Position numbers and translations under genes: made by a program
Shown: one piece after another, positions 1 through 64,000 of the stretch
Layout: each line of letters opens with the position of its first letter
Position numbering within the stretch: position 1 is the stretch's first letter
Origin: Gigantopelta aegis
Lineage: Eukaryota > Mollusca > Gastropoda > Neomphalida > Peltospiridae
Direction: 5' to 3'
DNA length: 64,000 nt
NCBI RefSeq assembly: GCF_016097555.1
Contig: NC_054701.1
Coordinates: 607,049 to 671,048 of the forward strand
Notes under the pieces: generated by a model
Databases searched by the model: none
The model's input: the letters and a program-made list of their open reading frames with translations, nothing else
What the model was told of the DNA's origin: nothing

Positions 1-43
1 TTATTTTGAGCACACGTTTTGACAATTACATAATCAAGTTCAC

Positions 44-1837
44 ATGGATAGCATATGGTCAGTAGAACAAGTAGTTGATAATTTTATATCTAGTTTAGAT
101 GAAACTGAGATAAATTATTTAACTGTAGCACGGTTGAAAGAAATTGCTGAACACGTAGGATTAGAGTTGGACATTGGTTTGAAGAAAGCTGAAATAAAAT
201 CGTTGGTGATAGATTTCTTAAGAAATATGGCAGAAAGTAAAATTCAGTTAGATTCAAAGGTGTATACTGGTAGGGAAATTGGTAGTGTTGAACTTGATAA
301 TGAAGATAGTTTAGCTATGTTGAAACTTAAGTTGGACTTTCAGAGAGAACAATTAATGTATGAGAGGGAACAAAGAAATTTGGAGAGAGAAAATGAGAGG
401 GAACAAAGAAATTTGGAGAGAGAAGATAGAGAAAAACATAGAGAATGGGAGACAACACAAAGATCTCTCGATAGGGATATTAAAAGTAGAGAGTTGGATA
501 ACTATAGCAAGTTTGATCCACAAAGATATATTAGGATGGTTCCTATTTTTAATGAAAATCAAGTTGATGAATTTTTTGATTGTTTTGAAAAGATAGCTCT
601 TGGGGCTGAATGGCCAAAACGGTATTGGTGTTTATTGTTGCAATCTGCTTTGAAAGGTAAAGCACAAATGGCTTATGCAGCGCTTTCTGTTGATGATTCT
701 TCGTCATATGACTTAGTTAAAGCTGCTATTTTAAGAGCTTATGAAAAGGTGCCTGAGGTGTACCAACAAGATTTTCGAAATCTTAGGATTTCAGGTGGAC
801 AATCTTATTTAGAGTTTGCCAAAGAAAAAGAAAGGTTATTTCGGAAATGGTGTAGTTCAAAGTCTGTGAATAATGATTGTGAGAAATTAGAAGAACTCAT
901 TCTTATAGAAGAGTTTATGAGAGGTTTGCCATCAGAAGTGGTAATTCATTTACAGGTGCGTGAACCAAGTACATTAGCTGAGGCAGCTATAATGGCTGAT
1001 AAATTTGTTTTAGCAAACCGTAAACCTGATTTCAGTAATAAACCGAAGTCACAAAGTTATACTTTCAAACAAAGTGGAAGCAGTAGAGATGGTTCAGTTA
1101 GGAATAATAATACACCGCGAGATATGGGTAAATCTCAAGATCAGAAAAATTCGGGATCACTCCAGTGTTTTTATTGTAAAAGAATGGGTCACATTAGACG
1201 TGATTGCCGGAAATTGAAATATGATCTTGGAAGTGGCAATCGTTCTGGGCACACACATTTTGTATCTCAGTTGTCTGAACCTTTGAATTCAAAATGTCAA
1301 ATTAAAGATGCGTTATCTAGGGTTAAGAAAAGAAATCCAAGGTTTGAACCATTTCTGACTTCTGGTCATGTGGTTACATCACACGATGGTGATGTGAAAC
1401 AATCTATAGTGATTTTGCGAGATACTGGTGCTGAACGAACAATCTTACTTGAAAAAGAATTGTTAGATAAGGACAACACATTTTTGGGCGAGTATATTAC
1501 TTTGTCCACAGTTGAAGGTACTATATCTAGTCCGTTACATACTGTCGAGTTGGATAGTGATTTGGTTAAAGGCAGTATTGTGGTAGCAGCGGTTAGCCAT
1601 ATACCAATTGCGGGTGTATCATTATTGTTAGGGAATGATGTAGCTCAGGAAAGGGTTATTCCTGTACCCATTATGACTGAAATTCCTGAAACTGATGTTG
1701 AAACAGAAAAGTTATCTGATGTGATTGATAACATCTTTCCCGCATGTGTTACAACTCGGTCTCAAAACAAAAGTTGCACAGGAAAATTAGGGTTGAGAAT
1801 GAGGTTGCCAATAAAAATTGGGATATTTCTGATTTAG
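44..1837 (+). CDS. gag: gag-protease frame of the Gmr1-like element
   Basis: 597 residues. Seen in order: an N-terminal region of about 100 residues; a charged coiled-coil stretch (about residues 105-155) with an internally duplicated REQRNLERE motif; a capsid-like region (about 160-330) whose end, around residues 280-325, resembles the SCAN fold (EEFMRGLPSEVV followed by EAAIMADKFV); one CCHC zinc knuckle at about 375-388 (CFYCKRMGHIRRDC); and a retropepsin-like domain with DTGA at about 460. Known: SCAN domains of vertebrate zinc-finger proteins are thought to derive from gag of Gmr1-like elements. The end of the frame overlaps the pol frame by about 90 nt, as in Ty3-type elements that express pol by ribosomal frameshifting. 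The first ATG lies 43 nt into the window. Confidence 0.85.
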   Translation: MDSIWSVEQVVDNFISSLDETEINYLTVARLKEIAEHVGLELDIGLKKAEIKSLVIDFLRNMAESKIQLDSKVYTGREIGSVELDNEDSLAMLKLKLDFQREQLMYEREQRNLERENEREQRNLEREDREKHREWETTQRSLDRDIKSRELDNYSKFDPQRYIRMVPIFNENQVDEFFDCFEKIALGAEWPKRYWCLLLQSALKGKAQMAYAALSVDDSSSYDLVKAAILRAYEKVPEVYQQDFRNLRISGGQSYLEFAKEKERLFRKWCSSKSVNNDCEKLEELILIEEFMRGLPSEVVIHLQVREPSTLAEAAIMADKFVLANRKPDFSNKPKSQSYTFKQSGSSRDGSVRNNNTPRDMGKSQDQKNSGSLQCFYCKRMGHIRRDCRKLKYDLGSGNRSGHTHFVSQLSEPLNSKCQIKDALSRVKKRNPRFEPFLTSGHVVTSHDGDVKQSIVILRDTGAERTILLEKELLDKDNTFLGEYITLSTVEGTISSPLHTVELDSDLVKGSIVVAAVSHIPIAGVSLLLGNDVAQERVIPVPIMTEIPETDVETEKLSDVIDNIFPACVTTRSQNKSCTGKLGLRMRLPIKIGIFLI

Positions 1838-4776
1838 GTGATACTTTTATTGGTCATGATTCTGCGCCCGAATTAGGTTCAAATCTGGAAAATGGTTCAG
1901 ATCGGGAAAAATGTTTTGACCATGAAGTAGGTAACCCAGAAGAAGAAAAAATATTGCAACAGTTACCAGATGACAATGATAGGTTAATTTTAAATCTTAA
2001 CCATGATCAGTTTATTCTTGAGCAACAAGCTGATAGTGAATTACAAATCCTTTCAAAGGAAGTGTTAGAAAAATCCGAGTTGGATGAAGAACCAGTTGGC
2101 TATTATTTCGAAAATGGTGTTTTAATGAGAAAGTTTCGAGATAAACATTCACAGAATAATGATTGGCAGGTGATGCATCAAATCGTTGTTCCTAAAAGTT
2201 GTCGGAAAACTGTGTTGAGTTTAGCTCATGATGGTCCATTAGCAGGGCATTCAGGGGTACGTAAAACGTATCAAAGGATTTTGAAACAATTTCATTGGCC
2301 GCATTTACATCGTGATGTTGTTAGGTATTGTTTAACCTGTAAAACATGTCAGATTGTTGGTAAACCCAATCAAAGTATTAAACCAGCTAGTTTGATACCC
2401 ATTCCCGCAGTTAATGAAGCTTTCAGTGAGGTTATAGTTGATTGCGTTGGTCCTTTACCTCGCACTGTTCATGGTAAAGAATACTTATTGACCGTTCTTT
2501 GCAAAAATACACGGTTTCCTGAAGCCATACCTCTGAGCAATATTAGGGCTAAAACAGTTGTTGAGGAATTGATTAAAATCTTTACTCGATATGGATTTCC
2601 GAAATTCATTCAAACTGATCAAGGTAGCAATTTCACTTCGAAATTGTTTCAGCAAGTGATGGATGAATTGGCCATTAAACATCATTTTTCTTCTGCTTAT
2701 CATCCTGAAACCCAAGGTGCGTTGGAACGATTTCATGGAACTTTGAAATCCATGATTCGAAAGTTTTGCCTGGAAAAGGGTAAAGACTGGGATGAAGGTA
2801 TTCATTTGCTGATGTTTGCGATTAGAGATACTTATCACGAATCCATGGGATTCACTCCTTTTGAAATGTTATATGGACATTCAGTTCGTGGTCCATTACA
2901 AATGTTACACGAGTTTTGGACAAACTCGGAGGTAAAAAGTGAAACTAGTGTGTTGAAATATGCGATTGATTTGCGGGAAAAATTGCAAACAGTTAGAGAA
3001 ATATCCCGAAATGTGTTATCCGATAGTCAAGATAAAATGAAAACATGGTTTGATAAAAGAGCTAGAGATAGATCTTTCGATGCCGGGGAAGAAGTGTTAG
3101 TTTTGTTTCCTTTGGTTAATCAACCATTAAGTGCAAAATTTCAAGGACCGTATATTGTTGAAAAAAAAATCAGTGCGGTTGATTATGTCATCCGTACTCC
3201 TGATCGTAAAAAGAAAACTCAGCTTTGCCATGTTAATATGCTTAAAAAATATTATAATCGGGAAAACGTCTTGGCTAATACAATAATTCTTTCAGGGATA
3301 GATTCTGATGTTAAGATGAAAGATGATAATTTTAATCCAGTTGAGCCGAAATTGGTAAATTCGAGGATATTGTTTAATCTTCATTTAAAAATCAGCCATT
3401 TAAGTGAAAAACAACAAAGTGATGTTCAACAAATCATTTCTGAATTTAGCCAAATTTTCCCAGATGTTCCTAGTCGAACAAATGTTATTAAACATGATGT
3501 TGATGTTGGTGATTCCAAGTCAATTAAGCAACATGCTTATCGAGTTAATCCACAAAAACAGGAACTTATCCGAAAAGAAATAGATTATATGCTTGAGAAC
3601 GGCATTATTCAACCTAGTTTTAGTAACTGGAGTTCTCCTTGTTTACTTGTTCCTAAACCTGATGGTAGTGTACGGTTCTGTACAGATTTTCGCAAAGTTA
3701 ATGCTGTGACCAAATCAGATTCGTTTCCTATCCCACGAATTGATGACTGCATTGATAAATTAGGAACTGCTAAGTATATTAGCAAGTTTGACCTTTTGAA
3801 AGGTTACTGGCAAATACCATTAACTAAACGGGCCAGAGAAATCTCTGCGTTTGTAACCGCTGATGGGTTATTCGAATATCTGGTTTGTCCATTTGGAATG
3901 AAAAATTCTCAGGCTACATTCCAGAGAATGATTAATCAGGTCATTTCTGGATTAGAACAATGTCAGGCTTATGTTGATGATATTGTTGTTTATAGTCATA
4001 GTTGGAATCAGCATATTAGTCAAATCAAGGAACTGTTTGGTAGACTTTCTAAAGCCCGGTTGACTGTGAACTTGGGTAAAAGTGATTTTGCTAAAGCTAC
4101 TGTTGTTTTTCTTGGACATGTGGTTGGTCAAGGGCAAGTAAGGCCACTTGAGGCCAAAGTTGAAAGCATTGATGCATTCGGCGTACCTAAAACAAGAAAA
4201 CAGTTGATGAGATTTTTAGGAATGGCTGGGTATTATAGGAAATTTTGTAAAAATTTCAGTATAATTACTTTCCCTTTAACAAATTTACTCAAACAAAATG
4301 TTAAATACATTTGGACCAAAGAATGTCAAGATGCGTTCAATAGTGTGAAAAACATATTGAAAAGTAAACCTGTGCTTATGGCACCCGATTTTAGGAAACC
4401 TTTTCAATTGACTGTAGATGCTAGCGATATTGGAGCTGGTGCAGTTTTGTCACAATGCAATGAACAAGGAGTATTTCATCCTGTCGCTTACTTTTCTAGA
4501 AAGTTCAATAGTCATCAAAATAAATATTCAACTGTTGAAAAGGAAACATTATCACTGTTGTTGGCCTTGGATCATTTTGAGGTTTACGTGTGTAACCCAA
4601 TTGAATCAATTATCGTTTGGACTGATCATAATCCCCTTGTGTTTTTACATAAAATGAAAAATAAAAATCAAAGATTGTTAAGGTGGTCTTTGCAGTTACA
4701 GGAATACGATCTTCAGATATGCCATATAAAGGGAAAGGAAAATGTGGTAGCAGATGCTTTATCTAGAATGGAATAA
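1744..4776 (+). CDS. pol: pol frame (integrase, reverse transcriptase, RNase H) of the Gmr1-like element
   Basis: 1010 residues. Seen in order: an HHCC zinc-binding integrase N-terminus at about 160-205 (H..H, then CLTCKTC); a DDE integrase core at about 225-390 (TDQGSNF, ALERFHG); a GPY/F-like module near 463 (KFQGPYIV); a reverse transcriptase at about 590-780 (FCTDFRKVNAV, KFDLLKGYWQIPL, catalytic YVDD near 743); and RNase H from about 880 to the end (VDASDIGAGA, VADALSR). The sequence of each domain is gypsy-like, while the order is the one seen in copia. A few residues before the HHCC module are unassigned. The stop is followed by about 230 nt of untranslated sequence before the polypurine tract. 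Confidence 0.9.
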   Translation: MCYNSVSKQKLHRKIRVENEVANKNWDISDLGDTFIGHDSAPELGSNLENGSDREKCFDHEVGNPEEEKILQQLPDDNDRLILNLNHDQFILEQQADSELQILSKEVLEKSELDEEPVGYYFENGVLMRKFRDKHSQNNDWQVMHQIVVPKSCRKTVLSLAHDGPLAGHSGVRKTYQRILKQFHWPHLHRDVVRYCLTCKTCQIVGKPNQSIKPASLIPIPAVNEAFSEVIVDCVGPLPRTVHGKEYLLTVLCKNTRFPEAIPLSNIRAKTVVEELIKIFTRYGFPKFIQTDQGSNFTSKLFQQVMDELAIKHHFSSAYHPETQGALERFHGTLKSMIRKFCLEKGKDWDEGIHLLMFAIRDTYHESMGFTPFEMLYGHSVRGPLQMLHEFWTNSEVKSETSVLKYAIDLREKLQTVREISRNVLSDSQDKMKTWFDKRARDRSFDAGEEVLVLFPLVNQPLSAKFQGPYIVEKKISAVDYVIRTPDRKKKTQLCHVNMLKKYYNRENVLANTIILSGIDSDVKMKDDNFNPVEPKLVNSRILFNLHLKISHLSEKQQSDVQQIISEFSQIFPDVPSRTNVIKHDVDVGDSKSIKQHAYRVNPQKQELIRKEIDYMLENGIIQPSFSNWSSPCLLVPKPDGSVRFCTDFRKVNAVTKSDSFPIPRIDDCIDKLGTAKYISKFDLLKGYWQIPLTKRAREISAFVTADGLFEYLVCPFGMKNSQATFQRMINQVISGLEQCQAYVDDIVVYSHSWNQHISQIKELFGRLSKARLTVNLGKSDFAKATVVFLGHVVGQGQVRPLEAKVESIDAFGVPKTRKQLMRFLGMAGYYRKFCKNFSIITFPLTNLLKQNVKYIWTKECQDAFNSVKNILKSKPVLMAPDFRKPFQLTVDASDIGAGAVLSQCNEQGVFHPVAYFSRKFNSHQNKYSTVEKETLSLLLALDHFEVYVCNPIESIIVWTDHNPLVFLHKMKNKNQRLLRWSLQLQEYDLQICHIKGKENVVADALSRME

Positions 4777-5014
4777 ATAATTGAGATAATTGTTAGGTTA
4801 GTGGAAAATATAAGCATTAAGAAGATTAGTGTTATGCAATTCCTATAGTGTGTAAGGTTTTGTATATAGATAAGAATTACTGTAGGAATGTGTATATAGT
4901 TATTTTATGATATGGTATTTATAATACTGACCATATGAATGTGTTCCCAAGTGTGTATAATGAATAAAAAATATTGTTTTATTAAAACAATATTTTTGAA
5001 AAATTGGGGGGAGA

Positions 5015-5746
5015 TGTTATGATAATCTGGTTTTAAGTTAAATCTGGCTTTGGGTTATGTAATATGGACGTTTTTATCGTCGGGTGAAAATTCAAGTAAA
5101 AATATGGAAGATTATGTGTTTCGCTGGCTGGAGAAAATAAAATATAACTGTGGCGGACATATCTCATTATGTCCTATCATGTGTTTAAACAACGACGGCG
5201 TGCTGAAATAATAAAATAATGACTTACCTGGAGAGCAAACATGTGTTCGGCAAGGTGGCTGACATTTTGTTTTTGTCTGTTCGTATAGCCAGACCGTGAT
5301 CTGTGGAGCACCTGTCTGGTGGCTTTTCGTTTTTGGAATGATTTGATTGGTCGGCGAATTAATTTACATCGTAAGTTATGAGTTCTGCACGATGTTCTTG
5401 TGGAGTGCATTCTGTTGCACACGTCTTCAGATGCCTATATAAACTGGGAATCAACGCACAATCTTCAGAACTCGAAGTTAGAGTATCTCCTGTCCAGCAC
5501 CGTCAGAAGTTACCACGTCAACAAAGCATGAAGGAGCGGCGACCGGTCATCTTGTTTAGCAGCCCTTGGCAGTCGTGCATTGAACTTTTCGTGATGGACT
5601 GATTTTCGTTTGGTGACTATTAGTTAATAACTTAAACGCCAGAATTCTGTGGGAAAACTTTATGTATTTAAACATATATATTTTATATAAAAACATTTAA
5701 ACACTTGCTACTTGTTATGTAATTTTGTCAAGAACGTGTGTGCTCA
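5015..5746 (+). repeat. 3' LTR of the Gmr1-like element (end approximate)
   Basis: It starts with TG directly after the polypurine tract at 5006-5014. A TATA box (TATATAAA, 5436-5443) lies about 420 nt in and should mark the U3 promoter, with transcription starting around 5465. The proposed end is the CA at 5745-5746, giving TG...CA ends and about 730 bp. The end is an inference because the partner LTR is outside the window; it could lie further right, up to about 6000. Confidence 0.6.
5436..5443 (+). promoter_or_regulatory. TATA box in the LTR
   Basis: TATATAAA inside the 3' LTR, at a position typical of an LTR promoter. The 3' LTR copy would drive outward transcription towards 5747 and beyond. 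Assigned by motif and context only. Confidence 0.5.
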
Positions 5747-6272
5747 ATGTTTTAGCTATTTAGTCAATTTATTAATCGGGCAATTAGTTTATTGCATTGA
5801 ATAATGTGATATTAAATATCACACAGTCTATATCTAATAATTGTATTTAATTGCATGTGATAACCTGTACACATGGCAATTGTTTAGTACCATGATTGGA
5901 TAATTCGGATTTATCAATCTTGGTACACGTGACTTCTGCGGTCTATTAAAGTTTTTAATCCAGTTAGTGGTTATTGTGGATCGGGAAGGTCACACTATCA
6001 AATCAATTCCCACCAGAAGCGGAGTATATGCTTGTACACGTTTATAATGAAAAGCAACTCTTTTTAAAAGCAACCTAAGTGTCGTCTGTACCTTAAGCAA
6101 CGAGTTATGCGTTTTCTGTTTCCTAGACGTTCACGCCGTTATCACCTCAAGTGTACCGCCTCAGGCGATAGTCTAGCTCGCCTAAATATAGAGGCTAAGA
6201 GTCGCCCTGTTCTAATGATTTAAACCTGTTTCTTCGAAAAAAATATTGATATCATACCATAGATATTAAGCT
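5747..6272. other. No recognisable feature
   Basis: AT-rich sequence between the LTR and a SINE fragment. No open frame or repeat was recognised. Part of it may belong to the LTR if the LTR ends later than proposed. Confidence 0.5.
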
Positions 6273-6353
6273 AAATGCTTTATTTAACGACGCTCTCAGC
6301 ACATTTTATTTACGGTTATATGGCGTCGGACTTATGGTTAAAGACCATACAGA
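6273..6353 (-). mobile_element. SINE 3' tail fragment, interrupted by hAT
   Basis: The sequence TATTTAACGACGCTC through ATGGTTAAAGACCATACAGA matches the tail of the tRNA-derived SINE that is full length at 60367-60697, in the same (minus) orientation. The match stops exactly where the hAT element begins. After the hAT element only the duplicated 8 bp return, so the rest of the SINE is lost or was already truncated. Confidence 0.7.
6346..6353. repeat. Left target-site duplication of the hAT element
   Basis: CATACAGA, identical to 9882-9889. An 8-bp duplication is the hAT signature. Confidence 0.85.
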
Positions 6354-6747
6354 CATAGGCGTCGATCCGGTTTTAAAAGTGGGGGGGACCGATACATATA
6401 CATATAATTTTGTTTTTTTTGCAAGGGTGGGGGGACGAGGTGTCTGGCGAAGCCCGCCACCGCGAGCGCCGCAGGCGCGAAGCCCGTGGCGGGGGGTCTG
6501 GGAGCCCTCCCCCCGAAAATTTTGGAAAATTTACCCCTTCTAGGGCTGTTCTGAGGTGTTTTCTGCTGGCTAGCCGAGCTGCTTTCTGACAAAATATTTT
6601 TCGCCTTAATTATTGTGACTAAACTGAACAAATGGTATATAGATACAATATAACTTTATTGGTCAAATTTCTTAATTCAAGTACAAATAATGAACATGAA
6701 TAAAAACAATGGTGCCACTGATGGTATTCCAACAAGTCTTTAATGGT

Positions 6748-8238
6748 CTAAAATTTCCCAAAAACACTACGCGGTGTATCGCTCGATCCATCGACAAATT
6801 CAATTGCGATATCTCGTGCAGTGCACTCGGCAAGACGATTTCTGTGCACATGACAGACCATCACGTCTGCTGTGCTGCTGCCAAATGTAGATGATGCCTC
6901 ATTCAGTGCCTCCAGCACGTGTGCGTAGTTGCTAAGGACGGCTCTAACGGCAATCCCACGTGACAGCCAGCGTGTTGGACAAAGCGGCTTCAGGCGTGAA
7001 GGGGAAGGGCTATCATCCATAACTTGCAGATCGAGATACAAATTTTTAAATTTGCCTGATGAGTTGTAGAAGCCGCCCAGTTCCTGCACCACGTTAAGAG
7101 CATCGCGAAGGAACGGTGCACTCTCGATGGCCTTCGCACAGATGAGGTGCGTGATGTGTGCACCGCAATGCGTGTAGTTTGCCAGTGGTTGTACTTTCTT
7201 GATCAGTGCTTGGCAGCCTTGGTATTTGCCCGACATATTGCTGGCTCCGTCATACGTTTGCGCTCTCAGATGCGTGATTGGGAGGTTGAGTCTGAGCAAC
7301 GCGTCTTGCAGCATATTGCTGAGGCTGGCACCAGTCATCTCAGATACGCTGTACAGACCGATAAAGTCCTCGTGAACGTCGTAAGCGTCGTCTATATATC
7401 GCACGCATATTGCCTCCTGTTCAACGCCTTGGATGTCTTGGGTTCCGTCGACAATGACTGCAAAAAGGCCCACGTTCTTGCAAATATTTCGCAGCACCAT
7501 GTGTGCCATGATTTTTAACAGTTCGTTTTGCACGGCAACGCTTGTGTATGAAGTTGTGCGTGTCAACCACCTCTGTAACACGACGTCGTCGTTGCTCCGC
7601 AGCTCTAACAACTTCATGAAGTTACCGTCGCTTGACTCTTTGCCGCGTATTGCCAGTCCCTGCTGCGCTAGATACTGGACGGTCGTCACAATCTTCAGCA
7701 GAGCGTTGCGCGCCTTCGTTTGTTCTTCAAGATGGTGCGTACTTAACTGTGCGTCAACGTTGTTGTTGGAAGACCGGAATTTCAGGTTGCTATGAGAAAT
7801 CATATGTGCAGATGTCTTTTCGTGGATTTTGAATTTCTCAATTGCCTTCTTCCAGTTGCAAAATCCCTTGGAAACAAATGTGTCCTCTGAATACCGCGCC
7901 ATGCCGGCCAAGTCCATGCATGCTGCTTTAGCACAAGTAAAGCAGAGTACTCCGCTAACGTTAGCGTCAAAGTGGAGCCATGGAAAGCTATCGAACCACG
8001 CGCGCTGAAAACATAGCGTTCGTTTAGCGAGCCGTTGCACCGGCATGCAGTTGACGTCCCGTGGCTGGTACGGCACTGGCGGTAAGATGGGCAACCGTGT
8101 CTGAGAAGTGACTCTTTTCTCTGTTTTTTCTTTAACATCTTCACCAACAACTTCGACATTTGAATCCGGTGTCGTCCCTACTCGCAACAGAGTCTGGGCA
8201 TGGCGTGGTATGGCAGTGAAGAACTTTTTAATGTCCAT
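6748..8238 (-). pseudogene. hAT transposase with TTF-type zinc finger (DUF4371/ZMYM1-like), C-terminally truncated
   Basis: The start chosen is the ATG at 8236-8238 (MDIKKFF), typical for this subfamily. The frame is open upstream to 8412, but that extension looks like leader sequence. Seen: a TTF-type zinc-finger region (RAWFDSFPWLHFD then GVLCFTCAKA); the DUF4371 transposase core with the first catalytic Asp in AVIVDGTQD, the second in TYDGASNMSGKYQG, a conserved CGAHITHL, and CPTRWLSR further on. After about residue 480 similarity stops and the protein ends in VFGKF. The C-terminal catalytic Glu and the hATC dimerisation domain are absent, so it is very unlikely to be active by itself. A minus-strand AATAAA lies at about 6655-6660 in the short 3' UTR. 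The protein is about 200-250 residues shorter than usual for the family. Confidence 0.85.
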
Positions 8239-8877
8239 GGTAGTTTTTCTACGGTATACTATCTCCGTTAGCGTTTCGTCCTGGACGATGCAGTTTGCCA
8301 AATAACCTGCGTGTAATTCATCAAATTCGAATTGTTGTATCAAATAGCATGTCAAAATAACCGGATATAAGCCTATGGGTACAATGATAATTGACGAATA
8401 CATTGTATGCAAAATATTCGTTATTAGATTCCTGGAGACTGGAGTAGTTGTTTTTCCGACGATATAACCACGGCCGGTCTATAACAACTAAACTAGTGAC
8501 CATCATCTACCTAGCGCATGCGCTATTGGTAGTTTGATCCGATGTCCTTGTTTCAAAATAAAATAAACGCATTTTTTTCAGAATAAATAAAAAATAATAA
8601 TAATTAAACAATATTATTTACTTGACAAATTAACAAATATCGCTAGTAACCATTATTTATATAACTTTCGTTCCGTCTTTCCTTTACGTGTTTTATTTTA
8701 TTATTAATTTCAAATGTCTTTTATTGGGTTTTTCAAATTATAAAAAAGTAGACGCCAGTACTGAACATTTCTGGTGTTACATTTTTATAGACTTTCTGCC
8801 CCAACACTTGGGTATAATTATTTCAAATTACACATCACTACCTAAGTTTATAGATTGATATTTCTATTGATGATGAA

Positions 8878-8878
<1 letters not shown>

Positions 8879-8944
<66 letters not shown>
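8879..8944. repeat. (GA)n microsatellite
   Basis: About 33 uninterrupted AG dinucleotides inside the non-coding 5' part of the hAT element. Confidence 0.97.
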
Positions 8945-8945
<1 letters not shown>

Positions 8946-9881
8946 ATATATATTATTATTCAAAATAGCATATACACTTAGTGACATAATGCTAAGAGTA
9001 AATCAGCAATACCTGTTATTTATATGAAGTTCGAAACCAATTAGTCAATTTCAGTATAAAAGAAAGAACCATTAAGTTTTAATAGTTATTTTTACTTAAC
9101 CAATAACGCATATTTAGATACCGTATAACCGGAAACATTTCGAGGTTTTTCATTTTCGAGGTTTGATAAATTTGAAATGGGCGTGTTTTTATTTTCATGT
9201 TTTAGCAAATCTGGTTTGCGAAAATTTTGTTATTGTTGTTAATTAAAAGTTTAACATCGGCTTCGAGTTGCTTAAAATCGCCGGAGCATAACGTGAAACT
9301 CAATTGCAAGTGGATAAGGCGGTATCCTATTGGCGAGACAACTGATGACAAGACGTTTATTTAAAGCCAATTACGATTGGTGTGAGAAGTGTTCTAAGTC
9401 AGACAGTGTGGTGTTTGATGTTTAATCTGAGCTCGACATGTTCATTCATACTCGTATACAGTAAGCTGGCTCAGTCTACTCTCTTGTAGTTTCCTGTGGT
9501 CTGCGGTGCTCTGCGCATGGCAGGAAATATCAGGAAATAAAGTATTTCGGTAAATAGTTATTTTAATAATTTTATTATATAGTGGGCACAATGAATATTT
9601 GTGATTTATTTGGGGATATCTTCAACTATTTTCAAGGTTTAAAATAAAAACTACTACAAATAGATTGTAAAATAATTAGTATATTTACTACCAGTCTAGT
9701 GTAGGAACATAAGAGCCGGCACTCCAAGGCGAAATGCCAAATGGTGATCAGTTACGCTATATATACTAGAAAATATTTGTTTCGTCTGAAAAAAGTGGGG
9801 GGGGACATTTCCTATGCTGTCCCCCCCAAGCTGAAAAGTGAGGGGGGCGTGTCCCCCGTCCCCCACCGATTGACGCCCATG

Positions 9882-9889
9882 CATACAGA
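9882..9889. repeat. Right target-site duplication of the hAT element
   Basis: CATACAGA, identical to 6346-6353. Confidence 0.85.
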
Positions 9890-10200
9890 TACCTATATTA
9901 ATGAATGCTTCCATACAAAGTCATGCAGTTTAAAAAGAAAACGAAAACAAAAGTCCGAACCCCCAAAACAAGAGAAACAAAAGCAAACCCCTCTCAAAAA
10001 ATCCCCACAAAAATAATCCCACCACCCCTCAAAATAAAATTTCAAGAAAACCCCAAAACGATCACAAAACCAACAACCAATAAACCAATAAATAAATAAA
10101 TAAAATTAAAATAAATAAATAAATAGAAACAAAACCCCCCAAACAAACATAAAACATTTTTTTTAAAAACCAACCGCACAAAAAAACACCACCCATTATT
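9890..10200. repeat. A/C-rich low-complexity stretch with (AAAT)n
   Basis: About 300 nt almost without G or T on the plus strand, with runs of CCCC and AAAA and an (AATA)n core at about 10085-10125. No gene; the short open frames are compositional. Confidence 0.85.
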
Positions 10201-10556
10201 TTACTCGTCCAAACGATATCCCCAATGTAGTTTCACGCTTCAAGCTTACGTACACTTTTACTCTGATCTGCAATTCATACAAGTATCGCTTTGTTTTTCC
10301 TAGACGAATACACAGTTACCGTTCATTATAATTTATAGCCGGCATTAAAATGGTCTTGAGAGACACCAGTGAGGTCGCATTAGCATGTCTAACGAAGGTC
10401 TTTACAACGTGACGAGTTCTCAAGCCGGTGGAGACTTCAGTTGGTGCCATCACTTGGGTAACATATTCATAGCAAGTAACTCGTAGATATCAATCTTGTT
10501 CCGAGGGGAATTCTAACAACAACAACACTGTTAGCCGGTGTCAAGGATAAACGATA
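10201..10556. other. No recognisable feature
   Basis: Mixed-composition sequence. The minus strand has one open run of about 57 codons around 10310-10500 without a recognised domain or clear splice sites; I do not call it a gene. Confidence 0.4.
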
Positions 10557-10592
10557 CACAGACAGACAGAGAGACAGACAAACAGAGATATA
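10557..10592. repeat. (GACA)n/(GAGA)n microsatellite
   Basis: Short degenerate tetranucleotide run of GACAGACAGAGA type. Confidence 0.8.
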
Positions 10593-10760
10593 CTTTGTTT
10601 TATTAAAGTCTAACAAAAATAAACCTAGTGTTAGAGTTCTCGTCAGATTTACGATTGATCGTCCATAATGATTTTCTCATATTCCCAACCAGTGCAAAGG
10701 TTGTAGTACAGAACATGAAAATCATTCCTTTTGGGAAGTGTAGTCTATGTGGCGACAGCG

Positions 10761-10965
10761 CCCCTCTCTTTTTATTTATCTCTTCCCCTATCGCTCCCCT
10801 ATCTCTCCTCCTATCTCCCCTCCCTCCCCTATCCCTCCCCCTATCCATCTCCTCTCTCCCCCTCCCTCTCCACTCTCTCTCTCCACCTAAATTTCTCTCG
10901 CTCATCTAGATCTCTCTCCCTCTCTTTAACACACTCTCCCGCTATCTCTCCACCCTCCCCTCTAC
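10761..10965. repeat. Polypyrimidine tract of about 200 nt
   Basis: Almost pure C/T on the plus strand, built from degenerate CTCCCCTATCTC-like units. It makes spurious Ser/Pro/Leu-rich frames on the plus strand and Arg/Gly/Glu-rich frames on the minus strand. Confidence 0.9.
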
Positions 10966-11587
10966 CAAAGCAACCGTAGTTTAACATACATTTGCTGAGA
11001 CATCGTTCAATACACATCCCTTGTCTTTTCTGTTATCGAATTTCTGTGAATAGAAGTACAGCCGGATTGCTGCTACAGTAATTCGGCTACGGGTCAGCCT
11101 TGTATAGATATGAGAAGATTGTTTAATATGCGTGAAAAATAATCCATGCACAATTAGAGAGAGAGAGAGACGCATTGTAGGTGGACTTAGTTCTACTAGA
11201 CAATGTGTCTACTCTGTGTGTACTAGCGTCTTCGGGGGACGCGTTGTTTAACAGATTTACTGATTGCCAACAAGTCAGTGGACCATAAACAACGAACTGA
11301 AATAAATCTGCCCCGGACACTGGGGCGGACATGCTCGAAACCTTCGTGGTATATGAGCATGCTAAAGTATAACGCACGCACGCACAGAAATACAAATAAA
11401 TATTCACATATATATCTTCTTTACTGTCAACGGAATAGTGAGCACTGGTATCCTTTTATCTCATAATCTCTACACTACATGTGACAATTACCAAATGTCT
11501 GACGTGTTCTAGAGGTGGAACAATAAGTAATTAGACTACTGGAAATAAACAGAGGAGTTTAATCCTCTGGTTTTGTAAATTGTATTT
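10966..11587. other. No recognisable feature
   Basis: About 600 nt with a short (GA)n at about 11155-11170 and no convincing coding sequence. Confidence 0.5.
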
Positions 11588-12280
11588 GTCGACACGTTCG
11601 ATGTCTTGCCATCCTGACTGACGTTTGGTACCCCACACCTACAGGTGGATTCGCAGCGTGCCACTGGTCGACACGTTCGATGTCTTGCCATCCTGACTGA
11701 CGTTTGGTACCCCACACCTACAGGTGGATTCGCAACGTGCCACTGGTCGACACGTTCGATGTCTTGCCACCCTGACTGACGTTTGGTACCCCATACCTAC
11801 AGGTGGATTCGCAGCGTGCCACTGGTCGACTCTGTCGATCACCTGTCGACTGTAAGTTTGGTACCCCACACCTACAGGTGGACTCGCAGCGTGCCACTGG
11901 TCGACTCTGTCGATCACCTGTCGACTGTAAGTTTGGTACCCCACACCTACAGGTGGACTCGCAGCGTGCTACTGGTCGACTCTGTCGACTGTAAGTTTGG
12001 TATCCCACACCTACAGGTGGACTCGCAGCGTGCCACTTGTTGACTCTGTCGATCACCTGTCGACTGTAAGTTTGGTACCCCATGCACTGGGTGACTCTGT
12101 CGATCACCTGTCGACTGTAAGTTTGGCACCCCATGCCACTGGTTGACTCTGTCGATCACCTGTCGACTGTAAGTTTGGTACCCCATGCCACTGGTTGACT
12201 CTGTCGATCACCTGTCGACTGTAAGTTTGGTACCCCATGCCACTGGTTGACTCTGTCGATCACCTGTCGACTGTAAGTTT
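11588..12280. repeat. Composite minisatellite with 79-, 75- and 52-bp unit types
   Basis: Three opening units of 79 bp (GTCGACACGTTCGATG type) are followed by 75-bp units in which the first part is replaced by GTCGACTCTGTCGATCACC, then by shorter units of about 52 bp that lack the CACACCTACAGGTGGA block. All share GTTTGGTACCCCA and a CCACTGGT junction. SalI-like GTCGAC motifs recur. Open frames here (GYQTYSRQVIDRV repeats) are by-products. Confidence 0.93.
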
Positions 12281-12811
12281 CGTTACAAACCCCTCTTAGA
12301 GACAGTCCAAGAACCCATTTTGTGAAATTGTTGGGCAGTAGCAATGATGATGTTACGTTTCTTTGTTTATGTCCCAGGAATGTTCAAGCACGCTGTCAGT
12401 GCCGATTTTATAAGGGGGCAAAGGAACAATTGCCCCGGGCCCTTCGAACCATGCATTCGGCCATTGTCGGGTGCTTCTGTAACACGAAAATCTATCGGAC
12501 AACCTCGCATATTTCCATAAAACGAGCTTGGGCAAGATCGTCCGATCGACTCATTAGTAACGAAGTCGCCGTCAAATGTTGGATAAGATATATATTTGTA
12601 ACAATTATTTATCAGCGTTAAATAAATACGATCGACAAAATTATATAATAGGGAATATATAAAACTGGAACATGATTGTCGTCGCCTTCATCTTCATTCA
12701 CAGTCGTATCGTCGTTAGAGCTGGGAACAAACTTGGCGTGACGGAAACAATTGGCTATTGTTTTTTGTGTCACCTGCAACAAATACATTGTGTCCAGTAC
12801 AGTAATAGCAC
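12281..12811. other. No recognisable feature
   Basis: Unique-looking sequence between two minisatellites. No gene supported. Confidence 0.5.
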
Positions 12812-13360
12812 TCCTGTGTTTCTGTCTGTTGCGTCGTGCTGCTTCATGATCACAAGTCGTGTGTAGTGGCTTTCCAGGTTGTTTATCATGCCTTGGTCCA
12901 TGGCTGTGTTTCTGTCTGTTACGTCGTGCTGCTTCATGATCACAAGTCGTGTGTAGTGGCTTTTCAGGTTGTTTATCATGCCTTGGTCCATGGCTGTGTT
13001 TCTGTCTGTTGCGTCGTGCTGCTTCATGATCACAAGTCGTGTGTAGTGGCTTTTCAGGTTGTTTATCATGCCTTGGTCCATGGCTGTGTTTCTGTCTGTT
13101 GCGTCGTGCTGCTTCATGATCACAAGTCGTGTGTAGTGGCTTTTCAGGTTGTTTATCATGCCTTGGTCCATGGCTGTGTTTCTGTCTGTTGCGTCGTGCT
13201 GCTTCATGATCACAAGTCGTGTGTAGTGGCTTTTCAGGTTGTTTATCATGCCTTGGTCCATGGCTGTGTTTCTGTCTGTTGCGTCGTGCTGCTTCATGAT
13301 CACAAGTCGTGTGTAGTGGCTTTTCAGGTTGTTTATCACATCTTGGTCCATGGCTGTGTT
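12812..13360. repeat. 90-bp minisatellite, about six copies
   Basis: The unit contains TGGCTGTGTTTCTGTCTGTT, GCTTCATGATCACAAGTCG and TTTATCATGCCTTGGTCCA. Copies are nearly identical. Ninety is a multiple of three, so both strands stay open: the minus strand gives a 30-residue repeat starting MDQGMINNLKSHYTRL and the plus strand one starting VVLLHDHKSC. No signal or domain supports translation, so I treat it as a satellite. Confidence 0.93.
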
Positions 13361-13708
13361 AGACTGGTTGTGTCAGGTGGCAAAACGATCAGCCCAGTTG
13401 CTTTCAAACCTTTCAGTTTAGGGTGGGCGGGACAGTTATCCACAAGCATGGCTATTTTTATACCACTAGGCTGCATCCAGGTCGATGAAAAATCCCTACA
13501 TAAATTATTTTTTTATATATTTCTTTGCATAGACTTAGCTGTTCGAGCTAAATATGTTTAATTTTACAGTTCGGACCAATAAACTGGTTCGAGAGAAAGC
13601 TTCTGTTCGACCCCAGGGGTATTCGACCAATCAGCACCAAAATAAAAGGGTTTAATAGAGAGAACAATCGGGACTTTCTTCTTGGTTCGAGAATACCATT
13701 AGGTTCAC
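13361..13708. other. No recognisable feature
   Basis: Unique-looking DNA between the 90-bp array and the Tc1-like element; three TTCGA-rich patches, no gene. Confidence 0.45.
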
Positions 13709-15228
13709 TGAACAAAAAAAGAAACTTCCGATTTTTACATATAGTATTTGTTGTGTTAAAGAATTCATTGTGTAATGAAATTATATAGGTAGTATTAGCC
13801 TTGAGCTGTATTATCAGGATTCATGAATTTTATCGATTATTTTTGCACTGTTAATCGTCGACAACGTGAAATTCAATTTGCACGTGCATGCATGGTTCAG
13901 CATGTCCCGTGTAGTATTCGGTCAATTTGTTTTACTTGTCTTAGTGACATTGTTGTCAAGTGAACGAAAACGCTTCAAAATTTGTACAAAAAATTACGTT
14001 TTTTACATTGTAGCATTTTTAGTATGCCAAGAATACCCAATAATTTACGCGAACGAGCGATTGGCATGCTTGATGCTGGCATGTCGACAGAAGACGTTGC
14101 AAGGCATGTTCGGAGTTATAGTCGAGCGATACGAAATCTTCGCGTAAGATTTCGAACGACAGGAAGCACCAACGACTTGCCACGTCGTGGACGTCCGCGT
14201 GTTACAACGCGTGGTCAAGACCGCTATACCATGAACACGCATTTGCGCAATCGATTCCAAACTGCCACTGCTGCTAACACACCTGGGCTTCATAATAACC
14301 GAATCAGTGGGCAAACTGGTCGTAATCGTCTGCGGGAGAACAGTTTACATGCACGACGTCCTTACGTCGGATGCGTTTTAACGCAACGTCATCGTCTAAA
14401 TCGTCTTAATTGGGCACGTGTACACACTCGTTGGATACGGCGACGCTGGAATACCATTCTTTTTTCGGATGAATCCAGATTTTCTTTACAACATGGTGAT
14501 GGCAGGGTGCGCGTCTACCGTAGGAGAAACGAACGCTATGCTGACTGTTGTGTTCTTGAACGAGATCGTTTCGGGGGTGGGGGTTGTGTCATGGTCTGGG
14601 CAGCCATCGTTCACCACTAGTCGTCATTGATGGCAATTTAAATGCTCAACGTTACCGCGATGACATTCTCGCTCATCACATCATTCCTCTGTTCCATAAC
14701 AACGCCAACATCTCGATTTTTCAGCATGATAATGCCACCTCTCGTACAGCTAGAGACACTGTACATTTTCTTAGGACAAATAACATTGATTTCATTGATG
14801 ACTGGCCCGCTAAAAGTCCTGATCTCAACCCCACCGAGCATGTCTGGGATAGTCTGGACAGACGATTGAGGCGTCGTCCCAACCCACCCGCTAACGTCAA
14901 CGAACTTCGTCAAGCGCTCATTCGGGAATGGAACAATATTCCACAGGCAGAAATCAACACTTTAGTCAATTCTATGCGCATGCGATGCACTGCAGTGGTC
15001 AATTCAAAAGGTGGTCATACCCGTTATTAAGTGGGTGTTGTTGTTTTTTTTAACCACTACCACACTTGGTCAAAATTTCTCCCAATTTCTGTTAACCTAT
15101 GGCCATGATTTTTGCACCAAACGATGCATCATGGAACACTCTTTAAACGCATATATAACAATTATTCCCCAGGTTTGTTTTCATCAAGTTATGTTCAAGC
15201 AAAGTTAGCGGAAGTTTCTTATTTTGTT

Positions 15229-15230
<2 letters not shown>
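13709..15230 (+). mobile_element. Tc1/mariner transposon, 1.5 kb
   Basis: The inverted ends are TGAACAAAAAAAGAAACTTCCG at the left and its near-complement at the right (15209-15230), with one internal mismatch over 22 bp. The length and the central transposase fit Tc1-like elements. The right end abuts a (TA)n run, fitting TA target choice. No clean TA is visible on the left, so that edge has drifted. Confidence 0.85.
14024..15030 (+). pseudogene. Tc1-like transposase, one frameshift, DD35E spacing
   Basis: It starts at MPRIPNNLRERAIGML, a Tc1-type helix-turn-helix (about residues 1-60), followed by a GRPR-like hinge (RRGRPRVTT). The catalytic motifs are Asp in ILFSDESRFS, Asp in FQHDNATSRTA and Glu in DLNPTEHVWDS. 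Between the second Asp and the Glu there are 35 residues, one more than in classic Tc1 (34). The frame shifts once around 14600-14620, just after GGGGCVMVWAA, where a few bases seem lost. The remainder reads to a stop at 15028-15030 (GGHTRY). It is an inactive but recently intact copy. Confidence 0.9.

Positions 15231-15274
<44 letters not shown>
15230..15274. repeat. (AT)n microsatellite
   Basis: About 22 AT dinucleotides abutting the right end of the Tc1-like element. Confidence 0.95.
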
Positions 15275-15277
<3 letters not shown>

Positions 15278-15334
15278 TAGCAATGTATACAGGTAATTAC
15301 AGAGATTCTACGTATAATCTTGACTGGGGAGTGC

Positions 15335-15422
15335 AAATCCAGTGGAGTGCAAATTATATGAGACACCGGACTGCGAACCCTGTATATACCAGCCTTAATC
15401 ACGACGCCACTAAGGCCGGTAG
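15335..15422 (-). mobile_element. tRNA-derived SINE head fragment
   Basis: On the minus strand: GGCCTTAGTGGCGTCGTG (box A-like), then GGGTTCGCAGTCC, which fits an RNA polymerase III box B. It is similar to the tRNA head of the SINE at 47097-47432. No tail of the family follows, so it is truncated. Confidence 0.55.
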
Positions 15423-15709
15423 CTGTGACTAACATTCAGTGCCACAGTACTGATCGACATTCAGCCCCATATTACTTTTCTGTATTTTATACAGGCATAA
15501 TTACTCTGTTTAGTACATTAAATTTTGTCTCAAATACCATGTGTTTTCTTATTTCTTTCCATCGGTATATAATACTGTATGTACATATGCAACAAAATAG
15601 AATTTTGTTTTAATTTCGCAACACACTGGTCAAATTAAGGAAGGTAACTCTTCACAATCGTTATAACAGCAAGAGTAGCAAGGAACTGTGGCCAATGACT
15701 GTACATATA
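15423..15709. other. No recognisable feature
   Basis: AT-rich; no supported gene. Confidence 0.4.
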
Positions 15710-16155
15710 ATCATTTATCCTATAACTTACCCATGATATCCATGTCATAAACCCATTTGATAATTTAGTGTATAAAACCGGTTAATAATGATATGCAAAT
15801 CTAAAGGTATATGCAAATGTCCAAGGTCTCTAGGCAAAAATGTGCTGTTGTCAATGCGTGATTTGTTTGCAAGCCAACAAGGCTTATATACATGAGGGTA
15901 ACGTTTTCGAAAGATTTAGTTAAAATGCGTGACGTCAAACTAATTTGTACTAATCGTGATAGCGTCATATTACCGATGGAGGCGACTTTAGTACTGTAAT
16001 TGACTAAATATCGAATGCAAATGTTATAGAATAAATAGAATTCGCCACACGTTTTTAATATATAAAATATCAACCTCGACAAATACCGATTAACATAGAC
16101 TCGGTTGCCATTTTCCATAATAAAAACTACTCGTGACGAACCCTCTATATATAAA
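15710..16155 (-). repeat. Dispersed repeat with a foldback end, copy 1
   Basis: Inverted relative to copy 2 at 31575-32048. Shared blocks include TATCCTATAACTTACCCATG, CTAGGCAAAAATGTG-like, TGACGTCAAACTAAT and the terminal TTCGTCACGAGTA-type block. In this copy one arm of the terminal hairpin is partly deleted. No coding capacity; a non-autonomous DNA transposon (MITE) is the likeliest class. Confidence 0.7.
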
Positions 16156-16225
16156 AGTTGAAATGAAATAACAGCAATCCTGTCTACCAAAATATGCTCC
16201 TATGTTCCATATGGTATAAAGGTTT

Positions 16226-16267
16226 ATAGAATAGAATAGAATAGAATAGAATAGAATAGAATAGAAA
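16226..16267. repeat. (AATAG)n microsatellite
   Basis: About eight copies of a pentanucleotide AGAAT/ATAGA unit. Confidence 0.95.
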
Positions 16268-16472
16268 AGATGTTTAAAGATTACAATAAAAAACCGGATC
16301 AACTGGGTTCTATACTCGTATAACTTTATTATGTAAAATATCAACGAATTATACCTATAATGCCTACAGTTTAGATGTTGCTGAACTCTTCTAGGGTTTG
16401 GATTTGTTTTCACATGTGTGTAAAGTCAACTAATACTATACAAGTGTTTAAAGGCAAACGTAGCAAAACATT

Positions 16473-16593
16473 CAGGATTTATCCCAGGGAACATGACAAC
16501 AGACCACTGATGACCAAATGTCATCCGATTCCCAGGATTTATCCCAGGGAACATGACAACAGACCACTGATGACCAAATGTCACCCGATTCCC
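16473..16593. repeat. 60-bp direct duplication
   Basis: Two copies of a unit beginning AGGATTTATCCCAGGGAACA, differing at one base. Confidence 0.95.
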
Positions 16594-16599
16594 AGGATT

Positions 16600-19500
16600 A
16601 ATAAAAGTGTACTATGAGTTGCATTCAATGTTTTGCTTCGAGAAAAACAAATGTATGGCAACTTTCGTACTAACATAGAACAACATGTTTATTAATTTCA
16701 GTTTGGCGATATCATACATATAATGATATACATTTATTAGTAATAATAGTAACAACAATTTCACCAATTATAAGATGGAAATACAGACCTTGACGTGAAA
16801 AAACACGGGGGGGGGGGGGGGGGTGATAGTTGCTCCCTTAAGTTGGAGCCATTTAAGATATTAAAGATATTTGTATCATATAAATACATATGCTAAGGGG
16901 AGCTGAAATGACTCTCCTTGAGGTACATGTAGTCTCGGGTAAGTGATGGGGAACGAGAGTGGTAGCTGTCGTTAAGTCGCAGAACCTAGTTTCAACTCGT
17001 GAAAATCGACACTCATTTTAGTTAATCTACACACATGTAACACATGGATTAAGTTAGTATAAAGTGAAACAAGAGACTGTGACATTAAAACTGGGAAATA
17101 TCCTTAAAATAACTAGAGCTCGTCTCCATAACCGTTACTGCTCGAAGGTAAGTTGTTTTTCAAAAATATGAAAAATGAATTTCGTGGTATCAGAAACAGT
17201 AGGATGACAAGAAACACTTCTGATGTACTGAGATGGATAATGAAGACAATCAAATGTTTGAAATGTTTGATTTTAATTATCAAAAACGGCTCCAATAGTG
17301 AAAAATACGCGGTAGTATTTAAAAAACATAGGGTCTGTTACTTTAAACGACGAGCTCTGCAAATAGGCAAACAGGTGAGGAGGAGTTGAGTGTCATGTCA
17401 GAAGACCACAACGAAAAGTAATGGTTGTTTCATCTACCTCTCCCTGGATAAAACGTCTTGCATACACATGAATGTACATATGCACGCACGCACGCACGCG
17501 CGCACACACACACACTAGCATATGCATACACTACAGAGGAATAAAAGCATGCATGACTACACATAATACACCTAATACTTTAACCTTTAAAGCAACATGG
17601 CCGAATATCGGAGTATCTGTGTACATATAGACATTTAATAAAATAGCTGCCTCGAGTTGTAAGGGACCCAGTGCGACACAATGGAAATGAAACTAATGTT
17701 TAATAAAGCCTTGTCACATTTAAAACTATCGGTGTTTGATGGGTAATATTTGGATGCTTAATTCTAGAGTTAGAGTACAAACTTTCCACATAAGACTACA
17801 GCAAGAAATCTTTCAATTGCTCTTTGCAGAAACACTACAACACAAGGTGTTGGAATTTTTTCATACAATAAACAGCTATTTTTTCTTCTACATATGTTCT
17901 GTCTACACAGTGTTGTCTTGGAAAGATTTTGAAATATTTAAAGAAATAAATCAATCATTAGATTTTACTTCATTTTTAATGAAATATTAAACTTAAATTA
18001 AAAATTTTAAACAAAATTCAAATATGTATCTGTAAAATTTTGTATTTTAGATGTGATAATTGGAGGCTTATTAAAGATATGGTGACTGAATTCATGGTAC
18101 CATATTAGAAATGTGTCAGAGGGATGGTGAAAGTCACAAAATTGGGGCCATTTGCAACACATTTTTATACACTAATTTGAGGGAAAATTAGACATGATAG
18201 GCCTCAGATTAAATTTTGACCTGCTATATTCACTGAATCTACTTCATTTACTGTATTAGACATGTAGCCACTTGGTAAAAGGCAAAACAGCCCATATAAA
18301 TGCATATTAATATGAATATGCCCTACAGTTGTTACTTAGGTATACACCATATGTGTTTTGTTGACAACTTTGAAAATGAAGATTTTGTCACAAAATGCTG
18401 ATATAGATCCTACCAAGAGGTACTTGCACCATATTTTTCAGTTTCCAGTGATAACTGTTAACAAGTGTAATCATGTGCCAGTGTCTTGGATACCTCAGTG
18501 TAGTATTTCTTGATTGGAAGGATGTTTGTAGTAATGACCACTGAATATGCATTATGGATTATTCTGCCATATGTATTACAAGCCAAATGTTAACCTTTTT
18601 GGCACATTTTCTGCAATAAACTTGACATGTGTACCAGCATCTGATTACTGAACACAATAAATACATTCAGACAGCATAGAATATTAGCAGATTAGATTTT
18701 CTAAGGATAAAAGACCATTTTATAAAAATGACTGAAGTGTTTAATTTACATAAATGTAGGTGAAATGTATTATTAGAGTACTTAATCTTGTTAAAAACTG
18801 TATACTATTTATTTAAAGTGTTTAATTACATTTAGTAGTGATATATTCATTATATTTAGATCTTCTGTCCATTTGCAATAATGGAGAAACTCAATATTTA
18901 AAAAAAAAAAAAAAATCTCAATATTGACCAACAAAATCCAAGATTTGCTCTTTTTTGACCACATTATTAGCTCAAAACTGTTAAAAATTATTGCAACAAC
19001 ATGTAGTAACATCAGAAGTCATTTTATGCTATTTTCATGGCTGTTAACAAAAGTAAAATGTTGTGACTGAAATTTCAAGGTACAGGGCATTGCCCTGGTT
19101 GGGGGTTTAGATGGCGGATGTCAGTGCCATGATTATATCACCATTCAAAATGGTAGTGTTTTACATGACAATTGTAGTCCACTTTAAACATGTATTTCTC
19201 CCAACCCAAACCTTGTTTTTGTTTTTTTCATTGGACAAAAACATTAATTTGATGGGTCCTGCAGTGAACCTATATTAATAAAAATAGTCCTATTAGGCTG
19301 ACATTTGCTGGGGTGTTCTTTCACAAGCTACGGACATTTTTGTTAAAGTTTGCATTATTACTTGATATTATTTATTTAGGCTTGACCGCCAGCTAATGGA
19401 CGGCAAATCAAATATTCAAATACATTTACATCGGGTCGCCGTAGTCTTATCGCAAATTCATTATGGTCGTTAAAAATTGGGGTAAAAGCCAATGTCTGAT

Positions 19501-21105
19501 ACTGCATTACGCTAACGTTGAATAGTCCTCTGTTGATCTTTGTGTCCATTTAACAATACGTAACGCAAAATCTTGCAGTTTTAATACCCCTCTCGCTCGT
19601 GTAACGTTTTGTGACCATGTCATATTTTGCTTTGGGGTCTTTAGTAATACATATATGTTAAAATAAAACGGCAATGACTGGTTGCATACCTTATTAATTA
19701 ACATTACGTTGCACAATACCCCCCCCGCCCCAATTACGTTTTGTCACACATCCCATAATTCCTACTCTCCTTAGTGCACGTTGAGTAGTTCTCGAATAAC
19801 CCCATTATTCAATTGTAAATAATAAAGAAGTAACATACCGCTGGTCGGTAAATGTTAATTTTTCACCGGATCAATTTTATTAAGTCTCAATATCTCTAAT
19901 ACGCAATCCAATAATCTCCCTGCAGAACTATTACATTGTAACAGTGTTCAAACTCGCACGTGCTGTTCGTCACATGGTGTGACATCGGGTACGGCCATTA
20001 CTTCAAAGGGAGTGAGTAGCACATTTAAATTATGGGGTTTTTTTTTCACTTAATTTACTACTACTGTAGTAACGTTTTTTTTTAGGGGGGTTTAATTACA
20101 AAAACGTACCAAAAATGATTTTAATTTTTTTTTAAATAATAATAAAATATCTGGAAAAAAAAGTACGAAACATATGTACACACCTTTTTACAAAATAAGA
20201 TCGTCTGCTTAAAATAGCACAGCAAATGGTAGTGCAGGATACACATTAAGTCAATACTTTTACTTTCTACGTCCGTAAATAGCGGATTGGACGTGATGCG
20301 ATAGATCCCAAATATGTGTCAACGCAAATGGATGGATTAAAACAAAAAGTTATATTCTTCTACCAAAAATATATTATATCAGACAATGTAGGCATATTAT
20401 TACTAAAAACTACGATACAACAGACTATCAAAACAGGATACACCTAATTTGCATATCCAGGTCAGAGTTGTTCGTCACTTGTTCATAATCGATCGGAAAA
20501 CCAAAACTAAACTTTTTCGATGTCATTTAAAAAAAAAAAATACTTTTTCGATGTCATTTTTAAAAAAAATATACAATTAGCTAAATTTGTAAACATTTTT
20601 ATGAGTTCAAGTGTCCACGATAAGAGCAACTTTGGGAATCTTTATTGGGAAACTGTTGGGTTGAAGGGTCTAATTGGGGAAAAGTTTGATATTGGATTGG
20701 GAATTTACGTTAGGGGAATGGGGCCGTTCACCGGCCCCAAAATGTATAGTAGTTTATACCCTGGGATGGGTCCCTAAAGGGGGTCAGTGGGGCAAAGAAA
20801 ACGTCCGAAGCGATCGGGTTGACATTACGAAAACCGAAAACGGCCGAAGTGATTCTCGTTTAAAAAAACAACAAAAAAAAAAACTGACTGAAAACATAAT
20901 TTCCACAATTTCTCTCACGACGGAAATCCGTCTCACGACGGACAGTTAACAGCCATTTTGTGTATTTAATTTAATAAGACATTTAGAAAATAAATATATG
21001 AGTTTTCATATTCCTTGTGGTATTCACAATCAGTCTGTGTAATTTCACCTCTCTGGCTATAATACTTTCAACAGAATCAAGCATTTAACCGGTGTAATGT
21101 GTGAA
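16600..21105. other. Long AT-rich stretch without supported genes
   Basis: Contains a G run of about 17 (16807-16823), a (CA/CG)n patch (17482-17515), an A run near 18900 and a C run near 19720. The largest open frames are about 85-90 codons and match nothing I recognise. Long parts look like untranslated or intronic DNA; an AATAAA occurs at about 17702. I see no exon with good splice signals. Confidence 0.5.
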
Positions 21106-21654
21106 CGATATCAGTCCACAGACCACACTTAATTTCGCTATATATTTCTATAACATTTTTATTAATATCAGCAGGCCCATGGATTTTTGTATGTACCTTT
21201 GCCTGCCTGGGGGACACATACCCTGAAAAGGACAACCCCTGTTGTCCAGCTCTTTCTCGCAGCATATTGGTTTAAACAAACACACCCTCTAAACCTGGCC
21301 GGAGTACACCCATTTTACACAAAAAGCACTACTTTTGCATGGGCCGGAATTACCACAAACAAGTCTTCAATGTTAACAACTTACACATGTTTACAAACTA
21401 CATGCTCTCCCCTGTCACTTCAGTCAAATAGTTGCCACTTCATAGCTGTCTGTCATGAAATAATCAGTCAAACAGCAGACTACTTGAGCGGACAAATTTC
21501 TGGATTTTGGACAACCAAATGGGAAGATAACTGTGGTCTGAGGCCAGCTGGGTCAAAGTTCGAGGTGCACCCAACTTTTGATAGAGAAGTTAATACCACA
21601 AGTCCTGTGATTGGTGATAAATGTCAGTTTGTTGGTTGTAAAAAAAAGAATATC
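21106..21654 (+). repeat. Dispersed repeat family R1, longest copy
   Basis: Parts recur elsewhere in the window: TTAATTTCGCTATA (also 55370); the block ATCAGCAGGCCC through CCTGCCTGGGGGAC and GACAACCCCTGTTGTCC (also 59020-59130); TCAAATAGTTGCCACTTCATA through GGGAAGATAACTG (also 63278-63408); and GGGTCAAAGTTCGAGGTGCA through TGTGATTGGT (also 55405-55500 and, inverted, 40380-40445). No transposase was recognised. Class unknown. Confidence 0.7.
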
Positions 21655-21742
21655 TGTGTGGTACCTAACCATATGTCTGACACCATATAACCATAAATAA
21701 ATTGTGTTGAGTGCGTCGTTAAATAAAATATTTCCTTCCCTA
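21655..21742 (+). mobile_element. SINE 3' tail fragment
   Basis: ACCATATGTCTGACACCATATAACC through GTCGTTAAATAAAATATTTCCTTCC matches the tail of the tRNA-derived SINE, here in plus orientation and joined directly to the R1 repeat. Confidence 0.75.
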
Positions 21743-22129
21743 TAGACTGGAGTTTCACCATTCAGCATACCACATCATATAAGCCATCATAGTCCGTCAT
21801 ATCCACTACCTATTAAAACAACTCAAAAATTTGTTTAAAAAAAAAATCACAAATTCTTTGTATGTCTCAACAAGACAAGTTTCCCACTAGTTGGTTACAA
21901 ATAACATCAATTTTGGTAAAATAGTTTTATTGAAATATAAAATATAGTAAAAAGTGCTAGATAAAAAATAATAATAAAGAAAAGAAAATATTTCAATATA
22001 CCTTGTTCTCAGATTAAGATTAAAGAATTGCCAGCAATCTTTAAATAATAATAATTGCCTGGAAATAACTAGCAGTGTAATTTACATGACAAGAGGACAA
22101 GGTTTACATTTCAAACAGTAAGATTTACA

Positions 22130-22470
22130 TAATAAAAAGAGGACAAGGTAATTTTAGATTCCACACAGTAAGATTTACATGATTTTACACAGTAAGATTT
22201 ACATGATTTCACACAGTAAGGTTTACACGATTTCAAATAGTAAGATTTACATGTAACACAGTAAGATTTACATGATTTTACACAGTAAGATTTACATGTA
22301 ACACACAGTAAGATTTACATGTAACACACAGTAAGGTTTAAACGATTTAAAATAGTAAGATTTACATGATTTTACACAGTAAGGTTACATAATTTCACAC
22401 AGTAAGATTTACATGTAACACACAGTAAGATTTACATGATTTCACACAGTAAGATTTACATGATAACATC
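22130..22470. repeat. Short degenerate array of CACAGTAAGATTTACATG units
   Basis: About a dozen copies of an 18- to 30-bp unit, spacer variable (ATGATTTCACACAG or TAACACACAG). Confidence 0.92.
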
Positions 22471-22800
22471 ATACAGGAAAGTATCTTGGCAATACACAGT
22501 TTTGTATAATGTAAAATCCATTTTTAGTATATAACAACCACAATACATCTACGAAGTCTCCGACATTGTTCTGGAGACTTACTCACGATATATCGTCTTT
22601 GTTTCCATGACTTGTCACCAAAAATAGGGCAGTGTTCTATTAACAGCAATCAGAATACATTACATATTTATGTCGTTGTATAAGGTGGACTATATTTTTC
22701 CGCATACGATTAAATGAGTTTGCAGGTGATATGTATACGAATCGTTCTACAATAAACAAACCGTACGTAGCTTACAAAATTAATGTTTTATTACTGCAAT

Positions 22801-22928
22801 TAAATGGACAAGAAAAAGAATCAATCACCGTTGTGAGGTATAGATAAGGCAATTCTAACCCTCGGGTTGGAATAGCCTTATCTATACCTCACAATGGTGA
22901 TAGATTCTATTAATATATATTTGTCCAT
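22801..22928. repeat. Foldback element of about 127 bp
   Basis: Arms around CACCGTTGTGAGGTATAGAT / ATCTATACCTCACAATGGTG meet at a 1- to 3-nt centre near 22863. Each arm is about 58 bp with few mismatches. It resembles a tiny hairpin MITE. Confidence 0.85.
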
Positions 22929-23453
22929 ACATTTTCTACTCGACTCCAATATAACACAATATAATCAAGTCAAAGTAACTGTGTCATACATTTTCTACTC
23001 GACTCCAGTATAACACAATATAATCAAGTCAAAGTAAGTCATACATTTTCTACATGACTCCAGTATAACACAATATAATCAAGTCAAAGTAAGTCATAAA
23101 TTTTTTACTCGACTCCATTATAACACAATATAATCAAGTCAAAGTAAGTCATACATTTTCTACATGACTCCAGTATAACACAATATAATCAAGTAAAAAT
23201 AACTGTCATACATTTTCTACTCGACTCCAGTATAACACAATATAATCAAGTCAAAGTAACTGTGTCATACATTTTCTACATGACTCCAGTATAACACAAT
23301 ATAATCAAGTCAAAGTAACTGTGTCATACATTTTCTACTCGACTCCAGTATAACACAATATAATCAAGTCAAAGTAACTGTGTCATACATTTTCTACATG
23401 ACTCCATTATAACACAATATAATCAAGTCAAAGTAAGAGTCATACATTTACTA
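22925..23453. repeat. Minisatellite of 52-59 bp units, about nine copies
   Basis: The unit contains CATACATTTTCTACTCGACTCC and TATAACACAATATAATCAAG. Length varies by presence of AACTGTG before the next unit. It runs almost directly into the 48-bp array. Confidence 0.93.
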
Positions 23454-23517
23454 TGTGGGCTCCCATCATGACTTGTTACTTGCATCCCATGCAATGGTAC
23501 AATTAGGCCTATCGGGC

Positions 23518-26500
23518 ATGTTAGATGTGTTCTTACTTCACTGTGACTGCCGGTGTCTATGGTACATGTTAGATGTGTTCTTACTTCACTGTGACTGCCG
23601 GTGTCTATGGTACATGTTAGATGTGTTCTTACTTCACTGTGACTGCCGGTGTCTATGGTACATGTTAGATGTGTTCTTACTCCACTGTCACTGCCGGTGT
23701 CTATGGTACATGTTAGATGTGTTCTTACTCCACTGTGACTGCCGGTGTCTATGGTACATGTTAGATGTGTTCTTACTTCACTGTGACTGCCTGTGTCTAT
23801 GGTACATGTTAGATGTGTTCTTACTCCACTGTGACTGCCGGTGTCTATGGTACAATTAGGCTTATCGGGCATGTTAGATGTGTTCTTACTCCACTGTGAC
23901 TGCCGGTGTCTATGGTACATTTAGGCTTATCGGGCATGTTAGATGTGTTCTTACTCCACTGTGACTGCCGGTGTCTATGGTACATTTAGGCTTATCGGGC
24001 ATGTTAGATGTGTTCTTACTTCACTGTGACTGCCGGTGTCTATGGTACATGTTAGATGTGTTCTTACTTCACTGTGACTGCCGGTGTCTATGGTACATGT
24101 TAGATGTGTTCTTACTTCACTGTGACTGCCGGTGTCTATGGTACATGTTAGATGTGTTCTTACTCCACTGTGACTGCCGGTGTCTATGGTACATGTTAGA
24201 TGTGTTCTTACTCCACTGTGACTGCCGGTGTCTATGGTACATGTTAGATGTGTTCTTACTTCACTGTGACTGCCTGTGTCTATGGTACATGTTAGATGTG
24301 TTCTTACTCCACTGTGACTGCCGGTGTCTATGGTACAATTAGGCTTATCGGGCATGTTAGATGTGTTCTTACTCCACTGTGACTGCCGGTGTCTATGGTA
24401 CATTTAGGCTTATCGGGCATGTTAGATGTGTTCTTACTCCACTGTGACTGCCGGTGTCTATGGTACATTTAGGCTTATCGGGCATGTTAGATGTGTTCTT
24501 ACTTCACTGTGACTGCCGGTGTCTATGGTACATGTTAGATGTGTTCTTACTTCACTGTGACTGCCGGTGTCTATGGTACATGTTAGATGTGTTCTTACTT
24601 CACTGTGACTGCCGGTGTCTATGGTACATGTTAGATGTGTTCTTACTCCACTGTGACCCGGTGTCTATGGTACATGTTAGATGTGTTCTTACTTCACTGT
24701 GACCCGGTGTCTATGGTACATGTTAGATGTGTTCTTACTTCACTGTGACTGCCGGTGTCTATGGTACATGTTAGATGTGTTCTTACTTCACTGTGACTGC
24801 CGGTGTCTATGGTACATTTAGGCTTATCGGGCATGTTAGATGTGTTCTTACTTCACTGTGACTGCCGGTGTCTATGGTACAATTAGGCTTATCGGGCATG
24901 TTAGATGTGTTCTTACTTCACTGTGACTGCCGGTGTCTATGGTACAATTAGGCTTATCGGGCATGTTAGATGTGTTCTTACTCCACTGTGACTGCCGGTG
25001 TCTATGGTACAATTAGGCTTATCGGGCATGTTAGATGTGTTCTTACTTCACTGTGACTGCCGGTGTCTATGGTACAATTAGGCTTATCGGGCATGTTAGA
25101 TATGTTCTTACTCCACTGTGACTGCCGGTGTCTATGGTACATGTTAGATGTGTTCTTACTTCACTGTGACTGCCGGTGTCTATGGTACATGTTAGATGTG
25201 TTCTTACTTCACTGTGACTGCCGGTGTCTATGGTACATGTTAGATGTGTTCTTACTTCACTGTGACTGCCGGTGTCTATGGTACATGTTAGATGTGTTCT
25301 TACTCCACTGTGACCCGGTGTCTATAGTACATGTTAGATGTGTTCTTACTTCACTGTGACTGCCGGTGTCTATGGTACATGTTAGATGTGTTGTTACTTC
25401 ACTGTGACTGCCGGTGTCTATGGTACATGTTAGATGTGTTCTTACTTCACTGTGACTGCTGGTGTCTATGGTACATTTAGACTTATCGGGCATGTTAGAT
25501 GTGTTCTTACTCCACTGTGACCCGGTGTCTATGGTACATGTTAGATGTGTTCTTACTTCACTGTGACTGCCGGTGTCTATGGTACATTTAGGCTTATCGG
25601 GCATGTTAGATGTGTTCTTACTTCACTGTGACTGCCGGTGTCTATGGTACAATTAGGCTTATCGGGCATGTTAGATGTGTTCTTACTCCACTGTGACTGC
25701 CGGTGTCTATGGTACATGTTAGATGTGTTCTTACTTCACTGTGACTGCCGGTGTCTATGGTACAATTAGGCTTATCGGGCATGTTAGATGTGTTCTTACT
25801 TCACTGTGACTGCCGGTGTCTATGGTACAATTAGGCTTATCGGGCATGTTAGATGTGTTCTTACTTCACTGAGACTGCCGGTGTCTATGGTACATGTTAG
25901 ATGTGTTCTTACTCCACTGTGACCCGGTGTCTATGGTACATGTTAGATGTGTTCTTACTCCACTGTGACTGCCGGTGTCTATGGTACATGTTAGATGTGT
26001 TCTTACTCCACTGTGACCCGGTGTCTATGGTACATGTTAGATGTGTTCTTACTCCACTGTGACTGCCGGTGTCTATGGTACCTGTTAGATGTGTTCTTAC
26101 TCCACTGTCACTGCCGGTGTCTATGGTACCTGTTAGATGTGTTCTTACTCCACTGTCACTGCCGGTGTCTATGGTACATGTTAGATGTGTTCTTACTCCA
26201 CTGTCACTGCCGGTGTCTATGGTACATGTTAGATGTGTTCTTACTTCACTGTGACTGCCGGTGTCTATGGTACATGTTAGATGTGTTCTTACTTCACTGT
26301 GACTGCCGGTGTCTATGGTACAATTAGGCTTATCGGGCATGTTAGATGTGTTCTTACTCCACTGTGACCCGGTGTCTATGGTACATGTTAGATGTGTTCT
26401 TACTCCACTGTGACTGCCGGTGTCTATGGTACATGTTAGATGTGTTCTTACTCCACTGTGACTGCCGGTGTCTATGGTACATGTTAGATGTGTTCTTACT

Positions 26501-27931
26501 CCACTGTCACTGCCGGTGTCTATGGTACATGTTAGATGTGTTCTTACTCCACTGTCACTGCCGGTGTCTATGGTACCTGTTAGATGTGTTCTTACTCCAC
26601 TGTCACTGCCGGTGTCTATGGTACATGTTAGATGTGTTCTTACTCCACTGTGACTGCCGGTGTCTATGGTACATGTTAGATGTGTTCTTACTCCATTGTG
26701 ACTGCCGGTGTCTATGGTACATGTTAGATGTGTTCTTACTCCACTGTGACTGCCGGTGTCTATGGTACATGTTAGATGTGTTCTTACTCCACTGTGACTG
26801 CCGGTGTCTATGGTACATGTTAGATGTGTTCTTACTCCACTGTCACTGCCGGTGTCTATGGTACCTGTTAGATGTGTTCTTACTTCACTGTCACTGCCTG
26901 TGTCTATGGTACATGTTAGATGTGTTCTTACTCCACTGTCACTGCCGGTGTCTATGGTACATGTTAGATGTGTTCTTACTCCACTGTCACTGCCGGTGTC
27001 TATGGTACATGTTAGATGTGTTCTTACTCCACTGTGACCCGGTGTCTATGGTACATGTTAGATGTGTTCTTACTTCACTGTCACTGCCGGTGTCTATGGT
27101 ACATGTTAGATGTGTTCTTACTTCACTGTCACTGCCGGTGTCTATGGTACATGTTAGATGTGTTCTTACTTCACTGTCACTGCCGGTGTCTATGGTACAT
27201 GTTAGATGTGTTCTTACTTCACTGTGACTGCCGGTGTCTATGGTACAATTAGGCTTATCAGGCATGTTAGATGTGTTCTTACTCCACTGTGACCCGGTGT
27301 CTATGGTACATGTTAGATGTGTTCCTACTCCACTGTGACTGCCGGTGTCTATGGTACATGTTAGATGTGTTCTTACTCCACTGTGACTGCCGGTGTCTAT
27401 GGTACATGTTAGATGTCTTCTTACTCCACTGTCACTGCCGGTGTCTATGGTACATGTTAGATGTGTTCTTACTTCACTGTGACTGCCGGTGTCTATGGTA
27501 CATGTTAGATGTGTTCTTACTTCACTGTGACTGCCGGTGTCTATGGTACATGTTAGATGTGTTCTTACTCCACTGTGACCCGGTGTCTATGGTACATGTT
27601 AGATGTGTTCTTACTTCACTGTCACTGCCGGTGTCTATGGTACATGTTAGATGTGTTCTTACTTCACTGTGACTGCCGGTGTCTATGGTACATGTTAGAT
27701 GTGTTCTTACTTCACTGTGACTGCCGGTGTCTATGGTACATGTTAGATGTGTTCTTACTTCACTGTGACTGCCGGTGTCTATGGTACATGTTAGATGTGT
27801 TCTTACTCCACTGTGACCCGGTGTCTATGGTACATGTTAGATGTGTTCTTACTTCACTGTGACTGCCGGTGTCTATGGTACATGTTAGATGTGTTCTTAC
27901 TTCACTGTGACTGCCGGTGTCTATGGTACAT
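23518..27931. repeat. 4.4-kb minisatellite, 48-bp unit, about 90 copies, with higher-order structure
   Basis: The unit reads ATGTTAGATGTGTTCTTACT...GCCGGTGTCTATGGTAC. Variants: a 65-bp form with a 17-nt AATTAGGCTTATCGGGC insert, a 46-bp form with GTGACCCGG in place of GTGACTGCCGG, and CTTCA/CTCCA and GTGAC/GTCAC point variants. A block of about 483 bp repeats as a whole (23.52 kb onward against 24.00 kb onward, sharing a rare GCCTGTGTC variant). Because 48 is a multiple of three, frames stay open on the plus strand (MLDVFLLHCDCRCLWY) and on the minus strand (CTIDTGSHSEVRTHLT). The right edge encodes the end of the TLCD3-like gene. Confidence 0.97.
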
Positions 27932-28177
27932 TTTGTAAAATGCTCTGAATGCACCCCTGACCATCAAAAATAGCCAATAGAATTGAAATAGTAGAACGAA
28001 ACTACAGCCGAGACTGCACTTGATGGGGATAGTGCTTGGTACAGACAAGATGGAGATATTTGCGTGATTTGCGTATGTCCAGTAGAGGTAGGGAAATATC
28101 AGAACACGGCTGACGGCGAATGCAAAGATCATCAGAAGACTGGTCAGCACATACCACAATGTGTCCTTCAGTTTCAG
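27902..28177 (-). CDS. TLCD3-like: TLCD3/FAM57-type TLC-domain protein, last coding exon
   Basis: Host gene on the minus strand. The exon starts after a good acceptor (TGTATTTTGCAG) in phase 0 and encodes 91 residues: LKLKDTLWYVLTSLL, then AFAVSRVLIFPYLYWTY and PIKCSLGCSFVLLFQFYW, ending RGAFRAFYK plus nine more. From memory this matches the C-terminal half of the TLC domain of vertebrate TLCD3A/TLCD3B (FAM57A/B), multi-pass ER/Golgi or plasma-membrane proteins tied to ceramide and sphingolipid metabolism. At least two hydrophobic helices are visible. The last nine residues (MYHRHRQSQ) and the TGA stop come from a 48-bp satellite monomer, so the 3' UTR must lie in or beyond the array unless another splice is used. 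Confidence 0.85.
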   Translation of the reverse strand: MKLKDTLWYVLTSLLMIFAFAVSRVLIFPYLYWTYANHANISILSVPSTIPIKCSLGCSFVLLFQFYWLFLMVRGAFRAFYKMYHRHRQSQ

Positions 28178-28249
28178 CTGCAAAATACAATTAAAAACAA
28201 ATATCTGAAAAGGGTCTTACCATATTTAATGTTGGATTGGCAAATTTGA

Positions 28250-28475
28250 CGATACGATAAATAGAGGATAATAAATGAGTTACCAGTTATTATCAATAAA
28301 CGAGTTACCAGTTATTATCAATAAACGAGTTACCAGTTATTATTAAAATTTATGTCCCGAGTGAAATAATGTTTACTTGTTACAAGCTTTAGCGAGTGAC
28401 AAGTGAAAATTATTTCACTCGGGATATAAATTTGATAATAATTACTGGTACCGAGTTTGTTATTCTATTTATTAC
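28250..28475. repeat. Foldback element with tandemly repeated left end
   Basis: The arms (28326-28383 and 28396-28455) pair over about 58 nt: CGAGTTACCAGTTATTATTA...CCCGAGTGAAATAAT against its complement. The left end (ACGAGTTACCAGTTATTATC) occurs three times in a row from about 28276. The outer flanks also pair weakly (ATAAATAGAGGATAATAAATG). A hairpin MITE is likely. Confidence 0.8.
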
Positions 28476-28479
28476 CCCC

Positions 28480-30300
28480 AGCTGTTTGGGGGTTTTAAAA
28501 GCCTTTATTTTCGATATAGCCTACATCGGCTACACGTCCATGTATATAGAAACAACGTAAACTACTTTACTGTTCTGGGTATTGCTTTAACTTTGTATTT
28601 TATTCACGGTTCACAGATAATTTTCAAAACACAGAGTTCTATATATTCTGTAAAAAAATAAATCTATAATGAATTGCATTAAACTACCATTTTATTACAA
28701 GTTTAACACTCAAACCAGAAAGATGTATACGCTTTGCCAAATCGTGATGACGTCATATTTAGTACCGGCAAACATGATTGGTTTGTTGGCATTAAATCGT
28801 CCAATAGTAGTGTACGTTAAACCAATGCATGATAATTTCTGTGAGAAATTATGATTTTATAATTTTCGCTGTTATGAGTGCCTGCTGGGGTAATAATTTT
28901 GGATTAGCACTGATAAATCTAACAATATAAAGAATGAGAAAACATGATACTTTTTATTTTGGAAATAATGACCTTCTTATTGAAGAAGAAACCCAATTTG
29001 ATTAAAAAAAGAGAAAAAAAAGTATTTTTTCTTTGACTAATCACCATTCACATGTATGACCATATATTGTTATTGTCAAGCTGATGTCATCTAGAAATAT
29101 CTACTGCTGTGCTTTTATATCATGCTCTTGTAACAAAAATACATTGATTAATAACATAGTTTATTGTACAAAGAACAAAACAATCGGGCACAAGTCTGAC
29201 AACTTACGAGGCCCTCTTCTCTATACATACAATATACATGGCGAAATATATTACATAGCTGTAAATTTAAACTACATTTAAACAGTCAAAGATAACCAGT
29301 GAAAGGAAATATATTATATACAAAAGAATATCAAAGAAAAAAGGAGAAAAGAAATAGTGCTGCAAGAGATTACACAAATAGTACTTCACGTGTAGTCAAA
29401 CTCATTATCACTTCCAAATAATCCTTATGGTAATTTAAATTACACTTTATTAATCAAAACCATGAGTGTGTTTGATATATATTTGAACACAAGTAAATAT
29501 TTCTTTATTTTTAGCATTGTTTAATGTGTTTTGAGCAGATAACAGTAATTGTAAATCTGTTGGTTGAAAATGCTTCAAGGAATTACATAGAATCTGTCTC
29601 TGCTGTTCATTTGTTTTTACACTGAATTTAAAAATGGACATTGTTTTCTAACCTGTATACACAGTTACACGAAGGGTCTGTGTTAAGTTCACATCTGTAA
29701 AAATTGGCGTTAAAGGGCTACATCCATGTTGTAATCTTGTATGTAATATATTTTCTACTCTTCTCCCACAGGAAAAATAAAATGGTCCTTTATTTACCAT
29801 TGGCGTTACTGCTTTTTTTTTTAAACAATACTATTTCACACTTTTTAATTGCTGGGCTTAAATTCATTCCATAGATCAATTGCTGAACAAATAAATGATG
29901 ATTTTAATAAGCAGGTCCTAGCAAAAGGTGTAGATATGTCCTCCCGATTTCTTAACATATAAGGAACCCGTTCTTCTAATCTTTGTGGAATACAATTAGT
30001 TTAGAAATCGGGAGTCATTCCTTTCATTATTTTAAACATTGTACATTGTTTTTCTCCTTTCACTAAGTGTTGTTAGACCAGTCTCAATATATAGCGAATA
30101 TGTGAGTCACATTTAAGCATGCCAGTGATTACTTTTACAGCTTCCAATTGTACCTTTTTTTGTAAATTATGTGCGTTTAATTGGGAACAGCCATCCCAGA
30201 CAAATGAAAGTACTATATATTCGCATTTAATAACAGTCTGTAGTTCATTAATACTGAGAGCATTACCGATGCTGATGTGCATACATTTTGAATATGAACA
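28480..30300. other. Intronic DNA without a recognised feature
   Basis: AT-rich, with only short open frames and no splice-flanked exon that I can support. Confidence 0.45.
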
Positions 30301-30303
30301 GGC

Positions 30304-30570
30304 CATATGGTTAAGGACCACACAGATATTGAGAGAGGAAAGAGGAAACCTGCTGTCGCCACTTCATGGGCTACTCTTTTCGATTAGCAGCAAGGGATCT
30401 TTTATATGCACCATCCCATAGACAGGATAGCACATACCACAGCCTTTGATGTACCAGTCATGGTGCACTGGCTGGAGCGAGAAGTAGCGCAATGGGCCCA
30501 TTGACGGGGATTGATCCCAAACTGACCGCGCATCAAACAAGCGCTGTACCACTGGCTACGCCTCGCCCCC
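30304..30570 (-). mobile_element. tRNA-derived SINE, tail-truncated
   Basis: Reads like the 60367-60697 copy: GGACCACACAGATATTGAGAG, CGCCACTTCATGGGCTAC, GGGATCTTTTATATGCACC, and the tRNA-like head at 30500-30570. It lacks the AACATTTCCTTCC-side tail. A few bases of the head are missing. Confidence 0.85.
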
Positions 30571-31188
30571 TATAATTGAAATGACAAAAATGCAGTGATT
30601 ATGTCGTACGATTTACAACAGGCATGACGGCAATCAAGTTATTTGCCTTTTTTATGTATTGTGGCTTGAATACTGAATAAAGTTTGTCTCATCTCCTCTT
30701 GTAAAGTACAATGAGCTTATTGCAATCATCATCATCAGTAAGGCTGCAGCCTCAACACAGGCTTATACAGTCAATGTGTTTGCAGTGCTAATATTTGTAG
30801 CAGCCACTTTTTATTTTATTTTGTAACATATATTTTGTTCTTGCATTCAAAATTATTGGAAGGTATAAATCTGGTTTGGGCTGTTATAAACATTAGGACC
30901 GCAGAAAAAACAACACCTATACAGACACTGATATTCTGAACAAGAAAATATTTTTCAATATGTAATTTTACTCATCAGAAACATCTTACAATGGGAAATT
31001 ATGTTCAAATCATATACTCCAAGAGGTAGATGGCTGTAATGGGAATGGTTGGTAAGGAAGGTTTGACAAGCCTACTTTATGTAAAATGTGGTGATGTGGT
31101 GCTGTGGTGCTGTGGTGCTGATACCAAAAATAGCAGTCTTCTTGACCATTTGGCCACTTTTTGTATTAATCTTGACAGTTAAACTCCA

Positions 31189-31377
31189 GTGTGTGGATGG
31201 ATTTTGGATATTTGTGATATCATTATGATAGCAAACTACAGGTACCATGGTCCAGTTCCTTGCAATGCATTGCCAGGTTATAATGCTCTGACAGGATGTG
31301 ACTATACAGGATGCTTTGTTCAGAAAGAAAAAAAGTTAAGAAGTCAGCAGGCTTGGAGAGAACACTGTCTTTGTTGA
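31189..31377 (+). pseudogene. Degraded coding remnant with a GCDYT motif
   Basis: The frame contains HGPVPCNALPGYNALTGCDYTGCF. The ALTGCDYT segment resembles a motif I recall from repeated invertebrate proteins and, loosely, the GCDYT helix-hairpin-helix of XPG/FEN1-type nucleases. The frame closes after 62 codons; a tail reading DDDGNTDVDF near 32200-32240 may be the same protein's end. Function unknown; weak call. Confidence 0.3.
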
Positions 31378-31574
31378 TGGCAAGAGTGTTGTAGGAAAAG
31401 ATGCCTGTTCACTTCTTGGTCAGAGAACAGAATCATCTGTAAACGAGGCCAAGTTGAAAAAAAGGAAATCTTCCTACATAAAGACAAACCAACGGACCCA
31501 GTCTATTGGAGAAAATAAAAGCACTTGACGCAAGTAGTTTCCAACATGTGAAAGTTTGGTGCAAATGTCAATAC

Positions 31575-32048
31575 ATAGAGGATTCGTCACGAGTATTTTT
31601 TAATATGGAAAATATCAACCGAGTCTATGTTAATCGGTATTTGTCGAGGCTCTGCCGAGACAAATACCGATTAACTAGACGAGGTTGATATTTCACATAT
31701 TAAAAAACACGAGTAGCGAATTCTATTTATCCTATTATAACACTTCTAAAATAACATTCTAATTAATTTTTTAGTAAATCACAGTACAAAAGTCGCCGCC
31801 ATCAATAATATGACGTCATTACGATTAGCACAGATTAGTTTGACGTCACGCATTTTAAACAAATCTTTGAAAACGTTACGCTCAGGTACATGGGTCTTGT
31901 TGAACTTGGTTTATAAGCAAATGACCCATCCACAACAACACATTACCTAGAGACCTTGTAAATTTGCATACCATTATTAACCAGGTTAATAAAGTAAATT
32001 ATCACATGAGTTTATGACATGGATATCATGGGTAAGTTATAGGATAAA
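31575..32048 (+). repeat. Dispersed repeat with a foldback end, copy 2
   Basis: Inverted relative to 15710-16155 and more complete. It begins with a hairpin (31578-31735) whose arms of about 72 nt read GTCACGAGTATTTTTTAATA...ACCGAGTCTATGTTAATCGG and complement. The body carries GTTTGACGTCACGCATTTTA and CCTAGAGACCTTG blocks shared with copy 1. Confidence 0.75.
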
Positions 32049-33840
32049 TGCAATTATGTAGCACATCTAAGTGGTCTACAAAAGGACATTCAACCCACAT
32101 AATAATAATATTATGGTTAGACAGAGGACAAATGGAGGTTTTTTTCTACCACTGGTTAAAACCACTTTGTTTTTGATACCATGGTACCTGAAAGTGTTAC
32201 AGATAGATGATGATGGCAATACTGATGTTGATTTCTAGACTGAATATGATACTAATAATGACAGTTCTGATAATGTGTGACTAAAACCATTTATATTGTA
32301 TAATCTATTTTGGTTAAAACTGAACACTGATGATCATAAAATGCCAAATGATATATTTTATTTATGTGGCTTTATAAATGAGATTGTTCATGAGTTTTTA
32401 CATACTATTCATGTGGCAGACATGTACTTTCTGTAATTATAACATGGTAAACTTAGTTTTGTATTTCATGTCCCATAACTTCTTTTCTTCAGTATATTTC
32501 TTTCTGTACTTGGCTTGTGTGGTCAATTTCAAATTGCATGTTTTACCTGTGTGGGCAGTGAATACCTGTGACATCTCTTTGTTTCTTGTAAGGACTATTT
32601 TCATGTGCTGTCTGTGAAGACAGTGTTTTTAGTTTTGATTGGCCTGCTGACCATGACATGATCAGCTGATGTTAGAGGGTAGTCATTCTGCATTTATTGA
32701 GTTATACTGGATGGTGGTTTCTTTTGGGCTCCTGATATTTTGGTGTCCTGCATCTTAATATAAGAATTTATGTAAAGGTTTACAGTAGTCTATAAGTGAC
32801 GGTGGATATGGTTGAACGGAACATCTTAAACCTCACGGGTTTGAGATGGGTTTCGTCTCCGTGATCTGCAATAAACTGTGCAAAGCTTCATAACCAGTTG
32901 TTGTCATTTCGTGTACCGAGCACCCTGTTACATTCATATCAAGTACAATATAATTAATAATCCTATGGCAAATAACCATTTTGGCCTACAAATTGGCTAA
33001 ATCTGGTCAAATTGTAGCGACCTTCATGTGATTTCTGTTCTTTGCCTATACCTAGACCAAAAAATAGTACGTACTGTAAAATATTCACAAGCTAAGACTG
33101 TCCATACAAAAAACCGATTTGGCCATTTTTGGAATCAGCATTACTTTTTATATAAAGTAGGCTTGTCAAACATTCTTTACCTTTTTATATTTTGTATTTT
33201 CTGTCTAAATTTGGTTTCAGTACTTAGTTTTTTGTTATGAAATTGTACACGCTGTTCATAATGTATATAAATACATTTAAGGGTTAAGGTTACTATTCCT
33301 ATGGACAATAACTGGCCATATTGATGAGATTGTTATTGTTGATTTTAACCACAAAATAATGCTGTGAAATATTTAGAAGCTTATTAGTCACAGAATCAGA
33401 CCTTCTGTATAAATAACTCAATTTGGCCATATTTGGCAAAAAAAGTGGCCAAAATGGCAATTTTGTCTTATGTTGGGTTACTAAGACTGCTATTTTTAGC
33501 TTCAGCCCTCATTTTACAAACAGTAGGCTTGTCAAACCGTCCTTAACTACGATTCTGATTAAAGCCATCTACCTCTAAAACTAAAAAATGTTTCGTTATC
33601 AAATACTACATCTAATACAAAATTGAAAGCAAAACAACTGTATATTTTCATTAAAAATACAATCTTGTCTTAAGTAAATAATAATTAATGTGTCATTGTT
33701 GTGTTAAAATTAATGTAATAATTAGTATTTTCTGGCATTACTGAAATAAATATGGTCAAAAACCTAAGGATCACTTGACTGGTCACTGCAAGTGGTGCGA
33801 CGTGTGTTGATGTAAATGTAGTCTCACACCAACACAAACA

Positions 33841-36800
33841 ACAGACCGACAAGGTGTCAAGAGCCAACACAGTGTCAAGAACCAACACTAAACAAATTAC
33901 CGACAAGGTGTCAAAAAGAGCCGACACTAAACAACAGACCGACAAGGTGTCAAGAGCCGATACTAAACAACAGACCGACAAGGTGTCAAGAGCCGATACT
34001 AAACAACAGACCGACAAGGTGTCAAGAGCCGAAACTAAACAACAGACCGACAAGGTGTCAAGAGCCAATACTAAACAACAGACCAACAAGGTGTCAAGAG
34101 CTGATACTAAACAACAGACCGATACTAAACAACAGACCGACAAGGTGTCAAGAGCCAATACTAAACAACAGACCGATACTAAAGAACAGACTGACAAGGT
34201 GTCAAGAGCCGATACTAAACAACAGACCGACAAGGTGTCAAGAGCCGATACTAAACAACAGACCGACAAGGTGTCAAGAGCCGAAACTAAACAACAGACC
34301 GACAAGGTGTCAAGAGCTGATACTAAACAACAGACTGACAAGGTGTCAAGAGCCGATACTAAACAACAGACCGACAAGGTGTCAAGTGCTGAAACTAAAC
34401 AACAGACCGACAAGGTGTCAAGAGCCGATACTAAACAACAGACCGACAAGGTGTCAAGAGCCGAAACTAAACAACAGACCGACAAGATGTCAAGAGCCGA
34501 TACTAAACAACAGACCGACAAGGTGTCAAGAGCCGATACTAAACAACAGACCGACAAGGTGTCAAGAGCCGAAACTAAACAACAGACCGACAAGGTGTCA
34601 AGAGCCGATACTAAACAACAGACCGACAAGGTGTCAAGAGCCGAAACTAAACAACAGACCGACAAGGTGTCAAGAGCCGATACTAAACAACAGACCGACA
34701 AGGTGTCAAGAGCCGAAACTAAACAACAGACCGACAAGGTGTCAAGAGCCGATACTAAACAACAGACCGACAAGGTGTCAAGAGCCCAGACTGACAAGGT
34801 GTCAAAAGAGCCGAAACTAAACAACAGACTGACAAGGTGTCAAGAGCCGATACTAAACAACAGACCGACAAGGTGTCAAGAGCCGATACTAAACAACAGA
34901 CTGACAAGGTGTCAAAAGAGCCGACACTAAACAACAGACTGACAAGGTGTCAAGAGCCGATACTAAACAACAAACTGACAAGGTGTCAAAAGAGCCGAAA
35001 CTAAACAACAGACCGACAAGGTGTCAAGAGCCGACACTAAACAACAGACCGACAAGGTGTCAAGAACCGACTCTAAACAAAAGATGGACAAGCTGTCAAG
35101 AGCCGACACTAAACAACAGACGGACAAGGTGTCAAGATCCAACACTAAACAAAAGACGGACAAGGTATTCAAGAGCCGACACTAAACAACAGACAGACAA
35201 GGTGTCAAGAGCCGACACTAAACAACAGACTGACAAGGTGTCAACACTAAACAACAGACTGACAAGGTGTCAAGAGCCAATACTAAACAACAGACTGACA
35301 AGGTGTCAAGAGCCGATACTAAACAACAGACTGACAAGGTGTCAAAAGAGCCGACACTAAACAACAGACTGACAAGGTGTCAAAAGAGCCGATACTAAAC
35401 AACAGACTGACAAGGTGTCAAGAGCCGATACTAAACAACAGACTGACAAGGTGTCAAGAGCCGATACTAAACAACAGACTGACAAGGTGTCAAAAGAGCC
35501 GACACTAAACAACAGACTGACAAGATGTCAATAGCCGACACTAAACAACAGACTGACAAGGTGTCAAAAGAGCCGAAACTAAACAACAGACCGACAAGGT
35601 GTCAAAAGAGCCGATACTAAACAACAGACTGACAAGGTGTCAAGAGCCGATACTAAACAACAGACCGACAAGGTGTCAAAAGAGCCGACACTAAACAACA
35701 GACTGACAAGGTGTCAAGAGCCGATACTAAACAACAGACTGACAAGATGTCAAAAGAGCCGACACTAAACAACAGACTGACAAGGTGTCAAGAGCTGATA
35801 CTAAACAACAGACTGACAAGGTGTCAAAAGAGCCGACACTAAACAACAGACTGACAAGATGTCAATAGCCGATACTAAACAACAGACTGACAAGGTGTCA
35901 AAAGAGCCGAAACTAAACAACAGACTGACAAGGTGTCAAGAGCCGACACTAAACAACAGACCGACAAGGTGTCAAAAGAGCCAAAGCTAAACAACAGACC
36001 ACAAGGTGTCAAGAGCCGACACTAAACAACAGACGGACAAGGTGTCAAAAGCCGATACTAAACAACAGACTGACAAGGTGTCAAAAGAGCCGACACTAAA
36101 CAACAGACTGACAAGGTGTCAAGAGCCGATACTAAACAACAAACTGACAAGGTGTCAAAAGAGCCGAAACTAAACAACAGACCGACAAGGTGTCAAGAGC
36201 CGACACTAAACAACAGACCGACAAGGTGTCAAAAGAGCCAAAGCTAAACAACAGACAGACAAGGTGTCAAGAGCCGACACTAAAGAACAGACGGACAATG
36301 TGTCAAGAGCCGACACTAAACAACAGACCGACAAGGTGTCAAGAACCGACTCTAAACAAAATATGGACAAGCTGTCAAGAGCCGACACTAAACAACAGAC
36401 GGACAAGGTGTCAAGATCCGACACTAAACAAAAGACGGACAAGGTATTCAAGAGCCGACACTAAACAACAGACAGACAAGGTGTCAAGAGCCGACACTAA
36501 ACAACAGACCGACAAGGTGTCAAAAGAGCTGACACTAAACAACAGACGGACAAGGTGTCAAGGGCCGACACTAAACAACAGACCGACACTAAACAAAAGA
36601 CGGACAAGCTGTCAAGAGCCGACACTAAACAACAGACGGACAAGGTGTCAAGAGCCGACACTAAACAAAAGACGGACAAGGTGTCAAGAGCGACACTAAA
36701 CAACAGACGGACAAGGTGTCAAGAGCGACACTAAACAACAGACAGACAAGGTGTCAAAAGAGCTGACACTAAACAACAGACGGACAAGGTGTCAAAAGAG

Positions 36801-36990
36801 CTGACATTAAACAGACGGACAAGGCGTCAAAAGAGCCGACACTAAACAACAGACGGACAAGGTGTCAAGAGCTGACACTAAACAGTCGGACAAGGTGTCA
36901 AGAGTGACAGTAAACAACAGACTGACAAGGTGTCAAGAGCCGACACTAAACAACAGACCGACAAGGTGTCAAAAACTAACACTAAACACG
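33841..36990. repeat. 3.1-kb minisatellite of 36/39-bp units, about 80 copies
   Basis: The unit is ACTAAACAACAGACCGACAA + GGTGTCAAGAGCCGAT; a +3 form has GTCAAAAGAGCCG. Early units are almost pure 36-mers; after about 34.9 kb 36- and 39-mers alternate, and a block around 34.97-35.16 kb reappears at 36.2-36.4 kb. Both strands are open for more than 350 codons (plus: TKQQTDKVSRAD; minus: LDTLSVCCLVSA). No domain or leader supports translation, and the array sits in a large intron. Confidence 0.96.
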
Positions 36991-37826
36991 ATGGTGTCTC
37001 GATGTCTGTTGTGTGTTTTCGGTTAGAAATCTGATTATGTACATGTTGAAATGATCAAATGATTGTTTACTTAGTTAATTGGTCTATTCTATTGGTCTAT
37101 TCTTTTAGTAGCCTCCACCTGTGATTTCTGTTTGGCAAGTATATATTTGGTGATTACCAGACAAAAAGAATACATACCTGTATTATTAACATCATAGGGT
37201 AATGTGATGCATTTTTAACAAATACGGTGTGTTATTACAGGTCCTAATATTAGTCTTTGTTTAATGGTATAGATAAATTGTAGGTACTCCAACAAATAAT
37301 CTATAACCCTTAAAATGGTAATGAAAATTATCAACTGACAGGGTTTAATACTGTAAATAATTCTGTAATACTTTTGATTAAATAGACTGTCCCACCTAAA
37401 ATCACAAATGTGACCAAACACGTAGCTCCAAAAAAAAAAGACAATTATAGATTGGTTATCATGGGTGGTAATTTTTACTCAAATGTACTACTTACTACTA
37501 GTATGCATTTTTTGCTTTTGATTTTTGCAGATAGTAAAATACAGTAACTCCATTTTGTTCTGATAATGCACATTAATATACTACCAGGACATTTATGCTG
37601 TTTTACAAGTCAGGTTGATCAAAGCGAAGCACCATGCCTTAAATTACTGCATTTGTTTACACTGTGTATACTGATGCCACTTCCCTTCCAAGCTGGAGTA
37701 CCAGAAGCGATGAAAAAGAATCAAAATGGCTTCCCTCAGTTAGCCGGAATAGTCATGGGTTTTTATTAATTCTAAAATGACACGTTTTTCATTTGTAAAA
37801 ATGTCAGTATGTGCTGGTTGACCAGG
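36991..37826. other. Intronic DNA between two arrays
   Basis: No gene, repeat or splice-flanked exon recognised. Confidence 0.45.
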
Positions 37827-39175
37827 AATGAATGTTTTCAACATGTGAGGCTCATATTTGACCTAATTATCCCCTTAAAGTTTGTATTATGCACTAGTAA
37901 ATGATATTAACGTGTGGTCAGATTAGAATGTTTTCAACATGTGAGGCTCATATTTGACCTAATTATCCCCTTAAAGTTTGTATTATGCACTAGTAAATGA
38001 TATTAACGTGTGGTCAGATTAGAATGTTTTCAACATGTGAGGCTCATATTTGACCTAATTATCCCCTTAAAGTTTGTATTATGCACTAGTAAATGATATT
38101 AACGTGTGGTCAGATTAGAATGTTTTCAACATGTGAGGCTCATATTTGACCTAATTATCCCCTTAAAGTTTGTATTATGCACTAGTAAATGATATTAACG
38201 TGTGGTCAGATTAGAATGTTTTCAACATGTGAGGCTCATATTTGACCTAATTATCCCCTTAAAGTTTGTATTATGCACTAGTAAATGATATTAACGTGTG
38301 GTCAGATTAGAATGTTTTCAACATGTGAGGCTCATATTTGACCTAATTATCCCCTTAAAGTTTGTATTATGCACTAGTAAATGATATTAACGTGTGGTCA
38401 GATTAGAATGTTTTCAACATGTGAGGCTCATATTTGACCTAATTATCCCCTTAAAGTTTGTATTATGCACTAGTAAATGATATTAACGTGTGGTCAGATT
38501 AGAATGTTTTCAACATGTGAGGCTCATATTTGACCTAATTATCCCCTTAAAGTTTGTATTATGCACTAGTAAATGATATTAACGTGTGGTCAGATTAGAA
38601 TGTTTTCAACATGTGAGGCTCATATTTGACCTAATTATCCCCTTAAAGTTTGTATTATGCACTAGTAAATGATATTAACGTGTGGTCAGATTAGAATGTT
38701 TTCAACATGTGAGGCTCATATTTGACCTAATTATCCCCTTAAAGTTTGTATTATGCACTAGTAAATGATATTAACGTGTGGTCAGATTAGAATGTTTTCA
38801 ACATGTGAGGCTCATATTTGACCTAATTATCCCCTTAAAGTTTGTATTATGCACTAGTAAATGATATTAACGTGTGGTCAGATTAGAATGTTTTCAACAT
38901 GTGAGGCTCATATTTGACCTAATTATCCCCTTAAAGTTTGTATTATGCACTAGTAAATGATATTAACGTGTGGTCAGATTAGACTGTTTTCAACATGTGA
39001 GGCTCATATTTGACCTAATTATCCCCTTAAAGTTTGTATTATGCACTAGTAAACGATATTAACGTGTGGTCAGATTAGAATGTTTTCAACATGTGAGGCT
39101 CATATTTGACCTAATTATCCCCTTAAAGTTTGTATTATGCACTAGTAAACGATATTAACGTGTGGTCAGATTAGA
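37827..39175. repeat. 96-bp array, about 14 nearly identical copies
   Basis: The unit contains GAATGTTTTCAACATGTGAG, TTATCCCCTTAAAGTTTG and GATATTAACGTGTGGTCAGA. Copies are almost identical, which points to recent amplification or homogenisation. Confidence 0.96.
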
Positions 39176-39915
39176 ATGTTTTCAACATGTGAGGCTCATA
39201 TTTGACCTAATTATCCCCTTAAAGTTTGTATTATGCACTAGTAAATGATATTAAAGTTTGTATTATGCACTAGTAAACGATATTAAAGTTTGTATTATGC
39301 ACTAGTAAACGATATTAAAGTTTGTATTATGCACTAGTAAACGATATTAAAGTTTGTATTATGCACTAGTAAACGATATTAAAGTTTGTATTATGCACTA
39401 GTAAATGATATTAAAGTTTGTATTATGCACTAGTAAATGATATTAAAGTTTGTATTATGCACTAGTAAACGATATTAAAGTTTGTATTATGCACTAGTAA
39501 ACGATATTAAAGTTTGTATTATGCACTAGTAAATGATATTAAAGTTTGTATTATGCACTAGTAAACGATATTAAAGTTTGTATTATGCACTAGTAAATGA
39601 TATTAAAGTTTGTATTATGCACTAGTAAACGATATTAAAGTTTGTATTATGCACTAGTAAATGATATTAAAGTTTGTATTATGCACTAGTAAACGATATT
39701 AAAGTTTGTATTATGCACTAGTAAATGATATTAAAGTTTGTATTATGCACTAGTAAATGATATTAAAGTTTGTATTATGCACTAGTAAACGATATTAAAG
39801 TTTGTATTATGCACTAGTAAATGATATTAAAGTTTGTATTATGCACTAGTAAACGATATTAAAGTTTGTATTATGCACTAGTAAATGATATTAACGTGTG
39901 GTCAGATTAGAATGT
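39176..39915. repeat. 32-bp array derived from the 96-bp unit
   Basis: About 20 copies of AAAGTTTGTATTATGCACTA + GTAAAYGATATT, with a T/C variant at one site. Exactly this segment lies within each 96-bp unit. One partial 96-bp-type end closes the array at 39890-39915. Confidence 0.95.
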
Positions 39916-39999
39916 GTACCATATTTATTACAATTTTAGTTTCGTTTGTATTATGCACTAGTAAACGATGTTAAAGGGTGTATACTACCAAATCAACAT

Positions 40000-40445
40000 C
40001 CCATAGACGACAATAGTAACATATGTGGCTAAAACTCCTACCTGCAGCATATCAATCAACATAAACACCACGGATATAAATACTACCACCCCTAACCCTT
40101 AATCAGAAAAAATTGGGGGTCAAGCTGCACAAAATGCAAGTACTTTTTTTCTACAGGTACCCCATACATGTTTCAAGCACAAGGTTACTTGACATAGTGG
40201 TACTAGATGAAATAAAATTGCACACATTTTTGGCCCAGATGAAGCTAATTATTCATGTTGGTTGTACGAATAATTAGCTTCATCTGGGCCAAAAATGTGT
40301 GCAATTTTATTTCATCTAGTACCACTATGTCAAGTAACCTTGTGCTTGAAACATGAAAACTCACATTTTCCACCAATCACAGAACTTGTGGTGTTCACTT
40401 CTCTATCAAAGTTGGGTGCACCTCGAACTTTGACCCAGCCGGAAG
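40000..40445 (-). repeat. Dispersed repeat family R1, copy with internal palindrome
   Basis: Inverted relative to 55380-55830: shared GTACCCCATACATG, AAAATTGCACACATTTTTGG and, at the end, CTTCTCTATCAAAGTTGGGT through TTTGACCCAGCCGG. A perfect palindrome (40167-40355) sits in the middle. Confidence 0.7.
40167..40355. repeat. Perfect palindrome, 88-bp arms, 13-nt loop
   Basis: Left arm 40167-40254, right arm 40268-40355, with no mismatch found by eye. The loop (ATGTTGGTTGTAC) is the complement of the GTACAACCAACAC-like block that follows in the related copy at 55.5 kb (there reading as GTTGGTTGT). It is therefore an inverted duplication made within an R1 repeat. Confidence 0.95.
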
Positions 40446-40731
40446 TTTTTGATTTAGTACTACCTAAAGTGTGATGAGATTAGAGTGTGTATGGTATTTA
40501 TTAAAATTTTAGTTGTCTTTTTGTATTATGCACAGAACGTTAAGAGTGGTCAGATTACACTGTGTACCATATTGATTCAAATTCAAGTTGTGTTTGTATT
40601 ATGCACTAGTAAACAATGCTAAAATGTGGTTAGATTGCACATTTTAAGCCAAGCTTTAAAAAACCCAACAAAACATCTAAAAATATAATGCAGATGCAGA
40701 TACAGCAGTAAATTATGCATTTTTTCATTAC

Positions 40732-40827
40732 CTGAACTAAGATAAATCGGGCAGCAATGAATGGTACTGCCATTTCAAACAGATAAAATACACCAACAAA
40801 GAAATCGCCAAGATCTTTTCTGAAGAA
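40732..40827 (-). CDS. TLCD3-like: TLCD3/FAM57-type protein, internal coding exon
   Basis: 96 nt, phase 0 at both ends. The acceptor is TTTTATTTTCAG, the donor CAG|GTAATG (minus strand). It encodes 32 residues with [20 protein letters not shown] and ends RFILVQ. From memory, vertebrate TLCD3A has [20 protein letters not shown] and ILIQLK at the same place, so this exon and the one at 27902-28177 join in frame exactly at the conserved LIQ/VQ|LK boundary. It forms part of the TLC-domain membrane bundle. Confidence 0.88.
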
Positions 40828-41064
40828 CTGAAAATAAAAATGTATTATTTAGGCCATGGGCTACATACATGAGGTTGTATGCATTATGGTTTTAGAAGAA
40901 CTGATATGTCGTGAACATCAAACTGACTGGTAACACTGAACAAACTGGGCTCCACCACTCATTCATCACCAGGCTTTGGGGCTACCCTAAAAAATGCTGG
41001 GTTTTTCATTCACTTCAGGCACCCTCTAATTTGTTTGCAGCAAAACACTCACATGTGTGTCAAT

Positions 41065-43080
41065 GGCATGTATTAAACCAAAGCTTATGATATACTGGAC
41101 CAAATGGCATGTATTGATTATGTATTAAACTAAAGCTTATGATATACTGGACCAAATGGCATGTATTGATTATGTATTAAACCAAATGGCATGTATTAAT
41201 TATGTATTAAACCAAAGCTTATGATCAACTGGACCAAATGGCATGTATTGATTATGTATTAAACCAAAGCTTATGGTATACTGGACCAAATGGCATGTAT
41301 TGATTATGTATTAAACCAAAGCTTATGATATACTGGACCAAATGGCATGTATTGATTATGTATTAAACCAAATGGCATGTATTAATTATGTATTAAACCA
41401 AAGCTTATGATCAACTGGACCAAATGGCATGTATTGATTATGTATTAAACCAAAGCTTATGATATACTGGACCAAATGGCATGTATTGATTATGAATTAA
41501 ACCAAATGGCATGTATTAATTATGTATTAAACCAAAGCTTATGATATACTGGACCAAATGGCATGTATTGATTATGAATTAAACCAAAGCTTATGATATA
41601 CTGGACCAAATGGCATGTATTGATTATGTATTAAACCAAATGGCATGTATTAATTATGTATTAAACCAAATGGCATGTATTGATTATGTATTAAACCAAA
41701 TGGCATGTATTAATTATGTATTAAACCAAAGCTTATGATCAACTGGACCAAATGGCATGTATTGATTATGTATTAAACCAAAGCTTATGGTATACTGGAC
41801 CAAATGGCATGTATTGATTATGTATTAAACCAAATGGCATGTATTAATTATGTATTAAACCAAAGCTTATGATCAACTGGACCAAATGGCATGTATTGAT
41901 TATGTATTAAACCAAAGCTTATGGTATACTGGACCAAATGGCATGTATTGATTATGTATTAAACCAAATGGCATGTATTGATTATGTATTAAACCAAAGC
42001 TTATGGTATACTGGACCAAATGGCATGTATTGATTATGTATTAAACCAAAGCTTATGATATACTGGACCAAATGGCATGTATTGATTATGCATTAAACCA
42101 AAGCTTATGATATACTGGACCAAATGGCATGTATTGATTATGTATTAAACCAAATGGCATGTATTAATTATGTATTAAACCAAATGGCATGTATTGATTA
42201 TGTATTAAACCAAATGGCATGTATTGATTATGTATTAAACCAAATGGCATGTATTGATTATGTATTAAACTAAAGCTTATGATATACTGGACCAAATGGC
42301 ATGTATATTGATTATGCATTAAACCAAAGCTTATGATATACTGGACCAAATGGCATGTATTGATTATGCATTAAACCAAAGCTTATGGTATACTGGACCA
42401 AATGGCATGTATTGATTATGTATTAAACCAAAGCTTATGATATACTGGACCAAATGGCATGTATTGATTATGTATTAAACCAAATGGCATGTATTGATTA
42501 TGTATTAAACCAAAGCTTATGGTATACTGGACCAAATGGCATGTATTGATTATGTATTAAACCAAAGCTTATGATATACTGGACCAAATGGCATGTATTG
42601 ATTATGCATTAAACCAAAGCTTATGATATACTGGACCAAATGGCATGTATTGATTATGTATTAAACCAAATGGCATGTATTAATTATGTATTAAACCAAA
42701 TGGCATGTATTGATTATGTATTAAACCAAATGGCATGTATTGATTATGTATTAAACTAAAGCTTATGATATACTGGACCAAATGGCATGTATTGATTATG
42801 TATTAAACCAAATGGCATGTATTGATTATGTATTAAACTAAAGCTTATGATATACTGGACCAAATGGCATGTATTGATTATGCATTAAACCAAAGCTTAT
42901 GATATACTGGACCAAATGGCATGTATGGATTATGTATTAAACCAAAGCTTATGATATAGTAGACCAAATGGCATGTATTGATTATGTATTAAACTAAAGC
43001 TTATGATATACTGGACCAAATGGCATGTATTGATTATGCATTAAACCAAAGCTTATGATATACTGGACCAAATGGCATGC
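41065..43080. repeat. 2-kb array mixing 52-bp and 30-bp units
   Basis: Long unit: ACCAAAGCTTATGATATACT + GGACCAAATGGCATGTATTGATTATGTATTAA in part. Short unit lacks the AAGCTTATGATATACTGGACCA block. The two alternate irregularly, with GATCAACTGG and GGTATACTGG variants and TTAATT/TTGATT differences. Confidence 0.95.
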
Positions 43081-43194
43081 TTTAATGTTGGATATCCATT
43101 AAAAATCCATGACTTAGTCAACATTAAGTGACCATACCATAATTTCCCTTCCGGCTTCAAATAAAATATCCTAACTTTATCCTATTTTCTTTTT

Positions 43195-43880
43195 TACAGT
43201 AACACATCCAATGTCTGTCACCTGCCTCTTCGGTGACCACGTGTGGTGCCACCGTTAATGAAATGTCACATAGTAAAACAGGCGCAATGGTGTACACATG
43301 GTACAAACTGGGGGAATCGTTGATTGTCTTGTGTAATGTTTACTGACGAGTCCAGATTTATTCTGGACTTCTTGGATAGGTGTGGTCACGTTTGGCGACG
43401 TCTCAGTGAATGCCAAGTAAATGTCAACCTCAAGCCATACAAGAGATTTGGTGGTGGTTCAGTTATGATGTGTTGTGGCATCACTATGACTGATAGAACA
43501 CCACTCCGTATTTTTTAGAGGGTGACTGGTCAGTACTACCAGGATAACATACTGCCACCGATTGTTGTCGATGGTTTGTGTTTCAAGATGACAATGCCCA
43601 TGGTGCACATATCATAAATGACTACTGTCAGCAGCAAAACGTTACCAGAATGCCATGGCCAGCAATGAGCCCTGAACTTTCCCCCATAGAGCACGTCTGC
43701 GACATGATTGGGAGACGTGCAAAGTGACGTTAGTGGCTGCTGGCTACTTCAGTTGAACTTGGCCAGGCGCTGCAAGAGTGGGATAGACTTCCTCTACTTG
43801 TCATTGGGAGATTGATACGTAGCATGCCATATCAAATAAACAAATACTTGACGAATCATGGGGGTATTACCCATTACTGA
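43195..43880 (+). pseudogene. Decayed Tc1-like transposase, second family
   Basis: Recognisable pieces: VMFTDESRFILDF (first catalytic Asp, 43330-43370), VWRRLSECQ, FGGGSVMMCCGI, then in another frame FQDDNAHGAHI (second Asp, about 43585) and SPIEHVCDMIGRRAK (Glu), ending with a relic that reads NKYLTNHGGITHY. At least one frameshift and several stops are present, and the N-terminal half is gone or unrecognisable. The sequence differs from the 14-kb copy, so it belongs to another, older Tc1 family. Confidence 0.75.
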
Positions 43881-44054
43881 TCAAAAGACATGAATGTTCA
43901 ATTTCCACGTAATCCTATTTTGTTTCAAGGTCGCTTGCATCCATACAATCTGCTAGTTGTCATTTCTTCCCAATTCCTTCATTATTATCACGCATCTATT
44001 CCTAGATACTTCTTTAATTGGCTGTTATTTCCTACATTTGCCTACTTGTTTTTA

Positions 44055-44418
44055 AGACTATACTTACAATGGTGATGTTTTACACTCACAACTTACAGTG
44101 ATGATGTTTTACACTTACAGTGATGATGTTTCACACTTACAGTGGTGATGTTTTACACGTACAGTGACGATGTTTTACACGTACAGTGACGATGTTTTAC
44201 ACGTACAGTGGTGATGTTTTACAATTACAGTGACGATGTTTTACACATACAGTGACGATGTTTTACACGTACAGTGACAATGTTTTTCACGTACAGTGAT
44301 GATGTTTTACACTTACAGTGAAGATGATTTACATTTACAGTGGTCATGTTTTACACTTACAGTGGTCATGTTTTACACTTACAGTGACAATGTTTTATAT
44401 TTACAGTGGTCATGTTTT
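44055..44418. repeat. 22-bp minisatellite next to the gap
   Basis: Units of GATGTTTTACACTTACAGTG type with ACGTAC/ACTTAC and GTGAC/GTGGT variants; at least 16 copies before the Ns begin. Confidence 0.93.
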
Positions 44419-44618
44419 NNNNNNNNNNNNNNNNNNNNNNNNNNNNNNNNNNNNNNNNNNNNNNNNNNNNNNNNNNNNNNNNNNNNNNNNNNNNNNNNNN
44501 NNNNNNNNNNNNNNNNNNNNNNNNNNNNNNNNNNNNNNNNNNNNNNNNNNNNNNNNNNNNNNNNNNNNNNNNNNNNNNNNNNNNNNNNNNNNNNNNNNNN
44601 NNNNNNNNNNNNNNNNNN
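44419..44618. other. Assembly gap, 200 N
   Basis: Exactly 200 Ns, the size of an arbitrary placeholder. It separates two unrelated arrays, so its real length is unknown. Confidence 0.98.
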
Positions 44619-45486
44619 GGCGTCTACCGATGTACCCAACCAAGCTGTACTGCCCGGTAGACGGCCCGGCATCGACCGAAGTACCCAATCAAGCTGTACT
44701 ACCCAGTAGACAGTCCGGGCCCTTTGGCGTCGACCGATGTACCCAATCAAGCTGTACTGCCCGGTAGACGGTCCGGGCTGTGCGGCGTCAACCAATGTAC
44801 CCAATCAAGCTGTACTGCCCAGTAGACTGTCCGTGCGGTACAGTGTCTACCGATACACCCAATCAATCAAGCTGTACTGCCCAGTAGACGGTTCGGGCTA
44901 TGCGGCGTCGACCGATGTACCCAATCAAGCTGTACTGCCCACTAGATGGTCCGGGCGCTGTGGCATCGACCAATGTACCCAATCACGGGCGGAGTGGCGT
45001 CTACCGATGTACCCAACCAAGCTGTACTGCCCGGTAGACGGTCCGGGCGGTGCGGTGTCGACCGAAGTACCTAATCAAGCTGTACTGCCCGGTACACGGT
45101 CCGGGTGGTGCAACGTCGACCGATGTACCCAATCTAGCTGTACTGCCCGGTAGACAGTCCGGGCAGTGCATCATCGACCGATGTACCCAATCAAGCTGTG
45201 CTGTACTGCTCAGTAGACTGTCCGGGCAGTGCGACGTCGACCGATGTACGCAAAGAATCAAGCTATACTGCCCAGTAGACTGTCCGGGAAGTGCGGTGTC
45301 AACCGATGTACCCAAACAATCAAACTTTACTGCCCAGTAGAAGGTCTGGTCGCTGTGGCGTCAACCGATGTACCCAACCAAGCTGTACTGCCCGGTAGAC
45401 GGTCCGGGCGGTGCGGCGTCGACCGAAGTACCCAATCAAGCTGTACTGCCCGGTAGACGGTCCGGGTGGTGCAGCGTCAACCGATG
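44619..45486. repeat. GC-rich minisatellite of about 58-bp units
   Basis: About 15 units with GTCGACCGATGTACCCAATC, AAGCTGTACTGCCCGGTAGA and CGGTCCGGGC. It is markedly more GC-rich than its surroundings. Many point variants. Confidence 0.94.
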
Positions 45487-46774
45487 CGTTAAGTGATATT
45501 TACAAAGCACACTCGGGGTCCACGTAGTCATTTCGTAGGCTGTGTCCATGCCACAGTTACCAATAATATGAGTTGAGATCGGATTCACCCAAGATGTCGG
45601 ATGCGATAGTTGTGAAGTTTAATTTACACAATGGTATGTGTGTTGTACATTTGTAACAGAATACATCTTCGTGAACGCTGCAGTCTCTAGCTAATATAAT
45701 GATGTTTAGTAAGTGTTTATAACAGATCATCATCAGCGTTTATTTTCCCGTGAAGCATATTTCTCTGATTTTCTTACAATACAACTTTTAAAAAATAGAC
45801 GTCGGGCAGGCGCCACAAAGTCATGTGATTTCCTATGTTAGAAATTATATGCATATAAGTATTAAATTTCTAACAGCATACATAAGTTGAAAAATATAAC
45901 TTTACAGTTGCCGTTTGCGTGTATTCTCACACATCTTGGGACATATTCATTTGATTGAATACGAAAGTACAACAGATTACAAAAACAGATAGGCCCTTAA
46001 AAGGAAGTGAGCAATTTCATGAATGAACACAAATACTATGATCATTAAAAGTAACGGTTAACTGTAAACACAAAGGATGAGATACGTTTTTTAGCGATGT
46101 GTATAATATGTATTAAAACAAAAAATTAAAAGGATCTTTTTAAAAACGTGTTTCTCAATAGACATTACTTTTTTTAAATTCATACAATTTCTGAATGATA
46201 TATACATGTATATTATTTATTAACATACATTCTGTGAGAACCTTATTTGCCTTAAATCTTTGGGTCTCTTTTGCATTTTCACACAATTTAATGTTCACAG
46301 CTATGATAAGAGAAAGGCTAATTTGGCATATCTAGTAGTTTTCTTTCCCTGACATTTATTACAATATCATTCAAAGTTTACCTTGATATCAGTGCATTTC
46401 AAGTCACAAGAAAATTTGAAAACAAAACCCCACAAGATTTTGTTTAAACTTTTTTTTGGCCTGGATCTTTTTTCAACCATATTACACCACCATACGTACA
46501 TACATGTATGTATTAATATTAAATTTGTTTTATTATTATTATAAATAAATTTGTTACATGTATGTTTGGTTGTTTAGTCACTGTTCCCATTGAATTTGAT
46601 AAATCATGTCAGAAGAATTATCAATTTAAAGAAAAAACCATGAAAATTACTTTTTGGACATGAAAATGATTTGGATTTTTTCTATTCAATTTCATTTACA
46701 CAAAATAAGACATTCTTTTGGAACCTTGTGCAAATATCCACAAGTGGAGATATGCATGAAACAAGCTTGCAAAA
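45487..46774. other. Intronic DNA without a recognised feature
   Basis: No convincing exon. An exon-like minus-strand piece ending TATTATTG|GTAACTG near 45560 lacks a clear acceptor and any recognised domain. Confidence 0.4.
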
Positions 46775-47096
46775 ATAAAACCATGCTTGCAGGCAGCTTG
46801 CCCAGTTAAAAATATGCATGCACTTAAGTTTGCACAAATGAAAACATGCTTGCAGGCAGATTGCCCAGTTGAAGATATGCTTGCACAAATGAAGACATGC
46901 TTGCAGGCAGATTGCCCAGTTGAAGATATGCTTGCACAAATGAAGACATGCTTGCAGGCAGATTGCCCAGTTGAAGATATGCTTGCACAAATGAAGACAT
47001 GCTTGCAGGCAGATTGCCCAGTTGAAGATATGCTTGCACAAATGAAGACATGCTTGCAGGCAGATTGCCCAGTTGAAGATATGCTTGCACAAATGA
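46775..47096. repeat. 51-bp minisatellite, about six copies
   Basis: The unit contains CTTGCAGGCAGATTGCCCAG and GAAGATATGCTTGCACAAAT. 51 nt is 17 codons, so both strands are open (plus: MKTCLQADCPVEDMLAQ). Confidence 0.94.
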
Positions 47097-47432
47097 AAAA
47101 AAGAAAGAAAGAAAGAAGGAAAGAAAGAAATGTTTTTATTTACCGACGCACTCAACACATTTTATTTATGGTTATATGGTGTTAGACATATGGTTACAGA
47201 CCACACAGATTGTGAGAGGAAACCCGCTGTCGCCACTAGATGGGCTACTCTTTCCGATTAGCAGCAAGGGATCTTTTATTTGCGCTTGCCACAGGCAGGA
47301 TAGCACAAACCATGGCCTTTGTTGAACCAGTTATGGATCACTGGTCGGTGCAAGTGGTTTACACCTACCCATTGAGCCAGTACCTACCAGCCTGTAGATC
47401 GGTGGCCTAACCACGATGCCACCGAGGCCAGT
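47097..47432 (-). mobile_element. SINE with a different tRNA-like head
   Basis: The tail and body match the common SINE (TTACCGACGCACTCAACAC, CTTTCCGATTAGCAGCAAGG), but the head on the minus strand reads GGCCTCGGTGGCATCGTG then CCACCGATCTACAGGC, unlike the GGGCGGGACGTAGCCCAGTG head of the neighbouring copies. It is a chimeric family sharing one body and two heads. Confidence 0.75.
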
Positions 47433-47743
47433 AAATGAAAAAAAAAAAAAAAAAAAAAGAAAGACATGTTTTATTTAACGACACACTCAACACATTTTAT
47501 TTACGGTTATATGGCATCAGACATATAATTACGGACCACACAAATATTAAGAGAGGAAACCCGCTGTCGCCACTTCATGGGCTACTCTTTCCGATTAGCA
47601 GCAAGGGGTCTTTTATATGCACCATCCCACAGACAGGGTAGTACACACCATGGCCTGGAACAAAAAATAGCCCAATGGGCCCACCAACGGGGTTTGATCC
47701 CACACCGAGCGAACGCTGTACCACTGGGCTACGTCCCACCCCC
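47433..47743 (-). mobile_element. tRNA-derived SINE with an internal deletion
   Basis: In full order: A-rich run (47437-47458), CATGTTTTATTTAACGACAC, body and a GGGCTACGTCCC head. About 35-40 nt (GATATACCAGTCGTGGTGC in the full copy) are missing near 47655. It lies head to tail against the previous SINE. Confidence 0.85.
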
Positions 47744-47764
47744 CAAATGAAAACATTCATGCGG

Positions 47765-48060
47765 CAAGCTTGCACAATTACTGACTGGTTTACGCAAACT
47801 ACATGTTAGCTTGCACAATTACTGACTGGTTTACGCAAACTACATGTTAGCTTGCACAATTACTGACTGGTTTACGCAAACTACATGTTAGCTTGCACAA
47901 TTACTGACTGGTTTACGCTAACTACATGTTAGCTTGCACAATTACTGACTGGTTTATGCAAACTACATGTTAGCTTGCACAATTACTGACTGGTTTACGC
48001 AAACTACATGTTAGCTTGCACAATTACTGACTGGTTTACGCTAACTACATGTTAGATTGC
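47765..48060. repeat. 41-bp minisatellite, about seven copies
   Basis: The unit is AGCTTGCACAATTACTGACT + GGTTTACGCAAACTACATGTT. It shares GCTTGCACAA with the 51-bp array on the other side of the two SINEs. Confidence 0.94.
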
Positions 48061-48179
48061 AAATAGCTTGCACTGCTTGTACTACCTAATAATAAGCTAG
48101 CCACAAGCATGCATTTTGTTTGGGCATAGTGGCAACCATCCAAATATTCGTCTAGCTCTTGAACAGCAGAGTATTTGGG

Positions 48180-49595
48180 CTATCAAGACCCCTGCCCCAC
48201 TCCCTTGCACATATTCATGTACACACATCTGAACACACACACCCTTGCACATTCATGTACACACGTCTCAACACACACACCCTTGCACATTCATGTATAC
48301 ACACGTCTGAACACACACCCTTGCACATTCATGTATACACACGTCTGAACACACACCCTTGCACATTCATGTACACACGTCTCAACACACACACCCTTGC
48401 ACATTCATGTACACACGTCTCAACACACACACCCTTGCACATTCATGTATACACACGTCTCAAGAGACACCCTTGCACATTCATGTACACACATCTCAAC
48501 ACACACACCCTTGCACATTCATGTACACACATCTCAACACACACACCCTTGCACATTCATGTATACACACGTCTCAACACACACACCCTTGCACATTCAT
48601 GTATACACACGTCTCAACACACACACCCTTGCACATTCATGTATACACATCTGAACACACACACCCTTGCACATTCATGTATACACACGTCTCAACACAC
48701 ACACCCTTGCACATTCATGTACACACGTCTCAACACAACACACACACCACCCTTGCACATTCATGTATACACACTTCTGTCTCAACACACACACCCTTGC
48801 ACATTCATGTACACACGTCTGAACACACACACCCTTGCACATTCATGTATACACACGTCTGAACACACACACCCTTGCACATTCATGTATACACACTTCT
48901 GAACACACACACCCTTGCACATTCATGTACACACGTCTGAACACACACCCTTGCACATTCATGTACACACGTCTGAACATACACACCCTTGCACATTCAT
49001 GTACACACGTCTGACACACACCCTTGCACATCCATGTACACGTCTGAACACGCACCCTTGTACATTCATGTACACACACGTCTGAACACACACACCCTTG
49101 CACATTCATGTATACACGTCTGAACACACACCCTTGCACATTCATGTACACATACATCTGAACACACACCCTTGCACATTCATGTACACACGTCTGAACA
49201 CACACACCCTTGCACATTCATGTACACACGTCTGAACATACACACCCTTGTACATTCATGTACACACGTCTGACACACACACACCCTTGCACATTCATGT
49301 ACACACGTCTGAACACACACACCCTTGCACATTCATGTACACACATCTGAAGGCACACCCCCTTGCACATTCATGTACACGTCTGAACACACACACCCTT
49401 GCGCATTCATGTATAAACGTCTGAACACACACACCCTTGCACATTCATGTATACACACACGTCTGAACACACACACCCTTGCACATTTATGTACACACAC
49501 ATCTGAACACACACACCCTTGCACATTCATGTACACACACGTCTGAACACACACACCCTTGCACATTTATGTACATACACATCTGAACACACACA
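48180..49595. repeat. CA-rich minisatellite of about 36-40 bp units
   Basis: The unit contains ACACCCTTGCACATTCATGT + ACACACGTCTGAACACAC. About 36 copies, with GTATACAC/GTACACAC and CTCAAC/CTGAAC variants. Spurious His/Thr-rich and Cys/Val-rich frames on the two strands. Confidence 0.95.
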
Positions 49596-50768
49596 AGAGC
49601 AGTCTAAAACAAGCTTTCAAGTCAGTTTACAGCAATTTACTGCCTGTATCATATTCTACTGTGTAGACCAAGTTGTCCAGGCAATCCATGCCAAAATATA
49701 TGGTATACCCGTCATAAATTGCAAAAGTAATGAAATTAACAGAGTTTGTTCAGAATTTAGTCAGGAATAACATATTAAACATGTAGAAAAATATAATTAG
49801 TGGAACAGGTAGTAATTTGGCTTTAAAGCTAGGGTAGTATTTGTACTGACGTCATCAATATTAGATTAGTCCATATTTTGTGAAAACGAACTTCCCTTGG
49901 CATTTTGGCAACTCTATTAATCTCACATAATTTGAGGATGCTGATTTAATGATATGTTAACAGCTGGTATTTCCATTATTTATCCTTACAAATTAAAGAT
50001 GGCCGCCACATTATATACTAAAACATGAAATTTAATGTCTAGGCTTCTGAGTACATAGTCATAATATTAATAGTTATTAATTCCTATGTTTCATATGTCT
50101 ACGAATTGATATATGTTACCTTTGGAGTGTTTTAGTTTGATATTATATATATATATATATATTATAAAATAAATTCAATATAAGCAACAAATTATTAAAA
50201 AATTCTACAAAACAATATTTCAGCTTCTAGCTGCATGTCTGGCTGACATTGTTATTTATAAATGCATAATTCTCTGTTTCGTTGGATTAAGATACCTTTT
50301 CATCTGCATGCTGATTCTATGAAATATTATAATGAAATTCAAGATGGCCACCATAAACCTACTGAAATAGGAAATGCAATATGTTGGCTTCTAACGGGAA
50401 AACATTCACAATATTAGTGGCTATTCCTATGTTTTCTATATGACGAGATTGATATATGATTAGTTTGCAGTGTACTAAGCAGGCAAATGTACATAAAATT
50501 AAGCATAAACGCAGAAATGACTAATACATTAAAACTTAAGACTGATAGATGCATTATTTTATGGCTATGTTTTCTCCGAGTTCTTTGACACAGACTTGGA
50601 ACCAACCTGTCATAACATAATGTTATGGTAGGGGTGCAGAAATGGAAACTAATTCACTAGCCTGCTGGACCAGAACCGGCCAACTAAAATTTACTAGCCC
50701 ACCAGTATAATTTCTACTAGCCTGCCAGCCTATAGAAATTATACTTTTTGTTAGCAATATTTTAATAT
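49596..50768. other. Intronic DNA, no supported exon
   Basis: 49630-49770 contains exon-like frames on both strands, discussed among the rejected items. The rest is AT-rich. Confidence 0.4.
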
Positions 50769-50882
50769 CACTGGCATAGGAAGTGGGGGGAGCTTTTCTT
50801 GATCCAGTATATATGTGTGTGCACATATATGTGTGTGTGTGTGCCTCCCCTCCCCACTTCTTGGCACCTTCCTATGCCAATG
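50769..50882. mobile_element. Short hAT-like MITE
   Basis: The ends are CACTGGCATAGGAAG and, inward from the right, CATTGGCATAGGAAG. These fit the CANTGGCNTAGGAAG ends common among hAT MITEs. The inner G-rich/C-rich blocks also pair, and the centre is a (TG)n run. The flanking 8-mers do not match, so the insertion is old. Confidence 0.6.
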
Positions 50883-51869
50883 TATGTATATATATTTAAT
50901 GAAAAACATTAAGGACACTTGGTAAGTTGTCAACATCACGTGGCAAATAAAGAAAATCAGCCCCCAAACCTTGATTGACAAATCAATACATGTTGAAATA
51001 TTCAAGACTACGTTATTCACATTTCTTTCCTATAGATTTACAAAATTCAAGTGACATCCTGAAAGTATTTAATAGAAGAATCTATTCAAAATACACTGGC
51101 AATATACTTTCAACATAAATTTTTTTTAGGAACTACTGACCTTTGACAGGCCGTTTCCTGGGAATTCAGTTTTGTTGGCAAAAACGGAACTGATTTGGCT
51201 GTAACGGCACCTCAATGTAATGTCAAAAAAATAATATCCTGTAGATATATAGATTGTTGGGTGCTGCTGTTTCAATCAACGCTAGGTTCCATTTTGTGCA
51301 ATTTGGTTCCATTTTTGTTTGGGGCCCTTTTGGCATGGTACCGTTTTCGCTATATCCCGTTTCCAGAATGCCGCGCTAGCTTGCCAAACTCCAAGTCATT
51401 TAAATTGGCAATGTGGCGCAGGTATTATTGTGTGTTTCAACATCATTCTAAAATGTTTGTTTGAATGGTTTGGAATTCTTGCATGACTTATGCGTAGTCG
51501 CGGATTCAAGGCAAAAAAAAAAAAAAAAATGTTAATATCAACTATTAGACCGGACATATGTTTTGACCACAGACATCCTAGTAAAGAACGTTCAGGTCTG
51601 TTTATCAACACACCGAAACACATCATGGTAACATGTTCTTTCACATATTTCACCAATGATCGGCATGACTATATTTATTATGCTTTTTACAATTAGGCGC
51701 ACTTTAATCGGGTGAGATGCTATTTAACATTTTACTACCTAAAGCGGCATTAAGGAGGCAAGACGTCTAGAAGCATTTTCAAAATTTGCTGATGTTTTTT
51801 CTCACACGACTTGATAGTGTTCATTTGTTTTATACTAAAGACATACATGTATTTATTTGTTTCATTCAT
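50883..51869. other. Intronic DNA without a recognised feature
   Basis: No splice-flanked exon recognised; contains an A run near 51515. Confidence 0.4.
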
Positions 51870-52108
51870 TTTAACTTGATTTTCGTGCATGTAACATTGT
51901 ATCCAAATAAGGTTCAAGGACGCTGTCCTGGACAGTTTGGCTATCCAGGCGGTCTCTAAAGGATGAATAATTAATTGTTGGTGAAAGGTCGGTGTAGTGG
52001 CCACACCCCCTCCTGGGCTGTTAAAACACTAGGTAGGAGCCATTACCGGGGTGCGAACTCTTTACTACTAGCCTTTAGCCCGATGACACAACCATTACCA
52101 TTAAATGC
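51870..52108 (-). mobile_element. Second tRNA-derived SINE family
   Basis: On the minus strand: a head with GGTTGTGTCATCGGGCTAAA (box A-like) and GAGTTCGCACCCCGG (box B-like), a middle with GTGTGGCCACTACACCGACC, and an end with CTGTCCAGGACAGCGTCC and CCTTATTTGGATACAATG. The body is unrelated to the first SINE family. Confidence 0.7.
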
Positions 52109-52168
52109 AGTACTTTAAGGCATAGGCCTATTGCACTTGAAATACTGTAAGAGATATTGACAATCAGG

Positions 52169-53515
52169 GCTTGTTGGGCTAGTAAATAACTACTATTGTC
52201 ATGCTAGACAGGGCTTCTAGATTATGGTAGCCCCACTCCCATGGCTAGTGATATTCAGTGTTGGGCTAGTAAATAACTACTATTGTCATGCTAGACAGGG
52301 CTTCTAGATTATGGTAGCCCCACTCCCATGGCTAGTGATATTCAATGTTGGGCTAGTAAATAATTACTATTGCCATGCTAGACAGGGCTTCTAGATTATG
52401 GTAGCCCCACTCCCATGGCTAGTGATATTCAGTGTTGGGCTAGTAAATAACTACTATTGTCATGCTAGACAGGGCTTCTAGATTATGGTAGCCCCACTCC
52501 CATGGCTAGTGATATTCAGTGTTGGGTTAGTAAATAACTACTATTGTCATGCTAGACAGGGCTTCTAGATTATGGTAGCCCCACTCCCATGGCTAGTGAT
52601 ATTCAGTGTTGGGCTAGTAAATAACTACTATTGTCATGCTAGACAGGGCTTCTAGATTATGGTAGCCCCACTCCCATGGCTAGTGATATTCAGTGTTGGG
52701 CTAGTAAATAACTACTATTGTCATGCCAGACAGGGCTTCCAGATTATGGTAGCCCCACTCCCATGGCTAGTGATATTCAATGTTGGGCTAGTAAATAACT
52801 ACTATTGCCATGCCAGACAGGGCTTCTAGATTATGGTAGCCCCACTCCCATGGCTAGTGATATTCAATGTTGGGCTAGTAAATAACTACTATTGTCATGC
52901 TAGACAGGGCTTCTAGATTATGGTAGCCCCACTCCCATGGCTAGTGATATTCAATGTTGGGCTAGTAAATAACTACTATTGTCATGCTAGACAGGGCTTC
53001 TAGATTATGGTAGCCCCACTCCCATGGCTAGTGATATTCAGTGTTGGGCTAGTAAATAACTACTATTGCCATGCCAGACAGGGCTTCTAGATTATGGTAG
53101 CCCCACTCCCATGGCTAGTGATATTCAGTGTTGGGCTAGTAAATAACTACTATTGTCATGCTAGACAGGGCTTCTAGATATGGTAGCCCCACTCCCATGG
53201 CTAGTGATATTCAATGTTGGGCTAGTAAATAACTACTATTGTCATGCTAGACAGGGCTTCTAGATTATGGTAGCCCCACTCCCATGGCTAGTGATATTCA
53301 ATGTTGGGCTAGTAAATAACTACTATTGTCATGCCAGACAGGGCTTCTAGATTATGGTAGCCCCACTCCCATGGCTAGTGATATTCAATGTTGGGCTAGT
53401 AAATAACTACTATTGCCATGCCAGACAGGGCTTCTAGATTATGGTAGCCCCACTCCCATGGCTAGTGATATTCAATGTTGGGCTAGTAAATAATTACTAT
53501 TGCCATGTCTGATGG
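52169..53515. repeat. 87-bp minisatellite, about 15 copies
   Basis: The unit contains GTTGGGCTAGTAAATAACTA, CATGCTAGACAGGGCTTCTA and TAGCCCCACTCCCATGGCTA. Variation is restricted to a few sites (GTC/GCC, GCTAG/GCCAG, CAG/CAA). Confidence 0.95.
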
Positions 53516-53752
53516 CTAGTGAAATATTTTTGGTCAAATGTTGTAGGTAAGTCTATTTGGTAAATTATATGAATATCCTGACCCCACTCCGACGTTAGTA
53601 TTTATAAGCTCTATCACCATCTTTAGGTGACATCTGATTGTTATTATTATTTAGTAAAATTGTATTAATCGTAAAGTAGGACTAGTGAATTTTTAATCAT
53701 GGCTAGTAAATTTTTTAAATCACTGATCTCATGGCTAGTGAATTTGATAACA

Positions 53753-53905
53753 ATTCTAGAATCCCTGGAGAATGAAATGGAAATAACAGCAAATAGGTAG
53801 CAGAATTCTAGAATCCCTGGAGAATGAAATGGAAATAACAGCAAATAGGTAGTAGAATTCTAGAATCCATGGAGAATGAAATAGAAATAACAGCAAATAG
53901 GTAGC
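53753..53905. repeat. 52-bp unit, three copies
   Basis: ATTCTAGAATCCCTGGAGAA + TGAAATGGAAATAACAGC + AAATAGGTAG, repeated three times with single-base changes. Confidence 0.93.
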
Positions 53906-54239
53906 AGAATACATGACATATTTTTGCTAAGACACTGCATATTAAAACGGTTTAGAATACATTAATACCATTGAATTTTATATTCACATTAATTTTGCAA
54001 CATTTTTGAAGTGTTACATAGCTGCTGAAGTTATTCTCCAATTTGAGTTATCAGTTGAATACAGAAGCATAAAATTAAAATGTTAGTGTCCCTTAACTTA
54101 TTTTAACAAGCATATTTTTAACATTGAACAAATTGTTCCACTATTTATCTTGTTCTACATTTTTATATATATGTTATTTTGTACTACACACAGAGTTGAA
54201 TACAGTTGAAATATTTTTTTTGGCAATTTGTGATGAGTC

Positions 54240-54528
54240 TTTCACCATTTTGCCCCTGTGCCTGCTGTAACCTCACCGTGGTGCAGGGGTGTAACATTCT
54301 CTTTGACAATAGCCAATATAGCACAAAATTGAAATTTTGAATAAAAATCAGTATCTATCTGTGACATTTGTGTTTTTGCACGGTTCTTTGCACTGTGTTT
54401 TTATTTAAATCTTGAATTTTTATTTTGATGTTGATCATCACTTTATTTGTTTGCATTACCATAGTTTGACACCTGGTGGCCGATGTATTTTTCGTGCTGG
54501 GGTGTCGTTAAACATTCATTCATTCATT
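54240..54528 (+). mobile_element. Retrotransposon 3' tail with (CATT)n
   Basis: It ends GTGCTGGGGTGTCGTTAAAC then (ATTC)n, a tail I associate with molluscan retroelements (LINE or LINE-dependent SINE). Upstream, CTCACCGTGGTGCAGGGGTG and GACACCTGGTGGCCGATGTA belong to the same tail. No coding part remains. Confidence 0.5.
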
Positions 54529-55166
54529 CACCATTTTGCCTGAATGTTGTTTGTGAAATACACATCCTCGAGTGTACCTGCCAAAATAACCTTTATTATC
54601 TAAGCGAGGCGGCAAACTCATAATTTGTTTGGGACAAACTAATACTTGGGGTGAACTTGTCAAACTGGGGGCAAAATAACTTAGAGCAAACTTGAATGGG
54701 GGCGAAACATCTGGGGCAAGTTCAGCAAGTAAAGCCTACTAAAGGTTCACTCAGTATTCGATTGGTTCCGGACGTGACCATTTGGTTTATCGTGCCGCTC
54801 ACAAACCAGTCTAGTGGACGTTTTTCCGCTCGGCCTGGCTAAACTCACCCCTGGCACAGGGTTAGGGTACCTGCACCCTTGTTTTCTCCCCCACAACTAA
54901 TTGTGACTTGTGTGATAAGATAAATAATGTGATAAGATAAATAATGTGAAATCATCCAATACCACCCCTACGAGAAGTTCTTGACTATGTCAGCATACTT
55001 TGTTTATAATTTATAGTGTTATTTCCCTTCCTTGTCCGAGGTGTCGTGGAGGGAGGAAATATACTCCAGTCTCATGTAATAAATAAATAAATAATAAACA
55101 TTGCATGTCATTAGACGATATTTTGAAAATACCTGATACTAGTGCAAGGCGCACATTCGGACTAAC

Positions 55167-55297
55167 CTGAGACATATTTCACAGATGTCGATTTGTGACA
55201 ACTTAGAACTGAAATGTGCTGTAAAACATCTGTGGAGCAAGGTAAAGACAGCGGGGAACAGCACCGCCCCACATATCGAAGCACCTACAAACCACAT
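55167..55297 (-). CDS. TLCD3-like: TLCD3/FAM57-type protein, first coding exon
   Basis: The ATG at 55295-55297 starts MWFVGASICGAVLFPAVF, continues LLHRCFTAHFSSKLSQ and ends IDICEICLR at a donor CAG|GTTAGT (phase 2). From memory TLCD3A begins with a similar hydrophobic GALFFPGLF segment and has TDCVMISTRLVSS, so the exon end falls at the same place (R|LV). This is the first membrane helix. An in-frame upstream ATG at 55367-55369 would add 24 residues without homology; I prefer the inner one. The exon or exons coding the next roughly 100 residues (including the His-His segment) were not found between 40828 and 55166. Confidence 0.7.
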
Positions 55298-55379
55298 TGA
55301 CTCCTTCCCACCTGATGTGCTGATCGAGACTACGAAGAGTGTGTCCTCGAATGTGGCCTCAGACCACAATTAATTTCGC

Positions 55380-55832
55380 TATAGGTTGCACTATACCAAT
55401 TAATTTCCGGCTGGGTCGAAGTTCGAGGTGCACCGAACGTTTGATAGAGAAGTTAACACCACAAGTCCTGTGATTGGTTATAAATGTGAGTGTGTTGGTT
55501 GTAAAAAAAAAAAAATTCATCTGGGCTAAAAATGTATGCAATTTTATTTGATGTAGTACCACCGTGTCAAGTAGCCTTGTGCTTGGAACATGTATGGGGT
55601 ACCTGTAAAAAAAAGTACTAAAATTTTGTGCGAAATTAGGGGTGTTGCAGAAACATCTGGTTATACCGAAAATGAGCCATGAAAGGTACCATTTTCTGCA
55701 GTTAATACTTTGAGGTAGGGGTTGTAGTACTGATATTTATGGGTCACAGTTTGGTTGATATATTGCATATAGTGTTTTTAAACACAAACGTTAACATGGT
55801 CGCCTATGGGATTTGAATTGGTATAGTCCAAC
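55380..55832 (+). repeat. Dispersed repeat family R1, third copy
   Basis: Shares GTTCGAGGTGCACC and CACAAGTCCTGTGATTGGT with 21.5 kb, and AAAATGTATGCAATTTTATT and CATGTATGGGGTACC with the inverted copy at 40.0-40.4 kb. It ends near CCTATGGGATTTGAATTGG. It begins about 80 nt upstream of the first TLCD3-like exon. Confidence 0.7.
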
Positions 55833-56305
55833 CTATAGGAGAAGCCATGTGTTTAGGGAAGTGACGTCACGTATCAGCATGCGCGCGCATCTGGTAGGCA
55901 GAAGTCTATCATAATGGCCATTAGTAACGAAGCGAACTAGCGTAGCGTGAATAGCAAAGAATGGCCAAAACGTGCTTAAATTACCGCTTGTAGCACGGGA
56001 ACGCTATTCTACATAGCTCCTGTATGGAGGAGATACATGTACTCTTTCCACCCATAAAATTTGACGATTGACCGAGTTCAAAACTATAGCAAACTTCCTT
56101 TTTTTTCTTTTTCTTTTCACCTGAATAAATATTTTTAGTCCATGTATTTTTAAAGCGTCTGGTCCATATTTCAAGTAAAGCATTACAAACGAGCGCGCGC
56201 ACACACAAATAAAAATAATAAAATAAAACAAGTAGGCCTATATTTTTTTATTTAAAACTGTTTAAAAGAAATAATTGGCCTACACTTTATTAAAGGAAAT
56301 TATAT

Positions 56306-56337
<32 letters not shown>

Positions 56338-56346
56338 GAACATTCG

Positions 56347-56432
56347 TTACAAATGAACAACCAGTAGACAATATATAGACAGTAGTTATATATATATAAC
56401 ACATCGGACTTGTCTACTGGTTCATTTGTAAG
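56347..56432. repeat. Small foldback element
   Basis: TTACAAATGAACAACCAGTAGACA and its complement TGTCTACTGGTTCATTTGTAA flank an AT-rich loop. A (TA)n run lies just before it. Confidence 0.75.
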
Positions 56433-56749
56433 GCTTTTCATCAACAATAAATTTAAGCAAGTATCTTATTAGAAAACTTTACAAAAACTTTAAAACTATT
56501 AATTTTATCAAGTCCTTTTTTATTCCTTAAACTTGCTGATATCGGATACATATTAACACATTGTATTAAAATGGAGGAACATAAATTTAGTTTCCATACA
56601 TGTTCCATGACCACACATACATTGCTCCCTCTAGCTACAGCGTCCCTTTTTAAATATTAGTACAGAACTTAGCCTTTTAAACCGGATACATCTCAAATTT
56701 ACTTGGTCCCTCACCTATGCGGTTTCATCTTCAGAAAATTTTGTAGCAT

Positions 56750-56788
<39 letters not shown>

Positions 56789-56825
56789 AAAATTGCCATT
56801 AATATTTTAATTGCCTAATCCCATG

Positions 56826-57137
56826 CAGGCCAGGACATAGTTTAATACGCAGTCGATCTAGAATTGATTCCTGTTGGTGGTCCTATAGGGCTATTTCTCA
56901 TTCCAGCCAGTGCTCTACAACTGGTGTAACAAATGCTACACTATTTATTATCCTGTCTGTGGGCTGATGCATATAAAAGATCCTTTATTGTTAATCGGAA
57001 AGAGTAATCCATTGTGTGACAGCAGCAGGTTTCCTCCCTAATATTATCTGTGTGATCCCTAAACATGTCCGACTTCATATATCTGTAATTAAAATGACTT
57101 GAGTGCATTGTTAAATAAAAGATTCCTTCCTTTCAAA
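56826..57137 (+). mobile_element. Old tRNA-derived SINE copy
   Basis: Plus-oriented and clearly diverged: GGGCTATTTCTCATTCCAGC, GCATATAAAAGATCCTTTAT, AATCGGAAAGAGTAATCC and a TTAAATAAAAGATTCCTTCC tail. Confidence 0.75.
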
Positions 57138-58935
57138 TCTAAAACAGTGTCAGTTACCTTTGACAAGAGGCACAGTTTCAAAGGCCATCACTTTCAACCT
57201 GATTAATAAACCAGTTAAAACAACAAATTACTGTAAATGGTAACAATACAATGTTTAATTTAAGACATACATTAACACAATGCAAATATCATTTGATCAT
57301 TGGTTTATAATGATAATAGAAAAAGAAAATAATAAATATGTGTTGTCTATTGTTTCTCGATATAATTTTATTGATTTTGTAAAGTCTGTTTTTATTAGAA
57401 AATAGAGATCCTGGTAAAAAAAGATTAAATCCAAGTGTTATTAATGTCATCATCACATACTGAATAGCCTCAATAATATTGCATATGGTAGTTTGGAAAG
57501 TCAGTGAAAAAAGTTCTGGTATCTTTCTTATGCACAGAAACATGAGATACTGTAGAAAAGAATCGCTGAATCTGATACCAGTGTTCTCCTTAGCATCCCT
57601 TAATTCACCCTAAAACTTAAACGCTCTTAATTCATCGTGAAAGGCCCATTTTTCATCCAAGAGTTGCCGGTTCTCTTTTTGTCCATAAACAGGGATCACC
57701 GATACCTAGAATTTTTTTTTTAAATTGGTAAATTTCTATGATATATAAGTATGAAAGTTTTATATTGTGTACATATTAGTACTAGTAACTATAGCATTTT
57801 TTGATTGTATCATGTAAGCCCAAGATGTTGGTCAAGGACATATATATTGAATATTATTGAAATATTTGAATACACATAAATGTATTTGTGAAGACATATT
57901 GACATCTGTCACTGATGACAATAATACTTATAAATACAATCAGCTCCCCTTTTCTTTCTTTATTTGCTGCAAACAAATTCAGATAACTTATATAATAAAT
58001 GCATGTAACATAATTTATGTTTTTAATAAAATATGGTGGCTGTCACCAACTTATGGATCAATATCCAGTTTTATTATTATTATTATTATTTATTTATTTT
58101 TAATCCCAAACAAATGATTTAATACATCTGATATCCCACCCTGAAATGTTTATACCTTTTATTTTATTATTAAAAAATCAACTTACACATTACAAATACA
58201 CCTGTGGATCACTTCTTCAATAAAAAAAAAAGTAAAACATTATAAATAACATATAATATAATTAATAAATGGAAATATTTCAGAACCATTTTCATATGAA
58301 ACCATATATATATATGCTTGATTGCACACACACACACAGCTCCGTTATTTAATTAAAAATATAAATACTCCAGCCACCTACATATTTTATAGCATAACAC
58401 AATATAAAATATATTCAGATTTTTGTTTTACCCACTATAATGGATCTGTCAATACAAACAAAATGTCAAAAAGTTACATAAAACGTTTGTCGATTGACTG
58501 GGTAGGCCTACTGTTCACAGGGCATCTTTGTTTCCATGTCAGTTTGGTGGGGGCTTTTATTATTATTATTTTTTATTTTATTATCTTTTCAATTTTTCAT
58601 TTCAATAAATACTGACGTGTATTAGTATTACGAATGAATAACATACAACAAACCTTGTATAAAATGACGATCTCCGTTGTGGGATGGGCAAAGTTGATTG
58701 TTGTCAGCTTTAACTGTTCAACGTTTCGCTTCCACTGTATTTGATGAAACTAATTTCATAATCCTTACTACAGTGACTTGTGCATCTAACAACAACGTAT
58801 GAAATTACCATGACAAAATACCATTCATCAAAACTAGTCTACACTGATTTAATTGACGGAAAAACATTCGATTGTTCATTACTACTAATGCCAGTATTGT
58901 CAACTGATTTCTTGCCTACCAGCGCTCACGCGGTA
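57138..58935. other. AT-rich DNA, no supported gene
   Basis: Two minus-strand pieces have splice-like borders (57157-57197 and about 58650-58700), but neither joins the TLCD3-like frame. They could be untranslated exons or chance. Confidence 0.35.
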
Positions 58936-58989
58936 CCACGTGATCAAAACATGTGACGTCACCGTGGCTTCTCCTATATGTTTCTATAT

Positions 58990-59150
58990 AGCCTTATAGT
59001 GGCTATAACATTTGTATTAATATCAGCAGGCCCTTGGATTTTTGTATGTACCTTTGCCTGCCTGGGGGACGCATGCCCTGAAAAGGACAACCCCTGTTGT
59101 CCAGCTCTTTCTCCCAGCATATTGGTTTAAAGAAGCACACCTTCTAATTT
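58990..59150 (+). repeat. Dispersed repeat family R1, fragment
   Basis: ATCAGCAGGCCC through GACAACCCCTGTTGTCCAGC and TATTGGTTTAAA matches 21160-21290 closely. Confidence 0.75.
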
Positions 59151-60355
59151 CCATTCTTAACGGGCATTTTTTAGATGTCCATATACAGAGAATTCATGAA
59201 ATATATAAAATGTGCATTTTTGAAGCATACGTTTAAAAAACATCGTATTTGGGAATTAGATAACGGACATAAAAAATTTAATGTGATGTTGGTAACTGAA
59301 AGTGTCAACATCATGAGGATGTGGGTAGCCTATCTGTTACGGTTGGATGAGGGTAACTATTCGATGCAGAATGCCGTTCAAGTCGCAAATAATTCATAAT
59401 TGGGTGATTGATTACTTTAATATGAATATAAAACGAAATGACTCGACGGTAATGTCATACTCTATTCTGTAATACTATAATGTAGCTTTATGTCTTGATA
59501 GTCATCTTGCATTAACTTTTAAGATTGAAATAGTACGTCCGACATATTACCCAAACCCATGGATGAAAGGAGAATTACCCTAAACGAAAATTTAAAGTCA
59601 GATTATACCAAAATTAAAATTAAAATATACTCCCGATATTTACCGAATCATGCACGCACGCACGCTTTCCATTCAGTTATGTATTTTGTTGTTGAACATC
59701 GAAATGCCCCGGCAAGGGAGAATTAAAACAAAACAACAACAAAAAACAAAGAAACAAAACTAGAGCTTAGCTCGGCAGCAGCCAAATGTGCGAAGCTGTC
59801 CAACGTCTTTAGGTATGAATGCTTCAACTAAACTTAGTTTTGACATTTGATATAGGTATTAGCTGTGGACTTGCAGAGCGCGAGTTTGGCCGTGACCGCG
59901 GGCTAGGACCAGAAGACATTCGAGCTACTGTCCAGTCAGTACAAATGCATGACAACCACACACATATCAAGGCATCCGTATCCAACAAATTGCATAGGCT
60001 AGAGTCCAAGATCATAAGGTGAAATCATTTTTGTCTGAGAAACTTGATAGAAAGTAAGTTGCCTTCGTGCCCCTCTTTTAAAGGAAAGGCTTGCCTTGGT
60101 GCCCCTCCAACTTGCCTTAGTGTCCCAATGTTTGTTATTAAACCGAAGGCAGCATTTGCCTCCACCCTCCGCCGTTATTCACAATCAGGCCGTTCCAATA
60201 TTACGTAACGCTATTATGTAAAAATTAGACACCCTCTCCCCCCCCCCCCCCCCCCCCCCCGTTATTACACCGAGGTGGATGAGATACTCAAGTGATATTT
60301 ATCGTCTCTTCACATGTGAAAATACGTCTTTTGAGAGGTCCAAATCTCCGATCAC
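59151..60355. other. No supported gene
   Basis: Open frames of up to about 75 codons, none recognised. A C run lies at about 60240-60260. Confidence 0.4.
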
Positions 60356-60366
60356 GTGATTAGAGG

Positions 60367-60697
60367 AAGAAGAAGAAGGAAATGTTTTATTTAACGACGC
60401 ACTCAACACACCTTTTTACGGTTATATGGTGTCAGACATATGGTTAAGGACTACACATATATTGAGAGAGGAAACCTGCTGTCGCCACTTCGTGGGCTAC
60501 TTTTTCTGATTAGCAGTAAGGGATCTTTTATATGCACTATCCCACAGACAGGGTAGTACATACCACGGCCTTTGATATACCAGTCGTGGTGCACTGGCTG
60601 AAACGAGAAATAAGACCAATGGGCCCACGGACGGGGATCGATCCCAGACCGACCGCGCATCGAGCGGGTGCTGTACCACTGGGCCACGTCCCGCCCT
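60367..60697 (-). mobile_element. Full-length tRNA-derived SINE with target-site duplications
   Basis: About 330 nt. The minus-strand head GGGCGGGACGTGGCCCAGTG holds box A and GGTCTGGGATCGATCCCC holds box B. The body and the TCGTTAAATAAAACATTTCC tail follow. It is flanked by GTGATTAGAGG (60356-60366) and GTGAGTAGAGG (60698-60708), an 11-bp duplication with one mismatch. This is the reference copy for the other SINE fragments in the window. Confidence 0.9.
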
Positions 60698-61027
60698 GTG
60701 AGTAGAGGTGTCACACAGTACAACTCCGCATAGATGTTATGTGAAAAGTATGCACATGGCATCATGTGACATAGTTATTTCGATTCATATTTTTAACTCG
60801 GAAAAATACTTGCTGTATATAATTAATGTTAGCAGCATAATTTAACAAAATATATAATTTAATAATTTCGTTTAGCCTTGAATATGTTTATAATATTGCT
60901 TGTGTAAACGTCATTGATAGATTGTGTGCGTAGGAAGTTTTATTAATAAATAGCTAAATGAAGTAGCCACAACATGGCGTCATTTTTGTTCATTGATATA
61001 AGGTGTAATAAATGAAATATTATACTC

Positions 61028-61146
61028 GTTCCCGTGTGAGACCGTTTATATTACAACTCGTGTGTTTTTAATCGTACATCACTCACTTTCGATCGCGATG
61101 TACGATTAAAAATAAACTCATAATATAAACAGTCTCATACGGGAAC
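61028..61146. repeat. Hairpin MITE of about 120 bp
   Basis: Arms GTTCCCGTGTGAGACCGTTT (61028) and the inverse of AGTCTCATACGGGAAC (61146) pair along about 50 nt each, with TTTTTAATCGTACATC in the inner part and a GATCGCGAT-type centre. Confidence 0.85.
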
Positions 61147-61756
61147 TTATTTAGTCTTCTCTATGTAACGCTCCGTAACGCTAGACCATATGCCCCCAAG
61201 TATTACGTACCGTTTGCCCCCCCCCCCCCCACCCCCCGCCCCCCTCAAATTGTCATTGAAATGTTTTTATTTGATGACTATGAATGCATATGTCAGTCAT
61301 GGAGTGTCACCCAAGTACGTTTGCTTAAATGTCAATAAACCTAGTGCCGAGACCTCGACTAATTTACATCTAATTTGCAAAGCTATCAAATTCTTAAAGT
61401 ATGTGATCTGAAAAATATCACATACTTTGATTGCACTGAAAATGTGGGTTTTATTGTTTTAATGATTTTAGTATGCACAAAACACATGCACCTAAACCTT
61501 GGCTAGGAGCTGTAGGGACATGCATTTACCTGTCTAAACCTCTGACCTCTGACCAGGTACAGTGACGATCAACCAATAGACTAGCCAGCTGTGTTTGACC
61601 CAGTTGGTGGCTATTCGTTGTCACTCACCTGACATTCTTTCACCTGTCACGAACTGCACAAGCTAGGCACTCTCAATCTGCCTTTAACCGATACTGGGAT
61701 AATTGGTGAGTTATATTTCTACTTTTCTAATTCACTTTACTATTTTACTAACATAT
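61147..61756. other. No recognised gene; C-rich run and a splice-donor-like site
   Basis: A C run lies at 61210-61245. GATAATTG|GTGAGTTAT near 61704 looks like a strong plus-strand splice donor, discussed under findings. Confidence 0.35.
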
Positions 61757-62495
61757 ACAATACAATACAATACAATAACTTTATTTCCATGTTCATATAT
61801 GTGTAATAAAAACATAGTCTATTTGACTAGCAAAAATAAAGCACATAAAATGTTAAACGCTAACATCAAAAACCTAAACTACAACTCTTGTTTAATAAAG
61901 TACATGTAGTGTAACAGGTTCTATTGTCTGTTCTTCGATATTTGGTTAATTAAAATAAATAAATATTATTAAGTGGCAGGGGGTCTAGTTAGAAGGCTAG
62001 TTCGTGCTGTGTCCAAATCTGAGCAGAGTTGTGCGACTGTAATGAGTTGTGTTTTAGGGCAGTTGATGATATAATAACATTTTTCGTATTTATTTAGTGT
62101 TTGGAATATTGGGAATTCTTGTGCGAGTGTAATAAAATATTTTCTTCTGTTCGTTTCTAGCTGTTTGCAGTCCACGAGAAACAGTGCCTCATCTTCCACT
62201 GCCTCTTTGCAAAGCTTGCAGAGTCGGTCTTTTCTGAGAATATTGTGATACCTGCCTCTTTCGATTTCGAGGCGGTGTGCACATATTCTAAGTTTAGTTA
62301 CATGTCTTCTTAGGTTACAATTATTTAATGTTTTGAGGTATAGGGCAAGTTGATATGGTTGTACTATGTGTTTATAATATAACAGTTTTTCGGAGTCTTT
62401 TAATTTTTGTTTAAAGTATTGCCTGTAGTTGTGTTGTAGTTTTTCAGTTACTAGTTTGTTGAGAGTTTTCTTGTATATAAAGTACAGTTTATAAA
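61757..62495 (-). mobile_element. 5'-truncated LINE, 3' end with (TTGTA)n tail
   Basis: On the minus strand a frame without a Met runs from about 62495 to 61969 (about 175 residues): KTLNKLVTEKLQHNYRQYF, YQLALYLKTLNN, LRICAHRLEIERGRYHNI, then a zinc-knuckle-like RLCKLC...EDEALFLVDC. This is the typical C-terminus of LINE ORF2 proteins downstream of the reverse transcriptase. About 200 nt of 3' UTR follow, with AATAAAG and a (TATTG)n tail at 61757-61780. The endonuclease and reverse transcriptase domains are absent. Confidence 0.8.
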
Positions 62496-63277
62496 TTACA
62501 AATAAGGTTTAAATAAATAGTTACTTCAGTTAATATTTACTTTGATAACGGAATAAACTGAATTAATGTAAGTATTAGAATTTGGGCGTGGCACTTACGC
62601 TGTAACAATAATGGATATTTCTATAGCCAAGCCATAATTAAATGAGTCGTTAGTATTGTTTTAGAAATGTAGGTGAATAGTGTGTATGTGTGTATATTAA
62701 ATTAGAATAGTATTAGTTTTATTTTACTTGTTTCTTGTAGACGTTTTGATGATACCGCCCTAAGCCCACAGCTGAAGGTAATGGTATTTCAGTGTCTAGG
62801 TAAACCGTATTACCTATGAGGATAATGTTTTGTGTACCTTACCTTTATTTTATTATACTATATATCGCCATATGTGTAATTGTTTGCTGTAAACAATGAT
62901 TTAAGATTATCAGATTAATTCTGTACTGTGTATTATGCGATATCTGTAGATAATAACGTAGCGTAAACTCTATTAACGTGCCTCTATTCAATTAAGGTTC
63001 AGGCACGTCTCTCCCACACCCAGTCTCTGGCATGGCCAGTCGTCGAGTGTGGGACAGATACTAGATAATAACTAGACTGCAGAGTTTATTTATATATATT
63101 TTAATGCGTTTTAATATGGTGTTTTAGACTGTTTATGTATAGTTGTGAATGTATTTTTATAATGCTATTTTTGCTTATAAAGTTTGTTTGACTATATATC
63201 CCTATTCTTGGGAATAAAGAACCCTGTATAAAACCATCTTCACCGAGTCCAGTTGTCTGTTCGGGGGGAAGTACATT
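62496..63277. other. Possible transcribed, non-coding sequence
   Basis: Contains a good acceptor (TTTATTTTACTTGTTTCTTG+TAG, ending about 62741), a donor-like CTGAAG|GTAATG about 35 nt later and an AATAAA (63213-63218) followed by a GT-rich stretch. No coding frame recognised. Confidence 0.3.
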
Positions 63278-63408
63278 CAGTCAAATAGTTGCCACTTCAT
63301 AGCTGTCTGTCATGAAATAATCACAATCAAACAGCAGACTACTTGCGCGGACAAATTTCCAGATTTTGAACAACCAAATGGGAAGATAACTGTAATCTGA
63401 GGCCATGT
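63278..63408 (+). repeat. Dispersed repeat family R1, fragment
   Basis: TCAAATAGTTGCCACTTCATA through AACCAAATGGGAAGATAACTG matches 21421-21535 with few changes. Confidence 0.75.
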
Positions 63409-63463
63409 ACTCCATGAGTTCCATAAGGAATGCACTTTTGCTGAGCAAGTTATAAGAACGTAC

Positions 63464-63558
63464 CGAATACGACGCCGAGCAATTCAATCCCAAAGTATCT
63501 CTTCCACATGAATATTAGGGTCACTATCAGATAAAGTCCCATACTCGACCGGCCAAGA
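63464..63558 (-). CDS. Orphan coding exon with one transmembrane helix
   Basis: 95 nt with acceptor AAAATGTTTTCAG and donor TTCG|GTACGT on the minus strand. Only one frame is open through it: LGRSSMGLYLIVTLIFMWKR then YFGIELLGVVF. It starts needing two nucleotides from the previous exon and ends with one left over. The stretch MGLYLIVTLIFMW is a clear hydrophobic helix. I do not recognise the family, and the neighbouring exons would lie outside the window or unrecognised to the left. It is 8 kb upstream of the TLCD3-like gene on the same strand and need not belong to it. Confidence 0.45.
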
Positions 63559-63872
63559 CTGAAAACATTTTTGATGGCATTTTATTAACTATAAAAGTTG
63601 GTAACCATGCTACATAGTTTCGTCATATCATGGTCCATTGGAGGCTTTGCCCACCCCCCACCCCCCACACACACCCCTCCCCCCACACACACCTTTTCAA
63701 AAAAAAATATTCATATATATACTATATCATTTAAGCTTACAAACCCTATAATGTGGCATTGTCCATGAAGACACTAGAAGCTAAATAAAAACTATCGGAA
63801 CAAAATCTCTAACTGTATTGGGCCTATCATGCACAGTGTAGATTCCAATCTTTTTCTCTCTTCTTTTTTGTC

Positions 63873-64000
63873 ACAACCAGTGTTCTACGACTGGTATATC
63901 AAAGGACATACAAAAGATCATCGAATGTTGTTGAGTTTTGTTTTGGGGTTTTTCGGTAGTAGGTATAGCGATAACAGGTTTCCTCTCTTAGTATCTTTGT
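63873..64000 (+). mobile_element. Old SINE copy running off the window
   Basis: CACAACCAGTGTTCTACGACTGG, TATATCAAAGGACATACAAAAGAT and CAGGTTTCCTCTCTTAGTAT match the SINE body in plus orientation with clear decay. Confidence 0.65.

Follow-up and report, generated by a model that had tools for sequence, protein, structure and literature searches.

The last nine codons and the TGA stop of a TLCD3-like gene lie inside the first unit of a tandem array of 86 units, and we consider it likely that this array arose in place, on the last codons of the gene itself and the start of its 3′ UTR. The overlap, found in a 64,000-nucleotide stretch of Gigantopelta aegis DNA (the window), had been predicted from the sequence, and the coordinates, the reading frame and the repeat border (placed at 27931 by Tandem Repeats Finder) all agree with it. 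On the minus strand, positions 27931-27902 read ATG TAC CAT AGA CAC CGG CAG TCA CAG TGA; the C-terminal run of the last exon is RGAFRAFYK followed by MYHRHRQSQ, with the TGA at 27904-27902, and the nine codons and stop amount to the first 28 bases of unit 1 plus the preceding AT (Table 1). The original prediction was headed by the opposite direction, a gene taking its last codons from a satellite, and gave as its alternative that the array had grown from the gene's own last codons. As the unit was found only here, with no other copy detected in the assembly, and as the array abuts the coding sequence directly on the gene side, the headline direction is probably to be reversed and the alternative is favored.

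Table 1. Coordinates of the gene, array and signal features in the window.
Feature	Position	Strand	Basis
Last nine codons and TGA stop, inside first array unit	27902..27931	-	
Last coding exon found, 91 codons, end FYK-MYHRHRQSQ	27905..28177	-	Open frame, profile, alignment
Upstream coding exon, FFRKDLGDFFVG...FILVQ, 96 bp, phase 0, donor CAG/GTAATG	40732..40827	-	
Possible cryptic 5′ splice site GAA/GTAAGA, G of GT at 27900	27895..27903	-	Approximate matrix, inference
First AATAAA downstream of stop, inside dispersed repeat	22787..22792	-	
Tandem array, 86 units, unit found only here in assembly	23517..27931	-	Anchored splitting
Distal edge: 17-bp extension GCCCGATAGGCCTAATT of terminal unit (23517-23501), GTACCAT (23500-23494), unique DNA	23494..23517	-	

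Structure and confinement of the array

The array measures 4,415 bp, which bears out the earlier figure of up to 4.4 kb of satellite, and was divided by anchored splitting into 59 units of 48 bp, eight of 46 bp, 15 of 65 bp, three of 63 bp and one terminal unit of the 65-bp type. With its 86 head-to-tail units of 46-65 bp it has the form of a minisatellite, i.e., units of tens of base pairs in no more than about 100 copies. The 21-base unit core had 85 matches in the window against 0.00 expected, and the unit cores are on average 97.6% identical in pairwise comparison. The array also contains exact internal repeats of 483 bp, which reflect either recent block exchange or an effect of assembly. 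Unit 1 and the terminal unit both carry the modal core (32/86 units), a coincidence of little weight because the chance that a given unit has that core is 0.37.

When the assembly (1,149,253,464 bases, or 1.15 Gb, in 5,216 contigs) was searched for a 27-base pattern with up to three mismatches, 75 matches were obtained, all of them in this array and none on the other strand; the units of 46 bp and those of 63 bp, 11 in all, exceed three mismatches and hence fall outside the 75, and a reversed control pattern gave 0 and 0 matches in the same assembly. Among the matches listed by a DNA search of the assembly, 54/54 were this array, and since the array's own copies were thus reported, the unit's words had not been skipped as too common. 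The genome search scores the best candidates only, some stretches are masked as N in it, and copies diverged beyond the limits used would be missed; within the limits of both searches the unit is confined to one locus. With 75/75 pattern matches in a single array, no donor satellite is visible within these limits, and a satellite DNA family present at several loci was rejected as a description. A 19-base core with up to four mismatches occurred 86 times in 184 kb, always within the array, and viral contigs, a set that may leave out records of this genome, contained no exact match to the unit.

Tandem arrays 200 bp or longer are plentiful in this neighborhood, with 14 in the window (28.6% of it) and 32 in the next 120 kb (33.3%). 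These 46 arrays of the 184 kb include six related pairs and are mostly unrelated to each other, an abundance of mostly unrelated arrays that suggests local founding is common here. No other array in these 184 kb showed kinship with the one described here. Elsewhere in the window, about 0.6 kb from the 96-bp array at 37830-39894, a diverged relic of that array (69-84%) occupies positions 40520-40636, and a run of 200 N at 44419-44618 marks an assembly gap within a tandem region.

The 3′ UTR and the protein tail

On the gene strand the array is free of all 12 poly(A) hexamers tested; AGTAAA first appears at 23452 and AATAAA at 22792, the latter about 5.1 kb beyond the stop. Poly(A) signals are found only past the array, so that an unspliced 3′ UTR would extend for about 5.1 kb, and a long satellite 3′ UTR is therefore plausible on the sequence. 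It is possible, if somewhat doubtful, that the transcript instead avoids the array by splicing from GAA/GTAAGA, or from within the exon, to an acceptor past the array. This alternative arises because the donor-like GAA/GTAAGA adjoins the stop (starting one base after it, with similar sites recurring in other units), and the same absence of all 12 hexamers from the array speaks for it, as does a donor score of 2.63 at 27900 vs. 3.43 for the upstream exon's own donor; however, these scores come from an approximate matrix and were calculated for donors alone. A donor ahead of position 27931, which the original prediction had named as evidence against itself, was looked for on the same matrix, and candidates do exist at 28154 (2.67) and 27961 (1.3), although the former is unlikely to be used because its use would remove most of the conserved exon. 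Splicing of this kind bears on the extent of the 3′ UTR and not on the origin of the array, and it is compatible with founding in situ.

Copy-number change that retains unit 1 leaves the protein unaltered, since the native stop stays in unit 1 for as long as that unit keeps its TGA. At the stop site, 43/86 units have TGA and 43/86 have TGG, and when each unit was placed next to FYK in turn, 64/86 gave a tail of 7-10 residues and 22/86 a tail of 23-165 residues. Because TGA and TGG are equally frequent, one exchange at the edge could switch the protein between the short tail and a repeat tail of 23-165 residues. That the C-terminal codons belong to a still-exchanging array, with tail and stop evolving in concert with non-coding repeats, seems to us unlikely.

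Origin of the array

If the array was founded in situ, the gene would previously have ended with FYK, then MYHRHRQSQ and its stop, then about 35 nt of 3′ UTR, and the direct repeat GTACCAT would have stood near the start of that stretch with a second copy 65 bp further on. The 65-bp stretch would then have been duplicated as the two GTACCAT copies slipped or exchanged unequally, a 17-bp loss would have given rise to the 48-bp units, and continued exchange would have brought the two kinds of unit to 86, displacing the rest of the 3′ UTR by 4.4 kb. The distal end, where a 17-bp-extended unit is followed by GTACCAT and unique DNA, is likely the founding state. That the nine codons are older than the array, and that events followed this order, is what we infer.

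GTACCAT is present at both borders of the array, as it would likewise be for any array that ends in a partial unit. The border repeat can be extended to AAATGTACCAT on the gene side and AATTGTACCAT on the distal side, which are alike at 10/11 positions, and the 18 internal extended units (seven ending in AAAT and 11 in AATT) fit the split that exchange at the one mismatch of the border repeat would leave, the one observation on the borders that adds weight, though made post hoc and at one site. As a control, 170 pairs of 11-mers alike at 10/11 and 40-100 bp apart were counted over 44,398 start positions outside arrays; since such pairs are not rare across the window, the border seed is no proof. 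Minisatellite birth from flanking direct repeats of 5-10 bp is described in a review (PMC6947457), and the edge structure is consistent with birth of this type without proving it. The array resembles the minisatellites that arise from short direct repeats, as described by Haber and Louis (1998, via PMC6947457), in its unit of tens of base pairs, its restriction to one locus and perhaps its border repeat, and differs from them, as they are described there, in that the founding motif takes in a coding end and stop.

We regard as improbable the reverse course, in which a ready-made satellite, or else an insertion of the 58 bp between the two GTACCAT copies that was later amplified, replaced the old end of the gene (for instance MYHCMGCK*) and gave it a new stop. 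In that case GTACCAT, which does lie on both sides of the repeat, would be a 7-bp target-site duplication, and the flanks joined without the array do form an open empty-site frame, FYKMYHCMGCK*, that stops after five further codons. However, an invading unit without another copy found in the assembly has no visible source, and the alignment to human TLCD3A extends to 27938, only 6 bases short of the array. An ancestral tail other than MYHRHRQSQ, such as that of the joined flanks, is possible on this sequence. That the stop lies close to where the human protein ends carries little weight, since 22.75% of 2,000 shuffled sequences yield a tail of 7-13 residues.

A precedent for invasion is found in oyster, in which satellite-like arrays are carried by Helentron elements (Cg_HINE, PMC7492417), and the array studied here resembles these as a tandem array near a palindromic dispersed element. 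A piece of the dispersed element near this array extends from 22657 to about 22912-22920, ending before both arrays, and contains a 48-nt palindrome (90% complementary, 22814-22911); with 40 of 1,239 candidates scored, the element has at least 146 matching places, counting the one here. All seven copies that were fetched, each with 1.5 kb of flank, end at about the same point and lack the array unit, which together with the point at which the element stops argues against invasion from the distal side. In the oyster elements, as far as that source describes them, the arrays have conserved flanks of 50-100 bp and no target-site duplication, whereas here the arrays lie beyond the end of the element, its copies do not share the unit and there is no flank on the gene side. 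Carriage by a Helentron was thus rejected, as the coding sequence adjoins the array and 7/7 copies of the distal element are without the unit. A transposon-borne array in general was rejected on the same copies and because the end of a transposon would not fit on the gene side.

Founding in situ on the gene's last codons would, if true, make this a minisatellite whose founding sequence is still legible, with the last codons and stop of a gene as unit 1, and a natural test of whether repeat turnover rewrites a protein end and displaces a poly(A) signal. In relatives that have no array, the gene would then be expected to finish with MYHRHRQ-like residues and to continue into DNA resembling AGTAAGAACACATCTAACATG. 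The array is also comparable to VNTRs in 3′ UTRs, for example the SLC6A3 one (cited in PMC12776774), in having tandem units in the 3′ UTR of a gene; unlike the SLC6A3 VNTR, it begins inside the reading frame, has 86 units and is known from DNA alone. Among the titles listed by the literature searches, none dealt with an array spanning the stop codon of such a gene, which leaves room for published cases. General understanding is unchanged, because minisatellite birth and 3′ UTR VNTRs are already known, and the locus is most likely a neat case of an ordinary process.

The TLC-domain gene

The open frame at 27902-28216 (minus strand) ends ...MVRGAFRAFYKMYHRHRQSQ*, and the acceptor of the last exon, ...TTTTGCAG, lies just before 28177; that of the exon at 40827-40732 is ...TTTTCAG. 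Both exons are open, and their phases and splice sites match. Against the Pfam TLC domain family PF03798, the frame of the last exon alone scored 23.3 bits, slightly below the curated cut-off of 24.6 bits, and the two exons joined scored 38.3 bits, above it, which places the product in the family. With a human TLCD3A sequence as query, identity was 37% over 83 residues for the last exon (including three residues upstream of the acceptor) and 41% over 37 residues for the upstream exon, both aligned stretches extending a few residues beyond the exon borders. The resemblance to TLCD3 (FAM57) therefore consists of 37% identity to one human sequence from the sole TLC subfamily compared. On these sequence comparisons the last exon looks real, as part of a TLC-domain membrane-protein gene that is TLCD3-like.

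The gene model is partial. No N-terminal exons were found in 120 kb upstream with the human query, a search in which short divergent exons are easily missed. A Pfam-family search of the genome returned 26 TLC-family places at E up to 10 (controls, 0/14 genomes) and the two exons of this gene are absent from them, so that a search of this kind overlooks such exons; on both results the gene may not be intact. It is very unlikely that the exons are the remains of a decaying gene whose tail is without meaning, as the missing N-terminal exons might suggest, given that both are open and agree in phase and splice sites, that their joined Pfam score is above the cut-off and that no second copy was found in the assembly at E <0.5 (13 candidates scored, only these two exons matching). 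Solved structures gave no matches at E up to 1, and the single NCBIfam match (E 0.53) was dismissed as meaningless.

Scanning the window for Rfam families and for tRNAs (ARAGORN, bacterial code) returned nothing. The intron preceding the last exon contains a 43-nt palindrome (86% complementary, 28346-28433), and a 36-bp array at 33854-36988 lies inside this 12.5-kb intron; its unit equals twelve codons, and it is partly open on the plus strand over 383 residues. Two overlapping long frames at 23-4776 are of the LTR-retrotransposon kind, the first matching SCAN and zinc-knuckle domains and the second pol-like as judged by eye. A frame of 576 residues with DUF4371 is present on the minus strand at 6748-8478, and a transposase-like pair of overlapping frames, the first matching HTH_Tnp_Tc3_2, is located at 13964-15030.
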